A stretch of 64,000 nucleotides of DNA from NCBI RefSeq assembly GCF_002261475.1, contig NZ_NEVN01000002.1, forward strand, positions 310,001-374,000, given 5' to 3'. The position numbers and the translations under genes were made by a program. This stretch comes from Bordetella genomosp. 5 (GTDB lineage: Bacteria; Pseudomonadota; Gammaproteobacteria; Burkholderiales; Burkholderiaceae_B). The notes beneath the pieces are model-generated. The model saw only the letters and a list, made by a program, of their open reading frames with translations, had not been told where the DNA came from and ran no database searches. Positions 1 through 64,000 of the stretch are shown here, in pieces (the first letter of the stretch is position 1; the number at the start of each line of letters is the position of its first letter).

Positions 1-263
1 TCGACGAAGCCGAACCCCAGATTGCCCAGCGCATCGATATAGGCGCCGTTTTTGTCGAGACCGGCGGCCAGGCCCACGGGATTGCGCAGCCGCAGTCCCA
101 TCAGCGTGGTGGGCGATTCGGGCCGCGCGTGCAGCAGCTTGCGCGTGGCGCCGCAATCGTAGGCGCGCTGCAGGCCGGCAAGGGTGACCTCGTGGGCGGT
201 TTCCGCATCCATGGCGAACAACGCCGTGCGGGCCAGGGGGTAGGCGTGAAAGAGGATAGACAT
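1..263 (-). CDS. pyrD: Dihydroorotate dehydrogenase (quinone), N-terminal part, runs off the window
   Basis: Class 2 dihydroorotate dehydrogenase, the membrane-associated FMN enzyme that oxidises dihydroorotate to orotate with quinone in pyrimidine synthesis. Only the first 87 codons are present; the rest lies before base 1. The reading starts at ATG 263-261 with [20 protein letters not shown], the usual N-terminal helix for quinone/membrane contact, followed by a [20 protein letters not shown] stretch that is the start of the FMN barrel. It lies 57 bp downstream of bpt on the same strand and is probably cotranscribed. Family identification is firm; the C-terminal active site cannot be checked. 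Confidence 0.93.
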
Positions 264-320
264 GAGGCGCAATTGTAGTGTGTCGGCGCCACGGCGGCGC
301 ACCTCCGGCAGCGCCGGGGA

Positions 321-1061
321 TCAGGCGCCCGCGATTTCGGCGATGTCGTCCTGCCAGACGCCATCGACCAGCATCTGCAGCGGCCGGAATCCCGCCTTAT
401 AGGCCATTTTCTGGCTCGCGCCGATCCAGTAGCCGAGATAGAGCCAGGGCAGCTCGAGCGTGCGGCATTGTTCGATCTGCCACATGACGCTGTAGGTGCC
501 CAGGCTGCCGCGCAGGGCCGGATCATAGAAGGTGTAGACCGACGACAGGCCGTCGTCGAGGACATCGATGATGGACACCATGGCCAGGTGCCCCGATGGC
601 GTGCGGAACTCGACCAGACGCGTGTTGACACGTGTGGTGAGCAGGAACTGCGCGTACTGCGTGCGGCTGTCTTCGTCCATGCCGCCGCCGGGGTGGCGGC
701 CCTGCTGATAACGGGTGTAGAGCTCGTAGTGTTCGGGCGACCACGCCAGCTCGGCCACCAGCGGGCGCAGCGTATCGTGCGCACGCCAGGCGCGCCGCTG
801 GCTGCGGCTGGGCATGAAGCGCGCGGCATCCACGCGCACCGGGATACAGGCGCGGCAGCTGTCGCAATGGGGCCGATAGGTGAAGAGGCCGCTGCGGCGA
901 AAGCCCTGTTCGACCAGATGCGAGTACGTGCCGGCGTTGATCAGGTGGCCGGGGGCGGCGACCTGCGAGCGCGCCTGGCGGCCGGGCAGATAGCTGCACG
1001 GATAGGGCGCCGTGGCGTAGAACTGCAGCGTGGAGAAGGGTAGTTCTTTGAGCTGGCTCAT
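321..1061 (-). CDS. bpt: Aspartate/glutamate leucyltransferase (arginyl-tRNA-protein transferase family)
   Basis: 246 aa, full length for bacterial Bpt, which moves leucine from Leu-tRNA to proteins with N-terminal Asp or Glu and so makes them ClpS/ClpAP substrates. The N-terminal R-transferase domain carries the Cys pair in [12 protein letters not shown] (about residue 65), and the C-terminal half has the acyltransferase-like segment with [23 protein letters not shown] 1061 begins [10 protein letters not shown], the common start of the family. It sits between aat and pyrD on the same strand. Together with aat it gives a complete bacterial N-degron tagging pair. Confidence 0.95.
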
Positions 1062-1213
1062 CGGGACTGCCGAAAAGGTCCGAATTTGCCGGGACCGGTT
1101 CGGAACATATTAACGCCGATCCGGGGGCGCTGACATCGTTCGCCGGACGGGCGACACACACCGCAGGGGGCAGCGCCGCCGTGCCGTCGCGGGCGCGTGA
1201 GAGCGGCGCCGAC

Positions 1214-1963
1214 TCAGGCGGGCGGTGGCAGCGGGTGGAGGCGGCCGGCGGCGTCGAGCCAGCCGGGATGCCAGTCGGGCGCCGCTTCGCGCACCACGGT
1301 GCGCACATGGCGCAGAAACGCGGCCCGGGGAATCGGCGCGGCGCCCAGGCTGCCCAGGTGCGAGGTCTGCTGCTGGCAATCGATCCAGGCCACGCCCTGC
1401 GCGCGCAGAAAGCCCACCAGGTAGGCCAGCGCGATCTTCGAGGCGTCGGTGACGCGGGCGAACATCGATTCGCCGAAAAACATCTTGCCCAGGCTCACGC
1501 CGTACAGGCCGCCGGCCAGCCTGCCATCGATCCAGGTCTCGATACTGTGGGCCTGGCCCGCGGCGTGCCAGGCGATGTAGGCATTGCGCACTTCCTGGGT
1601 GATCCAGGTGCCGTGCTGGGTCTTGCGCGCCTGCGAGCAGGCCAGGATCACGTCGGCGAATGCGGTGTCGACGCGCACCTGCACACTGGCATGCGGGTGC
1701 TCGTCGCGCGCGAGCTTGCGCAGAAGTTTGCGCAGGCTGTGCGAGGGCGCGAAGTCGGTGCAGGGCAGCACCATGCGCGGATCCGGGCTCCACCAGAGCA
1801 CGGGCTCACCCTCGGCATACCAGGGAAAAATGCCGTTGGAATACGCCTGGCGCAGCCGCGTGACGGTGAGTTCGCCGCCCGCCGCCAGCAAGCCGTCGGG
1901 TTCGCTGAGCGCCGTCTCGGGCGGCGGGAAGGGCGTGTCGGCGGCGAGCCAGGGCAGCTTCAA
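1214..1963 (-). CDS. aat: Leucyl/phenylalanyl-tRNA--protein transferase
   Basis: 249 aa with a TTG start at 1963-1961 ([11 protein letters not shown]), chosen because Aat proteins begin just before the FPP motif, no ATG or GTG is suitably placed, and a longer reading would run deep into the upstream Nudix gene. Conserved blocks visible are [10 protein letters not shown], the FPWY segment and [10 protein letters not shown]. Aat transfers Leu or Phe to proteins with N-terminal Lys or Arg for ClpS-dependent degradation. The TTG lies 5 bp past the Nudix stop codon, so translation is probably coupled. bpt follows 153 bp downstream. Confidence 0.92.
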
Positions 1964-1967
1964 GGTA

Positions 1968-2543
1968 TCAGCGATGCGATTCGAGGGTGTAGTGGTGCGT
2001 GCGCAGCGTGCCGGCCCGGCGGTCGGCCAGGAAGCGTTCGAGCGTGGTGGCCACGGTGCGGAACGACAGCTCGTCCCAGGGGATCTCGGCCTCGCTGAAA
2101 AAGCGCGCCTCCAGGCTTTCGGGGCCCGGATCGAGCTCATCGCTCAGGCACTCCGCCAGGTAGAACAGATGCACCTGTTCGACCTGCGGCACATCGATGA
2201 TGGTGTAGAGCTCGCCCAGCTTGATCTTGGCGCCAGACTCCTCGAGCGTTTCGCGCGCGGCGCCCTGCGCCGTGCTTTCGCCGAGTTCCATGAAACCCGC
2301 CGGCAGCGTCCAGGTGTCGTAGCGCGGCTCGATGGCGCGACGGCACAGGAGGATACGGTCCTGCCACACCGGCACGGTCCCCACGACCATGCGCGGGTTC
2401 TGATAGTGGATGGCGCCGCAGTGATCGCAGACGTCGCGTTCCCGATTGTCGTCTTCCGGCACGCGGTGGTTGACGGTCGAACCGCACTGGCTGCAGAAGC
2501 GCGCGCGGCGCGGGGCGGGGAAGTAGCGAATGGGCGAAGTCAT
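1968..2543 (-). CDS. Nudix hydrolase with N-terminal zinc ribbon
   Basis: 191 aa. The N-terminus carries two CxxC knuckles (FCSQCG and CDHCG, residues 17-45), as in the NudC-like/zinc-ribbon Nudix group. The Nudix box G-x5-E-x7-REtxEExG is intact within [20 protein letters not shown] at about residues 92-115, so it should be catalytically competent. The substrate is unknown; related proteins hydrolyse ADP-ribose, NADH or other nucleoside diphosphate derivatives. Its ATG overlaps the stop of the LysR gene (ATGA), and aat starts 5 bp after its stop, so the three minus-strand genes appear translationally coupled. Confidence 0.88.
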
Positions 2544-3481
2544 GAATCTGATTCTACCGGTTGCACGCCGGCGCGGGAGGGCCTGACGCCGGGCTGCGCG
2601 CCACCGAAGCGCCGCTCCAGATGTTCGACGAAGGACCGCACCTTGGGCGAGAGCAGGCGGCGATGCGGATACACCGCCACCATCGTCAGCGGGGTGTGCC
2701 GATACTCGGTGAGCAGCGGCACGAGCCGGCCCGTGCGCACGTCGTCGCCCACCAGAAAATCGGGCTGCAGGATGATGCCGTGCCCGGCCAGCGCCGCGGT
2801 GCGCAGGACATCGCCATTATTGGCGCGGAAGGCGGGCGCGATGCGGATCACATGCGTGTGACCGTCGCGTTCAAAATGCCAGTCGTTGCCGGTGCTGGCG
2901 TAGCTGTAGTGCAGGCAGCGATGCTGGCGCAGGGCCTCGGGCTCGCGCGGCGTGCCGTGCCGCTCAAGATAGGCGGGCGCAGCGCACACCACGAGTTGCT
3001 GGGGGGCCAGCGGGCGCGCCACGAGCGAGGAGTCCTGCTGCGGCCCGATCCGCACCGCCACGTCGAAGCCGTCTTCGACCAGATCCACCACGCGGTCGTT
3101 CAGGTCGAGATCGATCACGACCTGCGGATACGCCGCCAGATACTCGGCGATGGCCGGCCCGAGGTTGAGCACCCCGAATGACACGGGCGCGCTCACGCGC
3201 AGGCGTCCGGTGGGCTGACGGCCCTGAACCTGCAGGGCCAGATCGAGCTCTGCGAGGTCTCCCAGGATCGGGCGGATGCGCTCGAGAAAGGCCCGGCCGG
3301 CGTCGGTCAGGCTGAGTTTGCGCGTCGTGCGATTGAGCAGGCGCACGCCGTACTTCTGCTCCAGGTAAGCGATCTGCCGGGTCACCACCGACCGGGCAAG
3401 TCCGGCTTTTTCGGCGGCGGCGGCGAACGACCCCAGTTCGATGACCTTGGCGAAGGTCTGCATGGCGGTGACCGTATCCAT
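2540..3481 (-). CDS. LysR-type transcriptional regulator
   Basis: 313 aa. The N-terminal winged helix-turn-helix (FAKVIELGSFAAAAEKAGLA through RTTRKLSLTDAG, residues 9-64) is followed by a periplasmic-binding-like effector domain with typical LTTR segments (PTGRLRVSAPVSFG, RIG). It belongs to the DsdC/AaeR-like branch in which the effector domain opens with GRLRVSAPVSFG; the ligand cannot be told. It is divergent from the DoxX gene at 3616, with dyads in the shared 134-bp intergenic region, so DoxX is a likely target. Its stop overlaps the Nudix start by four bases. Confidence 0.93.
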   Translation of the reverse strand: MDTVTAMQTFAKVIELGSFAAAAEKAGLARSVVTRQIAYLEQKYGVRLLNRTTRKLSLTDAGRAFLERIRPILGDLAELDLALQVQGRQPTGRLRVSAPVSFGVLNLGPAIAEYLAAYPQVVIDLDLNDRVVDLVEDGFDVAVRIGPQQDSSLVARPLAPQQLVVCAAPAYLERHGTPREPEALRQHRCLHYSYASTGNDWHFERDGHTHVIRIAPAFRANNGDVLRTAALAGHGIILQPDFLVGDDVRTGRLVPLLTEYRHTPLTMVAVYPHRRLLSPKVRSFVEHLERRFGGAQPGVRPSRAGVQPVESDS

Positions 3482-3502
3482 GAGCGCTCCAGCTTTGTTT
3501 CA

Positions 3503-3532
3503 ATTCGGGGAATAATTATTTGCAATTCTGCA
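3503..3532. promoter_or_regulatory. Candidate LysR operators between the divergent regulator and DoxX gene
   Basis: Two short dyads are adjacent here: ATTC-GGG-GAAT (3503-3513) and TGCA-ATTC-TGCA (3521-3532), the second also fitting the T-N11-A rule of LysR-type sites. They lie in an AT-rich stretch of an otherwise GC-rich region, between the LysR start (3481) and the DoxX start (3616). Position and symmetry suggest autoregulation and control of the DoxX gene; no binding data are implied. Confidence 0.4.
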
Positions 3533-3615
3533 TGTTTATCTTGATTTTAGGAACCGACAGAATGCCGCCATCGCGTATCCGCGATGTTTTTCGGTTCCGA
3601 ATTGGAGATAACAAA

Positions 3616-4026
3616 ATGATCGATACCCGCACCGCCCCGTACGCCGCCTTGCTGCTGCGTCTCGCCCTGGGCGTGATGTACCTGGCGCACGGCCTGACCA
3701 AGCTGATGGTGTTCACGCTACCGGGCACCGCCAAGTTTTTCGCCAGCGTGGGCTTCCCGGGGTGGCTCGCCTACCCGGTCACCGCCTTCGAGATCGTGGG
3801 CGGTCTGTTTCTCATCATCGGCGTGCTGCCGCGCTGGGTCGCGGCGTTCGCGGCGGTGCAACTGCTGGCCGCGGCCAGCGTGCACTTCGGCAATGGCTGG
3901 GGCTTTGCCTCGACGGGCGGCGGTTGGGAATATCCGGTGTTCCTGGCCGTGGCGGCGGCTGCGCTTGCCCTGCTGGGCGACGGCAAGTTCGTGCTGCTTG
4001 GCAGCCAGCGCCGCGCGACGCGCTGA
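3616..4026 (+). CDS. DoxX family integral membrane protein
   Basis: 136 aa with four predicted membrane segments (about residues 9-27, 49-70, 72-92 and 104-124) and the DoxX pattern LLLRLALGVMYLAHGLTKL near the N-terminus. Start at ATG 3616 is supported by GGAG (3604-3607) nine bases upstream; an in-frame reading to 3520 has no such site. DoxX-family proteins are inner-membrane proteins linked to redox or quinone functions, but most, including this type, have no proven activity. It is divergent from a LysR regulator, a common pairing that suggests inducible expression. Three 30-bp repeats follow its stop. Confidence 0.88.
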   Translation: MIDTRTAPYAALLLRLALGVMYLAHGLTKLMVFTLPGTAKFFASVGFPGWLAYPVTAFEIVGGLFLIIGVLPRWVAAFAAVQLLAAASVHFGNGWGFASTGGGWEYPVFLAVAAAALALLGDGKFVLLGSQRRATR

Positions 4027-4034
4027 CGCTTCTA

Positions 4035-4124
4035 CCGCAGCGCGCGTCGCGCCGACGCGTTGTCCCGCAGCCCGCGTCGTGACGACGCGTTCTCCCGCAG
4101 CACGCGTCGAGCCGACGCGTTGTC
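4035..4124. repeat. Three tandem 30-bp GC-rich repeats, each containing a dyad
   Basis: Units at 4035-4064, 4065-4094 and 4095-4124 each read ccgcag, then (C/G/A)CGCGTCG, then CGACGCGT, then t(g/c)tc. Within each unit the ACGCGTCG-like and CGACGCGT arms are self-complementary over a three-base loop. The block lies between convergent genes (DoxX and the unknown protein ending at 4191). It could help end transcription or be a replication-slippage product; three units and no spacers rule out a CRISPR array. Confidence 0.7.
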
Positions 4125-4190
4125 CGGCGGGCCGGCCGGGCCCTGTCGCACAGGGCGACGGCGAGATGCGGCGCCGGTGAGGTAAGGGCG

Positions 4191-4784
4191 CTAGACCGTG
4201 GGCTGTGCCACGAAGCCCAGCCTTGCCGGCAAGGCTGAGCGTGCCACCGTCAAGAGCGGCGCAGGCTCGGCGAAGGCGGGGTGGCGCAGATGCAGCGCCT
4301 CGTCGTCGGGGGCGGACGACTCCAGGTGGTCCCACAGTGGGGTGCCGTCCGCCAGCGTCAGCACGTCGATCACCCCGGCCAGATCGCGATCCTCGATCAC
4401 GCCCGGTCCGGCGTCGGTGCTGGCGTAGAGCAGACCGGTTTCGTCCAGCCACCACGCCTGGATCGACTGGATCTCACGCCGCGTGTGCGTATGCAGCCCT
4501 GCGCCGCGCTCGGCGCCGCGCAGGATGTAGGGCGCCGCGTCGATGCGCACGTACACGCGCTGCGGGCCGTTCTGGAAGAACCAGCGGCCTTGCTCGTCGT
4601 GTTCGTAGTTGCGTTCGATGAAGGCGAGGATCTGGGTATTCGTGATGGACTCGCCCGGACCGCCTTCGGCCGCATCGCCTTGCGGATGCAGGTGCCAGCG
4701 GCCGCGACCATCGAGCGAAAGCCAGCCCGCGACGGCGGGCACGTTGGGCCAGCGGACCAGCGCGGCTTTCACATCATCATCCAT
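4191..4784 (-). CDS. Conserved protein of unknown function (DUF2946-like naming in relatives)
   Basis: 197 aa from ATG 4784 (MDDDVKAALVRWPNVPAVAG). I recognise the layout from Burkholderiales proteins: a WPNVPAVxGWLSLDxRGRW opening, an IERNYxxDExGRWFFQNGPQ centre and a C-terminal part with HLRHPAF. Such proteins are often labelled DUF2946, but I cannot confirm that name here. No signal peptide or membrane segment is visible, so it is probably cytosolic. The frame is open further upstream, but the family start and downstream codon use favour this ATG. It is the second gene after the His-rich exported protein on the same strand; function unknown. Confidence 0.7.
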   Translation of the reverse strand: MDDDVKAALVRWPNVPAVAGWLSLDGRGRWHLHPQGDAAEGGPGESITNTQILAFIERNYEHDEQGRWFFQNGPQRVYVRIDAAPYILRGAERGAGLHTHTRREIQSIQAWWLDETGLLYASTDAGPGVIEDRDLAGVIDVLTLADGTPLWDHLESSAPDDEALHLRHPAFAEPAPLLTVARSALPARLGFVAQPTV

Positions 4785-4870
4785 GGGGCAGCACTCGTAG
4801 GGTTGCGCATCGAACCGGCTCACGCCGGCGGCGGGTTGAGAGGGCGCTGCGCGCGGACGCGCGGCGATGT

Positions 4871-5191
4871 TCAGGGGCGAATGACGATGGAGGGCGAGAT
4901 GATGATGGCGGGCTCGCCCGGCGCCACGTAGTGCGGCTGCGGATAGGCCGCCTGCGGGTAGGCATACGACGGGCGACACTTGCGCTTCTCTTCGTAGCGC
5001 CCGTTCTTCTTCCATTTGCGCTCGACCTTGCACTGTCCATCCCAGTACTTGTCCTTGTACTCGCCATGATGATGGTGGCGGTGACGATGACGGTCGTCAT
5101 GGTCGGCCATGGCAGCCAGCGGGACACAGGTTAGGGTGAGGGTGGCAAGGGCTCGGCCCAGATGGGTTCGCAAAGGCGTCGCGTTCGGCAT
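4871..5191 (-). CDS. Small exported His-rich, basic protein
   Basis: 106 aa from ATG 5191. An N-terminal signal peptide (residues 1-28, ending LAAMADHD) precedes a run of alternating His/Arg then four His (HDDRHRHRHHHHGE), a Lys/Arg-rich core with two Cys (QCKVERKWKKNGRYEEKRKC) and a Pro/Tyr tail (YPQAAYPQPHY). The composition suggests a periplasmic metal-binding or cell-surface protein, comparable to but not clearly a member of the RcnB group. No catalytic motif is visible. It lies upstream of the unknown gene ending at 4191 on the same strand, with 86 bp between. The function is unknown. Confidence 0.65.
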   Translation of the reverse strand: MPNATPLRTHLGRALATLTLTCVPLAAMADHDDRHRHRHHHHGEYKDKYWDGQCKVERKWKKNGRYEEKRKCRPSYAYPQAAYPQPHYVAPGEPAIIISPSIVIRP

Positions 5192-5465
5192 GGAGGCTAA
5201 GGCGCCCGACAGGCACGCAGAGTTGTCAACGGTTCGTAAGGTAGCAACCCGGTCCGAGGCCATGGGTACGCAAGCGTGCGCAAGGGTAACGATATGCAGA
5301 GAATGCCGCGACTGCCACCGGGGAGGCGCGTGGTGCGTGCAACATCTTTCGCCGCGGCTCGCCGCTCACGACTTGCCATTCGCCGCACGCTGCGCGCCAT
5401 GCTCGCCAGCACAGGCCGGCGTGTTGGAGCGGCACGCGCCGCGCGCCGCTCGCCGCGCCGCCTTT

Positions 5466-5705
5466 TCAATAGTGCGGCGGCACTTCGTCGAGCAGGCTGC
5501 GCGGTGCCGACGGGGCATTGCGGCCCTGCTCGCGCAGGTCGTGCACTTCGCGCGCCAGCGCTTCGATCTGCTGCTGTTGGCGCGCGATGATCGTGTTCAG
5601 ACTGTCGAGCAAGTCTTCGGCAAAGCTGAACTTGATCTCGAGTTCCGTCAGGCGCTCCTGCGTCTGCTGCAGCGCGTCGGGGGAAGAGGTATCGGTGGAT
5701 GTCAT
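5466..5705 (-). CDS. slyX: SlyX family protein
   Basis: 79 aa, the standard length for SlyX. The protein is one long predicted coiled coil (ERLTELEIKFSFAEDLLDSL, then NTIIARQQQQIEALAREV) ending in the family signature DEVPPHY. The molecular role of SlyX is not known. It is divergent from ilvA; the 60 bp after its start codon hold the proposed ilvA promoter. The 274 bp between its stop and the His-rich gene contain nothing I can support. Confidence 0.9.
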   Translation of the reverse strand: MTSTDTSSPDALQQTQERLTELEIKFSFAEDLLDSLNTIIARQQQQIEALAREVHDLREQGRNAPSAPRSLLDEVPPHY

Positions 5706-5727
5706 GGTGATGGGCAGGCGAGCGGAT

Positions 5728-5757
5728 TTGACGGGAGGGGGCGAAAGACGCTACTGT
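5728..5757 (+). promoter_or_regulatory. Predicted sigma-70 promoter for the ilvA leader
   Basis: A -35 TTGACG (5728-5733, 5/6 to consensus) is followed after 18 bp by TACTGT (5752-5757), which keeps the T, A and final T of the -10. The start of transcription would fall at about 5763-5766, that is, at or within three bases of the leader-peptide ATG (5766). There is no ribosome-binding site just ahead of that ATG, which fits a leaderless transcript. Confidence 0.5.
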
Positions 5758-5765
5758 CTGAACCC

Positions 5766-5843
5766 ATGGACGCACGCCTGACCTTTCTCGCTTCGAGCAT
5801 TATTACCGCCATTATCCACATGGCGGGTCAGGCCACGAAATAG
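5766..5843 (+). CDS. IlvA leader peptide (putative attenuation peptide, 25 aa)
   Basis: A 25-codon frame opens at ATG 5766 and ends at TAG 5841-5843. It encodes MDARLTFLASSIITAIIHMA and then GQATK: four Ile within six codons (ATT ATT ACC GCC ATT ATC, 5799-5816) plus three Thr and no Val. It is placed between a predicted promoter and an intrinsic terminator directly ahead of threonine deaminase, the first enzyme committed to isoleucine. By analogy with known amino-acid operon leaders, ribosome stalling at the Ile codons would sense low Ile-tRNA. No Shine-Dalgarno is present, so translation is probably leaderless. Confidence 0.7.
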   Translation: MDARLTFLASSIITAIIHMAGQATK

Positions 5844-5890
5844 TCCAGCAAATTTCAAAGAACCCGCCTACGAGGCGGGTTCTTTTTTTT
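5805..5890 (+). promoter_or_regulatory. Transcription attenuator of ilvA (alternative hairpins 1:2, 2:3, 3:4)
   Basis: Segment 1 (CCGCCAT, 5806-5812) overlaps the Ile codons and pairs with segment 2 (ATGGCGG, 5820-5826). Segment 2 (GGCGGGT, 5822-5828) can instead pair with segment 3 (ACCCGCC, 5862-5868). Segment 3 pairs with segment 4 to form the terminator (5857-5869 with 5873-5885). A ribosome stalled at 5799-5804 would cover segment 1, free segment 2 and form the 2:3 antiterminator; a ribosome reaching the stop codon at 5841 would mask segment 2 and allow termination. This is the classical four-segment attenuator arrangement, read directly from complementarity. Confidence 0.72.
5857..5890 (+). 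terminator. Intrinsic terminator of the ilvA attenuator
   Basis: A 13-bp perfect stem (AAAGAACCCGCCT with AGGCGGGTTCTTT) with a three-base loop (5870-5872) runs into further T residues to 5890. It is only on the plus strand, ahead of ilvA, with no upstream plus-strand gene except the leader peptide, so its natural role is conditional termination before ilvA. Confidence 0.85.
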
Positions 5891-5927
5891 CTGTCTCGTG
5901 GGCGCTGTCGAATCACCGGAGCCCCAC

Positions 5928-7520
5928 TTGTACGAGACCCTAGCCGCGCCCGCCGCGCCTCATACCGCCGCCACCGCCCCGCTCGCCACCGATCCCGGAC
6001 AGGACCTGGCCGCGTACTACGCCCGCAAGACCCTCAACGCGCCCGTCTACGAGGTTGCCGTGCAGACGCCGCTGCAACCGGCCGCACGCCTGTCGCGTCA
6101 GCTGGGCTGCGAGGTGTTGCTCAAGCGCGAAGACCTGCAGCCGGTGTATTCCTTCAAGGTGCGCGGCGCCTACAACCGCGTGGCCAGTCTGAGTGCGCAG
6201 GAACGGGAGCGTGGCGTGATCGCCGCGTCGGCGGGCAACCATGCCCAGGGGCTGGCGCTGGCGGCCCGGCGGCTGGGCATTCCGGCCACGATCGTGATGC
6301 CGCGCACCGCGCCCGAGCTCAAGGTGCAGGGTGTGCTGTCGCATGGCGCGCAGGCCGTGCTGCACGGCGATGCCTTTCCTGAAGCCCTGGCGCACGCGCA
6401 GGCGCTGGCCCAGGCGCAAGGCCTCGTGTTCATTCCGCCTTACGACGATCCCGATGTGATCGCGGGGCAGGGCACGGTGGCCATGGAGATTCTGCGTCAG
6501 CATCCCGGCCGCATCGACGCCATCTTCGTGCCCGTGGGCGGCGGCGGGCTGATCGCGGGCGTGGCGGCCTACGTGAAGCACGTGCGGCCCGACGTCAGAG
6601 TGATCGGCGTGGAGCCCGCGGATTCCAACTGCCTGCAGGCGGCGCTCGCCGCCGGTGAGCGCGTGGTGCTCGATCGCGTCGGCGCCTTCGCCGATGGTGT
6701 CGCCGTGGCGCAGATCGGCGCGCATCCGTTCGAGGTGTGCCGGCGCTACGTGGACGAGGTGATCCTCGTGAGCGCCGACGAGATCTGCGCGGCCATCAAG
6801 GACATCTACGACGACACGCGCTCCATCACCGAGCCCGCCGGCGCACTGGCGGTGGCGGGGCTGCGCAAGTATGCGCAAGCGGGTGGCGCCCGGGGCGAGG
6901 TGCTGGTCGCCATCGACTCCGGCGCCAACATCAACTTCGACCGGCTGCGGCATGTGACCGAGCGGGCCACGCTGGGCGAGCAGCGCGAAGCCTTGATCGC
7001 CGTGACGATACCGGAGCGGCCGGGCAGCTTTCGGGCCTTTTGCGCGGCGCTCGGCGCGAGGCAGGTCACCGAGTTCAACTACCGCTATCACGCGGGCGCC
7101 GACGCGCAGATATTCGTGGGCGTGCAAACCCATCCCGAGCGTGATCCGCGCGAGTCGCTGCTTGCCAGCCTGCGCGATCAGGGCTTTTCGGTTCTGGATC
7201 TGACGGACAACGAATTCGCCAAGCTGCACGTACGGCACATGGTGGGCGGCCGGGCCGACAACATCGAGGACGAGCGCGTGCTTCGCTTCGAGTTTCCCGA
7301 GCGGCCGGGCGCGCTGTTCGATTTCTTGAGCAAGCTGGGCGGGCGCTGGAACATCACGATGTTCCATTACCGCAATCACGGCGCGGCCGAGGGTAGGGCG
7401 GTGGCGGGCCTGCAAGTGCCCGCAGAAGAACGCGACCGCTTGCCGGAGGTGCTCGACGCGATGGGCTACCCGTATTGGGACGAGACCGGCAATCCGGCCT
7501 ATCGGATGTTCGTGCGCTGA
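5928..7520 (+). CDS. ilvA: Threonine ammonia-lyase, biosynthetic
   Basis: PLP enzyme converting threonine to 2-oxobutanoate, the first step of isoleucine synthesis. The fold-type II catalytic domain has the PLP lysine in SFKVRGAYN, the SAGNHAQG loop and the glycine-rich phosphate loop VGGGGLIAG; two C-terminal ACT-like domains (ERPGSFRAF and ERPGALFDF) give isoleucine/valine feedback control. I place the start at TTG 5928 because GGAG (5918-5921) lies six bases ahead; the in-frame GTG 5898 is longer by ten codons but directly abuts the terminator U-tract and has no ribosome site. About 530 aa, slightly longer than E. coli IlvA owing to an Ala/Pro-rich N-terminus. Expression is probably set by the attenuator upstream. 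Confidence 0.95.
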   Translation: MYETLAAPAAPHTAATAPLATDPGQDLAAYYARKTLNAPVYEVAVQTPLQPAARLSRQLGCEVLLKREDLQPVYSFKVRGAYNRVASLSAQERERGVIAASAGNHAQGLALAARRLGIPATIVMPRTAPELKVQGVLSHGAQAVLHGDAFPEALAHAQALAQAQGLVFIPPYDDPDVIAGQGTVAMEILRQHPGRIDAIFVPVGGGGLIAGVAAYVKHVRPDVRVIGVEPADSNCLQAALAAGERVVLDRVGAFADGVAVAQIGAHPFEVCRRYVDEVILVSADEICAAIKDIYDDTRSITEPAGALAVAGLRKYAQAGGARGEVLVAIDSGANINFDRLRHVTERATLGEQREALIAVTIPERPGSFRAFCAALGARQVTEFNYRYHAGADAQIFVGVQTHPERDPRESLLASLRDQGFSVLDLTDNEFAKLHVRHMVGGRADNIEDERVLRFEFPERPGALFDFLSKLGGRWNITMFHYRNHGAAEGRAVAGLQVPAEERDRLPEVLDAMGYPYWDETGNPAYRMFVR

Positions 7521-7556
7521 CGCGCGGCCGGCATGCGTGGCCTGGCCGCCATCGGT

Positions 7557-7604
7557 CTATCGCGCGTCCGCCCGTGCCTTAAGTGGCGGGGGTCCGCGCG
7601 ATAG
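7557..7604. terminator. Large hairpin between convergent ilvA and DCC gene
   Basis: CTATCGCGCG (7557-7566) and CGCGCGATAG (7595-7604) form a perfect 10-bp stem, with an inner CCGCC/GGCGG pair (7568-7572 with 7585-7589). It lies in the 96-bp gap between two convergent genes. No U-tract follows on either strand, so it may be a Rho-assisted end or an RNA 3' stabiliser and not a classical terminator. Confidence 0.5.
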
Positions 7605-7616
7605 CGGACCGTCGGG

Positions 7617-7997
7617 TCAGGCCGTGAAGCGGCTGCGGCCCAGCACCCGCAGGGCCAGGTGGCGACCCGCGCTCATGAAGGGATAGAGCGCGCGCGACAG
7701 GCACGCGTTGCTGAACACCATGGCATTGAACTGATTGAAGAGATCATTGCCGGTGGACAGCAGCGCCAGCCGATTGATGCAGTCGGCGCCGAAGTAATCC
7801 TGGCCGTCCAGATGCAGCAGCATGCCCTTGTCGAGGTCGTAGCCTTGCTCGGCGTAGGTGCGCGCGAGCTCGGGATGTTCGCGCACATTGAGCAGATCGA
7901 CCTGCCCGACCGCCTGGCGCAGACGCAGGAGTTTGACGTAGTTGGTGCAGAACGGGCAGTCACCGTCGTACAGCACGAAGTTGCGGGATTGAGGCAT
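7617..7997 (-). CDS. DCC family thiol-disulfide oxidoreductase-like protein (DUF393)
   Basis: 126 aa from ATG 7997. The family signature YDGDCPFC is at residues 9-16, giving the aspartate followed by CxxC that names the DCC group; the rest matches the thioredoxin-like DUF393 layout (residues to about 110, with LLHLDGQDYFGADCINRLAL). Family members are thought to act in thiol-disulfide exchange, but the substrate is not known. No signal peptide is visible. The frame is open upstream to 8108, overlapping the tRNA-Cys terminator, which makes the longer reading unlikely. Convergent with ilvA. Confidence 0.85.
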   Translation of the reverse strand: MPQSRNFVLYDGDCPFCTNYVKLLRLRQAVGQVDLLNVREHPELARTYAEQGYDLDKGMLLHLDGQDYFGADCINRLALLSTGNDLFNQFNAMVFSNACLSRALYPFMSAGRHLALRVLGRSRFTA

Positions 7998-8078
7998 CAC
8001 GAACACCGGTGGATCAGGGCATTCCAGCATACCGCGCATCGGGAGCCGGTGAGCGCAAACGCCTGGCGCAGAAATGAC

Positions 8079-8101
8079 AAAGGCCCGCATCGAGCGGGCC
8101 T
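8079..8101 (-). terminator. Terminator of the tRNA-Gly/tRNA-Cys transcript
   Basis: Read on the minus strand, AGGCCCGC-TCGAT-GCGGGCCT forms an 8-bp stem followed by TT and an AT-rich tail. It lies 42 bp beyond the 3' end of tRNA-Cys. Confidence 0.7.
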
Positions 8102-8142
8102 GGGTCATTACTGGGTCACTGCCGGGTCACAGCCTGTTCAGC

Positions 8143-8216
8143 TGGAGGCGCAAGCCGGAATCGAACCGACGTACACGGATTTGCAATCCGCTGCATAACC
8201 ACTCTGCCATTGCGCC
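8143..8216 (-). tRNA. tRNA-Cys (GCA)
   Basis: 74 nt including an encoded CCA. Acceptor arms GGCGCAA and TTGCGCC pair; the anticodon loop lies in GCGGATTGCAAATCCGT with GCA at its centre; the T-arm contains GGTTCGATTCC. It is 59 bp downstream of tRNA-Gly on the same strand and shares a terminator, so the two are probably processed from one transcript. Confidence 0.96.
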
Positions 8217-8275
8217 GGCAGATCACAAGAAAAAAGGAAGCGAGGCGAGAGCCAGGTGCATCCCTTTTAGATGTC

Positions 8276-8351
8276 TGGAGCGGGAGACGAGTCTCGAACT
8301 CGCGACCTCAACCTTGGCAAGGTTGCGCTCTACCAACTGAGCTACTCCCGC
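8276..8351 (-). tRNA. tRNA-Gly (GCC), copy 1
   Basis: 76 nt with encoded CCA. Acceptor arm GCGGGAG/CTCCCGC, D-arm GTAGCTCAGTTGGTAGAGC, anticodon stem-loop CAACCTTGCCAAGGTTG with anticodon GCC, T-arm GAGTTCGAGACTC. Identical base for base to the copy at 9312-9387. Confidence 0.97.
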
Positions 8352-8506
8352 AGATTTACTGCGCTCTTCACTTTAGAAACCCGGCGACTCTTGCGAATCA
8401 GGCGTCAGGGCGGTTGGTAAACACTGAAAAAGTGTTCATGCCCTGCTGGGTTTCGGATCGCGAGCGCTTTGTTTTCACAAGGGCTGCGTGATCAGCGAAG
8501 AAAAGA

Positions 8507-8536
8507 ATTATACATGGTTTTTTGGTTCGTGTTCAA
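8507..8536 (-). promoter_or_regulatory. Predicted promoter of the tRNA-Gly/tRNA-Cys transcript
   Basis: On the minus strand TTGAAC (8536-8531) and a perfect TATAAT (8512-8507) are 18 bp apart. The start would be near 8500, leaving a leader of about 150 nt before tRNA-Gly that contains a small hairpin (AACACT/AGTGTT, 8418-8435). The same TATAAT-flanking sequence (attatacatg followed by Ts) recurs before the second tRNA-Gly. Confidence 0.55.
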
Positions 8537-8578
8537 GTTGCCGACATGACAACGCAAAAAAACGAACGTGCTCGCGAC

Positions 8579-9211
8579 TTACTCGTCGTCCGCGCGCGGT
8601 GCGCGGCCCTGGAGCCACTCAAGATAAGGGCGGCGCGTCACTTCGGACACGGACTCCAGCACCTTGCGATGATTGACCTGATGGCGCAGCAGCAGACGTG
8701 CATCGGCGACCGCGCGCGATTTGCAGAACCAGTGGCAGCTGTGCTGCAGCAGGTAGAGCTCGGCGGACAGATGAAACGCACGGGCCTTGGGATCGAGGCC
8801 CTCGGCATTGTCCACGACATGACGCAGGCCGTTCGCGTGAATCGCGATCAACACACGGAAGTCGCGCAGCATGCCGTTCGGCAGAAAGCGCTCGGCATAC
8901 GGCACGCAGAACGACAGGGCGGTCATGCGCGTGGCCTGCGGGTTTTCGTCGCGCAGGCTATTGGCCAGCGCGCGAGCCTGCGATGCCAGCGAGCGTTCGG
9001 ACGGCGCGAAGGTCTCCAGGATCTGAAGCTGGCGCGGTTCGCTTTCTTCGCGGATGGCGCGCGCGTATCCCTGGGTCAGAGTCTCCATGTGCTTTTCGAG
9101 CTGGAGGTTGGCCAGGTGGCGCCCGAGCAGGGCGATGTGCGATCGCTGATATTGCACGCGCAAGAACTGCCACGCGGCAAACACCAACAACAACGTCAAT
9201 GCAAAATCCAT
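8579..9211 (-). CDS. Conserved hypothetical protein with N-terminal membrane anchor
   Basis: 210 aa. One hydrophobic segment at residues 3-18 (ALTLLLVFAAWQFLRV) anchors an otherwise soluble, mainly alpha-helical domain rich in charged residues, with three Cys (CVPYAERF, HSCHWFC). The HSCHWFC stretch has two Cys and two His that could bind metal, though no known motif matches. I do not recognise the family beyond similar unnamed proteins in Bordetella relatives. It is isolated between the two tRNA-Gly genes on the same strand. Confidence 0.7.
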   Translation of the reverse strand: MDFALTLLLVFAAWQFLRVQYQRSHIALLGRHLANLQLEKHMETLTQGYARAIREESEPRQLQILETFAPSERSLASQARALANSLRDENPQATRMTALSFCVPYAERFLPNGMLRDFRVLIAIHANGLRHVVDNAEGLDPKARAFHLSAELYLLQHSCHWFCKSRAVADARLLLRHQVNHRKVLESVSEVTRRPYLEWLQGRAPRADDE

Positions 9212-9272
9212 GACTCGTGTTCCGTCAAAAGCACACCTTACCGCGCGCGACCCGCAAAGGCGCGCGGCAAAA

Positions 9273-9304
9273 ACAAAAGGCCCAAACCGAAGTTTGGGCC
9301 TTTT
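9273..9304 (-). terminator. Intrinsic terminator of tRNA-Gly copy 2
   Basis: AAAAGGCCCAAACTTCGGTT-type hairpin on the minus strand: AAAAGGCCCAAA pairs with TTTGGGCCTTTT around a CTTCGG-like tetraloop and is followed by GTTTTTG. Its centre lies about 22 bp past the tRNA 3' end. Confidence 0.88.
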
Positions 9305-9311
9305 GAGAATT

Positions 9312-9387
9312 TGGAGCGGGAGACGAGTCTCGAACTCGCGACCTCAACCTTGGCAAGGTTGCGCTCTACCAACTGAGCTACTCCCGC
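9312..9387 (-). tRNA. tRNA-Gly (GCC), copy 2
   Basis: 76 nt with encoded CCA, identical to the copy at 8276-8351 (anticodon GCC). It stands alone with its own terminator and an upstream TATAAT. Confidence 0.97.
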
Positions 9388-9451
9388 ATGGGTACTGCAA
9401 ACTGCTGTCTTGCTTGTTTTCGCTGCATTTGTGTTTCAGCGAAAGACGCGC

Positions 9452-9478
9452 ATTATACATGTTTTTTTAAATCTGCAA
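9452..9478 (-). promoter_or_regulatory. Candidate promoter of tRNA-Gly copy 2
   Basis: A perfect TATAAT on the minus strand (9457-9452) lies about 65 bp before the tRNA; the best -35 is weak (TTGCAG, 9478-9473, 15-bp spacer). The surrounding attatacatg-Tn sequence is shared with the promoter of the other tRNA-Gly. Confidence 0.45.
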
Positions 9479-9718
9479 ACTGGGCTGAAAAATTCTTTGG
9501 TTCGAACCTTTCTGCTTGGCATCCTGGCGTGGCTTGCACCGTGTCGGGATGGTTTGCATCAAACATGTGTTTTCGAGCGCGCTGCTCTCAAACGTCTTCG
9601 CCTGGTTGGCACTTCTTGGTTGGCAATCTTGGTTTCGCAACCTTGGCCAACCGAGCCGCGCTACTTGAATCAAGTAAACTGAGCGAAGACAGAAACTATA
9701 GCACAACTCGTAGCATCA
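9479..9718. other. AT-richer intergenic region with nested inverted repeats before murB
   Basis: No convincing gene. The stretch 9618-9652 contains GGTTGGC...GGTT-tcgc-AACC...GCCAACC, a nested hairpin able to fold on either strand, preceded by a near-direct repeat of TGGTTGGCA (9603-9611 and 9617-9625). ACTTG-AAT-CAAGT (9663-9675) is a short dyad close to murB. The CAACCTTGGC and CCAAGGTTGCG segments resemble part of the neighbouring tRNA-Gly anticodon arm, which could mean a decayed tRNA copy. A structured RNA or regulatory site is possible but unproven. Confidence 0.4.
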
Positions 9719-10801
9719 ATGTCAACAACCCCCGCGTCTGATTCTTCGCAACCTCCCGTCGCGCTGCCGGTTCTGCCGCAGTCGCTGACCGCGCGCAATA
9801 CGCTAGGCCTCGTTTGCGATGCGCGAGCGTGCTTCACGCTGGACGACCCTGCCCAGCTGCCCGCGCTCACGGTGCTGGCACGGCAATTCGCCTCGGTGCT
9901 GGTGCTGGGCGGGGGCAGCAATATGGTGCTGCCCCGTCATGTCGACGGGCTGGTCGTGCGCGTCGCGCTGCGCGGCTTGCGTCTGTTGCAGGCGCGCCCG
10001 GATGCGTGGATCGTCGAGGCGGCCGCGGGCGAAATCTGGCACGAGGTCGTGGCGCAAACCCTGGCCAGTGGCTGGGATGGGCTCGAGAATCTGGCGTTGA
10101 TCCCCGGTACGGTCGGCGCCAGTCCGGTACAGAACATCGGCGCGTATGGCGTCGAGCTGGCCGATCGCTTCGACAGCCTGACGGCCTGGGATCTGCATGA
10201 GGGCCGGATGGTCGAGATGGACGCCGCGCAATGTCGCTACGCCTATCGCGATAGCGTCTTCAAGCACGAACCCGCGGGCCGCTGGATCATCGTGTCGGTG
10301 CGATTCCGTTTGCCGCGGCCGTGGCGCCCGGTGCTGGGCTATCCCGATCTGCAGCGCCATCCGCAACTCGCGGCGGCCAGCGCCAACGGCGCGGGTCCGC
10401 GTGCGCAGGACATCTTCAATGCGGTGTGCGAGATCCGCCGCGCCAAGCTGCCGGATCCCGCCCTCATCGGCAACGCCGGCAGTTTCTTCAAGAATCCGCT
10501 GGTGTCCGCCGAGCAGCGCGAGGCCTTGCTGGCGCGCTTTCCCGACCTGGTGTCGTATGCGCAGCCCGATGGCCGCTACAAGCTCGCCGCGGGCTGGTTG
10601 ATCGACCAGTGCGGCTGGAAGGGCCGCGATCTGGGCGCGGCCGGCGTGCACGAACGCCAGGCGCTGGTGCTCGTGAATCGGGGCGGCGCGCAGGCCGCCG
10701 ACATCCTGGCACTCGCCCGCCGGATCCAGGACGATGTGCGGTCGCGCTACGGCGTCACGCTCGAGCCCGAGCCGGTGGTGGTGCAGGGCGCCTCGGCCTG
10801 A
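9719..10801 (+). CDS. murB: UDP-N-acetylenolpyruvoylglucosamine reductase
   Basis: 360 aa, type I MurB length. FAD-dependent reduction of UDP-GlcNAc-enolpyruvate to UDP-MurNAc in peptidoglycan synthesis. FAD-binding segments include [11 protein letters not shown] (about residue 65) and [19 protein letters not shown]; the catalytic serine region is [10 protein letters not shown], and the C-terminal lobe has [13 protein letters not shown] and [13 protein letters not shown] 9719 starts [10 protein letters not shown], a non-conserved tail before the NTLGL motif. A bidirectional terminator follows, shared with convergent dapB. Confidence 0.96.
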
Positions 10802-10821
10802 GCGACGACAGAGCAGACAAC

Positions 10822-10847
10822 AAAAAAGCGGCCGGGGCCGCTTTTTT
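10822..10847. terminator. Bidirectional intrinsic terminator between murB and dapB
   Basis: AAAAAAGCGGCC-GG-GGCCGCTTTTTT: a symmetric stem with A-run on one side and T-run on the other, in the 77-bp gap between convergent genes. Confidence 0.92.
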
Positions 10848-10878
10848 ATCGCGCCGCACAGCGCGCGGTCGTCGAGGC

Positions 10879-11670
10879 TTACTGGCCCAGCACGGCCTGC
10901 ATGTCGTACAGGCCGTTGTGCTTGCCGTCGAGGAAGCGCGCCGCACGCACGGCGCCTTGCGCGTAAGTGACGCGGCTGCTGGAGCGATGCGTGATTTCGA
11001 TGCGCTCGCCCGGGCCGCAGAAATACACGGTGTGATCGCCCACGATATCGCCGCCGCGGACCACCGAGAAGCCGATCGTGCCGGGCTTGCGCACGCCGGT
11101 GTCGCCATGACGCGTCCAGGTGGCGACGTCGGGCAGCGCGACATCCCATGCCGAGGCCACGACCTCGCCCATCTTGAGCGCGGTGCCCGAGGGCGCATCG
11201 ACCTTGTTGCGGTGATGCGCTTCGAAGACTTCGACGTCGTAGCCGCTGTTGAGCAGGCGCGCGGCCATGTCGAGCAGCTTGAGCGTGGCGTTGACGCCGA
11301 CGCTCATGTTGGGCGCGAAGACCACGGCGATCTTCTGGGCGGCGACGTCGATCGCGGCGCGACCGTGTTCGTCGAAACCCGTGGTGCCGATCACGATGTT
11401 GGTGCCGTGCTTGACGCACGCCTCGAGGTGCACGAGCGTGCCTTCGGGGCGGGTGAAGTCGATCAGGCAGTCGGCCTGCGCCAGCGCGGCGAGATCGTCG
11501 GTGATCTTCACGCCGGTGTCGCGGCCCAGGAAGGCGCCCGCGTCCTGGCCGAGGCTGGCGGATCCGGCGCGGTCGAGCGCGACGGTCAGTTGCAGGCCGT
11601 CGGTGGAGAGCACGGATTCGACCAGCATCTGGCCCATCCGGCCGCTGGCGCCGGCGATTGCGATACGCAT
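10879..11670 (-). CDS. dapB: 4-hydroxy-tetrahydrodipicolinate reductase
   Basis: 263 aa. NAD(P)H-dependent reductase of the lysine/meso-diaminopimelate pathway. Rossmann motif [10 protein letters not shown] at residues 4-13, the IGTTGFDE loop, and the substrate-binding signature [16 protein letters not shown] with the catalytic His pair and Lys are intact. bamE is 13 bp upstream on the same strand, an arrangement that suggests cotranscription. Confidence 0.97.
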
Positions 11671-11683
11671 GGTGTTCCTTGGC

Positions 11684-12229
11684 TTACTTGATCGGTTCGG
11701 GCGTCGAACCCGGCTGGCCGGGGTATTCGGTTACGGACGGCGTGGGCGAATTGATGACCGGGCCGCGGCGGGTCTTGTCGGCCTCTTCCTCGCGCTTGGC
11801 GTCGCGCGCGTCGTCCTTGTCATCCTTCTTGATGGTGGCGGCGTCGGGCGTGTTGATCTGGAAGGGCTGCAGCGCGGGCTGCTCGTCGCCGCTCCATTTC
11901 ACCAGGCGGTCGTTTTCGAACCAGACCGTGAACTGACGCTCTTCGGGCTTGCCGTAGCCGGGCTTGAAGTAGTAGGGGTAGTCCCAGCGATCGCCGTGCA
12001 GGACGCTGGTCAGGGTGGGGCTGCCGAGCGCGAATCGCACTTGCTCACGCGTCATGCCATTCTGCAGCAGGGCCACCTGCTCGCTGGTAATCCAGTTGCC
12101 CTGCTGGATGTCGGCCCGGTACGGGAAACCCCATTTGCCGGTCGAGCAGGCACTGAGAACAGCCGCCAGGGCCACGGTCACCAGCACCGTCTTGACGGGC
12201 CGGAAGGGATTACGTGCAATCATGGACAC
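11684..12229 (-). CDS. bamE: Outer membrane protein assembly factor BamE (SmpA/OmlA lipoprotein)
   Basis: About 180 aa. A signal peptide ends in the lipobox LSAC (Cys near residue 28), so it should be an outer-membrane lipoprotein of the Bam complex. The BamE fold is visible in [20 protein letters not shown] and [20 protein letters not shown]; the C-terminal third is a charged, low-complexity tail ([19 protein letters not shown]) and longer than in E. coli. Start GTG 12229 has AGGGG six bases upstream; ATG 12223 two codons later is the alternative. Divergent from fur. Confidence 0.93.
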
Positions 12230-12261
12230 TACGCGCCCCTATTATTGGAAACGAACAAAAC

Positions 12262-12285
12262 CGTTATCATAAAGGTTTAATAACG
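12262..12285. promoter_or_regulatory. Dyad in the bamE-fur divergent promoter region
   Basis: CGTTAT-N12-ATAACG forms a 6-bp perfect dyad in the AT-richest part of the 155-bp region between bamE (minus) and fur (plus). The half-sites are not a Fur box (GATAAT-type repeats are lacking). It may be a regulator site or just part of overlapping promoters. Confidence 0.3.
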
Positions 12286-12384
12286 AGTTCCGCAGGGCAG
12301 TGGGCATCTCGAAGCACTGGGCTTGCGGCCGATGCCGGGTATCCTACCCAACCCATGCCACCGCGGACGGAGAGCGATTACACC

Positions 12385-12804
12385 ATGAGCGACCAAAGCG
12401 AACTGAAAAACATGGGTTTGAAGGCGACGTTTCCGCGCCTGAAGATTCTGGACATCTTCCGCAAGTCCGAGCACCGTCACCTGAGCGCCGAAGACGTCTA
12501 CCGGGCCCTGATCGGCGAAAGCGTCGAGATCGGCCTTGCCACCGTCTACCGCGTCCTGACCCAGTTCGAGCAGGCCGGCATCCTGGCGCGCAGCCAGTTC
12601 GATACGGGCAAGGCCGTGTTCGAGCTCAACGACGGCGATCACCACGATCACCTGATCTGCACCAACTGCGGCACGGTCGTCGAATTCTCGGATCCCGACA
12701 TCGAGAAGCGCCAGCACAAGATCGCCAAGGACAACGGCTTCCTGCTTGAAAGCCACGCCATGGTGCTCTACGGCATCTGCGCCACCTGCCAGAAGTCGCG
12801 CTGA
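12385..12804 (+). CDS. fur: Ferric uptake regulator
   Basis: 139 aa. Metal-dependent repressor of iron uptake genes. N-terminal winged helix ([14 protein letters not shown] to [17 protein letters not shown]), dimerisation half with the metal site [11 protein letters not shown] (about residues 88-98) and the second Cys pair CATCQ at the C-terminus, which builds the structural zinc site. ATG 12385 gives the conserved [15 protein letters not shown] start; an upstream in-frame extension to 12214 is not conserved. Divergent from bamE, as in many beta-proteobacteria. Convergent with recN, with a terminator between. Confidence 0.97.
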
Positions 12805-12851
12805 TCGGCCGCGGCGGCCAGGCTCGCCGTTGCCGCGCCCCTCTGCCGTCC

Positions 12852-12911
12852 GGGCCGCGACAGGCCGGACCGCGACAGGCCGGGCCACGACAGGCCGGGC
12901 CACGACATGCC
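12852..12911. repeat. Four tandem 15-bp repeats downstream of fur
   Basis: Units GG(G/A)CC(G/A)CGACA(G/T)GCC at 12852-12866, 12867-12881, 12882-12896 and 12897-12911 with one or two changes between neighbours. Noncoding between fur and recN. The multiple of three keeps frames open across it, which creates spurious pentapeptide-repeat frames on both strands. Confidence 0.8.
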
Positions 12912-12944
12912 GGGCCGGCTAGCTGAGCACAACAGCCCCCCAAG

Positions 12945-12981
12945 AAAAAACCGCCTTGCAGCGATGCAGGCGGTTTTTTTT
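12945..12981. terminator. Bidirectional terminator between fur and recN
   Basis: AAAAAACCGCCTTGCA-gcga-TGCAGGCGGTTTTTTTT forms a 10-bp stem with a GCGA tetraloop flanked by A- and T-runs, serving both convergent genes. Confidence 0.92.
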
Positions 12982-13074
12982 CGGACCGGGTGCGGGGATG
13001 GCAGCCCCGGCATGGCCGCCGGGGGGCCCGGATCGCCCGCGCTGGCCGGTGGCGGCGCGCGGGCCGGCCGCGTC

Positions 13075-14748
13075 TCAGCCGGCGTGCGCGGCCAGCGGGC
13101 GGGTCATGGCGTCGAGCATTTCGCGGGCATGATCGCGGGTCGTGGCGGTGATCTGGATGCCGCCCAGCATGCGCGCCACCTCTTCGACGCGCTCGTCGGC
13201 GGAAAGCTCGGCGATGCGCGAACGCGTTGTGCCGCCGGATTCGCTCTTGCTCACGCGGAACTGCGTGTTGCCGCAAGCCGCCACCTGCGGCAGGTGCGTG
13301 ACGCACAGGACCTGATGGCGTGCGCCGAGTTCGCGCAGCAGCTTGCCCACCACCTCGGCCACGGCACCGCCCACGCCGCTATCGACTTCGTCGAAGATCA
13401 GTGTGGGCACGCGCGCGGCGCGGCTGGCGATGACCGACAGCGCCAGCGAAATGCGGGAGAGCTCGCCCCCGGAGGCGACCTTGGCCAGCGGGCGCGGCGT
13501 GGTGCCGGCATGACCGGCCACCAGAAATTCGACCTGTTCGTTGCCCTGGGCGCTGGGCGGGGCATCCGTGAGCGCGGCCTCGAAGCGGCCACCGGCCATC
13601 GACAGCGTCTGCATGGCCTGGCTGACCAGCTTGCCGAGCTCCTTGGCGATCTTGCGCCGCGCCGTGCTCAAGCGGCCGGCGGCGGCGTCGTAGCGCTCCT
13701 GGGCCGCGCGGGTCTGGGCCTGCAGCGCCTGCACGTCGCCGGCGGCCTGCAGCTCGGCCAGGCGGGCCGACAGCTCGGCCTCGACGACGGGCAGGGCTTC
13801 GGGCTCGCACTTGAACTTGCGCGCGGTCTCGAACACGGCGGACAGGCGCGCCTCGACATCGGCGAGGCGTTGCGGATCGAGCTCCACGCGGCTCACGTAG
13901 TTGTTGAGGTCGGAGACGGCCTCGTCCATCGCGATGCGGGCGGAATCCAGGGCTTCGGCGATGCCGGCAAGCCCGGGGTCGTGGCGCTGCATCTGGGCCA
14001 GACGTTGGCTCGCGCCGTTGAGCCGGTGCAGCGCGGAATCGTCTTCGCCATCGAGCGCCTCGACGATGAGGCTGGCGCCGTCGAGCAGACTTTGCGCATG
14101 GGCCAGGCGGGTGTGCTCCACCTGCAGGGCTTCCCATTCGCCTTCGCGCAGGCCGAGCTTGGCGAGCTCGTCGGCTTCCCATTGGAGGCGCTCGCGCTCC
14201 GCCTCGAGCGCCGCCGCGTCTTTCGTGGCGGTTTCGAGTTGGCGCGACAAGGCGCGCCATTGCTTGAAGGTGTGCGCGGTGTCCTGGCGCAGCTCGGCAT
14301 GACCGCCGTGCGCGTCCAGCAGATCGCGCTGTGCGTCGGGCCGCATCAGGCTCTGGTGCGCGTGCTGTCCGTGAATGTCGACGAGGTTTTCGCCGAGTTC
14401 GCGCAATTGCGTGAGCGTGGCCGGCACGCCGTTGACGTAGGCACGGCTGCGCCCCTGGGCATCGATCACGCGGCGCAGGGTGAGCTCTTCGGCGGCTTCG
14501 AGTTCGCGCTCTTCGAGCCAGGGCCGCAGGGTGGCCGGGGTGTCGAAGATGGCGGTGATATCGGCGCGTGCCGCGCCCTCGCGCAGCACCGAGGCGTCGC
14601 CGCGCTCGCCGAGGGCCAGCGCCAGCGCATCGATCAGGATGGACTTGCCCGCACCGGTCTCGCCGGAGAAAACGGTGAAGCCGGCGCCGAAATGGATTTC
14701 GGTCTGCTCGACGATGACGAAGTCACGGATATGCAGGGTTCGCAGCAT
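13075..14748 (-). CDS. recN: DNA repair protein RecN
   Basis: 557 aa. SMC-like ATPase that acts in double-strand break repair. Walker A GETGAGKS (residues 29-36), a long central coiled coil (about residues 150-370, including KDAAALEAERERLQWEADEL), the ABC signature ASGGELSR and Walker B LIFDEVDSGVGG with the D-loop and QVAACG switch His region (THLPQVA). The order nadK-recN with hrcA divergent is widespread in this group. The 15-bp gap to nadK points to an operon. Confidence 0.96.
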   Translation of the reverse strand: MLRTLHIRDFVIVEQTEIHFGAGFTVFSGETGAGKSILIDALALALGERGDASVLREGAARADITAIFDTPATLRPWLEERELEAAEELTLRRVIDAQGRSRAYVNGVPATLTQLRELGENLVDIHGQHAHQSLMRPDAQRDLLDAHGGHAELRQDTAHTFKQWRALSRQLETATKDAAALEAERERLQWEADELAKLGLREGEWEALQVEHTRLAHAQSLLDGASLIVEALDGEDDSALHRLNGASQRLAQMQRHDPGLAGIAEALDSARIAMDEAVSDLNNYVSRVELDPQRLADVEARLSAVFETARKFKCEPEALPVVEAELSARLAELQAAGDVQALQAQTRAAQERYDAAAGRLSTARRKIAKELGKLVSQAMQTLSMAGGRFEAALTDAPPSAQGNEQVEFLVAGHAGTTPRPLAKVASGGELSRISLALSVIASRAARVPTLIFDEVDSGVGGAVAEVVGKLLRELGARHQVLCVTHLPQVAACGNTQFRVSKSESGGTTRSRIAELSADERVEEVARMLGGIQITATTRDHAREMLDAMTRPLAAHAG

Positions 14749-14763
14749 GACGAGCGCGGAGGG

Positions 14764-15660
14764 TTATTCGTTGTCGGTGGCCTGCGGCATCTGATTCCAG
14801 TGCAGTTTGCGGCGCAGGGTTGAGAGGAAACTGTAGCCCTGCGGGTGCACGAAACGCACGGTATGCGGGGCGCGCTGCACGGTGATGCGGTCGCCGGGCT
14901 GCAGGTCGGACCAGGTCTGCATGTCGAAATGCACGCTGGCGCCGACTTCCACGCGGCCCATGGCGGTGAGGGTCATGCTGAGCACGCCGCTGCCCGGAAT
15001 CACGATGGGACGGTTCGACAGGCTCTGCGGCGCGACGGGCACCAGCACCATGGCGTCGAGGCCGGGGTGCAGGATGGGGCCGTTGGCCGACAGCGCGTAC
15101 GCCGTCGATCCCGTGGGCGTGGCGATGATGAGGCCGTCGGCACGCTGGGTGTACATGTAAGCGTCGTCGAGCTCGACGCGCATCTCGATCATGCCGCCGC
15201 GGCCGGCGCGGTTGAGCACGACGTCGTTGAGGGCCGAGGCGGAGAACATCTCCTGCTCACCGCGCCAGACGCTGCCTTGCAGCAGCGTGCGGTCTTCGAT
15301 CTGGTAGTCGCCATCGAGGACACGCGCGAGCGCGCTCTGAGAATCGTGCAGCGCGATGTCGGTGATGAAGCCGAGCCGGCCGTGGTTGATGCCGACCAGC
15401 GGCACCCCATAGCGCGCCAGATAGCGCGCCGCGCCCAGCACCGTGCCGTCGCCGCCCATCACCACGGCGAGCGAGGCGCCTTCGCCGATCTGCTGCAGCG
15501 TGGCTTCGGGGTATTCGTGCACGCCGGTGTTGCGCGCCGTATCGGCTTCGATCAACACGGCGCGGCCGGCTTGCGTCAGCATGTGCGCCAGCGCGCGCAG
15601 CGGCGCATCCAGGCCCGTGTCCTGGTAGCGGCCGATCAAGGCGACGGTGGGGAAGTGCAT
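14764..15660 (-). CDS. nadK: NAD kinase
   Basis: 298 aa. Phosphorylates NAD+ to NADP+. The diagnostic GGDGT motif is at about residues 68-72 (AVVMGGDGTVLGAARYLA), followed by LVGINHGRLGFITD and the NE-like/ADGLIIATPTGSTAY substrate-binding segment. Start ATG 15660. It is divergent from hrcA across 115 bp and lies just upstream of recN. Confidence 0.96.
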   Translation of the reverse strand: MHFPTVALIGRYQDTGLDAPLRALAHMLTQAGRAVLIEADTARNTGVHEYPEATLQQIGEGASLAVVMGGDGTVLGAARYLARYGVPLVGINHGRLGFITDIALHDSQSALARVLDGDYQIEDRTLLQGSVWRGEQEMFSASALNDVVLNRAGRGGMIEMRVELDDAYMYTQRADGLIIATPTGSTAYALSANGPILHPGLDAMVLVPVAPQSLSNRPIVIPGSGVLSMTLTAMGRVEVGASVHFDMQTWSDLQPGDRITVQRAPHTVRFVHPQGYSFLSTLRRKLHWNQMPQATDNE

Positions 15661-15775
15661 AGGGGCGCCGTAGGGTAGAGGATCTGGTGTAGCTTATCAG
15701 GGCATTATATGGGGCCGCATATTGTGTTGGCGGACAAAAATCGCCTACGGCACAACTTTTCCCTAAAATACGCTT

Positions 15776-16780
15776 ATGGATGACCGCGCACGTGCACTGC
15801 TCAAAGCGTTGATCGAACGCTACATCGCCGACGGGCAACCGGTCGGCTCGCGCACGCTTTCCAAAGTGTTCGACCTGTCGCCGGCCACGATACGCAACGT
15901 GATGGCCGACCTCGAAGAGCTCGGCCTGATCCACAGTCCGCACACCTCCGCCGGCCGGATTCCCACGCCGCGCGGCTATCGCATGTTCGTCGATTCGCTG
16001 CTGGCCGTGCGGCCGTACCAGTTCGAGCCGGCCAATATCAGCGAGATGCTGCCCGTGGCCGAGCCGAGCCGGGCGGTCAACGCGGCGGCGGCGCTGCTGT
16101 CCAATCTCACCCAGTTCGCCGGCGTGGTGCTCACGCCCAAGCGGGCGCAGGTGTTCCGCCAGATCGAATTCATCCGCCTGTCCGACAAGCGCGTGCTGCT
16201 CATCATCGTCACGCCCGATGGCGATGTGCAGAATCGCATCATGTCGGTGCAGCGCGATTACGCCGATACCGAGCTGATCGAGGCCGGCAATTTCTTCAAC
16301 GTGCATTTTTCGGGCAAGTCGTTCGATGCGGTGCGCCGCACGCTGTCGACCGAGCTGGCCCAGCTCCGCGAAGACATCTCGCGGCTGATGCAGGCCGCGG
16401 TCGAGGCCTCGGCCGAAGCGGCCGAAGATGGCGACGCGGTGGTGATCTCGGGCGAGCGCAAGCTGCTCGACGTCTCGGATATCGCATCCGACATGGACCG
16501 GCTGCGCAAGATGTTCTCGCTGTTCGAGAAAAAAACCGACCTGCTGCAATTGCTCGACGTGTCGAGCCGTGCGCAGGGGGTTCAGATCTACATCGGCGGC
16601 GATTCGCAGCTGGTGCCGATGGAAGAAGTGTCCGTCATCACGGCGCCTTATGGCGTCGATGGCAAGGTCGTGGGCACGCTGGGCGTGATCGGCCCGACCC
16701 GGATGGCCTACGAGCGCGTGATTCCCATCGTGGACATCACAGCCCGTCTGCTCTCCAATGCCTTGAGCCACAATCAATAA
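15776..16780 (+). CDS. hrcA: Heat-inducible transcription repressor HrcA
   Basis: 334 aa. N-terminal winged helix ([20 protein letters not shown], residues 22-41, then [15 protein letters not shown]), GAF-like middle domain and the inserted dimerisation domain. HrcA normally represses chaperone genes through CIRCE (TTAGCACTC-N9-GAGTGCTAA). I find no CIRCE ahead of hrcA, grpE, dnaK or dnaJ here, so its target may be outside the window (for example groESL). A possible -10 (TAAAAT, 15764-15769) lies only a few bases before the ATG. Confidence 0.95.
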
Positions 16781-16841
16781 CCATAACCGGGTCCGCCATC
16801 CGCCTGCGCGGGAGGATGTGCGGCCTGCAGAGAGGTGTTTT

Positions 16842-17957
16842 GTGTTTCTGCGCCTGTTCAAGTATCTCTGGCCCGAGCGCTTCCTGCCCGAGCCCGCTCA
16901 GGATGATCCGTTCAACGAAGACCCGCCGCCCAGCGGTCCGGGCCGCGTCGGCGTGCTGCTGGTCAATCTGGGTACGCCCGACACGCCGGAGCCGCGTGCG
17001 ATCCGCAAGTATCTGGGCGAGTTTCTGGCCGATCCGCGCGTCATCGAGATCCCGCGCTACCTGTGGCTGCCCATTCTGCACTGCATGGTGCTGACGGCGC
17101 GGCCCAAGAAGCTCGCGCCGCGCTACCGCGGCATCTGGCTCGAGGATGGCTCGCCGCTGCTGGTCTACAGCCAGCGGCAGACCGAGGGTGTGAAGCAGAA
17201 TCAGGCCGCGCGCGGCTACGACGTCGAGGTCGAGCTGGCGATGCGTTATGGCAATCCCTCGATTCCCGATGCGATCGCGCGTCTGCGTGCGCGGGGTGTC
17301 GACCACATCCTCACGGTGCCGCTGTATCCGCAATACGCCGCATCGACCTCCGCCACGGTCGTCGACGCGGTGACCCGCCACGTGGGGCGCCTGCGCGACC
17401 AGCCGGCGCTGCGCTTCGTCAAGCGCTTCCACACCGAACCCGCGTGGCTCGATGCCCAGGCCGCCAGGATCCAGGATTTCTGGCAGGCGAATGGCCGGCC
17501 GGCCAAGCTGGTGATGAGCTTTCACGGTCTGCCGCGCTATTCGATCGAGCTCGGCGATCCCTACTACCGCGATTGCCTCGAGAGTGCCCGTCTGCTGCGC
17601 GAGCGACTCGACTTTCCGGCGGAGGACATCGAGGTCACGTTCCAGAGCCGCTTCGGTTCGGCGCGCTGGCTCGAGCCTTACACCGAACCCACCCTGAAAG
17701 AGCTGGCACGCCGCGGCGTGACCGAGGTCGACGTGGTGTGCCCCGGTTTCGTGGCCGACTGCCTCGAAACACTCGAAGAAATCAGCCAGGAATGCCGCGA
17801 CGCGTTCCTCGAGGCAGGGGGCAAGCAGTTCCGGTATATCCCGGCGCTCAACGACGACGGCCGCTGGATCGACGGACTGACCGAGCTGGTCGAGCGGCAA
17901 CTGCAGGGCTGGCCCGTTCGGCCGCAGGGCGAGACCGCCCGGATCGGACCGGCCTGA
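16842..17957 (+). CDS. hemH: Ferrochelatase
   Basis: 371 aa from GTG 16842, chosen because AGAGG (16830-16834) precedes it by seven bases and the protein then begins MFLRLFKYLWPE; an in-frame GTG at 16818 would add eight codons but sits only two bases from its GGAGG. HemH inserts ferrous iron into protoporphyrin IX. Visible: LLVNLGTPDTPEP opening, the active-site His in VMSFHGLPRYS (about residue 225) and the acidic segment VVCPGFVADCLETLEEI. It follows hrcA by 61 bp on the same strand. Confidence 0.95.
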   Translation: MFLRLFKYLWPERFLPEPAQDDPFNEDPPPSGPGRVGVLLVNLGTPDTPEPRAIRKYLGEFLADPRVIEIPRYLWLPILHCMVLTARPKKLAPRYRGIWLEDGSPLLVYSQRQTEGVKQNQAARGYDVEVELAMRYGNPSIPDAIARLRARGVDHILTVPLYPQYAASTSATVVDAVTRHVGRLRDQPALRFVKRFHTEPAWLDAQAARIQDFWQANGRPAKLVMSFHGLPRYSIELGDPYYRDCLESARLLRERLDFPAEDIEVTFQSRFGSARWLEPYTEPTLKELARRGVTEVDVVCPGFVADCLETLEEISQECRDAFLEAGGKQFRYIPALNDDGRWIDGLTELVERQLQGWPVRPQGETARIGPA

Positions 17958-18091
17958 CCGCGACCGGGTGAGGAGGGGGACGCTGAGCGCGGCGCCCGCC
18001 CCGCCGCCGCGCCGGTGATTCCGCTCGCCCCCGGCCTCGGGAACGATGCTTGCTCATAGGCAAGGCGTTGATTTCTCAAGGAGAAGGCAGG

Positions 18092-18346
18092 ATGAATGCT
18101 TCCACTCGCCCCGGCGTCGGTACCTCCGGCGCCCCCGGTCACGACAAGCTGCAGGAAGACGGCGCCCAGCGCGACCTCGACGAAGCGCTCGAGGACACCT
18201 TCCCGGCCAGCGACCCGATTGCCATCACCCCCGAAGACGACGAGTCTCAGCCCCGCCCGGGCAAGGACACGGTCGACGAGGCCCTCGAAGACACGTTCCC
18301 GGCCAGCGATCCGCCGGCACCGACCCAGCCGCGCAAGCAGCGCTGA
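18092..18346 (+). CDS. Small acidic protein with duplicated FPASDP motif
   Basis: 84 aa from ATG 18092, with a strong AAGGAGAAGG ribosome site. It contains two copies of DEALEDTFPASDP (residues 27-39 and 58-70), first followed by IAITPEDDE and then PAPTQPRK at the C-terminus. The (D/E)ALE(D/E)TFPASDP motif occurs, to my knowledge, in many small proteobacterial proteins of unknown role. Low in hydrophobic residues, Pro/Asp/Glu-rich, no signal peptide: probably intrinsically disordered and cytosolic. It sits between hemH and the heat-shock promoter of grpE and has its own terminator, which suggests a separate transcript. Confidence 0.8.
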   Translation: MNASTRPGVGTSGAPGHDKLQEDGAQRDLDEALEDTFPASDPIAITPEDDESQPRPGKDTVDEALEDTFPASDPPAPTQPRKQR

Positions 18347-18358
18347 CTCCCGGCACAG

Positions 18359-18387
18359 CGGGCCCGCCTCAGGCGGGCCCGTTTTTT
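18359..18387 (+). terminator. Intrinsic terminator after the FPASDP protein
   Basis: CGGGCCCGCC-TCA-GGCGGGCCCG followed by TTTTTTT. It ends 44 bp before the grpE heat-shock promoter and so insulates that operon. Confidence 0.92.
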
Positions 18388-18430
18388 TATGCGAAGACTC
18401 AATTTTTTTATTCGGACGGTATAGACCCAC

Positions 18431-18458
18431 CTTGAAACGTGGGTATTGGCCCCCATTG
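18431..18458 (+). promoter_or_regulatory. Sigma-32 (RpoH) heat-shock promoter of grpE
   Basis: CTTGAAA (18431-18437), a perfect -35 for RpoH, is followed after 13 bp by CCCCATTG (18451-18458), close to the CCCCATnT -10. The start would be near 18465, about 34 nt ahead of the grpE ATG. This would drive grpE, the thioredoxin-like gene and possibly dnaK/dnaJ. Confidence 0.82.
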
Positions 18459-18498
18459 AGAGGTCTTGAGTCGAATCACCTTTGTCGGAGGACCTCCC

Positions 18499-19041
18499 AT
18501 GACGGCACCCCAAGAGCCGCTCGATCCCGTGCCCACGCCCGAATCGGGTGAGGCTGTCAGCGCCGCCCAGGACGAGCTGGCCGCACTGCGCGCTGAACTC
18601 GAAGCAGCCCAGGCCACCATCCAGGCCCAGCAAGACCAGATTCTGCGTACCGCAGCCGAAGCCGAGAACGTGCGTCGCCGTTCCCAGGAAGATGTGACCA
18701 AGGCCCGCAAGTTCGGCATCGAATCGTTCGCCGAAAGCCTCGTGCCGGTCAAGGACAGCCTGGAAGCCGCGCTGGCACAGCCGGAGCAAACCGTGGAAAC
18801 GCTGCGCGAAGGCGTCGAAATGACCCTCAAGCAGTTGGCCGCCGCGTTCGAACGCAACCAGCTCGCGGACATCGATCCGGCGCAGGGCGACAAGTTCGAT
18901 CCGCACCAGCACCAGGCGATTTCGTCGGTGCCGGCCCCCCAGCCCGCCAATACGGTGGTGCAGGTTCTGCAGAAGGGCTACGCCATCGCCGACCGCACGC
19001 TGCGTCCGGCGCTGGTGATCGTGTCCGCGGGCCAGGGCTGA
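18499..19041 (+). CDS. grpE: Nucleotide exchange factor GrpE
   Basis: 180 aa from ATG 18499 with GGAGGA six bases upstream. The N-terminal long helix ([20 protein letters not shown]) and central [16 protein letters not shown] are followed by the beta-wing with [12 protein letters not shown] and [19 protein letters not shown]. GrpE releases ADP from DnaK and is a thermosensor in many bacteria. First gene of a plus-strand heat-shock block with a sigma-32 promoter. Confidence 0.96.
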
Positions 19042-19045
19042 TCGC

Positions 19046-19429
19046 ATGAGTTCCGGCCCCAATTTTGACCCGACCGCGGTGTTCGAGGTGTTCTCGATGC
19101 GCCCGGTCGACAGTGCCAGCTTCGACGCCGAGGTCGTGAATGCCTCCGGCGACGATCTGCGCTGCGTTTTCCTTTGGGGCCAGGACTGCTACAACTGCAA
19201 CATCTTCAAGCAGACCGCGCTCTTGCACAAAGACGCGCTGCTGGGCCTGGGACTGAGCTGGTTCCAGGCCGACGTGTACGCGGACGAGGCGCTCGGGCGC
19301 CGGTTTTCGCTGCACGGCGTGCCGACTTTCATGATGTTTCGCGGCGGAAAGCGGCTCGGACGCATTACCGGCTGGCCCGGATTGCCGCAGTTTTCGGCTG
19401 CGATACACCGTCTGCAGACGGGCTCTTGA
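19046..19429 (+). CDS. Thioredoxin-fold protein between grpE and dnaK
   Basis: 127 aa, four bases after grpE, so translationally linked. The redox motif is WGQDCYNCNIF (about residues 49-59), that is C-Y-N-C in place of thioredoxin's C-G-P-C, followed by the cis-Pro loop HGVPTFMMFRGGKRLGRITG. The rest fits a thioredoxin fold. The atypical CxxC suggests an altered redox potential or a thiol-sensing role. Genomic position inside the chaperone block suggests a job in heat or oxidative protein stress; the partner is unknown. Confidence 0.85.
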   Translation: MSSGPNFDPTAVFEVFSMRPVDSASFDAEVVNASGDDLRCVFLWGQDCYNCNIFKQTALLHKDALLGLGLSWFQADVYADEALGRRFSLHGVPTFMMFRGGKRLGRITGWPGLPQFSAAIHRLQTGS

Positions 19430-19446
19430 AAAACCCTGAGCCCGAC

Positions 19447-19473
19447 CCCAGTTAGGCTGGGACCGAGTTTTTT
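19447..19473 (+). terminator. Terminator-like hairpin before dnaK
   Basis: CCCAG-ttagg-CTGGG (19447-19451 with 19457-19461) with partial further pairing and TTTTTT at 19468-19473. The stem is short, so it may attenuate only part of the readthrough from grpE, or mark the end of the grpE-trx message with dnaK having its own promoter. Confidence 0.45.
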
Positions 19474-19509
19474 GAACCCAAATCACTGTTTTCACTAGGT
19501 ATTCCTACC

Positions 19510-21444
<1,935 letters not shown>

Positions 21445-21468
21445 AGTCCGGTCTATGATGTCCGATTC

Positions 21469-21503
21469 CCGCCCGGTGGCCGGTTTTTCCGGTTCCCGGG
21501 CGG
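21469..21503 (+). terminator. Stem-loop in the dnaK-dnaJ spacer
   Basis: CCGCCCGG (21469-21476) pairs with CCGGGCGG (21496-21503), with inner CCGG/CCGG around TTTTT. No U-tract follows. It may lower dnaJ relative to dnaK expression or stabilise the upstream RNA; it is not a clean terminator. Confidence 0.4.
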
Positions 21504-21555
21504 AGTCGTTACAAGTTCCCCGAATTTCGGCTCTTTCCGGAGCCCTCTAATCATC

Positions 21556-22683
21556 ATGGCAAAACGCGATTACTACGAAGTTCTCGGCGTGGCAAAAAAC
21601 GCCACGGACGACGAGCTCAAGAAGGCCTACCGGAAGCTGGCCATGAAATACCATCCGGACCGCAATCCGGATAGCAAGGACGCCGAGGACAAATTCAAGG
21701 AGGCCAAAGAGGCCTACGAAGTCCTGGGCGACGAACAGAAGCGGGCGGCGTACGATCGCTACGGTCACGCGGGCGTCGATCCCAACGCGGCCGGCATGGG
21801 TGGCGCGGGCATGGGCGGCGGCTTTGCCGATGCCTTCGGCGACATCTTCGGCGAGATCTTCGGTGCCGGCCGTCGCGGTGGCGGCGGGGGCCCGCAGGTC
21901 TATCGCGGCGCCGATCTCAAATACGCACTGGAAATCACGCTCGAGCAGGCGTCGGCCGGCTTCGACACCGAGATCCGCGTGCCCAGCTGGGAAAACTGCG
22001 ATGTGTGCCATGGGTCGGGCGCCAAGCCCGGCACCACGCCCAAGACCTGCCGCACCTGCGGTGGCTCGGGCGCCGTGCGCATGCAGCAGGGTTTCTTCAG
22101 CGTGCAGCAAACCTGCCCGACCTGCCATGGCAACGGCAAGGAGATCACCGATCCCTGCACGGCGTGCGATGGCGTGGGTCGCACCCGCCGCAACAAGACG
22201 CTGCAGGTCAAGATTCCGGCCGGGATCGACGACGGCATGCGCATCCGTTCGAGCGGCAACGGCGAGCCGGGCGTCAATGGTGGCCCCCCGGGCGATCTGT
22301 ACGTCGAGATCCACATCAAGCAGCACCGGATCTTCCAGCGCGATGGCGACGATCTGCACTGCGAGCTCACCATTCCGTTCACCACCGCGGCGTTGGGCGG
22401 TGATCTGCAGGTGCCCACGCTCGGCGGCAAAGCGGAGATCGCGATCCCCGAGGGCACGCAGTCCGGCAAGACTTTCCGTCTGCGCGGCAAGGGCATCAAG
22501 GGGGTGCGGGCCAGCTACCCCGGCGATCTGTACTGCCACGTCGTGGTCGAGACGCCGGTGCGCCTGAGCGACGAGCAGAAGAGCATCCTGCGTCAGTTCG
22601 AGGCTTCGCTCAACGACGGTGGCGACCGCCACTCGCCGCAGAGCAAGTCCTGGACGGATCGCGTCAAAGAGTTCTTCAGCTGA
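21556..22683 (+). CDS. dnaJ: Chaperone protein DnaJ (Hsp40)
   Basis: 375 aa, type I J-protein. J-domain with the HPD tripeptide in [12 protein letters not shown] (residues 32-44), a Gly/Phe-rich linker ([19 protein letters not shown]), four zinc-binding CxxCxGxG repeats ([32 protein letters not shown]; about residues 150-215) and two C-terminal substrate-binding domains. Stimulates DnaK ATPase. Followed by a strong terminator. Confidence 0.98.
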
Positions 22684-22728
22684 TCCCGATGGCATCACCG
22701 CGTGGCGTGGCCGCGCGGCGATGAACGA

Positions 22729-22770
22729 AACCCCGGTCTGCGTTCTCACGCGACCGGGTTTTTTTTTTGT
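22729..22770 (+). terminator. Intrinsic terminator of dnaJ
   Basis: ACCCCGGTC pairs with GACCGGGTT around a 13-nt loop, followed by a run of T (22760-22768). Confidence 0.88.
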
Positions 22771-22797
22771 TTGCACGGGTCCGGCGCTGTGGACGTA

Positions 22798-22833
22798 AAA
22801 AAAGCCCGGAACGCCATGAACGCGTTCCGGGCC
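22798..22833 (-). terminator. Intrinsic terminator of the DUF4148 gene
   Basis: On the minus strand GCCCGGAACGCG pairs with CGCGTTCCGGGC-type arms (stem 22804-22813 with 22824-22833), followed by TTTTTTT. It lies about 55 bp past the DUF4148 stop codon. Confidence 0.88.
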
Positions 22834-22886
22834 GGGTGCCGGGAGTGGGGCGGGGGGCGGTCACTGCACCGGCACCCACCTACCCC

Positions 22887-23306
22887 TTACATCGGGGTAC
22901 GCTCGGGCGGGTAGTCAAGATTGCCCCGTGACACCAGCCCCGCGTTGCGGGCATCCTGCAGTTCGGCCTGGACATGCTCACGCGATTCGCCGCTGGGCAT
23001 GCGATCCGAGGTCAGCACGGGGTAGTCGAGCTGATCCGTGGGGATCATGCCGGCCGTGCGGGCCTGGTCCAGTTCCTCGCGCACCTCTGCGCGGGTCAAG
23101 GGCGGCTCGGTCTGGACCATGGGGGGCGGGTAGTCCAGGTTGCCGTGCGTCACGCGACCTTGGTCGCGTGCCTGATCCAACTGCGCGCGCACTTCAGCGC
23201 GGGTCGGCTCTCCCTGTGAGGTCATCGCGGTTTCCGCAGCTGCGGCACCGGCGAAGGTGAACGTGGCGATGAGCGTTGCGGCCAGCGTCTTGTTCTTGAG
23301 CTTCAT
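22887..23306 (-). CDS. Exported DUF4148 protein with three repeats
   Basis: 139 aa from ATG 23306, with GGAGGAC ahead of it. A signal peptide (residues 1-24, ending AAAAETA) is followed by three degenerate copies of the DUF4148 unit: TRAEVRAQLDQARDQGRV...NLDYPP, TRAEVREELDQARTAGMI...LDYPV and SREHVQAELQDARNAGLV...NLDYPP. DUF4148 proteins are small periplasmic proteins abundant in Burkholderiales; their function is unknown. Most have one or two units, so a triple form is longer than usual. Confidence 0.85.
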   Translation of the reverse strand: MKLKNKTLAATLIATFTFAGAAAAETAMTSQGEPTRAEVRAQLDQARDQGRVTHGNLDYPPPMVQTEPPLTRAEVREELDQARTAGMIPTDQLDYPVLTSDRMPSGESREHVQAELQDARNAGLVSRGNLDYPPERTPM

Positions 23307-23330
23307 GATGATGTCCTCCGATTGAGTCAG

Positions 23331-23347
23331 GCAAGGAATGACCTTGC
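23331..23347. promoter_or_regulatory. Dyad upstream of the DUF4148 gene
   Basis: GCAAGG-AATGA-CCTTGC, a perfect 6-5-6 inverted repeat 25 bp before the DUF4148 start. Either a regulator site or a 5' UTR hairpin. The remaining 23348-23544 region holds no gene I can support. Confidence 0.35.
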
Positions 23348-23544
23348 ACGATTTCAGTATGGACACGTCTTTCTTCGGTGAAAACCCCGGAATGTGAGCC
23401 GATCTTTCGAGATTTCGGGGCTTCCCTGGGGCGGGTCTTGCCAAGCCTTGCCTCGCGTAGCGTTTGTTCACGGGTATGCAAGCGCATCCGACAAACCCCT
23501 TTCGCGATGTGCAATGGCGCACCCTTTTGGCAGCCCCTTGGGCG

Positions 23545-23570
23545 AAAAAAACCCGCCGGTCAGGGCGGGT
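23545..23570 (-). terminator. Intrinsic terminator of the M16 peptidase gene
   Basis: On the minus strand ACCCGCC-CTGACC-GGCGGGT followed by TTTTTT, 74 bp past the peptidase stop. Confidence 0.88.
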
Positions 23571-23643
23571 CGGGGGGGGCGGCAGGTGGACTGTCAGCGC
23601 ATGTGCCGACGAGGCGTGGCGTGCGCCACGCCTAGGGCGGGCA

Positions 23644-26400
23644 TCATTGGGCCGGCTTGTCTTTCTTGAAGTCGCCCGCCACCGCGGTGCTGAATGCCTC
23701 GGGCTTGAGGTATTTGCGCAGCGCGGCGTTGACCGTGGCCGGCGTGAGCGCGGCGATCTTCTTGTCCATCTCGGCCGACCAGGCGAACGTGCGATCGGTA
23801 CGCAGGTAGTTGAGCCAGGTGTTGGCCACCACGTCGTCCTGGGCACGGGCGAGGTTGCGGTAGTTGAGCAGCGCAACGATGCCGTCCTTGACCTCGGCCT
23901 GCGTGAAGCCGTCTTTCAGGGCGCGAGCGAGCTCTTCCTTGATGGCGGATTCGAGCCTGGCGCGATTCTGCGGGGCGTAGATGGCGTAGACCGTCCAGCT
24001 CGCGGTGGGCTCGAACGACGAGACCGACAGCGTGCTGCGCACGTTGTACGACAGCCCGTCGGTTTCGCGCACCCGATGCCACAGGCGCGAGGTTTCGGAG
24101 GTGCCGAGCAGGAAGTTCGCCAGATAGAGCGCGGCGTAATCCGGATCGGTGTCGCGCAGCTGCAGCGGCATGCGCGAGATGAAGAACGCGTTGGCCTTGT
24201 CGGGCGTGGGGATGTCGAACTGCTTGGCGGGCACCTTGCGGAACGGGTCCGGGATGCGGGTGAAGGCAGGTGCCTTCTGCCATCCCTGCAGGCCGTTCTT
24301 CAGCGCGGTCTCGACGCCGGCGGGATCGAAATCACCGACGGCGCTCAGCTTGATGGCCCCCGCGCCATAGAACTGCTTGTGGGTCTTGACCAGACTGTCG
24401 CGGTCGATGGCCTGCACGTTGGCCAGCGCCTCTTCGAACGTGGGCACGTAGCGCACATCGTCGGCCGGCCACGGATTGTCGTTGCGGGCCAGGGCGCGCG
24501 AGGCCAGCGCGGTGGGCTCGGTCATGGCGCCCTGGATCGAGGTGGTGGCCTGGCGCTTGTACTCGTCGATCTGCTCCTGCGGGAAGCTGGCGTTGCGCAC
24601 CACGTCGAGCACGAGCTCGATCAAGGCTGGCAGGTTGGCGCCAGTGGTGGACATCGACACGCTCAGGTCGGTGCCGCTGCCGTTGAAGGACACATCGGCC
24701 TGGAGCTGGTCGATACGATCCTGGATCTGCTGGCGCGTGAGCTTGTCGGTGCCGCGCGTGAGCAGGTCGGCCACCGCGCCGATCGCGGTGCGCTGGCCCT
24801 TGAGCGACTCGGCATCGCCGAACTGAATCAGCAGGTCGGCCTGCACGCGGTCACCGCGGGTGGCCTTGGGCAGCAGCGCCACCTCGACCTTGCCATTGGG
24901 CAGGTCGAGCACGCGGCGTTGCGTGAGCTTGTCGATATTGGCGGGGGTGGGATCGAAGGCCTCGACGGCCTTGAAGTCGGGATCGCCCTTGTAGTCCTTG
25001 AAGACCGAAGTCAGGTCGATGCGTTGCTGTTGGGGCGCGCGCACCGGCTTTTCGGTGGGCAGATAGCGGCCTTCGGTGGCGTTGCTCTGCACCAGATAAG
25101 CCTGCGCCACGCGCTGTACGTCCGCCAGCTTGGCCTCGCGCACGCGGTCGCGTTGCAGGAAGAACAGACGCCAGTCGCCCGATGCGATCGCCTCGGACAA
25201 TGCGACGCCGACTTTCTCGGGATCGCTGTATGTCTGTTGCCAGCCGGTGAGCCACTTGTTGCGGGCGCGCTCGAGTTCTTCGGCGGTGAAGGGCTTTTTG
25301 TCGAGCGTATGCAGCGTGGTGGTGAGGGCCTCGAGTGCCTTGTCGGTGTCCATGCCGGGCTGCAGCTGCGCGCCGAACATGGCGACGCCCGGATCGAGCT
25401 GATCCATGGTGAAGCCGAAGACGCCGGCGGCGAGCTTGTTGGGGACGAGCGCGTGATAGAGGCGACCCGACGGCGTATCGGCCAGGATGGTGGCGGCCAG
25501 ATCCATCGACACGAAGTCGGCGCTGCCGGCGGGCGGGACGTGATACATCGCGGCGACCAGCGGCGTGCCGCCCGCGCGGCGCAGCGTCACGGCGCGCTCG
25601 CCGTCCTGCGCGGGCTCGACGGTGTATTCGTTGCGCAGGGTGCGTTTGGGCTTGGGCAGCTTGCCCAGCGTGGCCTGGATATCGGACAGCGCGACCTTGG
25701 GATCGAATTTGCCGGCCACGATCAGCACGGCGTTATCGGGCTGGTAATACTCGTGATAGAAGGCGCGCAGTTGGCCGACGTCGACATTCTCGACATCGGA
25801 GCGGGCGCCGATGGTGCTCTTGCCGTAGTTGTGCCACTGGAAGGCAGCGGCCAGCATCTTCTGCATGAGCACGCGGAACGGATTGTTCTCGCCGCTCTCC
25901 ATTTCGTTGCGCACCACCGTCATCTCGGAATCGAGATCTTCTTTGGCGATCAGCGAGTTGACCATCGCGTCGGCCTGCCAGCCGAGATACCAGCGCAGGG
26001 TGTCGGGATTGGCGGCGAAGCTGGCGAAGTAATTGGTGCGGTCGGCCGACGTCGAACCGTTGGCCTGCAGGCCGCGCCGCGAGAATTCGCCCAGCGCGTT
26101 GCGAATGGAGGGCGTGCCCTTGAAGAGCATGTGCTCGAGCAGGTGAGCCATGCCGGTCTGGCCGTAGTTTTCGTTGCGCGAGCCGACGAGGTAGGTCATG
26201 TTGACCGTGGTCGTGGGCTTGGATGCATCGGGAACCAGCAGCACGCGCAGCCCGTTGGCCAGGCGGTACTCGGTAATGCCCTCGACCGAGCTGACCTCGG
26301 ACACGCCACTGGGCAACGCGGCACCTGCCTGGAAGGCAAGGAACGACGTAACAACGAGCGTGCCCAGCCTGCCGGACCACCTCATGAGCGAAAGTCGCAT
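23644..26400 (-). CDS. Periplasmic M16 family zinc metallopeptidase (pitrilysin-like)
   Basis: 918 aa from ATG 26400. Signal peptide at residues 1-28 (ending FQAGAALP). Two M16 halves: the first has the inverted zinc motif HLLEH (residues 86-90) in GMAHLLEHMLFKG, with the third ligand Glu in VVRNEME about 75 residues later; the second half (about 480-900) lacks it, as usual for this family, and keeps the R/Y pair region RVRETDGLSYNV. Likely degrades peptides or processes proteins in the periplasm. Monocistronic with its own terminator. The upstream 364 bp contain a hairpin and a possible short frame on the other strand. Confidence 0.93.
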   Translation of the reverse strand: MRLSLMRWSGRLGTLVVTSFLAFQAGAALPSGVSEVSSVEGITEYRLANGLRVLLVPDASKPTTTVNMTYLVGSRNENYGQTGMAHLLEHMLFKGTPSIRNALGEFSRRGLQANGSTSADRTNYFASFAANPDTLRWYLGWQADAMVNSLIAKEDLDSEMTVVRNEMESGENNPFRVLMQKMLAAAFQWHNYGKSTIGARSDVENVDVGQLRAFYHEYYQPDNAVLIVAGKFDPKVALSDIQATLGKLPKPKRTLRNEYTVEPAQDGERAVTLRRAGGTPLVAAMYHVPPAGSADFVSMDLAATILADTPSGRLYHALVPNKLAAGVFGFTMDQLDPGVAMFGAQLQPGMDTDKALEALTTTLHTLDKKPFTAEELERARNKWLTGWQQTYSDPEKVGVALSEAIASGDWRLFFLQRDRVREAKLADVQRVAQAYLVQSNATEGRYLPTEKPVRAPQQQRIDLTSVFKDYKGDPDFKAVEAFDPTPANIDKLTQRRVLDLPNGKVEVALLPKATRGDRVQADLLIQFGDAESLKGQRTAIGAVADLLTRGTDKLTRQQIQDRIDQLQADVSFNGSGTDLSVSMSTTGANLPALIELVLDVVRNASFPQEQIDEYKRQATTSIQGAMTEPTALASRALARNDNPWPADDVRYVPTFEEALANVQAIDRDSLVKTHKQFYGAGAIKLSAVGDFDPAGVETALKNGLQGWQKAPAFTRIPDPFRKVPAKQFDIPTPDKANAFFISRMPLQLRDTDPDYAALYLANFLLGTSETSRLWHRVRETDGLSYNVRSTLSVSSFEPTASWTVYAIYAPQNRARLESAIKEELARALKDGFTQAEVKDGIVALLNYRNLARAQDDVVANTWLNYLRTDRTFAWSAEMDKKIAALTPATVNAALRKYLKPEAFSTAVAGDFKKDKPAQ

Positions 26401-26510
26401 GGTGAAAATTCCCGTGATAGCGAAAGTTTTTGGAGTGTATCCGCAGTGATAGGTTCCGCCCACCGAACTGTTCAACAGACCGTATCAGTCCAATTCACTG
26501 TTTCACTGAC

Positions 26511-26560
26511 GGTACCTTTAAAGCCCGCCGATTTGATATCGGGTAAAGGGCGGAGGTACC
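26511..26560. repeat. 50-bp inverted repeat ending in a ribosome-binding site
   Basis: GGTACC (26511-26516) and GGTACC (26555-26560) flank CCCGCC (26524-26529) and GGGCGG (26548-26553), so the segment can fold into a long interrupted hairpin. The right arm contains GGAGG, directly before the short frame at 26561. The fold could control its translation, or act as an operator in the M16/unknown-gene divergent region. Confidence 0.45.
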
Positions 26561-26644
26561 ATGGTCATGTGGCTGCGCGCCACCGGGCAAGCCCTCCTGC
26601 GGCTGCCCTCGTTACGGGGATGCGCGAGCGCTCCGGCCTCCTGA
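26561..26644 (+). CDS. Possible 27-aa peptide (short frame with strong ribosome site)
   Basis: ATG 26561 to TGA 26642-26644 encodes MVMWLRATGQALLRLPSLRG and CASAPAS. A GGAGG sits five bases ahead, within the right arm of a hairpin. The amphipathic/hydrophobic start could be a membrane peptide. I know no family; a real gene is uncertain, and it may instead be a leader of the gene at 26765. Confidence 0.3.
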   Translation: MVMWLRATGQALLRLPSLRGCASAPAS

Positions 26645-26764
26645 CCGCGAGTTTTCCCGTTCTATACCCGGCCTCGCCTGGGAAGCCCAGGCCCTGCCAG
26701 GTAAAGTCTGCCCGCGCCTTCGACGCCGGCCTCCTGTCGGCGTACCTACCCGGAGGAACGATCC

Positions 26765-27115
26765 ATGCTGACCCATACCGTCACGCGCGCCTTGACCCAT
26801 CTGCTTGGCCGCCCCCTGGCCGAAGACCGCATCAAGGGACATTTCCGTTATGCCTATGCCAGTGACGATGGCCGTTACGTCGCCATCTACGGACACGACA
26901 CCACCACTTATGTCGTCGACGTCGAAGACGGCCGCTATTGTGCCGAGCGCGGGGTGCAACCCTGCGGATTCGCCGGTCACATCCTCGAAGTAGAAGCACA
27001 GCGCCGCGCCAGCGCCAAGGCGGCGAACGAGCAGTTCGACCTGGACCTCGATGCCGGCGAAGTCCGCTGGCAAGGCTGCCCCGGACCCGGCGGCTTGCTC
27101 GAGCGCTCTGCGTAA
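26765..27115 (+). CDS. Conserved hypothetical protein, 116 aa
   Basis: Starts at ATG 26765 with CCGGAGGAACGATCC before it, a strong ribosome site. Small soluble protein with a GHFRYAYASDDGRYVAIYGHD core that alternates beta-strand-like segments (YVAIYGHDTTTYVVDVEDG), an acidic middle (FDLDLDAGEV) and a Gly/Pro-rich end. Three Cys, no signal peptide or membrane segment. I cannot assign a family. It is followed by a GNAT acetyltransferase gene 85 bp downstream on the same strand. Confidence 0.65.
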   Translation: MLTHTVTRALTHLLGRPLAEDRIKGHFRYAYASDDGRYVAIYGHDTTTYVVDVEDGRYCAERGVQPCGFAGHILEVEAQRRASAKAANEQFDLDLDAGEVRWQGCPGPGGLLERSA

Positions 27116-27199
27116 TGCGCAGCACCCGGAATCGGTGAGGGCGCCGCGCCCCTCCTGATTCCGCGCCGGCGTCGTGTGCCGCTCGCTACAATGCGGCGC

Positions 27200-27778
27200 A
27201 TGACGCCCGCCCACACTCCCCACGAAATCACGTCCGAAGTCAGCCTGCCACCCGGCGTGCGCCTGGTGGCCTGCACGCATGCGCTTCATGCCCAGGCGAT
27301 TCTCGACATCCTGAACGACGCGATCATCAACACCACCGCGCTCTACGACTATCAGCCGCGACCGTTGACGGCCATGGAGCCGTGGTTCGCGACCAAAGTG
27401 TCGAACGGTTTTCCGGTCGTGGGCCTCGAGGATGACGAGGGGCGGCTGCTCGGGTTCGCCAGCTACGGCACGTTCCGCAACTTCCCCGCCTTTAAATACT
27501 CGGTCGAGCATTCGGTGTATGTCGCGCCGGCCGCGCGCGGCAGGGGACTGGGAGAGCTGCTGCTGCGACTCATCGTGGAGCAGGCCCGGGCGCGCCAGGT
27601 GCATGTGGTGATCGGCGCGATCGACGCGAGCAACGCGGCCAGTATCGCCTTGCATCGCAAGGTCGGATTCGAGGCATCCGGTCTCATCCGGCAGGCGGGA
27701 TTCAAGTTCGGCCGCTGGCTCGATCTGGCGTTTTATCAGCGCACGCTGGACACGCCGGCCGACCCGGTGGACGGCTGA
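27200..27778 (+). CDS. GNAT N-acetyltransferase, phosphinothricin-acetyltransferase-like
   Basis: 192 aa from ATG 27200. GNAT fold with acetyl-CoA loop (R/Q-x-x-G-x-G/A) in AARGRGLGELLLRLIVEQ, the N-terminal AQAILDILNDAIINTTALYD typical of the Pat/YncA subgroup (N-terminal His/Asn motif) and the C-terminal ALHRKVGFEASG. Members acetylate amino-acid-like toxins such as methionine sulfoximine or phosphinothricin. A -10-like TACAAT (27187-27192) places transcription start at or just before this ATG, so the message may be leaderless; in-frame ATG 27191 and GTG 27176 are upstream alternatives. Confidence 0.85.
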   Translation: MTPAHTPHEITSEVSLPPGVRLVACTHALHAQAILDILNDAIINTTALYDYQPRPLTAMEPWFATKVSNGFPVVGLEDDEGRLLGFASYGTFRNFPAFKYSVEHSVYVAPAARGRGLGELLLRLIVEQARARQVHVVIGAIDASNAASIALHRKVGFEASGLIRQAGFKFGRWLDLAFYQRTLDTPADPVDG

Positions 27779-27795
27779 CGGCCGCAGCGTACCGT

Positions 27796-28968
27796 TTACT
27801 TCGCGAGCAGGCGCATCGCCTGTTCGAGGCCCGCCACGGTCACCGGGAACATGCGCTCCTGCATGATGTCGCGCATGAGGGCGATGGACTGCCGGTATTG
27901 CCAATATGCCGAAGGCTCGGGGTTGAGCCACACGGCCTTGGGCCAGGCGTCGAGCAGGCGCCGCATCCACACGGCGCCCGTCTCCTTGTTGTAGTGCTCG
28001 ACGGAGCCGCCTGGCTGCAGGATTTCGTAGGGGCTCATGGTGGCGTCGCCCACGATGATGAGACGCCAGTCGGCATTGAAGCGGCGCAACACATCCCAGG
28101 TGTCGAAGCGCTCGTCACGCCGGCGCCGGTTGTTCTGCCAGAGGCTTTCGTACGGGCAGTTGTGGAAGTAATACACCTCGAGATGGCGGAACTCGCTGCG
28201 TGCCGCGGAGAACAGCTCTTCGACGCGTGAGATGTGGTCGTCCATGCTGCCGCCGACATCGAGCAGCATCAGCACCTTCACGGTGTTGCGCCGCTCGGGC
28301 ACCATGCGCAGATCGAGGTGGCCGGCGTTGCGCGCGGTGCTCGTGATGGTGTCGTCGAGATCGAGTTCGAGGTCGGCGCCCTGGCGCGCGAAGCGGCGCA
28401 GGCGCCGCAACGCCACCTTGAAGTTGCGCGTGCCGAGTTCGAGCTGATCGTCGTAGTCGCGGAACTGCCGCATGTCCCACACCTTCACGCCGGTGCGGTT
28501 GCCGGCCGACTCGCCGCCGACCCGGATACCTTCGGGGTGAAAGCCGCCATTGCCGAAGGCCGAGCTGCCGCCCGTGCCGATCCATTTGTTGCCGCCGGCG
28601 TGGCGCTCCTTCTGCTCTTCCAGCCGTTGCTTGAATAGCTCCATGAGCTTGTCCCAGCCGTGCGCCTTGATGGCGGCGCGCTCTTCGTCGCTCAGGGTTT
28701 TTTCGAACTCTTTGATGAGCCAGTCCAGCGGCAGCTCCTTGCCCTCGGGTAGTTGCACCTGCAACTTTTTATAGTAGGCGCCGAAAGCCTGGTCATAGCG
28801 GTCGTAGAGCGTCTCGTCCTTGATGAGCGTGGCGCGCGCGAGGAAATAGAAGTCGTCGAGCGTGGGGGCCATGACCTGCGTGCGCAGCGCATCGAGCAGG
28901 GTCAGGTACTCGTTGACCGAGACCGGCAGGCGGTGCGCGCGCAGGTGATAGAAGAAGCCCGTGAGCAT
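27796..28968 (-). CDS. VWA domain protein of the CoxE-like group
   Basis: 390 aa. N-terminal alpha-helical region (residues 1-150), then a von Willebrand A-type domain with DVGGSMDDH in place of the canonical DxSxS MIDAS. Pairs with the MoxR ATPase encoded immediately upstream (7 bp). In other systems MoxR/VWA pairs act as chaperones for assembling metal or cofactor enzymes, but no client gene is adjacent here. The altered MIDAS (S to G at position 3) is worth noting. No signal peptide; cytosolic. Confidence 0.88.
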   Translation of the reverse strand: MLTGFFYHLRAHRLPVSVNEYLTLLDALRTQVMAPTLDDFYFLARATLIKDETLYDRYDQAFGAYYKKLQVQLPEGKELPLDWLIKEFEKTLSDEERAAIKAHGWDKLMELFKQRLEEQKERHAGGNKWIGTGGSSAFGNGGFHPEGIRVGGESAGNRTGVKVWDMRQFRDYDDQLELGTRNFKVALRRLRRFARQGADLELDLDDTITSTARNAGHLDLRMVPERRNTVKVLMLLDVGGSMDDHISRVEELFSAARSEFRHLEVYYFHNCPYESLWQNNRRRRDERFDTWDVLRRFNADWRLIIVGDATMSPYEILQPGGSVEHYNKETGAVWMRRLLDAWPKAVWLNPEPSAYWQYRQSIALMRDIMQERMFPVTVAGLEQAMRLLAK

Positions 28969-28975
28969 GGCAGGC

Positions 28976-29848
28976 TCAACGCTTGCCGCGCGTCATGGAC
29001 GAGAGGCGTTCGAGCAGATGCACGTCCTGCTCGTTTTTCAAGAGCGCGCCGGCCAGGATCGGCACGGCGGTCGCCGCGTGCGCTTCGATCTCGGCGGCGC
29101 TGATGTCTTCGGCCAGCAGCAGGCGCAGCCAGTCGAGCAGCTCCGAGGTCGACGGCTTTTTCTTAAGGCCCGGCGCGTCGCGCAGGGCAAAGAAGGTGTC
29201 GAGCGCGGCGCGCAGCACGTCGGCGCGCAGCTCGGGGAAGTGCACGCCAACGATGTCGCGCATCGTTTCGCGTTCGGGGAAGCGGATGTAGTGGAAGAAG
29301 CAGCGCCGCAGGAAGGCGTCGGGCAGATCCTTCTCGTTGTTCGACGTGATGATGACCAGCGGGCGATGACGCGCGGCGATGGTCTGGCGCGTCTCGTACA
29401 CATGGAACTCCATGCGGTCGATCTCGCGCAGCAGGTCGTTCGGGAATTCGATGTCGGCCTTGTCGATCTCGTCGATCAGAAGCACCACCGGCTCGTCGCT
29501 TTCGAAGGCCTGCCACAGCGTGCCCTGCACGATGTAGTTGCGGATGTCGCGGACCTTTTCGTCGCCGAGCTGCGAGTCGCGCAGGCGCGAAACGGCATCG
29601 TATTCGTAGAGCCCCTGATGCGCCTTGGTGGTCGACTTGATGTGCCACTGCAGCAGCGGGCGGCCCAGGGCGCGCGCCACTTCTTCGGCCAGCATGGTCT
29701 TGCCCGTGCCGGGCTCGCCCTTGATGAGCAGCGGACGCTGCAGCGTCAGCGCGGCGTTCACGGCGAGCTTGAGGTCGTCGGTGGCGACGTAGCGGTCAGT
29801 GCCCTCGAAACGGGCGGGTGAACGATCGGCTTGCGTGGAAAATGACAT
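28976..29848 (-). CDS. MoxR family AAA+ ATPase
   Basis: 290 aa. AAA+ ATPase with Walker A GEPGTGKT (about residues 44-51), Walker B VVLLIDEIDKAD, sensor 1 IITSNNEKDLPDAFLRRC with the arginine finger pair, and C-terminal lid. It forms a two-gene unit with the downstream VWA protein, as is typical. The client is unknown. Divergent from the cytochrome c genes at 30025. Confidence 0.93.
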   Translation of the reverse strand: MSFSTQADRSPARFEGTDRYVATDDLKLAVNAALTLQRPLLIKGEPGTGKTMLAEEVARALGRPLLQWHIKSTTKAHQGLYEYDAVSRLRDSQLGDEKVRDIRNYIVQGTLWQAFESDEPVVLLIDEIDKADIEFPNDLLREIDRMEFHVYETRQTIAARHRPLVIITSNNEKDLPDAFLRRCFFHYIRFPERETMRDIVGVHFPELRADVLRAALDTFFALRDAPGLKKKPSTSELLDWLRLLLAEDISAAEIEAHAATAVPILAGALLKNEQDVHLLERLSSMTRGKR

Positions 29849-30024
29849 GGAAAATCCGATGCAAGCGCCCGATGCGGACGCGGTTCATGAGGGTAAGCAC
29901 CCCCGCAGTGCAGCATAAAAGCGGGGTCGGCGTTGAAACAATTATCGTACAATCGCAGGGTTTTGCGGCCCGGCCTGGCCCGGAGCCTTCCACAGCGTCG
30001 TTTCAGCCACCAAGAGTCACTCCA

Positions 30025-30378
30025 ATGAAGTTTCATACCTCTATGAAGTGCAAGCTGTATGTGCTGTTTTACCTCCTGGCTTCCTGTTCGATCAGCGGCC
30101 AGGCCCTGGCCGCCGATGCCGCCGCCGGCAACGTGCAGAACGCCAGGGACAAGGTCTCGATGTGCATCGGGTGCCACGGCATTCCGGGCTACAAGGCCTC
30201 TTTCCCCGAGATGTATCACGTGCCCAAGATCGCGGGCCAGAACGCCAAGTATCTGGAAGCCGCGCTCAACGAATACAAGAAGGGTAGTCGCAGCCATCCC
30301 ACGATGGACGCCATCGCCGGCAGTCTGTCCGACCAGGACATTGCCGACCTGGCGGCGTACTACGCCAATCTCAAATAA
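30025..30378 (+). CDS. Small c-type cytochrome (class I)
   Basis: 117 aa from ATG 30025. Signal peptide at residues 1-29 (ALAA DAAAG). One haem site CIGCH (about residues 47-51) and a distal Met in KGSRSHPTMDA (about residue 90). Reads as a cytochrome c553/c4-half type electron carrier. It is directly followed by a second monohaem cytochrome (15 bp), so the pair is probably coexpressed and may supply an oxidase. A possible -10 TACAAT (29948-29953) has no good -35. Confidence 0.9.
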   Translation: MKFHTSMKCKLYVLFYLLASCSISGQALAADAAAGNVQNARDKVSMCIGCHGIPGYKASFPEMYHVPKIAGQNAKYLEAALNEYKKGSRSHPTMDAIAGSLSDQDIADLAAYYANLK

Positions 30379-30393
30379 GCCCGGGGGCAAATC

Positions 30394-30750
30394 ATGAATC
30401 GTTCGATGCTTGCCCTTGCGGGGGCTTCCCTGTTGCTGGCCGGTGCTGCACAGGCCCAGGACATCTCGGCCGGCAAGGCGCTGTTCGAGAAAACCTGCGT
30501 GTCGTGCCATGGCGCCGATGCCAAGACCTCCACCGAGCCCGCCTATCCCATTCTGGCGGGTCAGCATGCCGATTACCTGGCGCATGCGCTGAAGGCCTAC
30601 CGCCGCGGCGCGAGCGGCAGCGCGGCTACGGCAAACGTGCGCAAGAACCCCATCATGGGCGCGTTTGCCGCGCAGCTGTCGGATCAGGATATCGCCAACG
30701 TGTCCGCCTGGCTGGCCACCTTGCCCAGCGATCTGGGCACGCGGCGTTAA
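30394..30750 (+). CDS. Small c-type cytochrome (class I), second of pair
   Basis: 118 aa with a signal peptide (MNRSMLALAGASLLLAGAAQ AQ) and one CVSCH haem site (about residues 34-38), distal Met in NPIMGAF. The segment GQHADYLAHALKAYRRG resembles c4/c553-type cytochromes. Located 15 bp after the first cytochrome. Periplasmic electron carrier; partner enzyme not visible in the window. Convergent with the DUF1841 gene. Confidence 0.9.
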   Translation: MNRSMLALAGASLLLAGAAQAQDISAGKALFEKTCVSCHGADAKTSTEPAYPILAGQHADYLAHALKAYRRGASGSAATANVRKNPIMGAFAAQLSDQDIANVSAWLATLPSDLGTRR

Positions 30751-30845
30751 GGCCGCGGCGCGGGGCGCAAGCGGCATCAGGCAGGGGCAGGGCGCTGGTC
30801 GCGGGTCGTCGGTTCGCCGCCCGTCGGCCCGCCCGTGGCGCGGGC

Positions 30846-31271
30846 TCAGCGCAGGGCGCGCTGGCGGATGAGGTCGATGTAGACGTCGCTGTCGAGCGGG
30901 GTGCCCAGTCGCTGAGCTTCCCACACCACCTGTCCCAGGCATTCCATGATCTCGTGCGCGGCGTGGTGCGCATCGCTGCGGCTCACCATGCGCTGGTAGG
31001 CGTCCCGGATCCCGCGCGGATGGTCGATCGACAGCTGCTCGGCGATGGCGAGGTGCATCGACATGTGCAGAAAGGGATTGGTGCGACCGTTCTCCACGGA
31101 ATATTCCGCGGTCATGGCATCCGGGCTTTCGAGGTCGCCGTGGTATTCGGGGTGCTCGATCATCCAGTCCAGCGCCATCGATTCGAGCGGCGTCAGGACT
31201 TCGTTGGCGCGATGCTTGCGCCAGGTTTCGATGAAGAATTCGCGAACTTGGTCGCGCGAGGGGTTGAACAT
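30846..31271 (-). CDS. DUF1841 family protein
   Basis: 141 aa, the usual length. Signature stretches are MFNPSRDQVREFF, LEAMALDWM-like and NPFLHMSMHLAIAEQLSIDHP, with HHAAHEIMECLGQVVWEAQR near the C-terminus; the many His/Glu residues could suggest metal binding, but no function is established. Cytosolic. Convergent with the cytochrome genes. The 253 bp to icd hold nothing I can support. Confidence 0.88.
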   Translation of the reverse strand: MFNPSRDQVREFFIETWRKHRANEVLTPLESMALDWMIEHPEYHGDLESPDAMTAEYSVENGRTNPFLHMSMHLAIAEQLSIDHPRGIRDAYQRMVSRSDAHHAAHEIMECLGQVVWEAQRLGTPLDSDVYIDLIRQRALR

Positions 31272-31524
31272 GCGAGAGCGCCAGGAGTGCAGCGGAAAAC
31301 CCTATTTTACCGCTCTCGCAGGCGCTGGCCGCCGTGGCTTGGGGCCGGCGGGATAGAATGGCTCGTATCCGGCCCCGACTGGCCGCCGCGCGGCTGTCCG
31401 CGCGGGTCACGGCGGGGCACGACGCAAGAACAATGGCCGCATCGCGGGCGGCCGTCCGGACCGCATCGGCCCGGGCGGAGACGCGGCGCGCCGCAAGAAT
31501 CCACCCGGAGTCATCGGAGCAGTC

Positions 31525-32781
<1,257 letters not shown>

Positions 32782-32808
32782 CCTCGCCGCCACGCGCAGG
32801 CGTCCTAT

Positions 32809-32836
32809 AAAAGCCGGCCCTCGGGCCGGCTTTTTT
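32809..32836 (+). terminator. Intrinsic terminator of icd
   Basis: AAAAGCCGGCCC-T-CGGGCCGGCTTTTTT: an 11-bp stem running into six T. Confidence 0.9.
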
Positions 32837-32852
32837 GCATCTCGCGCTTTGC

Positions 32853-32866
32853 TTGATCTCGATCAA
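32853..32866. promoter_or_regulatory. FNR/Anr-type box upstream of the chemoreceptor
   Basis: TTGAT-CTCG-ATCAA, a perfect match to the FNR/Anr/CRP-like consensus TTGAT-N4-ATCAA, located 155 bp upstream of the MCP start and after the icd terminator. The best nearby -10 is TATACA (32921-32926), which would put the box about 73 bp before the start, a possible class I activator position. Oxygen or nitrate/nitrite control of the chemoreceptor is inferred, not shown. Confidence 0.6.
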
Positions 32867-32870
32867 GGTG

Positions 32871-32898
32871 CGGCGCCGAGACGGTCGTCTCGGTGCCG
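32871..32898. promoter_or_regulatory. 12-bp-arm palindrome in the MCP leader region
   Basis: CGGCGCCGAGAC-GGTC-GTCTCGGTGCCG: twelve paired positions with one mismatch, 5 bp after the FNR/Anr-like box. Could be a second regulator site or a small stem-loop. No U-tract follows. Confidence 0.4.
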
Positions 32899-33013
32899 CG
32901 AATCCCGATACGCTGACGACTATACAAAAAGAAATATTAAGTTGTTTGTGGAAGCGTTTGGCGGCTCGAGCCTTCGTGCCAGCGCTTCGGGTTTCTTGCG
33001 AAAGAGGTGTCTT

Positions 33014-34555
33014 GTGCGATTGTCGAGTCTGCGTACGCAGTTGTGGTTGTTCATGGCGGCAACGGGGTTGCTGCTGGTGGCGTTGGGAAGCTGGGATGCC
33101 GTCATGCGGCGCGCGGATCTGCTCCACGAGCGGGAGGCGGCGCTGCATCACGCGCTGCAACTGGCGCAATCCACCATCGATCGGGCCCGCGCGGATGTGG
33201 CGGCCGGCATGCCGCTCGCGCAGGCGCGCGCCGACGCGGCCAGGCGGCTGGCGGCGCTGCGCTTCGGCGAGGATGGCTACGTCGGCGTCATGGACGATCG
33301 CTACGTGGTGCAGGCGCACCCCGACGCCGCGCTCGTCGGTCGCGAGGTGCGCTCGGTGACCGACGCCGACGGCGTGCCGATCTTCGAGGCGCTGCTGCGT
33401 GCCGGCAAGGCGGGCGGTGGCGCCGTGAGCTACCGTTTCCCGCGGCCGGGCAGCGACCTGCCGCTGGCCAAGGTGAGTTATGCGACGTACGACCCGCAAT
33501 GGAACTGGCTGCTTTACACCGGGCTGTATGTCGACGACGTGAATCAGGCCTTCTACGCCACGCTGCTGCGCCAGGGTCTGGTGGCGGGGGGCTTGTTGCT
33601 GCTGCTGGCCTGCGGTGCGCTGCGGTTCTTCAACCGGCGCATCCTCACACCGATCGATGCCCTGGTCGAGGTGTGCGAGCGGGTGGCGAGCGGCGATCTC
33701 GGGGTGTCGATCCCCGTGGGGCAGCGCAGCGAAATCGGCCGTCTGTTCGAGGCGATGGAGCGCATGCGCCACCGGCTCGAAGACGCGGTCAGCGGCATCG
33801 TGCAGGCCACGGGTTCGATCGCCTCGGCCGCGCGGCAGATCGCGGCGGGCAGCATGGACCTGTCCGACCGCACCGAAAAGCAGGCGGCGGCGCTGGAACA
33901 GACCGCCGCGAGCGTTGAGCAGATCGCCGCGACCGTGAAGGAGAGCGCGGACTCGGTGGCCGAGGTGAGCCGGCTCGCGCATGACGCGGCGCAACTGGCA
34001 TCCCAGGGTGGCACGCAGGCCGATCAGGCGCGCGACGCGATGCGCGATATCGCGGCCGGATCGCGCCGCATCAGCGAGATCACCACGCTGATCGACGCGA
34101 TCGCGTTTCAGACCAATATTCTCGCGCTCAACGCCGCGGTCGAAGCGGCCCGCGCCGGGGAAGAAGGCCGGGGATTCGCCGTGGTGGCGGGCGAGGTGCG
34201 GGCCCTGGCCCAACGCTCGGCGAGCGCCGCGCGCGAGATCACGCAACTGATCGAGGCGAACACGGCCTCCATCGATAGCGGCAGCGCGCGCGTGGAAGAA
34301 GCGAGCGAGACCATGGCGCGCGTGTCCGACTCCGCCGGCACGAGCGCGCCGCTGATGAGCGAGATCGCGACGGCGTCCGTGGAGCAGAGCCAGGGCATCG
34401 AGCAGATCAACCGCGCCGTCACGCACCTGGATGGCGTGACCCAGCAGAATGCCTCGCTCGTCGAGGAGTTCGCCGCGTCGGCCGGCATGCTGCAGGATCA
34501 GGCCCAGACCCTGGCGCGGCTGGTGTCGACGTTCAGGCTGCGGGGCGCAGTCTAG
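33014..34555 (+). CDS. Methyl-accepting chemotaxis protein with single Cache domain
   Basis: 513 aa from GTG 33014, with GAGG (33004-33007) six bases ahead. TM1 (residues 10-27), a periplasmic sCache_2-like ligand domain (about 30-182; [20 protein letters not shown]), TM2 (184-205), HAMP (206-258) and a C-terminal MCP signalling hairpin whose tip contains [20 protein letters not shown] and [20 protein letters not shown]. No C-terminal CheR-binding pentapeptide is evident. Senses a small molecule; an upstream FNR/Anr-like site suggests it is made under low oxygen. Stands alone; no che gene is near. Confidence 0.94.
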
Positions 34556-34636
34556 GATTGCGCTGCAGGCCGTGCGGGGTGCGCCTCGGCCGCGCAGCGA
34601 GTCCTGGGGCGGTCCCGCGCGCCGCGCGGGACGAGA

Positions 34637-34689
34637 CGTTGGCGGAAAGAGGCATCCTTCCGGGGGATCTCGTAAACGTTCCGCCAACG
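34637..34689. terminator. Long hairpin between MCP and TorF genes
   Basis: CGTTGGCGGAA (34637-34647) and TTCCGCCAACG (34679-34689), 11 bp perfect, with inner ATCC/GGAT and GAG/CTC pairing. Located between convergent genes, ending seven bases past the TorF stop. No U-run, so probably a Rho-dependent or stabilising structure. Confidence 0.5.
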
Positions 34690-34696
34690 CGTGCGA

Positions 34697-35464
34697 TCAG
34701 AAGGTGCGCGTCAGGGTGGCCAGCACGGCGCCCCGGCCCATGTCGCGGCCGTCGGAGTTGGTGTAGACCCGGGGCTCGGCGTTTGTGTCGATGTAGGAAA
34801 CCGTGGCGGTCCAGCCCGTGCCGAAGGTTTTGGTCACGCCCGCTTTCCAGTCCCAGTACGAGGCGTCTTCCACGTTGCGCACGTACTGATAGCCAGCGTG
34901 CAGATTGAGCGTGAGACCCCACACGCCCGTGTCGAAGTTGCCGCTGAGGTCGTAGTACTGGCTGTTGCGGCTGTGGGCAAAGCCGAACAGATTCGTCAGG
35001 CTGTGCGACACCTTGAACATGAGAGGGCCATGGCCCAGGCCGGCGTAGACCTCGGTGGTGTGCGGGCGCGTGTAGTCGGAAGGATAGTCACCGGGGTAGT
35101 AGTACTGCAGCACGCCCAGGTCGAGGTCGAGATGTTCGCCGAGCGTGCGCTTGTAGCCGGCGTAGAAGTCCATCTCGAGCGGTGCGGACACGGCGTCGTT
35201 CCCGTCGCCCAGCCAGCTGATGCTGGAGTTCCAGTTGCCGAGATAGAGCCCGCTCGGATGGACGTAGTCGAAGCCGCCCTGCAGCGCGGGCTTATTGTTG
35301 GTCTGCATGAGGCCGCGGTAGCGGTATTGGCTCGCGACGGTCAGGTTTGCGCTCACGGCGCCGGCCTGGTCGGCCTCCTGTGCAGCCGCGGGCAAGGCGC
35401 CCGTGGCTGCTCCGATAAGCATCGTGATACCGAGGGCGGGGATGAGGGCATGGCGGGAGTTCAT
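34697..35464 (-). CDS. TorF family putative porin (Gcw_chp)
   Basis: 255 aa. Signal peptide (residues 1-28, ending PAAAQEA). The mature part is a predicted small beta-barrel beginning SANLTVASQYRYRGLMQTN, the hallmark (YRYRG) of this outer-membrane family, and ending in aromatic LTRTF, as expected for BAM recognition. The transported substrate is unknown. Lies between the chemoreceptor and kdpE; independent of both on the sequence evidence. Confidence 0.85.
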   Translation of the reverse strand: MNSRHALIPALGITMLIGAATGALPAAAQEADQAGAVSANLTVASQYRYRGLMQTNNKPALQGGFDYVHPSGLYLGNWNSSISWLGDGNDAVSAPLEMDFYAGYKRTLGEHLDLDLGVLQYYYPGDYPSDYTRPHTTEVYAGLGHGPLMFKVSHSLTNLFGFAHSRNSQYYDLSGNFDTGVWGLTLNLHAGYQYVRNVEDASYWDWKAGVTKTFGTGWTATVSYIDTNAEPRVYTNSDGRDMGRGAVLATLTRTF

Positions 35465-35595
35465 GGTGCTCCTGAAGAATGAGATCCGGGGAGCGCCAAG
35501 ATAGGAGAAGCGGCATAAGGGCCGCGTAAAGACTGCGGGGGTGCGTGTAAAGGCAACGCAAAAGTCGTCTCACCCCGCCGGCGGACGGGACTCGT

Positions 35596-36300
35596 TCAGC
35601 CCGCGAAGCGATATCCCACGCCGACTTCGGTCACGAGGTAGACGGGCTGGGCCGGGTCGGCCTCGAGCTTCTGGCGCAGGTGGCCCATGTAAATGCGCAG
35701 GTAATGACTGCTCTCGACGTGCGACGGCCCCCACACTTCGCGCAGCAGCTCGCGATGGGTCATGACCTTGCCGCGCCGCGACAGCAGCGCGGTGAGCAGG
35801 CGGTACTCCATGGGCGTGAGATGCACGGGGTCGCCCGAGCGCGTGACCAGGCGCCGCGCCATGTCCACCACGACGTCGCCGAACTGAATCTCGGCGGCGC
35901 TGCCGGCGCCGCCGCGCGCATGCCGGCGCAGCAGCACGCGCAGACGCGCCAGCAACTCGCCTACGCCGAACGGCTTGGTGAGGTAGTCGTCGGCGCCGGC
36001 ATCGAGCGCGGCGATCTTATCGGCCTCGCCGGTGCGCGCGGACAGCACCAGCACGGGCACTTCGGTCCAGCCGCGCAGGTCGCGGATCAGGGTCATGCCG
36101 TCGGCATCGGGCAGGCCCAGGTCGAGCACGAGCGCATCGGGCTGGCGTGTGCCGGCCTCGATCAGGCCGCGGCGCACGGTATCGCTTTCGTGGACCACGC
36201 AACCCTCGGCCTCGAGCGCGTCGCGCACGAAGCGACGGATGTGCGGATCATCTTCGATGAGCAGGATGGCGGGCTGATACTCAAACACGATAGGTTCCAT
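35596..36300 (-). CDS. kdpE: Response regulator KdpE
   Basis: 234 aa, OmpR family. Receiver domain with the acidic pair EDD (residues 16-18), phosphoacceptor Asp in LVLDLGLPDADG (about 59) and KPF switch lysine; C-terminal winged helix with LTPMEYRLLTALLSRRGKV. Partner of KdpD, with which its gene overlaps by 20 bp, so translation is coupled. Activates kdpFABC at low K+ or osmotic stress. ATG at 36300. Confidence 0.95.
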   Translation of the reverse strand: MEPIVFEYQPAILLIEDDPHIRRFVRDALEAEGCVVHESDTVRRGLIEAGTRQPDALVLDLGLPDADGMTLIRDLRGWTEVPVLVLSARTGEADKIAALDAGADDYLTKPFGVGELLARLRVLLRRHARGGAGSAAEIQFGDVVVDMARRLVTRSGDPVHLTPMEYRLLTALLSRRGKVMTHRELLREVWGPSHVESSHYLRIYMGHLRQKLEADPAQPVYLVTEVGVGYRFAG

Positions 36301-39115
36301 CGGCGGCCGGGGCGTCGCCGTTCAGGGGTTCGTCGGGCATCGCGGGCGCGCGGCCCAGCGGCAGCGCGAAGATGAAGGAGGCGCCGTGTGCTGGGCGCCC
36401 GTCTGCACGGCGCTCGTCATTATTTGCGGCGTCGCGTGGCACGCCCGGCTCGACCCAGATGCGGCCCTGATGCGCGGCGATGATCGCCTCGCACACCGCG
36501 AGTCCCAGGCCCACGCCGGGCGTGGCCGACTCGCTGTCGCCGCGCGTGAACTTCTGGAAGATGCGCGCCTCGCTGCCCGCCGGCACGCCGGGGCCCTCGT
36601 CGCTCACGCACACGCGCAGCTCGCCCTCGCGGGCCTCGGCGGACACGGTAATGGCGCTGCCGGCGGGCGTGTATTTGGCGGCGTTCTCGAGCAGGTTGCA
36701 CAGCACGCGCTCGATGAGGACTGCATCGCACTCGATCAGCGGTAGGGCGGAGAGCGGTTCGACCCGCACGGTGTGGCCGGCAAGCGCTTCGCGGGTGCCG
36801 GCCAGCGCCGCGCCGACGAGCTCTTCGATCGACTGCCATTCGCGCTGGATTGGGGTGTGGTGCTGCAGACGCGCCATGTCGAGCAGATTGACCACCATGG
36901 TGTGCATGCGGCGCGCCTGATCGCGGATGGCGAGCGCCTGACTGGCGGCATGGCCGCTGCCGCGCGACAGCGCTTCGGCCATGCCCATCAGGCTGGTGAG
37001 CGGCGTGCGCAGGTCGTGCGACACGGCGGCGAGCAACGAGCCGCGCAGCTTCTCGGACTCGACGTTCACGAGGGCCTGCTGCGCGACCTCGACGTAGTGC
37101 TGACGTTCGAGCGCGATCGCGATCAGCGTGGCGTAGGCCTCGGCCTGCCGGCGCGCCTCGGGCCGCGCATACAGCGGTTCGCCGGCCGCCTGCAGCACGA
37201 GCACCCCGCGCACGCGCATCGGGCCCTCGAGCGGCAGATACAGCAGCGGGCTGTTGGAGAGCGTGCCGGTGCCCGCGCCGGCAGGTTTGCCGTGGTCGTA
37301 GACCCACTGCGCCAGCGCCGGTTCGAGCGTGCCCATCGCGGCGTCCGGCGCGGCGGCCAGATGCAGCCGGTCATCGAGCTTGAGCACGTAGAGCGCGCAG
37401 CGCGCGCCGAAGGCGGCGTGCAGAAAGGTGATGGCTGCCTGGAGAATCTGTTCGGGCAGCAGGGCCGACGACAGCTCGCGCGCAAATTCATAAAGACCCC
37501 GCGCGTCGGCTTCGCGGCGCGTGGAGGTTTCGGCCTGGGCGCGCAGGCCGGCCGTGAGCTGCCCGATCAGCAGGCCGACGCCGAGCAGGACGGCGAAGGT
37601 CAGCAGATACTGCACATCGGTCACGGCGAACGAGCTGTACGGCTGCACGAAAAAGAAGTCGAAAAGGCCCACGCTGACGACCGACGCCAGCGCGGCCGGT
37701 CCGCGGCCATGACGCAACGCCACGCCCACGACCGCGAGCAGAAACAGCATCACGATGTTGGTCTGATGCAGCGCCGGAAACGCCAGCATGGACACGCCGG
37801 TGGCGACGGCGCAGTACAGCGAGGCCCACACGTAAGGCATGAGGCTACGTGGAGCCGTGTGCGCGGCGTTGTCGCGCCTGCGCGAATCCTGCGCGGGCGC
37901 GACGGCCGACGCGGCCGGCGCGGCCACGCGCAGCACGTCCACCTCGGGACAGGCGGCCGCCAGCCGGTCGGCGAAGCTGTGACGATGCCAGAGCCAGCCC
38001 GGGGCGAGCATCCGGCCCAGCCAGGCCGCGGCCGAGCCGCCCAGCCGCGCCAGGCCGGCACCTCTGCCACGGCCCAGCACGGCCTTGGTGATGTTGTGAC
38101 GCCGCAGATAGCGCGTGGCCGCATCGACCATGTCCGGGCCGGCGAGGATTTCGGTGCGCACGGCGAGCTCGTCCGCGAGGGCCATGGCACGTGCCAGGCG
38201 CTCGCGCGCGGCCGGCGTCACCGCGCTCACCCGCAACGGTTCCACGCTGATCACATGCAGATCGCAATCGAGCTGCTGCGCCAGGCGAGCGGCCGCGCGC
38301 AGGACATGCTGCGCGTCGGGGCCGTCGCCGATGCAGGCGGCCACCGCTTCGCGGGTGCGCCAGACGGGCTCGATGGCGGCGTCGCGGCGGTATTCCTGCA
38401 CGTCGTCGTCGACATGCTCGGCGGTGCGCCGCAAGGCCAGCTCGCGCAGCGCGATCAGATTGCCCTTGCGAAAGAAGTGGCGCGTGGCGTGGCGCGCCTG
38501 CTCGGGCACATAGACTTTTCCGTCCTTGAGCCGGCGCAGCAATTCGTCGGCCGACAGATCGACCAGGATCACCTCGTCCGCGGCATCGAACACGGCGTCG
38601 GGCACGGTCTCCCAGACCCGCACGCCGGTGATGCCGCCCACCGCGTCGTTCAGGCTGTCCAGATGCTGCACGTTGAGCGTGGTCCAGACGTCGATGCCGG
38701 CGCGCAGCAGCTCCTGCACGTCCTGCCAGCGCTTGGCATGCCGGGCGCCGGGCGCATTCGAATGCGCCAGCTCATCGAGCAGCAGCAGGGCGGGCCGGCG
38801 CGCCAGCGCGGCATCGAGATCGAACTCGGCGAGCGTGTGGCCGCGATACGCGAGGCTGGCCCGGGGCAGCGTCTCCAGACCCTGCAGCAGCGCGGCGGTT
38901 TCCTTGCGGCCATGGGTCTCGATCAGACCCGCCACGACGGCGACGCCTTGCGCCTGCTGGGCGCGGGCGCCGGCCAGCATGGCGTAGGTCTTGCCCACAC
39001 CGGCGGAGGCGCCGAAGTAGATGCGCAGCCGGCCCTGGCGGGCCTGGGCCTCGGCCTGGTTCAGCCGCTGCAGAAGTTGGTCCGGGTCGGGGCGCAAGGG
39101 GTGGGTGTCGGCCAT
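36281..39115 (-). CDS. kdpD: Sensor histidine kinase KdpD
   Basis: 944 aa from ATG 39115. N-terminal KdpD/Usp part with Walker A GASAGVGKT and DELAH Walker B, a universal-stress-like domain, the DUF4118 four-helix membrane region (about residues 435-525, LTFAVLLGVGLLIGQL), a GAF region, HisKA with phosphoacceptor His in VSHDLRTPLTSLMG and HATPase_c with DEGPGVP and GVGLGLAVCEAI. Controls kdpE activity. It is separated from kdpC by 139 bp, so it may have a weak promoter of its own (TATAGT at 39213-39208). Confidence 0.96.
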   Translation of the reverse strand: MADTHPLRPDPDQLLQRLNQAEAQARQGRLRIYFGASAGVGKTYAMLAGARAQQAQGVAVVAGLIETHGRKETAALLQGLETLPRASLAYRGHTLAEFDLDAALARRPALLLLDELAHSNAPGARHAKRWQDVQELLRAGIDVWTTLNVQHLDSLNDAVGGITGVRVWETVPDAVFDAADEVILVDLSADELLRRLKDGKVYVPEQARHATRHFFRKGNLIALRELALRRTAEHVDDDVQEYRRDAAIEPVWRTREAVAACIGDGPDAQHVLRAAARLAQQLDCDLHVISVEPLRVSAVTPAARERLARAMALADELAVRTEILAGPDMVDAATRYLRRHNITKAVLGRGRGAGLARLGGSAAAWLGRMLAPGWLWHRHSFADRLAAACPEVDVLRVAAPAASAVAPAQDSRRRDNAAHTAPRSLMPYVWASLYCAVATGVSMLAFPALHQTNIVMLFLLAVVGVALRHGRGPAALASVVSVGLFDFFFVQPYSSFAVTDVQYLLTFAVLLGVGLLIGQLTAGLRAQAETSTRREADARGLYEFARELSSALLPEQILQAAITFLHAAFGARCALYVLKLDDRLHLAAAPDAAMGTLEPALAQWVYDHGKPAGAGTGTLSNSPLLYLPLEGPMRVRGVLVLQAAGEPLYARPEARRQAEAYATLIAIALERQHYVEVAQQALVNVESEKLRGSLLAAVSHDLRTPLTSLMGMAEALSRGSGHAASQALAIRDQARRMHTMVVNLLDMARLQHHTPIQREWQSIEELVGAALAGTREALAGHTVRVEPLSALPLIECDAVLIERVLCNLLENAAKYTPAGSAITVSAEAREGELRVCVSDEGPGVPAGSEARIFQKFTRGDSESATPGVGLGLAVCEAIIAAHQGRIWVEPGVPRDAANNDERRADGRPAHGASFIFALPLGRAPAMPDEPLNGDAPAADGTYRV

Positions 39116-39254
39116 GGGGCACGGATGAAAGCGTGGGCGGGCGCGTAAGGGCACGCCGCAAAGCCACGGTCCAGACGGCCCCGCAGGGACGGCTGGACTG
39201 GGCAGATACTATACGCCCGCGGCAACGCGCGGGGCATACGGGCGGTGGCGTGCC

Positions 39255-39866
39255 TCAGCGCGTGGTCGTCGCGGCATCCAGCGCGAGGTTCAGCGTCAGC
39301 ACGTTCACGGCCGGCTCGCCCAGCACGGCGGGCCAGGGCGTGTGCGTGTGCTCGGTCACGAGCGCGCGCACACGTTCAGGCGCAAGCCCGCGTGCACGGG
39401 CCACCCGTTCGACCTGATAGGCGGCCGCCGCCGGGCTGATGTGCGGATCCAGACCGCTGCCCGACGCCGTGACCAGGTCCGCCGGAACGGGGGCGCGGTT
39501 GTCCGGATCGGCCGCGCGCAACGCCTGCGCGCGCTGCGTGACAGCCTCGCTCAGCGCGGGGTTCGTCGGGCCGAGGTTCGAGCCGCCCGAGGCGGCGGCG
39601 TTGTAGGCCATCGGCGCCGTCGCCGACGGCCGGCCCCAGAAATAACCGGGTTCAGAGAAGTGTTGGCCGATCAGGCGCGAGCCCACGGGCTGGCCGTCGC
39701 GCGCGATCAGCGAGCCGCTGGCCTGGTCCGGGAACAGCCATCCCGACAGTCCGGTGCTGGCGAGCGGATAAAGCAGGCCGGTCAGCACGGACAAGGCGAC
39801 GAACAGCGTCAGGGCAGGGCGTAGCAGGCCGCCGCGCGAAGAGGGGTTGGGGAGTACGGGGTTCAT
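39255..39866 (-). CDS. kdpC: K+-transporting ATPase subunit KdpC
   Basis: 203 aa. One N-terminal membrane helix (residues 16-36) and a periplasmic domain with [22 protein letters not shown]-type and [16 protein letters not shown] segments typical of KdpC. Stabilises the KdpB-KdpA complex. Starts 29 bp after kdpB on the same strand. Confidence 0.97.
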
Positions 39867-39895
39867 GTCGGTTTCCTTGCGGTTGTCGGGTCGGC

Positions 39896-42025
39896 TCAGA
39901 CCCAGCCCAGGGCGGCCAGCACCATATCGATCAGCTTGATGCCGGCGAACGGCACGAGCAGTCCGCCCAGGCCATAGATCAGCAGATTGCGCCGCAGCAG
40001 CGCGGCCGCGCCGAGCGGGCGATAACGCACGCCGCGCAGGGCCAGCGGGATCAACGCCACGATGATGAGCGCATTGAAGATGACGGCCGACAGGATGGCG
40101 GACGCCGGCGTGGTCAGCCCCATCACATTGAGCAGGTTCAGTTGCGGGTACACCGTGGCGAACGCGGCCGGAATGATGGCGAAGTACTTCGCCACGTCGT
40201 TGGCCACGCTGAACGTCGTCAGCGCGCCGCGCGTCATCAGCATCTGCTTGCCGATTCCGACGATCTCGATGAGCTTGGTTGGGTTGGAATCCAGGTCGAC
40301 CATGTTGCCGGCCTCTTTGGCGGCCTGGGTGCCGGAGTTCATCGCCACGGCCACGTCGGCCTGCGCCAGCGCCGGGGCGTCGTTCGTGCCGTCTCCGGTC
40401 ATCGCGACCAGCCGGCCTTCGGCCTGGTAGGCGCGGATCAGCTTGAGCTTGGCCTCGGGCGTGGCCTGCGCGAGGAAGTCATCGACACCGGCCTCGGCGG
40501 CGATCGAGGCCGCGGTGAGGGCGTTGTCGCCGGTAATCATGACGGTCTTGATGCCCATGCGGCGCAGCTCGGCGAAGCGCGGCTGGATCTCGGGCTTGAC
40601 GATGTCCTTGAGCTCGACGATGCCCAGCGCGCGCGTGCCTTCGCTCACGGCGAGCGGGGTGCTGCCGCGTCGCGCCACATCGTCGCCCGCCCGTTTGACC
40701 GAGGCCGGCAGTTCGCCCACCCAGGCCGCCACCGCGTCCAGCGCTCCCTTGCGCAGCCGGACGCCGTGGCTGAGATCCACGCCGCTCATGCGCGTCTGTG
40801 CCGTGAAGCCGATGCTGACGCTGCCGCCGTCCAGCGTCGCGGTGTCGCCGAGCACCCGGTCGGCGAGCGCCACGATGCTGCGGCCTTCTGGCGTTTCGTC
40901 GGCGAGCGACGCCAGACGCGCGGCGCGCGCCAGCTCGGCTTCGGACACGCCGGTGGCCGGCAGGAACGTCGCCGCCTGGCGGTTGCCGAAGGTGATCGTG
41001 CCGGTCTTGTCGAGCAACAGGACGTCCACGTCGCCCGCGGCCTCCACCGCGCGGCCCGAGGTGGCGATCACGTTGGCCTGCATCATGCGGCTCATGCCGG
41101 CCACGCCGATCGCGGACAGCAGACCGCCGATCGTGGTCGGGATCAGGCAGACCAGCAGGGCGACCAGCACGGTGACGGACACGACCTCACCGCTGCCCAG
41201 CGAAACCGCATAAAGCGAGAAAGGCAGCAGCGTCACGGTGACCAGCAGGAACACGACGGTCAGGCCGACCAGCAGGATCGTGAGCGCGAGTTCGTTGGGC
41301 GTTTTCTGACGGCGCGCGCCTTCGACCATGGAGATCATGCGGTCGAGGAAGCTCTCGCCGGGATTGGCGGCGATGCGGACCACGATCCAGTCGGAGAGCA
41401 CGCGCGTGCCGCCCGTCACGGAGGAGAAGTCGCCACCGGACTCGCGGATCACGGGCGCGGATTCTCCGGTGATGGCGCTCTCGTCGACCGAGGCGATGCC
41501 CGCGATCACCTGGCCGTCGCCCGGCACGGTGTCGCCCGGCAGCACCAGCACCACATCGCCCTTGCGCAATGCGCCGGCGGGCCGGGCCTCGGCACGCTCG
41601 CGCGCGGCCTGCGGCGTGACGGTGACCAGGTCGGCGTCGCGCCAGTCCGCGAGCAGGCGCGCCGTGATGGTGGTGCGCAGGCCGCGCAGCGCGGCGGCCT
41701 GTTGCTTGCCGCGGCCTTCGGCGAGTGCTTCGGCGAAGTTGGCGAACAGCACGGTGAACCAGAGCCAGGCCGCAATGGCGAGCACGAAGCCGGCGGGCGC
41801 GTCCGCGACGCCGCCCAGGGCCATCAACCACAGCACGGTGGTCAGGATGCTGCCCGCGTAGACGACGAACATCACGGGGTTGCGCAGCTGTGCCCGCGGC
41901 GACAGTTTGCGCACGCACTCGATCAGGGCGGAGCGCAGCAGCGTGGCTGAGCGAGGGCCGGCGGCAGCGGAGAGGCCGGCGCCGGTATCCACGCCGGCGG
42001 CCAGGGGTAGGGTTGTCTTGTTCAT
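39896..42025 (-). CDS. kdpB: K+-transporting P-type ATPase, catalytic subunit KdpB
   Basis: 709 aa from ATG 42025 (AGGA eight bases upstream). P-type ATPase with the phosphorylated Asp in [17 protein letters not shown] actuator motif ([11 protein letters not shown]), [10 protein letters not shown] hinge and seven membrane segments. Couples ATP hydrolysis to K+ transport through KdpA. The frame could be extended by three codons to a second ATG 42034; both precede the conserved part. Confidence 0.97.
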
Positions 42026-42041
42026 CACATCCATCCTGCGA

Positions 42042-43835
42042 TCACAGGTGCGCCTGCAGGTGTTCGGCCACGGGGCCAAGCGCCAGCGCGGGTACGTAGG
42101 TCAGGGCGCCCACCAGCAGCACGGCGCCGATCAGCAGCACGACGAAGAGCGGGCCGGCGGTGGGCATGGTGCCGGGCCCGTCGGGCAGACGCGGCTTCGC
42201 GCCGAGCGAACCCGCCAGGCCGAGGATGGCCACGATCACGGCGAAACGGCCGAACCACATCGCCAGACCCAGCGCCGCGTTGTAGAACGGCGTGTTGGCC
42301 GAGAGGCCGGCGAATGCGCTGCCGTTGTTGTTGGCGGCGGAAGAGAAGGCGTAGAGGATTTCCGAGAAGCCGTGCGTGCCGGGATTGAGCACGCCGGCCT
42401 GGCCTGCGCCCAGGCTCACCGCCAGCGCGGTGCCCAGCAGCACGAGCAGCGGCGTCGCCAGGATCACGATGGCCACCATCTTCATGTCGTATGCCTCGAT
42501 CTTCTTGCCGAGATACTCGGGCGTGCGGCCGATCATCAGGCCCGCCAGAAACACCGCCAGCACGGCGAAGGCCAGCATGCCGTACAGGCCCGAGCCCACG
42601 CCGCCGAACACCACCTCGCCCAACTGCATCAGCAGCATGGGCGGCAGGCCGCCGAGCGCGGAGAACGAGTCGTGCATGCCGTTCACGGCGCCGCACGACG
42701 CGGCGGTGGTGATCGTGGCGAACAAGGTGGTGGCGGCAAGGCCGAAGCGAACCTCCTTGCCCTCGAGATTGCCCGCCAGCGCCAGCGGTACCTGCTGCGC
42801 GCTGGCGGCCAGCGCCTGCGTATCGCGCTGCTCCGCATACTGGGTGAGCAGCGCGAACGCGACGAACAGCAGGGTCATGGCCGCCAGTACCGCGATGCCC
42901 TGTCTGCGATTGCCGACCATCTCGCCGAAGCTGAAGCACAGCGCGGCCGGGATCAGAAAGATCGCCAGCATTTCGAGAAAGTTGCTGAGCGCGGTGGGGT
43001 TCTCGTACGGGTGGGACGAGTTGGCGTTGAAGAAGCCGCCGCCGTTGGTGCCGAGCAGCTTGATCGCTTCTTGCGATGCCACCGGTCCCATTGCGATCGT
43101 TTGCCGCTGCGTGGTGACCGAGTCGGTCAGCGGCTTGCCGGCCGCGTCGAGCAGAGGCTGGCCTCGTTCGTCGAGACGCGGCGCGTCGTACTGCTGCGCC
43201 TGCAGCGTCTGCACCTCGGCATAGGGCGACAGGTTCTGAATCACGCCCTGGCTTACCAGCGCGAGCGTGAACACCAGCGCGAGCGGCATCAGCACATACA
43301 GCGTGCCCCGCACCATATCGGTCCAGAAATTGCCCAGCGTGGCGCTGTTGTGCCGTGCGAGGCCGCGGATGAGCGCGAACAGCACGGCGATGCCCGTCGC
43401 GGCCGACAGGAAGTTCTGGACGGTGAGCGCCAGAATCTGCGTCAGATAGCTCATCGTGGCTTCGCCGGCGTAGCCCTGCCAGTTGGTGTTGGAGACGAAG
43501 CTGATGGCCGTGTTGAAAGCGGAGTCCGGCGCCACGGCGTCCAGGCCCGCCGGGTTCAGCCCCAGCCCGCCCTGCAGCCGCTGCAGCCCGTACACCGCGA
43601 TCAGCCCCAGCACGTTGAACAGCACCACGGCGCTGGCATAGCGCCGCCAGCCCATTCCGGCCGCCGGGTCGATGCCGGCGACGCGATAGAGCAGGCGTTC
43701 GAGCGGGCGGCCCCACGCGGTGCCCCGGTAGGCGCCGTCCTCGATCGCACGGTGGATATAGCGCCCGAGAAAGGGCGCCAGGCACAGCAGGGCGGCCAGA
43801 TAGAGCCCCAGCAATCCCAGAAATCCGTTGTCCAT
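42042..43835 (-). CDS. kdpA: K+-transporting ATPase subunit KdpA
   Basis: 597 aa with about ten membrane helices. Potassium-channel-like (SKT superfamily) with four pseudo-P-loops, visible as [49 protein letters not shown] and [13 protein letters not shown]. Forms the selectivity filter of the pump. Its ATG overlaps the kdpF stop (TGATG), and kdpB follows after 16 bp. Confidence 0.97.
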
Positions 43836-43924
43836 CAGAATTTCTCCGGTTTGAAGAGGGCGACCAGCAAGTAGACGAAGAGCAGCGCCGCCACGATGCC
43901 GCTCAGGAGGTAGAGCAGGTTCAT
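43835..43924 (-). CDS. kdpF: K+-transporting ATPase subunit KdpF
   Basis: 29 aa, a single membrane helix: MNLLYLLSGIVAALLFVYLL then VALFKPEKF, the normal KdpF form and end. Stabilises KdpABC. Its stop overlaps kdpA's ATG by one base, and its own start overlaps the stop of a 32-aa peptide gene (43921-44019), so three tiny or large frames are linked. Confidence 0.92.
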   Translation of the reverse strand: MNLLYLLSGIVAALLFVYLLVALFKPEKF

Positions 43925-44019
43925 GGCCGGGCTCCCTCGCGGAGGGCGTCGCAGAAACGGATCAGGCCCCAGGTCAGACCGGCAAGCAGGGCGAGAAGGG
44001 CGATATAAAAAATATCCAT
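43921..44019 (-). CDS. 32-aa membrane peptide at the head of the kdp operon
   Basis: ATG 44019 with GGAG seven bases ahead (44028-44031), ending at TGA 43923-43921, which overlaps the kdpF start (ATGA). Encodes one membrane helix: MDIFYIALLALLAGLTWGLI then RFCDALREGARP. Similar short unannotated frames precede kdpF in some relatives, as far as I recall. It may be a KdpF-like extra subunit or a regulator of the pump. Too short for most gene finders. Confidence 0.72.
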   Translation of the reverse strand: MDIFYIALLALLAGLTWGLIRFCDALREGARP

Positions 44020-44131
44020 GCGTTTTCTCCGGGGCCGAGCCCCAACACGGGGTCGGCCGCACAGGCTCGACCCGATGCCGCGCAGCTTAGAAAACGGGGC
44101 GTAAAAACGGGATAAACCTTGGCGTGCCGGA

Positions 44132-44148
44132 TATAAACGCCGTATAAA
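44132..44148 (-). promoter_or_regulatory. KdpE-like direct repeat upstream of kdpF
   Basis: On the minus strand TTTATA (44148-44143) and TTTATA (44137-44132) are repeated with an 11-bp period, as in the tandem half-sites of the E. coli kdp operator; a third TTTATC lies 21 bp further (44116-44111). A weak -10 TCTAAG (44091-44086) would place the start near 44080, putting the repeat about -60. Confidence 0.6.
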
Positions 44149-44666
44149 GACGCCGCCTGCGCGGGGCGCGCAGCCTGCGGGTTAAGGGCGGGGCTAGGGG
44201 AGGTTTTGCCCCATTTTGGTGCGCCAGCCGGCGGACAGGACTGGGCGAGTCGGCCGCGCGATTTCGGGCCGGTTGTCCCGATAAATGGGGCGGGAGCCGT
44301 GTTTTAAGGCGTAAATCACGGACGATTTCAGCGATTTGCCATGAAATGCACCATATCAGTGCAGGCAATAAGTAAATAAATGCGCCGTCTTAGGGCATTC
44401 CCCTAGTGTGACAGGCCCGTAGTTGGTGCAGAATCTCTTCCCATGCAGGTGAGGAGACAAACGCTCTGCATGAGCAACACCGGCGGCACCGGTATATAAA
44501 AATGAGCAGTACCCAAAAATAAAAAGCAAAACGCACAACGGCTGGCACATCGTGCCAGCCGTTGTCGCTTGCAGATCCGGTAAAGGCGTAGTCCGGCACA
44601 GCCCGGCAAAGCATTTCCGGAAGCGCAGGCGGCAAACGCTGCGTTTTCGCGCTATTCAGGTCCTTC
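44149..44666. other. Divergent regulatory region between kdp and the symporter operon
   Basis: 518 bp without a supportable gene. 44280-44530 is clearly AT-richer than the flanks and holds a TATATAAA element (44494-44501). The strongest structure is the 14-bp palindrome at 44535-44565. The two flanking operons are divergent, so at least two promoters must lie here; I can place only the KdpE-like repeat with some confidence. Confidence 0.5.
44535..44565. repeat. Perfect 14-bp inverted repeat upstream of the DUF4212 gene
   Basis: ACAACGGCTGGCAC-ATC-GTGCCAGCCGTTGT. On the minus strand it is followed by a T-rich stretch (GTGCGTTTTGCTTTTTATTT), so it could terminate a minus-strand RNA; on the plus strand it lies about 100 bp before the DUF4212 start. 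Operator, terminator of an unseen small RNA, or leader hairpin are all possible. Confidence 0.6.
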
Positions 44667-44993
44667 ATGCCGGAATTTCGCGTCTCGACACAAGCGACTC
44701 CCTATTGGCGCCGTAACGTGCGCCTGATCGCGTTGCTGCTCGCGGTCTGGGCCCTCGTCACCTTCGTGCCGGCCTACTTCGCCCGCGAACTCACCTTCTC
44801 TTTCATCGGCTGGCCGTTCTCGTTCTGGATGGCCGCTTACGGCGCACCGCTGGCCTACCTGATTCTTATCGGCATCTACGCCTGGGTCATGCGGCGCCAG
44901 GACGAGCGTGCCGATGACGAAGCCGCTCAGATCGACGTGCCGGAGGCCTCGCACGGGCCGTTCGACCCACGCACTGCCTCGCGGGAGCGCTGA
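44667..44993 (+). CDS. DUF4212 membrane protein, partner of sodium/solute symporter
   Basis: 108 aa, two membrane helices (about residues 20-40 and 50-75) and the family motif YWRRNVRLIALLLAVW / FIGWPFSFWMAAYGAP. In this family the small subunit is encoded directly ahead of a VC_2705-type sodium/solute symporter; the stop overlaps the next ATG (TGATG), indicating coupling. The role is probably assembly or regulation of the transporter. Confidence 0.93.
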   Translation: MPEFRVSTQATPYWRRNVRLIALLLAVWALVTFVPAYFARELTFSFIGWPFSFWMAAYGAPLAYLILIGIYAWVMRRQDERADDEAAQIDVPEASHGPFDPRTASRER

Positions 44994-47071
44994 TGCCATT
45001 TAGCGGCAACACGCCCAAGGAATTCGAGCGCCGGCTGCGCAGCATCTACGTCCTCTATACGGCAGGGTTTCTGCTGCTGGTGCTGTTTCTCGCCCTGTTC
45101 GAAGTGATGGGCATGCCGCGCAACTGGATCGGCTATGTCTTTCTGCTGGTCACGGTGAGCCTCTATGCGGGCATCGGCATTGTGTGCCGCACCTCGGATC
45201 AGGTCGAGTACTACGTGGCGGGCCGGCGCGTGCCGGCCTTCTACAACGGCATGGCCACCGCGGCCGACTGGATGTCGGTCGCCTCGTTCATCGGCGTGGC
45301 CGGTACGCTCTATCTGTCCGGCTACGGCGGGCTGGCCTACATCATGGGCTGGACCGGCGGCTACGTGCTCGTGGCCTTGCTGCTCGCGCCATATCTGCGC
45401 AAGTTCGGCCAGTACACGATCCCGGATTTCATGGGGGTGCGCTACGGCGGCAATCTGCCCCGTCTCGCGGGCGTGGCCTGCGCCATTTTGTGTTCGTTCA
45501 CGTATCTGGTCGCGCAGATCTACGGCGTGGGCATCATCACCACGCGGCTCACCGGCATCTCGTTCGAGCTCGGCATTTTCGTGGCGCTGGGCGGCATGCT
45601 CGTATGTTCATTTCTGGGCGGCATGCGCGCGGTCACCTGGACCCAGGTGGGGCAATACATCATTCTCGTGATCGCTTACCTGGTCCCGGTGATCTGGTTA
45701 TCGGTCAAGCACACCGATACGCCGGTGCCGCAGATGTCGGCCGGGGTGATCCTGCAGGAGATCACCGAAAAAGAGGTCTATCTGCGCAACGACCTGTCCG
45801 AGCTCGAAGTGCGCAGGCTCTGGCGCGAGCGGGCCGCCGAAATGACGCAGCGGCTCGAGGCCCTGCCGGACTCGCTCGGCCGCGAACGCGACCGGCTGCG
45901 CAAGCGGCTGGCCGAGCTCACGGCCAGCGACGCGCCGATGGTCGAGATCCGTTCGCTCGAGCGCGAGCTGGCGGGTTATCCAGCCACGGCCGAGGACGCC
46001 CGCGTGCTGTGGTCGCAGGCGCGCGCCGCCTACGAGGCGCGCGGGTCGCCCCCCGTGCCGCATGCCGAGCCGTATCCCGCGGCCGATCCGCGCGAGCGCG
46101 AGGCCATGCGGACCAACTTCCTGGCACTGGTGCTGTGCCTGATGCTGGGCACGGCGGGCATGCCGCATATCCTGATGCGCTCGTACACCACGCCCTCGGT
46201 CGGCGACGCGCGCCGTTCGGTCTGCTGGTCGCTGCTGTTCATTCTGCTGCTCTACTTCATGGCGCCCGCGCTCGCGGTGTTGGTGAAGTACGAGGTCTAT
46301 ACCCAGGTCGTGGGCACCAGCTTTCTGAGTCTGCCGAATTGGGTCCACGCCTGGAGTGCCGTCGACACCAATCTGCTCGAGGTGCTCGACGTCAACCGCG
46401 ACGGCATCGTGCAGCTGGGCGAAATCAATATGGGCGCCGACGTGGTGGTGCTCGCCATGCCGGAGATCGGCGGGCTGCCCTACGTGATTTCCGGCCTGGT
46501 CGCGGCCGGCGGGCTGGCCGCCGCGCTCTCCACCGCCGACGGCCTGCTGCTCACGCTATCGAACTCGCTGTCGCACGATATGGGCTACCGGGTGCTGGCG
46601 CCGCGCATGTCGGCCGCGCGCCGGGTGATGGCCTCGAAGATCCTGCTGCTGCTGGTGGCGTTCGGCGCGGCCTGGGTGGCGGCCCGTAAACCGGCCGACA
46701 TTCTGTTCATGGTGTCCGCGGCATTCTCGTTCGCCGCGTCGTCGTTCTTTCCGGCGCTGGTGATGGGAATCTTCTGGCGCCGGGCCAACAAATGGGGCGC
46801 AACGCTGGGCATGGCCGCCGGCCTGCTCACGACCTTCGCCTATATGGCGCACACCCAGCCCTGGCTGCGCGAATGGGTCTTCGGCGTGTCGCGGGCGCAG
46901 CCCGTGGAGCTGTGGTGGGGCATTCAGCCGATCGCGGCCGGGGTGTTCGGCGCGCCGGTGGCGTTCCTCACGATCATCGTCGTGTCGCTGCTCACGCCCG
47001 CGCCCGACCGGGCCACGCTGGCCCTGGTGGATTATCTGCGCGAGCCGGGCAACGGACGTCCGCCGCGGTGA
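44993..47071 (+). CDS. Sodium:solute symporter, VC_2705 subfamily (acetate/pyruvate-type)
   Basis: 692 aa, SSS family with about 13 membrane helices. VEYYVAGRRVPAFYNGMATA and ADWMSVASFIGVAGTLYLSGY carry the sodium-binding helices TM1/TM2. A roughly 120-residue hydrophilic, helix-rich insertion (about residues 250-372; LRNDLSELEVRRLWRERAAE, RDRLRKRLAEL) and a calcium-like loop DVNRDGIVQLGE (466-477) interrupt the usual fold; both are known in this subfamily. The solute cannot be decided; relatives carry acetate or other short acids. Confidence 0.92.
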   Translation: MPFSGNTPKEFERRLRSIYVLYTAGFLLLVLFLALFEVMGMPRNWIGYVFLLVTVSLYAGIGIVCRTSDQVEYYVAGRRVPAFYNGMATAADWMSVASFIGVAGTLYLSGYGGLAYIMGWTGGYVLVALLLAPYLRKFGQYTIPDFMGVRYGGNLPRLAGVACAILCSFTYLVAQIYGVGIITTRLTGISFELGIFVALGGMLVCSFLGGMRAVTWTQVGQYIILVIAYLVPVIWLSVKHTDTPVPQMSAGVILQEITEKEVYLRNDLSELEVRRLWRERAAEMTQRLEALPDSLGRERDRLRKRLAELTASDAPMVEIRSLERELAGYPATAEDARVLWSQARAAYEARGSPPVPHAEPYPAADPREREAMRTNFLALVLCLMLGTAGMPHILMRSYTTPSVGDARRSVCWSLLFILLLYFMAPALAVLVKYEVYTQVVGTSFLSLPNWVHAWSAVDTNLLEVLDVNRDGIVQLGEINMGADVVVLAMPEIGGLPYVISGLVAAGGLAAALSTADGLLLTLSNSLSHDMGYRVLAPRMSAARRVMASKILLLLVAFGAAWVAARKPADILFMVSAAFSFAASSFFPALVMGIFWRRANKWGATLGMAAGLLTTFAYMAHTQPWLREWVFGVSRAQPVELWWGIQPIAAGVFGAPVAFLTIIVVSLLTPAPDRATLALVDYLREPGNGRPPR

Positions 47072-47077
47072 GGCAGG

Positions 47078-47101
47078 CCGGCCTTCGAACGCGAAGGCCG
47101 G
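47078..47101. terminator. Hairpin between convergent symporter and SMR genes
   Basis: CCGGCCTTCG-AACG-CGAAGGCCGG, a 10-bp perfect stem between genes ending at 47071 and 47105. There is no U-run, so a Rho-dependent or stabilising role is as likely as intrinsic termination. Confidence 0.5.
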
Positions 47102-47104
47102 GGC

Positions 47105-47443
47105 TCAGTGGCCCGCCGTTTTCGAGAACAGGTTGATCACGACCACACCGGCCACGATCAATGCCATGCCGACGATGGCGGCGGCATCGAGCGTCTGGCG
47201 AAACAGCACCAGCCCGACCAGCGAGATCAGCACGATGCCCACGCCCGACCAGATCGCGTAGGCCACGCCGACCGGTATTTCGCGCAGCGTGAGCGACAGG
47301 AAATAAAAGGCCACCCCGTAGCCGGCCACGGTGAGCACGGACGGCCACAGGCGCGTGAAGCCCTCGGAGGACTTCAGCGCGCTGGTGGCGATGATCTCGG
47401 CGATGATGGCCACGCCCAGGTAGACCCACTTCATTGCAATCAT
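47105..47443 (-). CDS. Small multidrug resistance (SMR) transporter, EmrE-like
   Basis: 112 aa, four membrane helices. The proton/substrate-coupling Glu lies in [22 protein letters not shown] (Glu about residue 17), followed by [21 protein letters not shown] and GIVLISL. Antiporter for cationic drugs or guanidinium-like compounds. Two starts (47443, 47434) are close; the longer is used. It follows the Smr-domain gene by 10 bp on the same strand. Confidence 0.93.
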
Positions 47444-47453
47444 CGCTTTCTGC

Positions 47454-49107
<1,654 letters not shown>

Positions 49108-49108
49108 T

Positions 49109-49114
49109 TATAAT
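49109..49114 (+). promoter_or_regulatory. -10 element of ftsK overlapping an upstream ATG
   Basis: A perfect TATAAT (49109-49114) lies eight bases before ATG 49122, so transcription should begin at about 49121-49122. It overlaps the earlier in-frame ATG (49113), which therefore cannot be used from this promoter. No clear -35 or ribosome site is visible; a leaderless ftsK message is suggested. Confidence 0.5.
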
Positions 49115-49121
49115 GAGGCGC

Positions 49122-51491
49122 ATGCCCCGTATTTCCAATGCCTCCCCACGCGCCTCGCGCAACACCCGTAACGGGCCCTCTCCCTTGCAGACGCGTATTT
49201 CGGCGTTGCTGCGCGAGGCTCGCTGGATCCTGTTCGCCGCGCTGGCCGCCTGGCTCACGCTGGTTCTGGCCACCTGGAACGCCGCCGATCCCGGCTGGTC
49301 GCACTCGGTCTCCACCGGCTCGATCCACAACAAGGGCGGCACATTAGGCGCCTATCTCGCCGACATCCTCCTCTATCTGTTCGGATTTTCCGCCTGGTGG
49401 TGGGTCGTTCTGCTGCTGCACCGGGTGCGCGCGGGCTACCGGCGCCTGGCGTCGCAGCTGCGCGTGCCGGCCACCGGCAGCGGTCGTCAGCCCGAGGTCC
49501 TGCCCCGGGTGCACTGGGAAGAGGGCATCGGTTTCGTGCTGCTGCTGGTGGGTTCGCTGGGCATCGAGGCCCTCCGCTTGTACAGCTGGGGCATGCATCT
49601 GCCCGGCGGTACCGACGGCGAGAGCGGCGCGGGCGGCGTGATCGGGCAGATGCTGGCCGGCGCCCTGGCGCGCGGCGTGGGCTTCACCGGCGGCACCCTG
49701 GTGCTGCTGGTGATGGTGGCCGTGGGCATGAGCCTCTTTTTCTCGTTCTCCTGGCTGCAGGTCGCCGAACGCGTCGGCGCCTGGATCGAAGGGCTGGTGC
49801 GCCAGGCGCGCGAGGCGATCTCGGCACGCCAGGACCGCAAGGTGGGTGAGGTCGCCCAGGCGGAGCGCACCGAGCAGGTCGTGGCTAAACAGGAAAAGCT
49901 GGTGCACGAGCAGCCGGTGCGTATCGAGCCCGCCATCACCGTGGTGCCGCGCTCCGACCGGGTCGAAAAAGAAAAGCAGCAAAGCCTCTTCGCCCCGCCG
50001 GCGGGCGAGGGCGATCTGCCGACCATCAGCCTGCTCGATCCCCCGCTCGACCAGCAGGAGACGGTGTCGGCCGAGACCATCGAGTTCACCTCGCGCCTCA
50101 TCGAAAAGAAGCTGGCCGACTTCGGCGTGTCGGTCACGGTGGTGGCGGCGCAGGCCGGTCCGGTCATCACGCGCTACGAGATCGAGCCCGCCACGGGCGT
50201 GAAGGGCAGCCAGATCGTGAACCTCGCCAAGGATCTGGCGCGGGCGCTGAGCCTGGTGAGCATCCGCGTGGTCGAGACCATCCCGGGCAAAAACCTGATG
50301 GGCCTGGAGCTGCCGAACCCGCGGCGCCAGATGGTGCGGCTCTCCGAGATCCTGGGCTCGCAAACTTATCATTCGAGCCACTCGCCGCTCACGATGGCGC
50401 TGGGCAAAGACATCGCCGGCAATCCGGTCGTGGCCGATCTGGCCAAGATGCCGCACGTGCTGGTCGCCGGTACGACCGGCTCGGGCAAGTCGGTCGGGAT
50501 CAACGCCATGATCCTGTCGCTGCTCTACAAGGCCGATGCCAATCACACCCGCGTGATCCTGATCGACCCCAAGATGCTCGAAATGAGCGTCTACGAGGGC
50601 ATCCCGCATTTGCTGGCGCCGGTGGTCACCGACATGCGCCACGCCGCCAACGCGCTCAACTGGTGCGTGGGCGAAATGGAAAAGCGCTACCGCCTCATGA
50701 GCAAGATGGGCGTGCGCAACCTGGCCGGCTACAACACCAAGATCCGCGACGCCATCAAGCGCGAAGAGCCTATCCCCAACCCATTCTCGCTCACGCCCGA
50801 CGCGCCCGAGCCGCTCAACACGCTGCCGCACATCGTGGTGGTGATCGACGAGCTGGCCGACCTGATGATGGTGGTCGGCAAGAAGATCGAAGAGCTGATC
50901 GCGCGCCTGGCCCAGAAGGCCCGCGCGGCGGGGATCCACCTGGTGCTCGCCACCCAGCGTCCCAGCGTCGACGTGATCACCGGCCTGATCAAGGCCAACA
51001 TCCCGACCCGGATCGCGTTCCAGGTGTCGTCCAAGATCGACTCGCGCACCATTCTCGATCAGATGGGCGCCGAAACCCTGCTCGGCCAGGGCGACATGCT
51101 TTACATGCCGCCCGGCACCGGCCTGCCGGTGCGCGTCCACGGCGCCTTCGTCCACGACGACGAAGTCCATCGCGTGGTCGAGTACCTGAAGGCGCAGGGC
51201 GAGCCCAACTATGTCGACGGTCTGCTCGAGGGCGCCGAAGGCGAGACCGGCGAGGGCATGAGTTCGGTCACCGGCATGGGCGACGCCGAGTCGGATCCCA
51301 TGTATGACCAGGCCTGCGAAGTGGTGCTCAAGCACCGCCGTGCATCCATCTCGCTCGTTCAGCGTCACCTGCGGATTGGTTACAACCGTGCCGCACGGTT
51401 ACTCGAGCAAATGGAGCAGGCAGGTATGGTGTCTCCCATGCAGTCAAACGGCAACCGGGAGATCCTGGTGCCGGCCCGAGAGGAAGCCTGA
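49122..51491 (+). CDS. ftsK: DNA translocase FtsK
   Basis: 789 aa from ATG 49122. Four N-terminal membrane helices (about residues 30-210), a short linker compared with E. coli, and the motor: alpha domain, RecA-like beta domain with Walker A GTTGSGKS and Walker [12 protein letters not shown], and the C-terminal gamma winged helix ([20 protein letters not shown]) that reads KOPS sites. Pumps chromosome termini at the septum and activates XerCD. Overlaps lolA by one base. I reject ATG 49113 as start because a -10 element covers it. Confidence 0.95.
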
Positions 51492-52144
51492 TGCGCAATC
51501 GTATGTCCGCCGCCCTGCGCGGCACCCGTTTCGGCCTGGCGGCGCTGCTCGCCAGCGCAGCCCTGCTGCCGGGCGTCAGCCTGGCCGCCGACGCCCAGGC
51601 GCAGTTGCGCGCCTTCGTCGACACCGTCAAGACCGCGACCGGCAACTTTACCCAGTCCACCGTGGGTGCGCAGGGCCGCACGCAGCCTGCCCAGTCGGGC
51701 ACGTTCGCGTTCCAGCGACCCGGCAAGTTCCGCTGGGCGGTCAAGCAGCCGTACGAGCAACTTATCGTGTCGGATGGCAAGCAGGTCTACCAGTACGACC
51801 CCGATCTCGCGCAGGTCACCGAGCGCAAGGTCGACCAGGCCATCGGCACGTCGCCGGCGGCGATTCTGTTCGGGTCGGGCAATCTGGAGCAGGCGTTCAA
51901 CGTCACGCCGATGCCGGACCGCGATGGCATGCAATGGCTGCGTGCCAAGCCGCGCAACGCCGATGCGGGTTTTTCGCAGGTCGATATCGGCCTGAAAAAC
52001 AACCTGCCGGCGCGCGTGGAGTTGCTGGATTCGTTCGGCCAGACCACCCGGGTCGAGCTCTCGGGGATTCAGTCCAACGCCACGATTTCGGCGGATACCT
52101 TCGCCTTCACCGCGCCCAAGGGCGTGGACGTCGTGAAGATGTGA
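51491..52144 (+). CDS. lolA: Outer-membrane lipoprotein carrier protein LolA
   Basis: 217 aa with signal peptide (residues 1-32, [10 protein letters not shown]). Mature part has the LolA fold, including [20 protein letters not shown], the [18 protein letters not shown] aromatic pocket and [18 protein letters not shown]. Shuttles lipoproteins from LolCDE to LolB. ATG overlaps the ftsK stop (TGATG). In many relatives lolA is followed directly by rarA; here a nine-gene cluster intervenes. Confidence 0.94.
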
Positions 52145-52154
52145 TCTGACCTGC

Positions 52155-52179
52155 GCGCGCATGCCAGAGGCATGCGCGC
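52155..52179. repeat. Perfect 11-bp inverted repeat after lolA
   Basis: GCGCGCATGCC-AGA-GGCATGCGCGC, ten bases past the lolA stop. It could stabilise the lolA message 3' end; no T-run follows. Confidence 0.6.
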
Positions 52180-52207
52180 CGGGGCTGGCGCGGCCAGCCT
52201 CCACCTG

Positions 52208-52241
52208 CCGGGCGCCGTGTCGATCACGCGCCCGGTTTTTT
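52208..52241 (+). terminator. Terminator of lolA that overlaps the ridA 3' end
   Basis: CCGGGCGC (52208-52215) pairs with GCGCCCGG (52228-52235) and is followed by TTTTTT (52236-52241). The right arm and T-run are also coding for the last residues (AYKKPGA) of the convergent ridA gene, so the two genes share the sequence. Confidence 0.75.
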
Positions 52242-52646
52242 ATACGCCACGCATTCCACTTCAACCTTGGCGTCGATTACCAGGCGCGACTCCACGCAGG
52301 CACGCGCGGGGGGATGGTCGCCGAAGTACTCGCGGAACACCTTGTTGAACGCCGCGAAATCGCGCGGATCGTCGAGCCAGACGCCGCAGCGGATCACGTT
52401 CTCCGGGCCGTAGCCGGCTTCCTGCAGGATGGCCAGAAGGTTGCGGATGGCCACGTGCGACTGCGTGACCACGCCGCCTTCGACCACCTCGCCGTTTTCC
52501 ATGGGCACCTGGCCCGACACGTACAGCCAGCCGTCGGCCTGAACCGCGCGTGCGAACGGCATGTTCTGGCCGCCCTGGCCGGTGCCGCCGGACACGCCGT
52601 AGCGGATGATGCCGTTGGCGTCGGCGGCGGGAGGGGTATTGCTCAT
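52224..52646 (-). CDS. RidA family imine/enamine deaminase
   Basis: 140 aa, RidA (YjgF/YER057c/UK114) fold. The catalytic arginine is in PPARACVESRLVIDAKVEVE near residue 119, and the family opening GVSGGTGQGG and VSGQVPMENGEVVEG are present. RidA proteins hydrolyse the reactive enamine/imine released by PLP amino-acid dehydratases. It is the last gene of the minus-strand D-amino-acid cluster, 11 bp after the deacylase gene, consistent with a detoxifying role for the PLP enzyme encoded at 60562. GGAG precedes the ATG by eight bases. Confidence 0.9.
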   Translation of the reverse strand: MSNTPPAADANGIIRYGVSGGTGQGGQNMPFARAVQADGWLYVSGQVPMENGEVVEGGVVTQSHVAIRNLLAILQEAGYGPENVIRCGVWLDDPRDFAAFNKVFREYFGDHPPARACVESRLVIDAKVEVECVAYKKPGA

Positions 52647-52657
52647 GGAATTCTCCT

Positions 52658-54127
52658 TCAGGATAAGTCGGGGGCGGCAAAGCCCGCGCGCAGGTCGCCC
52701 GCGCGCGGCAGCCAGCGTCCGGCGCGTCGCGGGCCGGGCTGGCCATCACGATACGACAGGACGCCGTTGACCCACACGCCGGCGATGCCGGCGGCGGGCT
52801 GCACCGGGGCGCGGAAGGTGGCGGTGTCGCGGATGGTGGCCGGGTCGAACAGCACCAGATCGGCGTGCCAGCCCGCGCGGAGCTCGCCCCGCTCGGCCAG
52901 GCCGAAGCGGCGGGCGGACAGGCCCGTCATCTTGTGCACGGCTTCCTCGAGCGGAAACAGGCCGAGGTCGCGGCTGTAATGGCCGAGTACCCGCGGAAAT
53001 GCGCCCCACAGGCGCGGATGGGGCAACGGATCGTTCGGCAGGCCGTCGGAGCCGACCATGGTCAGGCGGTGGCGCAGGATGCGCTGCACGTCGTCTTCGT
53101 GCATGCCGTGGTAGACGGCGCCGGCGGGCTGCAGGCGCCGCGCCGCGTCGAGCAGCGGCAGATCCCACGCGGCTGCGATGTCGGCGAGCGTGCGGCCGGC
53201 CATCTCGGGATGCGGCGTCGACCAGGTGATATCGATCTCGAAATCGGTCGTGACCTGTTTGAGGTCCAGCGTGGACGAGCTGGCCGAGTAGGGGTAGCAG
53301 TCGCAGCCCACCGCCTGCATCTTGCCGGCGGTGTCCAACAGGGACAGCACTTCCGAGCTGCGGCCCCAGTTGCCCGCCCCGGCGCATTTCAGATGCGACA
53401 CGATGACGGGCACGCGGGCGTGCACCGCGATGTCGAAGGCCTCCTGCATGGCCTCGAGAATCTCGGCGAACTCGGAGCGCAGATGGGTGGTGTACAGCGC
53501 CCCGTGCGCGTCCAGCTCCGTCGCCAGCGCCTTGACCTCGTCGGTGCTCGCTTCGAAGGCCGACGCGTAGGCCAGACCGGTGGAGAGACCGATGGCGCCG
53601 TGCTCCAGGGCCTCGCGCAGCTGCGCGCGCATGGCGTCGACCTCGGCGGCGGTGGCGCCCCGGTCGAGGCGATCCATGTGGTTGCTGCGCAGCGCGGTGT
53701 GCCCGACCAGCGCGGCCACGTTCACGGCGGGCTGGGCGGCATTCACCGCTTCGGTATAGGCCTTGAAGGTGGGGTAGCGGAAATCCTGCGCGCCGCCCAG
53801 CAGATTCATCGGGTCGGGTGGCTCGCCCTTGAGCGTGACGGGCGAGGCGCTGATGCCGCAGTTGCCCACGATCACGGTCGTGACGCCCTGCGTCAGCTTG
53901 GGCAGCATCTGCGGCGCGCGGATGACGTTGGTGTCGTCGTGGGTGTGCACATCGATGAAGCCGGGGGCGAGCACGAGGCCCGCCGCGTCGATCTCGTCGC
54001 GGGCACGGGCGCCCGATAGATCGCCGATGGCGGCGATACGCCCATCCGCCAGCGCCACGTCGGCGTGGATCGCGGGCGCGCCGGTGCCGTCGAGCACGCG
54101 CGCGCCGCGAATCAGGGTGTCGTACAT
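52658..54127 (-). CDS. N-acyl-D-amino-acid deacylase (D-aminoacylase)
   Basis: 489 aa, amidohydrolase superfamily. Metal ligands begin at GFIDVHTHDD (HxH, about residue 59), the bridging Cys in VIVGNCGISASPV, further His in TTHLRSE and VSHLKCAG and Asp in VGSDGLPND. Hydrolyses N-acyl-D-amino acids or D-ureido-like substrates to free D-amino acids. The gene starts 4 bp after the RpiR gene stop and precedes ridA, in the same transcript direction. Cytosolic. Confidence 0.9.
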   Translation of the reverse strand: MYDTLIRGARVLDGTGAPAIHADVALADGRIAAIGDLSGARARDEIDAAGLVLAPGFIDVHTHDDTNVIRAPQMLPKLTQGVTTVIVGNCGISASPVTLKGEPPDPMNLLGGAQDFRYPTFKAYTEAVNAAQPAVNVAALVGHTALRSNHMDRLDRGATAAEVDAMRAQLREALEHGAIGLSTGLAYASAFEASTDEVKALATELDAHGALYTTHLRSEFAEILEAMQEAFDIAVHARVPVIVSHLKCAGAGNWGRSSEVLSLLDTAGKMQAVGCDCYPYSASSSTLDLKQVTTDFEIDITWSTPHPEMAGRTLADIAAAWDLPLLDAARRLQPAGAVYHGMHEDDVQRILRHRLTMVGSDGLPNDPLPHPRLWGAFPRVLGHYSRDLGLFPLEEAVHKMTGLSARRFGLAERGELRAGWHADLVLFDPATIRDTATFRAPVQPAAGIAGVWVNGVLSYRDGQPGPRRAGRWLPRAGDLRAGFAAPDLS

Positions 54128-54131
54128 CGTG

Positions 54132-55004
54132 TCAATCTCCCAGCGGCAGCCGGTTGGGGCCGCCGCGGTATTCGTCGAGCGCCAGCTTGATGCGGCGCAG
54201 CCGCTCCTGCGTTTCGTCCTGGCGGGCCAGCGCGAGCTCGGTGGCGAGCAGGTCGATCGCGAGCAGCATGGCGTAGCGCGAGGCGGAAGGCTTGTAGATG
54301 AAATCGGTCTCGTCGGCGCGCACCGGCAGTACCACGTCGGCCATGCCTGCCAGCGTGGAGTCGGGGTCGGTCAGCGCCACGACGCGGGCGCGGTACTGCT
54401 GCACGATGCGGGCGGCCGCCAGGATCTCGGGCGTGACACCCGATACCGACAGAAAGATCACCGTGTCGCGCTCATCGAGCGTGGACGCGACCATGCGCAT
54501 CAGCACCGCGTCGCTATAGGCGGCGATCGGATAGCCGAGCCGCACCAGGCGCGACTGCATTTCCTGCGCCAGCACGGCGGACGCGCCGCCCATGCCGAAC
54601 ACGTAGGTCATGCGCGCCGCGCCGATGTGGGCCGCGGCGCGTTCGAACAGCGCTTCGCTGAAGAGCGAGAGATGCGCGCGCAGGGTGGACTCGATGTCGG
54701 CGCACAGGCGCGCGTAGAAGGTGCTCTCTTCTTCGGGCGCGGCGCGATCGAGAAAGCGTTCGCCGATGGCGCTCGCCTGCGCGAGCCGCAGCTTCAGGTC
54801 GCGGGTGTCGTCGCAGCCGGCGGAGCGCGCGAACCGCGAAATGGTGGCGATGCTCACGCCGGACTTCTGGGCCAACTGGTCTACCGTGGCCGAGGCGGCC
54901 CAGGCAATGTCTCCCAGGATCGCGTCGGCCACTTTGCGTTCGGTGGCGCTCAGGCCGTCGCGGCAGCTGCGGATTTGATAGACGATGTCGCGGTGGGAGT
55001 TCAT
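54132..55004 (-). CDS. MurR/RpiR family transcriptional regulator
   Basis: 290 aa from ATG 55004. N-terminal HTH_6 domain (LSATERKVADAILGD; SGVSIATISRFARSAG) and C-terminal SIS domain (VFGMGGASAVLAQEMQSRLV; FLSVSGVTPEILAAARI) that binds phosphosugars or related ligands in relatives. Lies between oppF and the deacylase, so it should control the cluster. A pair of 15-bp-spaced CCTGAA repeats upstream of the first gene (61875-61896) is a candidate operator. Confidence 0.9.
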   Translation of the reverse strand: MNSHRDIVYQIRSCRDGLSATERKVADAILGDIAWAASATVDQLAQKSGVSIATISRFARSAGCDDTRDLKLRLAQASAIGERFLDRAAPEEESTFYARLCADIESTLRAHLSLFSEALFERAAAHIGAARMTYVFGMGGASAVLAQEMQSRLVRLGYPIAAYSDAVLMRMVASTLDERDTVIFLSVSGVTPEILAAARIVQQYRARVVALTDPDSTLAGMADVVLPVRADETDFIYKPSASRYAMLLAIDLLATELALARQDETQERLRRIKLALDEYRGGPNRLPLGD

Positions 55005-55035
55005 GCGTGGGTTTCCGTAATCTTGCGGGCGAGGC

Positions 55036-56024
55036 TCAGGCACCGATCTGGTCGAGGCGAACGCAGGCCGCATAATGACCCGCGCCCAGATCCTGATCGG
55101 GCGGGGGCGCGCTGGCACAGACGTCGGCGGCGTGCGGGCAGCGCGTGCGAAACACGCAACCCGACGGCGGATTGACCGGACTCGGAATTTCGCCCTTCAG
55201 GAGAATACGCGAACGCGGTGCGCGGGGATCGGGCACGGGCGCGGCCGACAGCAGGGCCTGGGTGTAGGGATGGCGCGGATTCGCATAGACCTGGCGGGTC
55301 GGGCCGCGCTCCATCACATGCCCCAGGTACATCACCACCACCTCGTCGCAGAGGTAGTCGACGACGGCCAGGTCGTGCGCGACGAACAGCATGGTGAGGC
55401 CGAGGTCGCGTTGCAGATCTTGCAGCAGATTCAGCACCTGCGCCTGCACCGAGACATCGAGCGCGGACACCGGTTCGTCGGCCACGATGAAGTCGGGTTG
55501 CACCGCCAGGGCGCGGGCGATGCCGATGCGCTGACGCTGGCCGCCCGAGAACTCGTGCGGATAGCGGCGGCGGTGCTCGCCGTTCAGGCCCACGCGTTCG
55601 AGCAGTTCGCGGATGCGCTCGTCGCGGCGTTCGCGCGCCAGGCCGTGCGTGTCGAGCGCCTCGCCCAGAATCTCGGCCACCGTCATGCGCGGATTCAGAC
55701 TGGCATACGGATCCTGAAACACGATCTGCATGCGCTTGCGCCACGGCAGCATCTGCTTTTCGGAGAGCTGGGTGATGTCGTGGCCGTCGAACACGATGCG
55801 GCCGGCGGTGGGGGCGAACAGCCGCAGCAGCGCGCGGCCGGTCGTGGTCTTGCCCGAGCCGGACTCGCCGACCAGGCCCACGATGCTGTTGCGCGGCACG
55901 GAGAAGCTCACGTCGTCGACCGCGCGCACGACCGGGGCGTTGCGGCCCGAACCGGTCGGGAAATGGACCTTCAGGCCCTCGACGCGCAGCAGCGGTTCCT
56001 GCGCCTTGGGAGCGTGCGTATCGT

Positions 56025-56028
<4 letters not shown>
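55036..56028 (-). CDS. ABC transporter ATPase, oligo/dipeptide type (OppF/DppF-like)
   Basis: 330 aa from ATG 56028, overlapping the OppD-like stop (ATGA). Walker A VGESGSGKTT, Q-loop QIVFQDPYASLN, signature SGGQRQRIGIARAL, Walker B FIVADEPVSALDVSVQ and the Opp C-terminal oligopeptide/Cys cluster (GCVFRTRCPHAADVC), a 4Fe-4S-like region in the family. Second ATPase of the five-gene importer. The substrate is inferred to be peptide- or N-acyl-D-amino-acid-like from its neighbours. Confidence 0.93.
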
Positions 56029-57032
<1,004 letters not shown>

Positions 57033-57034
57033 GC

Positions 57035-57907
57035 TTACAGCTCCTTGCGCAGACGCGGATCCAGCACATCGCGCAGCCCGTCGCCGACGAGTTGCAGCGA
57101 CAGCACGGACAGCACGATGGCCACGCCGGGGAAGATCATGATCCAGTCGGCCGAGCCCATGTATTGCTGGCCGGCGTTGATCATGGTGCCCCAGGTGGGA
57201 ATGTCGGGCGAGACGCCCACGCCCAGAAACGACAGACCGGCTTCGGCCAGGATGGCGTAGGCGAAGATGAACGTGCCCTGCACCAGGATGGGCGACACCA
57301 GGTTGCGCAGCACGTGCACGGTCACGATGCGCCAGGTCGGCACACCCAGGGCGCGCGCCGCCTCCACGAACGGCAGTTCGCGAATCACCAGTGTGGATGC
57401 CCGCACGATACGCGCCAGGCGCGGCGTGTAGACGATGCCCAGCGCGATGACCACGTTGATGAGCGAGGGGCCGAGCGCCGCGACCAGCGCGATGGCCAGC
57501 AGGATGTCGGGAAAGGCCATCATGGCGTCGATGAGCCGCGACACGAACTTGTCGGCGCCGCGGAAGAACCCGGCGATCAGGCCCAGCGCGATGCCGAGCA
57601 CGCTGGACAGCACCACGACCGCGAAGCCCACCGACAGCGAGAGGCGGCCACCGTGCACCACGCGACTGAACACATCGCGGCCGAAGTCGTCGGTGCCGAA
57701 CCAGTTCGTGGCGCTCGGCGCCTTGAGCCGGTTCATGATCGACAGCTTGAACGGGTCGTGCGGGCTGATCCAGGGCGCGAGCAGGGCGGCCGCGACCAGC
57801 ACGATCAGTACGATCAGGCTGATGAGCACGGTCTTGCGCGCCACCAGCAGTTTGAGCAGTTGCCAGCGATCGTGACCGGCATCCATGGTTTGCGTTGCGA
57901 TTGCCAT
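57035..57907 (-). CDS. ABC transporter permease, DppC/OppC type
   Basis: 290 aa, six membrane helices after an N-terminal soluble start, with the FGTDDFGRDVFSRVVHGGR motif (OppBC N-domain) and the EAARALGVPTWRIV coupling loop. Forms the channel with the DppB-like permease encoded 1 bp upstream. Confidence 0.93.
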   Translation of the reverse strand: MAIATQTMDAGHDRWQLLKLLVARKTVLISLIVLIVLVAAALLAPWISPHDPFKLSIMNRLKAPSATNWFGTDDFGRDVFSRVVHGGRLSLSVGFAVVVLSSVLGIALGLIAGFFRGADKFVSRLIDAMMAFPDILLAIALVAALGPSLINVVIALGIVYTPRLARIVRASTLVIRELPFVEAARALGVPTWRIVTVHVLRNLVSPILVQGTFIFAYAILAEAGLSFLGVGVSPDIPTWGTMINAGQQYMGSADWIMIFPGVAIVLSVLSLQLVGDGLRDVLDPRLRKEL

Positions 57908-57908
57908 A

Positions 57909-58850
57909 TCAGTAGCGCACCCGGGGGTCGACCACGAGGTACAGCAGGTCGATGAACAAGTTGATGAGCACGTAGATCGCGGCGATCACGAGCAGGGCGC
58001 CCTGGATCACCGGGTAGTCGCGGCGCAGCACCGCGGACACCACCAGATTGCCCACGCCCGGCAGGCCGAACACCGTCTCGGTGACCACCGCGCCGCTGAT
58101 GAGCAGCGCGGTGGTCAGGCCCAGCACGGTGAGGATCGGAATCAGGGCGTTGCGCACGGCGTGCTTTAGCACGACGCGATGCTCGGGCAGGCCCTTGGCG
58201 CGCGCCGTGCGCACGTAATCGTCGCGCAGCACGTCGAGCATGCTGGCGCGGATGAAACGGGTGATGAGCGCCGAATTGACCAGGCCCAGCACCACGGCGG
58301 GCAGGATCAGGTGCGACAGACGGGTGCCGATCGAGGCATCGGGGCCGCCATAGCCCGCCACCGGCAGCCAGCCCAGTTTGACCGAGAAGATCTGCATCAG
58401 GATCAGCCCCAGCCAGAAGCTCGGCACGCTGGAGGTGAACATCGAGAACGTCAGGACCGACTGGTCGAGCGCCGTCCCTCGCTTCACCGCCGAAAGAATG
58501 CCCACCGGCAACGCGATGGCGCTGGCGATGAGTAGCGACATCAGCGTGAGCCAGAAGGTCGGCTCGGCGCGGTCGGTCAGTGCCGACAGCACGGGCTTGT
58601 TCAGAAAGATCGATTGGCCGAGATCGCCCTGCGCGAGTTGGCCGAGCCAATGCACGTACTGGACCGGCAGCGGCTGATCGAGGCCCAGGCGCGCGCGCAG
58701 GGCCGAGATGTCGGCCTGGCTGGCTTCGGGGCCGAGCATCACGGCGGCGGGATCCCCCGGCGTGACCCGGATGATGATGAACACGATGGTGGCCACGATG
58801 AACATCACCGCGACCAGGCCCACCAGCCGGTTCAAGAGATAACGCAACAC
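57909..58850 (-). CDS. ABC transporter permease, DppB/OppB type
   Basis: 313 aa from GTG 58850, with GGAAG seven bases ahead. N-terminal LRYLLNRLVGLVAVMFIVAT membrane helix and EAA-like loop VRTARAKGLPEHRVVLKH typical of DppB. Pairs with the DppC-like permease. Confidence 0.93.
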   Translation of the reverse strand: MLRYLLNRLVGLVAVMFIVATIVFIIIRVTPGDPAAVMLGPEASQADISALRARLGLDQPLPVQYVHWLGQLAQGDLGQSIFLNKPVLSALTDRAEPTFWLTLMSLLIASAIALPVGILSAVKRGTALDQSVLTFSMFTSSVPSFWLGLILMQIFSVKLGWLPVAGYGGPDASIGTRLSHLILPAVVLGLVNSALITRFIRASMLDVLRDDYVRTARAKGLPEHRVVLKHAVRNALIPILTVLGLTTALLISGAVVTETVFGLPGVGNLVVSAVLRRDYPVIQGALLVIAAIYVLINLFIDLLYLVVDPRVRY

Positions 58851-58959
58851 GGAAACTTCCTCATTCGGTCGACGCGCGTAGCGGGGGACTGCGGGGCGAG
58901 GCGCCGGTCCGGAGACCGGCGCCGCCGTTCACGACGGCTTTTGCGACAGGGCGCGCGCC

Positions 58960-60522
58960 TTACTTGCCGGCGGCCTTCCAGGCATTCCAGAAGTATGGCC
59001 ACGGCGCGGGACGGGTGCCTTGCAGGGCGGGCGAGCGCGCCGACTGCGCGTTGAAATCGCCGACCTTGATGAAGGGCACTTCGTCATACACGGCCTGCTG
59101 CACATCCGCCCAGCGCTTCACGCGCTCTTCCTGCGTGCCGGCCTGGTTGAAGGCGTCGAGCACCTGATTGCGGCGCGGCGTGTCCCACCAGCCCGGGGCG
59201 TCCTTCGACGGGAAGTCGATCAGCGCGGGTTCGGGCAGGAAGGGGCTGTGCGTAATGAAGATGTCCCACAGGGCGGGATCCTGACGGCGCTGCGTGAGCG
59301 TGGCCCAGTCGACCACCTGCATGTCGACCTTGAAGCCGGCGGCCTTCAGATACTCGGCCGCGACCAGCGCCATCTTGTAATGGAACTCGTACTGCTGGCT
59401 GGTGAGGATGCGGATGGTGCGATCGGACACATTGGCGCCGTCCACGAGCTTCTTCGCGCCGGCGGCGTCGCCCTTGTTGTAGAACTTGTCGCCCAGCTTG
59501 GTGGCCCAGGGGTAGCCTTCCGGATAGAGGTCGCCATTCAGACGGTAGAACTCTTTTTTGCCGAACGCCGCGAACAACATGTCTTCTTCGTTCAGCGCGA
59601 GCTGCACGGCCTGGCGCACCGCCAGGTTCGACATGATGCCCTGCTTGGTGTTGAGCACCAGGCGCGGCCAGCCGAACGGCCGCAGCATCACCGGATCGGA
59701 GCGGCCGCTCTTGAGCTTGTCGATCGACTCGACCGGCAGCGAATCCACATAATCGAACTGGCCCGCGACGGCGGCCTCGACCCGCGTGTTCGCATTGCTC
59801 ACCGGTACGAAACGGATCTCGTCGAGATACTGCTTGCGTGCGCCGCCGTAGCCATCGGGCTCGCCCGGGCGCGATTGATAACCGTCGAAGCGCGTGAGCT
59901 GGATGTATTGATCGGGCAGGCGCGCCTTCAACTGATAGGGGCCGGTGCCGACGAACTCGGTGAGTTGCGGCGCGATCTTGCCCTTGGGCAGCACGATGGC
60001 CGCGCTATTGTTCATGGCCAGCAGCGCGGTGAGCGGCGCGTAGGGCTGCTTGAGCGTGATCTTGATCGTGTTGGCGTCCGGTGCCTCGATCGCGCTGATG
60101 AGCTTGGCGGCCGACTTGCCGCGCGAAGCCACTTCGGTCCAGCGCTTGAGCGAGGCCAGCACGTCGGCGGAATCCATCTTCGCGCCATCATGGAACGTGA
60201 TGCCCTGACGCAGCGCGATGGTGTAGGTCAGACCATCCGCGCTGATCTCGGGCATCTTCTCGGCCAGCAGCGGCGTGAGGTTCCACTTGCCATCGAAGGT
60301 GTAGAGCGTCTCGAAGATATGCTGCGAGACGATGCCGACCAGATCGGCCGTGCTGGTCATCGGATCGAGCGTGGGCGGCTCGCCGATGGTGGCGACCGAG
60401 ATGGTGCCGCCTTTGACGGGATCGGCCGCGAGGGCCGGCGTGGCATGCAGCGACAGGCCGAGCAGGCCGGCCAGCAACAGGCGGCCAAAGCCGCCCGCGG
60501 GGCGGGTGGTGCGCAGATTCAT
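58960..60522 (-). CDS. Periplasmic peptide/opine-type solute-binding protein (SBP family 5)
   Basis: 520 aa with signal peptide (residues 1-33, ATPALAADPVKG). Cluster C (DppA/OppA family 5) receptor: TISVATIGEPPTLDPM opening, TYTIALRQGITFHDGAKMDS and NVSDRTIRI-type segments. Delivers substrate to the permease pair. The ligand cannot be read from sequence; context suggests D-amino-acid-containing peptides or N-acyl-D-amino acids. 109 bp separate it from the DppB-like gene. Confidence 0.92.
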   Translation of the reverse strand: MNLRTTRPAGGFGRLLLAGLLGLSLHATPALAADPVKGGTISVATIGEPPTLDPMTSTADLVGIVSQHIFETLYTFDGKWNLTPLLAEKMPEISADGLTYTIALRQGITFHDGAKMDSADVLASLKRWTEVASRGKSAAKLISAIEAPDANTIKITLKQPYAPLTALLAMNNSAAIVLPKGKIAPQLTEFVGTGPYQLKARLPDQYIQLTRFDGYQSRPGEPDGYGGARKQYLDEIRFVPVSNANTRVEAAVAGQFDYVDSLPVESIDKLKSGRSDPVMLRPFGWPRLVLNTKQGIMSNLAVRQAVQLALNEEDMLFAAFGKKEFYRLNGDLYPEGYPWATKLGDKFYNKGDAAGAKKLVDGANVSDRTIRILTSQQYEFHYKMALVAAEYLKAAGFKVDMQVVDWATLTQRRQDPALWDIFITHSPFLPEPALIDFPSKDAPGWWDTPRRNQVLDAFNQAGTQEERVKRWADVQQAVYDEVPFIKVGDFNAQSARSPALQGTRPAPWPYFWNAWKAAGK

Positions 60523-60561
60523 GGGTGGTCTCCAGGGAGGGACTACAACAAACTGCCAGGG

Positions 60562-61839
60562 TCAGAAATAGGTCTCGGCGACACCGGTGACGTTGTGGTC
60601 GTCGTCGATCATCAGGATCTGGCGCCACTTGTCGAATGTGAGGCAGGGGTGCGAAATGTCGAAGGCGATCATGTCGCCGACCACGATGTCATCGCCGGCT
60701 TCGATCTCCATGAAGGCGTGCTGATCCATCATGGCGGTGAGTTTCCAGTGCGCCGGCGCGGCGCGCGGTTTGTCGGGCGTCGCGCCGGGGCGATACACCG
60801 TGGCGGGCACCGGCAGGCCCGCGTCGAAGGCGGCATCGCGCTTGCCCAGCGCCACGATCGCGCGGCGAGCCTCGGGCACCGACTGGACATAGGCCCATAC
60901 CTGCAGCGCGGGCTGCAACCCGGGGGCGAGCCGTTGCGCCACCGGGTTGTGCGCGCCGATGCGCTCGGCGGCGCTGCGGTAAATGCCCACGTCATGGCTG
61001 AGATAGCAGCCGGGGCGCAGCACGATATCCAGCGGCTGGCCGATCTCCAGGCCCGACCATGCCTCGGCGACCACGTCGAACCAGGCCGAGCCGGCGCCGG
61101 TGAGCAGGGCCGGGCCCGCCTGATGCAGGCGGCCCGCGTCGGCCAACGCGCGCAGCGTGGACGCGGCCCGCGCGAGAAACGCGCGGATGGCGCTCTCTTC
61201 CTGCAGCACGCCTTCGTAGACCTCCACGCCTGCCAGGGCCAATGCACCGGGCCACTTGGCGAGCTCGTCGAGCACGGCCTGCAACTGCGCGTCGTCGCGC
61301 ACGCCGTTGCGCCCGCCCGTCACGCCGAGCTCGATGAGCACGGGCAGCGTCTGCCCCGCGGCCTCGAAAAAGGCCCCAAGCTGGGCGACATTGGCCGGCG
61401 AATCGACGAGGCAATAGAAACTGAATTCGGGATCGCGCAGCAGGCGGGCGATGATGGCCATGTTGGCCCGGCCGACCAGCTGGTTGGCCATCAGGACGCG
61501 GCGCACACCGTGGCGGTAGGCGGCCTGCGTCTGCGGCGCGGTGGCCAGCGTGATGCCCCAGGCGCCGCTGTCGATCTGGCGGCGAAACAAGGTCGGGCTC
61601 ATGGTGGTCTTGCCGTGCGGCGCCAGCTTGACGCGGTACGCTTCCATGAACTGCTGCATCCACTGCAGGTTGTGCCGCACGCGGCTCTCGGACAGCACGG
61701 CGACCGGCAGGCTCACGTCTTCCGCCAGCAGATTCCAGCCCAGGTCGGCGACCTGGGCGTTGGTACAGGCGGGGTCGAACAGTCCCAGGCCTTTGCCGTC
61801 GGCGTCGAGGGGGAGCGGGGTCGGCAGGGAAGTCGCCAT
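60562..61839 (-). CDS. DSD1-type PLP enzyme (D-threonine aldolase / D-serine dehydratase-like)
   Basis: 425 aa. Alanine-racemase-like N-terminal barrel with the PLP lysine in LAPHGKTTMSP (about residue 76) and the C-terminal D-serine dehydratase-like domain carrying the metal-binding pair HAFMEI and HPCLTFDKW (His and Cys near residues 364 and 396), as in eukaryotic D-serine dehydratase and D-threonine aldolase. Acts on a D-amino acid. It is the first gene of the minus-strand cluster; the dehydratase alternative would yield an enamine that RidA (52224) can hydrolyse, while the aldolase alternative would not. Confidence 0.85.
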   Translation of the reverse strand: MATSLPTPLPLDADGKGLGLFDPACTNAQVADLGWNLLAEDVSLPVAVLSESRVRHNLQWMQQFMEAYRVKLAPHGKTTMSPTLFRRQIDSGAWGITLATAPQTQAAYRHGVRRVLMANQLVGRANMAIIARLLRDPEFSFYCLVDSPANVAQLGAFFEAAGQTLPVLIELGVTGGRNGVRDDAQLQAVLDELAKWPGALALAGVEVYEGVLQEESAIRAFLARAASTLRALADAGRLHQAGPALLTGAGSAWFDVVAEAWSGLEIGQPLDIVLRPGCYLSHDVGIYRSAAERIGAHNPVAQRLAPGLQPALQVWAYVQSVPEARRAIVALGKRDAAFDAGLPVPATVYRPGATPDKPRAAPAHWKLTAMMDQHAFMEIEAGDDIVVGDMIAFDISHPCLTFDKWRQILMIDDDHNVTGVAETYF

Positions 61840-61874
61840 GGGATGCGTCCTTGAAAACTTTTACCAATAAATGG

Positions 61875-61896
61875 CCTGAATAAAATTATCCTGAAA
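61875..61896. promoter_or_regulatory. Candidate operator of the D-amino-acid cluster
   Basis: CCTGAA at 61875-61880 and 61890-61895, 15 bp apart in the only AT-rich part of the cluster's 5' region, 36 bp ahead of the first gene's start codon. On the minus strand GATAAT (61890-61885) could be a -10 element. A site for the MurR/RpiR regulator is inferred from position only. Confidence 0.35.
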
Positions 61897-62003
61897 ATAA
61901 TTTACAGGCGGGAGCTGGGATTTTCCCTAGGACCGGTTGGGGCTCATGGTGTAATGAGGGGCTACGGCTGCGGCCGGGTTTTCTCGTTTTTCTGCTGTCG
62001 CCC

Positions 62004-63341
62004 ATGAGCAACGATCTGTTCGATGCCGATCCCACCCATCGGCCCTATGTGCCGCTGGCCGAACGCCTGCGGCCGCGTACGCTGGCCGACGTGGTCGGGC
62101 AATCGCATCTGCTCGGTCCGGGCAAGCCGCTGCGCGTGGCCTTCGACTCGGGCCGGCCTCACTCGATGATTTTCTGGGGACCACCGGGGGTGGGCAAGAC
62201 GACCCTGGCGCGCCTCATGGCGGATGGTTTCGACGCGCAGTTCATCGCGATTTCCGCGGTGCTGGGTGGCGTGAAAGACATCCGCGACGCCGTCGTCACC
62301 GCCCAGGTGGCGCAGGGGCAGGGCCGCCGCACCATCCTGTTCGTGGATGAGGTGCACCGCTTCAACAAATCGCAGCAGGACGCCTTCCTGCCGTATGTCG
62401 AGAGCGGCCTGTTCACCTTCATCGGCGCCACCACCGAAAACCCATCCTTCGAGGTGAACTCGGCACTGCTGTCGCGAGCGCGCGTCTACGTGCTGCAATC
62501 GCTCAACGTCGAAGAGCTCACGCAGCTGGTCGAGCGCGCCGTGGCGTCGTTCAACCAGAGCCGCGAAGAGGCGCCCGTCACGTTCGACGCCGAAGCCGTG
62601 CAACAGCTGGCCGCGTGGGCCGATGGCGACGCCCGCCGCGTGATCAGCGCGGTCGAGGTGGTGGCCGAATCCGCCGAGTCCGCCGGCCATCGCCTCGTCG
62701 ATCCGGCCTGGCTCGAAACGGCGCTCTCGCAGAACCTGCGTCGGTTCGACAAGGGCGGAGACGCGTTCTACGACCAGATCAGCGCGCTGCACAAGTCGGT
62801 GCGCGGCTCGGCGCCCGACGCGGCGCTTTATTGGCTGGCACGCATGCTCGATGGCGGCGCCGATCCCAAGTATCTGGGCCGGCGCATCGTACGCATGGCG
62901 ATCGAAGACATCGGTCTGGCCGATCCGCGTGCCACCGAGCTGGCCGTGAGCGGTGCCGACATCTACGAACGCCTGGGCTCGCCCGAGGGCGAGCTGGCGC
63001 TGGCGCAGGCGGTGGTCTACATGGCCTGTGCGGCCAAGTCGAACGCCGTCTACAACGCCTACAACACGGCGCGCAAGTTCGCCGCCGAGCATGGCAGCGC
63101 GCCGGTGCCCATGCATCTGCGCAATGCGCCCACCAAGCTCATGAAGCAACTGGGCCATGGCCACGCCTATCGCTACGCCCACGACGAGCCGCACGGCTAC
63201 GCCGCGGGCGAGAACTATTTCCCCGATGGCCTCAATCCGCGCTTCTATCGGCCGACCGATCGCGGGCTGGAGGCTAAAATCCAGCAGAAGCTGGCGTTCC
63301 TGCGCGAGCTCGACGCGCAAGAGCGCGACAAGAAGCGCTGA
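62004..63341 (+). CDS. rarA: Replication-associated recombination protein RarA (MgsA)
   Basis: 445 aa. AAA+ ATPase of the clamp-loader clade acting at stalled forks. Opening [20 protein letters not shown], Walker A GPPGVGKT (about residues 56-63), Walker [12 protein letters not shown], sensor 1 [13 protein letters not shown] and C-terminal MgsA domain with GSDLYDKD-like [17 protein letters not shown]. Precedes serS by 40 bp, as is common. Confidence 0.97.
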
Positions 63342-63381
63342 AGCACCCGCTTTCGCGCCCAATCAACCTAAGACCCAAACC

Positions 63382-64000
63382 ATGCTAGATCCGATACTGC
63401 TGCGCAAAGACCTGCAAACCGTCGTGGACCGTCTCCAAAGCCGAGGCGTCTCTTTCGACACGGAACGGTTCAACGACCTGGAGTCTCGCCGCAAGGCCGT
63501 CCAGACCGAAACCGAATCCCTGCAGGCCCGGCGCAACGCATTGGCCAAGCAGATCGGCCAGCTCAAGGCCAAGGGTGAAGACGCCTCCGCCGTGATGGCC
63601 GAGTCGCAAGCCGTGCCGGCCCGCCTGAAGCAGCTCGAAGAAGAGCTGAGCCTGCTGCAGCAACAGATCAACGAGCTGCTGATGTCGGTGCCCAACCTGC
63701 CGCACGCGAGCGTGCCGGTCGGCAAGTCCAGCGACGACAACGTCGAAGTGCGCCGCTGGCTGCCCGCGGCCGCCGGCCCCGACGGCAATCCGGCGCCGCT
63801 GGGTTTTGCGCCGCAAGACCACGTTGCGCTGGGCGAGCCGCTCGGTCTGGATTTCGACACGGCCGCCAAGCTGTCGGGTGCCCGTTTTTCGTTCATGCGC
63901 GGCCCGATCGCCCGCCTGCATCGCGCCCTGGCGCAGTTCATGCTCGACCTGCAAACCGGCGAGCACGGCTACACCGAGTGCTATACCCCTTACATCGTCA
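63382..64000 (+). CDS. serS: Seryl-tRNA synthetase, N-terminal part, runs off the window
   Basis: First 206 codons only. The N-terminal tRNA-binding coiled coil ([20 protein letters not shown] through [20 protein letters not shown]) and the start of the class II catalytic domain ([35 protein letters not shown]) are visible; the end is missing. Class II aminoacyl-tRNA synthetase for serine and selenocysteine tRNAs. Confidence 0.96.

Follow-up and report, generated by a model that had tools for sequence, protein, structure and literature searches.

The window analysed here, a stretch of 64,000 nucleotides from Bordetella genomosp. 5, carries a second copy of ilvA. The gene starts with TTG at 5928 and encodes a threonine ammonia-lyase of the biosynthetic type with C-terminal regulatory domains (NCBIfam TIGR01124, 777.7 bits). 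The first-pass annotation had proposed that a complete Ile-codon attenuator lies directly ahead of this gene. The features of the region are the following:

5466-5705, minus strand: divergent slyX (Pfam SlyX, 66.8 bits), just upstream of the leader promoter
5728-5757, plus strand: putative promoter, with -35 TTGACG (5728-5733), an 18-nt spacer and a weak -10 TACTGT (5752-5757)
5766-5843, plus strand: leader ORF of 25 codons, MDARLTFLASSIITAIIHMAGQATK, ATG to TAG, with no Shine-Dalgarno (SD) sequence and probably leaderless
5799-5816, plus strand: Ile codons ATT ATT .. .. ATT ATC
5806-5812, plus strand: arm 1, CCGCCAT, placed by the RF00624 alignment and covarying with arm 2
5820-5828, plus strand: arm 2, ATGGCGGGT, which pairs with arm 1 or, through its 5822-5828, with 5862-5868 of arm 3
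5857-5869, plus strand: arm 3, the 5' half of the terminator
5873-5890, plus strand: arm 4 and U-tract, the 3' half of the terminator
5891-5899, plus strand: arm 5, CTGTCTCGT, complementary to 5870-5878, which could pair with freed arm 4 (moderate support)
5893-5938, plus strand: predicted hairpin over the ilvA SD sequence CGGAG (5917-5921) and start codon, with covariation in relatives
5928-7520, plus strand: ilvA, threonine ammonia-lyase, with two Thr_dehydrat_C stretches; the additional ilvA of this genome

Direct reading of 5766-5843 bore out the proposed frame of 25 codons with four Ile codons in six (ATT ATT ACC GCC ATT ATC, 5799-5816), and these codons do overlap arm 1. The frame stays open 5' of 5766, the mechanical ORF beginning at 5109, so that the choice of 5766 as the leader start rests on homology and on promoter spacing. 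The window leader stops four codons later than the leaders of most relatives. A ribosome on the second Ile pair would cover arm 2; judging from this geometry, the first Ile pair, rather than all four codons, is therefore the likely sensor. One site in the 64-kb window, both strands considered, combines an Ile cluster (four in six) with a U-tract terminator of 8 or more pairs that follows within 100 nt; six random 64-kb sequences from a first-order Markov model, each read on one strand, contained no such site. The locus thus carries a short leader ORF with clustered codons of the pathway amino acid, which is conserved in relatives.

Regarding the RNA structure, the terminator stem 5857-5869/5873-5885 comprises 13 pairs, a loop of 3 and a U-tract. 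Since the upstream slyX is divergent, it has no need of this terminator. The predicted folding energies were -11.3 kcal/mol for the 1:2 pairing alone and -20.9 kcal/mol for 3:4. When the RNA was folded with arm 1 masked and before arm 4 is made, 2:3 formed at a predicted -13.1 kcal/mol, and the three energies would fit the classical race model. None of 200 shuffles folded as well as the leader 5766-5893 (z -5.8). The pairings 1:2, 2:3 and 3:4 are mutually exclusive, arm 2 being common to the first two (5820-5828 with arm 1, 5822-5828 with arm 3), and the intrinsic terminator precedes the threonine deaminase gene. On these points the earlier description was upheld by folding, covariation and complementarity, the support being covariation for 1:2 and complementarity with conservation for 2:3 and 3:4. 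The minimum-energy fold contains in addition a 7-bp pairing, GCCTGAC/GTCAGGC, between 5776-5782 and 5827-5833, by which the edge of arm 2 would be tied up in a wholly untranslated leader.

The element matches the Rfam family RF00624 (P9) over 5796-5883 and over model positions 1-74 of 74, with 62.5 bits against a cut-off of 43. This family is typed as Gene and named Pseudomonas sRNA. Its consensus begins with AUUAUUAUUACCGCC, that is, with Ile codons, and its arms 1:2 and 3:4 are the same as those described here; its model covers neither the start of the leader nor the promoter or SD hairpin. Whereas P9 is typed as a gene or sRNA in Rfam, the present evidence points to a family of cis-acting Ile attenuators. 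The Rfam Thr_leader model gave 24.1, below its cut-off of 55, and no T-box was detected among the Rfam matches up to E 5 in 5000-6500. Proteobacterial attenuators are said to have been surveyed comparatively by Vitreschak and others in 2004. In the open-licence literature no paper naming P9 as a leader was found, although an earlier description may exist, and none of the titles listed there on ilvA or ilv attenuation and leaders concerned this element. The word ilvA is absent from the available parts of a genome-wide attenuator survey (PMC2965389) and of two Pseudomonas sRNA papers (PMC2375449, PMC3349714). The first-pass annotation knew of no described stand-alone ilvA leader in this group; the element itself is already catalogued as RF00624, and the Ile leader is limited neither to ilvA nor to the bacterial group of the window. 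As far as the literature was searched, the reassignment of P9 is new, as are its SD hairpin, its probable leaderless reading and its occurrence before genes without a known isoleucine link.

In the family of the window, RF00624 matches with E <= 0.001 were obtained in 15 of 151 genomes, 10 of them above the cut-off. A first MAFFT alignment of 22 leaders (A1) put arm 3 one base off; a model, R1, was therefore built from 10 well-aligned leaders (A2), followed by realignment. R1 matched 90 of the 399 genomes of the order at E <= 0.01. Fifteen of these genomes had matches of at least 35 bits, and 14 were judged to hold true members, the match in the other (G245) being rejected on reading. In the class, 51 of 369 genomes were matched, five of them at 35 bits or more, and the phylum search gave matches at E <= 1e-5 in 15 of 299 genomes, three of which lie outside the class of the window. 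Among 49 Pseudomonas-type genomes, drawn from 50 of 80 listed IlvA loci, 30 had an R1 match at E <= 1e-5. The genome searches were strictly filtered, weak matches being lost. The set of relatives used below consists of 68 elements from the family, order, class and Pseudomonas-type searches, the phylum loci being excluded. Other matches stand outside this set: L127 (37.1 bits), L128, L129 and L147-L149 (31-33 bits) proved on reading to be bare terminators, and the further weak R1 matches of the order and class as well as the RF00624 matches L029 and L030 were left aside.

Lack of conservation of the codons and arms in relatives had been set beforehand as what would refute the attenuator. In Pseudomonas, and likewise within the family and order of the window, homologous leaders with conserved Ile codons and arms stand ahead of ilvA. 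The structure alignment (A3) comprises 44 rows, 43 of them distinct, including two antisense terminator rows (L009, L145). This alignment leans towards the 1:2 and 3:4 structure, having been fitted to it. In helix 1:2, 5 of the 7 pairs are changed on both sides, and the outermost pair fails in 17 of 41 rows. Over the structure as a whole, 23 cells were changed on both sides compared to 7.3 in shuffles (0/500 as high), and 93.7% of the cells were paired compared to at most 54.8% for slid registers. Helix 2:3, to which the alignment was not fitted, had 91.1% of its cells paired in the 43 distinct rows, against at most 59.3% in slid registers. It hardly covaries, with 2 cells changed on both sides, and 125 of 500 shuffles reached its paired percentage; as arm 3 scarcely varies, the case for 2:3 is one of conservation and complementarity. 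At the level of the peptide, the aligned first Ile pair is Ile-Ile in 60 of the 68 leaders, Met-Ile in seven and Leu-Ile in one, and 57 leaders end with Gly and then the stop codon, directly after arm 2 in the alignment.

The consensus promoter scan found no promoter ahead of the window leader, the putative one being too weak for it. Among the relatives, the leader start was taken as the nearest in-frame ATG (GTG in one case) at least four codons before the Ile pair, promoters being ignored. In 54 of 68 members, the strongest -35 candidate begins 35-38 nt ahead of this codon. At least five of the six -35 letters are present within 60 nt upstream in 55 of 68; a control region lying 160-220 nt upstream gave 11, counted over the rows long enough to reach it. 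For the -10, the search was confined to hexamers whose end lies 0-14 nt ahead of the start codon, and in 50 of 68 the best one ends at a distance of 6-7 nt; in the window, the ATG lies 8 nt after the weak -10-like box. From these spacings, transcription should start at, or a few bases from, the leader start codon. In 55 of 68 the distance from the best -10-like box to the leader start is 6-8 nt, so that the mRNA from which the peptide is translated is probably leaderless. No Shine-Dalgarno signal was detected before the 68 leaders, the median duplex energy being -1.7 compared to -2.2 for shuffled sequences, with values below -6 in 4 of 68 in both cases. A leaderless attenuator peptide is known from trpL of Sinorhizobium meliloti, where attenuation yields an RNA whose first bases are the ATG of the leader ORF (PMC7298713).

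Between the terminator and the gene, a hairpin, often of the form CTCCTGG..CCAGGAG, pairs the SD sequence. At least four of the six SD letters are paired in 52 of the 66 members tested, with a mean z of -1.4 against 100 letter shuffles, the automatic choice of the gene start being wrong for some of these 66. In the 56 usable members (for the other 12 of 68 the automatic choice gave no gene start, or one beyond the usable range), 72.3% of the SD-helix cells were paired compared to at most 50.3% in slid registers, and 33 cells were changed on both sides compared to 16.8 in shuffles (0/500 as high). For a chosen subset of 46 members, 77.0% were paired against 51.4% slid. In either count, two of the five measures fell within the shuffles, namely the number of pairs with changes on both sides (219/500 over the 56 members) and of further pair types (100/500). 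As modelled, the hairpin would probably lower the translation of leaky read-through.

The 5' part of this hairpin is often complementary to arm 4. Natural pairs of arms 4 and 5 averaged -13.4 kcal/mol compared to -12.7 kcal/mol for swapped ones, a difference equalled in none of 2000 permutations and to which relatedness may add. The mean z of the 4:5 pairing was -1.2, with 19 of 68 members below 0.05; the 29 Pseudomonas ilvA members averaged a z of about -0.2 and lent it no support. Arm 4 is altered in ten members; of these, L028, L031 and L115 have their own arm 5 in the best tenth, and no clear preference was seen for L010, L172 and L207. A free arm 4 cut the cost of opening the SD sequence by more than 1 kcal/mol in 24 of 60 members, compared to 10 with a shuffled arm 4, and raised it in 12 of 60. 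In the window the predicted cost fell from 6.5 to 4.3 kcal/mol with a free arm 4 and was 7.9 kcal/mol with a shuffled one.

Taken together, these results argue, with a probability that we put at roughly 0.88, that 5766-5890 is a ribosome-mediated attenuator which senses charged tRNA-Ile and controls the second, probably horizontally acquired ilvA. When isoleucine is plentiful, the ribosome would pass the Ile codons and reach the stop codon, arm 2 would be either covered or paired with arm 1, and 3:4 would form and terminate transcription. When Ile-tRNA is short, the ribosome would stall at the first Ile pair and cover arm 1; arm 2 would then capture arm 3, the terminator would not form and ilvA would be transcribed. 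The mechanism would be that of classical Ile attenuation, but in a mobile, probably leaderless and possibly two-level form.

In the enteric ilvGMEDA and thr leaders, a peptide rich in the controlled amino acid and arms 1-4 lead to a terminator before the gene. The logic proposed here is the same, but it serves a single ilvA target, is probably leaderless and includes an extra SD hairpin, and the relatives also precede non-biosynthetic genes. T-boxes and riboswitches act on amino-acid genes of Gram-positive bacteria through transcriptional control by a 5' RNA; control by a 5' RNA is shared with the present element, which differs in using a translated leader. The logic of enteric-type leader attenuators is set out in PMC1183508. 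The likeness drawn here to S. meliloti trpL (rnTrpL) is one of mechanism, Trp being sensed there and Ile here.

The genes behind the leaders bear on what is sensed. The 68 leaders are followed by ilvA in 38 cases, AAA_33 in 12, PhzF in five, and a GNAT gene and another P-loop kinase in one each; SnoaL/DUF4440 follows 10 of 68, either alone, with AAA_33 behind it, or fused to AAA_33. Pfam was run on 35 proteins, those of the window ilvA and 34 from leader loci (three being second genes and four loci lying outside the 68), and the remaining genes were assigned by visual inspection of their translated beginnings. In these runs L175 and L247, both P-loop kinases, stayed below every Pfam cut-off. 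The AAA_33, GNAT and SnoaL genes would suit a leader that responds to another cause of ribosome stalling, such as an antibiotic or nascent-peptide arrest, with the Ile codons as an arrest motif, as would the facts that the non-ilvA genes are not known to be biosynthetic and that the PhzF leaders hold only one or two Ile codons. We consider this unlikely, given that ilvA is the commonest target named above, that the residues flanking the Ile pair vary between leaders and that all three Ile codons are used (ATT 193, ATC 44, ATA 6). Isoleucine is also the commonest leader residue (18.3%), with at least three per leader in 57 of 68 and one or two in the other 11, an enrichment that is partly built in among R1 matches because the R1 seeds and search patterns hold Ile codons. 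The PhzF leaders with one or two Ile codons (L121, L124, L125, L173, L174) share a conserved RMI core.

A different objection is that P9 might be a trans-acting small RNA that merely lies upstream of ilvA, its terminated transcript being the functional product. The Rfam typing agrees with this, termination would yield a discrete RNA of about 120 nt, and the attenuated trpL RNA of Sinorhizobium also acts in trans, experimentally so for S. meliloti rnTrpL (PMC7298713), so that the two roles can coexist. We nevertheless hold a purely trans-acting P9 to be very improbable: a recognisable gene follows 67 of 68 members (the exception being L208), the Ile ORF is conserved in frame, the arms are mutually exclusive and the SD hairpin often adjoins, all of which argue for action in cis. 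Finally, a plain intrinsic terminator beside a chance Ile-rich ORF, a description that fits the weak matches read as bare terminators in other genomes (L127-L129, L147-L149), is contradicted at this locus by the conserved leader, the covariation and the chance test and can practically be dismissed.

The gene ilvA is present in all 151 genomes of the family, and seven of them, including that of the window, hold a second copy. In six of the seven, the listed second copy begins just after a P9 match; in the seventh, G050, the gene behind the P9 match is of the ilvA type (L023, assigned to PALP by Pfam). Among the copies listed, no family P9 match lies at a housekeeping ilvA, and the housekeeping IlvA proteins are 50-58% identical to that of the window. 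The nearest IlvA proteins in named genomes, taken as the best 80 of 591, are 70-77% identical over the matched part and belong by title to Pseudomonas and close genera, save for one MAG titled Paucimonas. In a quick tree of 73 proteins, the window IlvA clusters with Pseudomonas IlvAs that bear leaders, falling inside a group of 25, of which 24 have leaders (SH-aLRT 94, inner node 91, both under the star level of 95), a place that is unsure because its end branch of 0.52 was flagged as long. The leader-bearing IlvAs form three separate groups, with 6 label changes, 5 of them forced by starred branches; on this basis, leader and gene have probably been separated and rejoined on more than one occasion.

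Four leader-controlled IlvAs (L197, L201, L203, L023) consist of PALP without the C-terminal regulatory domain, as if attenuation were standing in for feedback inhibition. Pseudomonas congelans DSM 14939 has two closely related ilvA copies, L063 and L088, and its only R1 match at E <= 1e-5 is at L063, which provides a natural test pair.

On a more tentative footing, P9 may be a mobile and self-contained sensor of tRNA-Ile charging, in which a chain of five competing pairings couples transcription and translation and which is placed as a cassette before diverse genes; we regard this wider reading as possible but doubtful. Isoleucine shortage would here favour 2:3, arm 4 would be freed, and 4:5 would form and loosen the SD hairpin. 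If so, the AAA_33, SnoaL/DUF4440, GNAT and PhzF genes would belong to an unrecognised response to failing Ile-tRNA charging, triggered for instance by inhibitors of IleRS or by isoleucine analogues.

The main reading, that of an Ile attenuator, would give a function to an RNA family listed by Rfam as an sRNA, and annotated P9 copies would become testable Ile-charging sensors. Since uncharacterised genes such as SnoaL/DUF4440 with AAA_33 also lie behind this leader, it would predict when they are used and hint at their role. Leaderless translation and an SD hairpin, both predicted here, are unusual design features open to simple reporters.

The genome of the window holds a second, weaker P9-like member, L010 1477-1999 (C1:56257), with 39.5 bits and the leader MRTPRHTARIIRTIL before a SnoaL/DUF4440 gene. 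SnoaL/DUF4440 and AAA_33 genes are adjacent behind the Ile leader in L022 and L206 (by Pfam) and fused in L115 (by Pfam) and in L118 and L122 (by length and by eye), which suggests that the two form a functional pair. Reading AAA_33 as a homoserine kinase is not claimed, the match having 21.2 bits against a cut-off of 197. A link to defence systems was likewise dropped, the PADLOC matches being weak only (best 1.1e-4, 20.8 bits). In NCBIfam, the GNAT gene is closest to a GNAT-bearing isoleucyl-tRNA synthetase, matching its acetyltransferase part with 63.0 bits where the cut-off is 1999; this similarity of acetyltransferase domains offers at most a hint of a link to Ile-tRNA. The SnoaL part of L115 resembles YybH (2gxf, 8.5e-36), and in L174 the PhzF-type gene is followed by an FMN_bind_2 gene, which we take to be PaiB-like.
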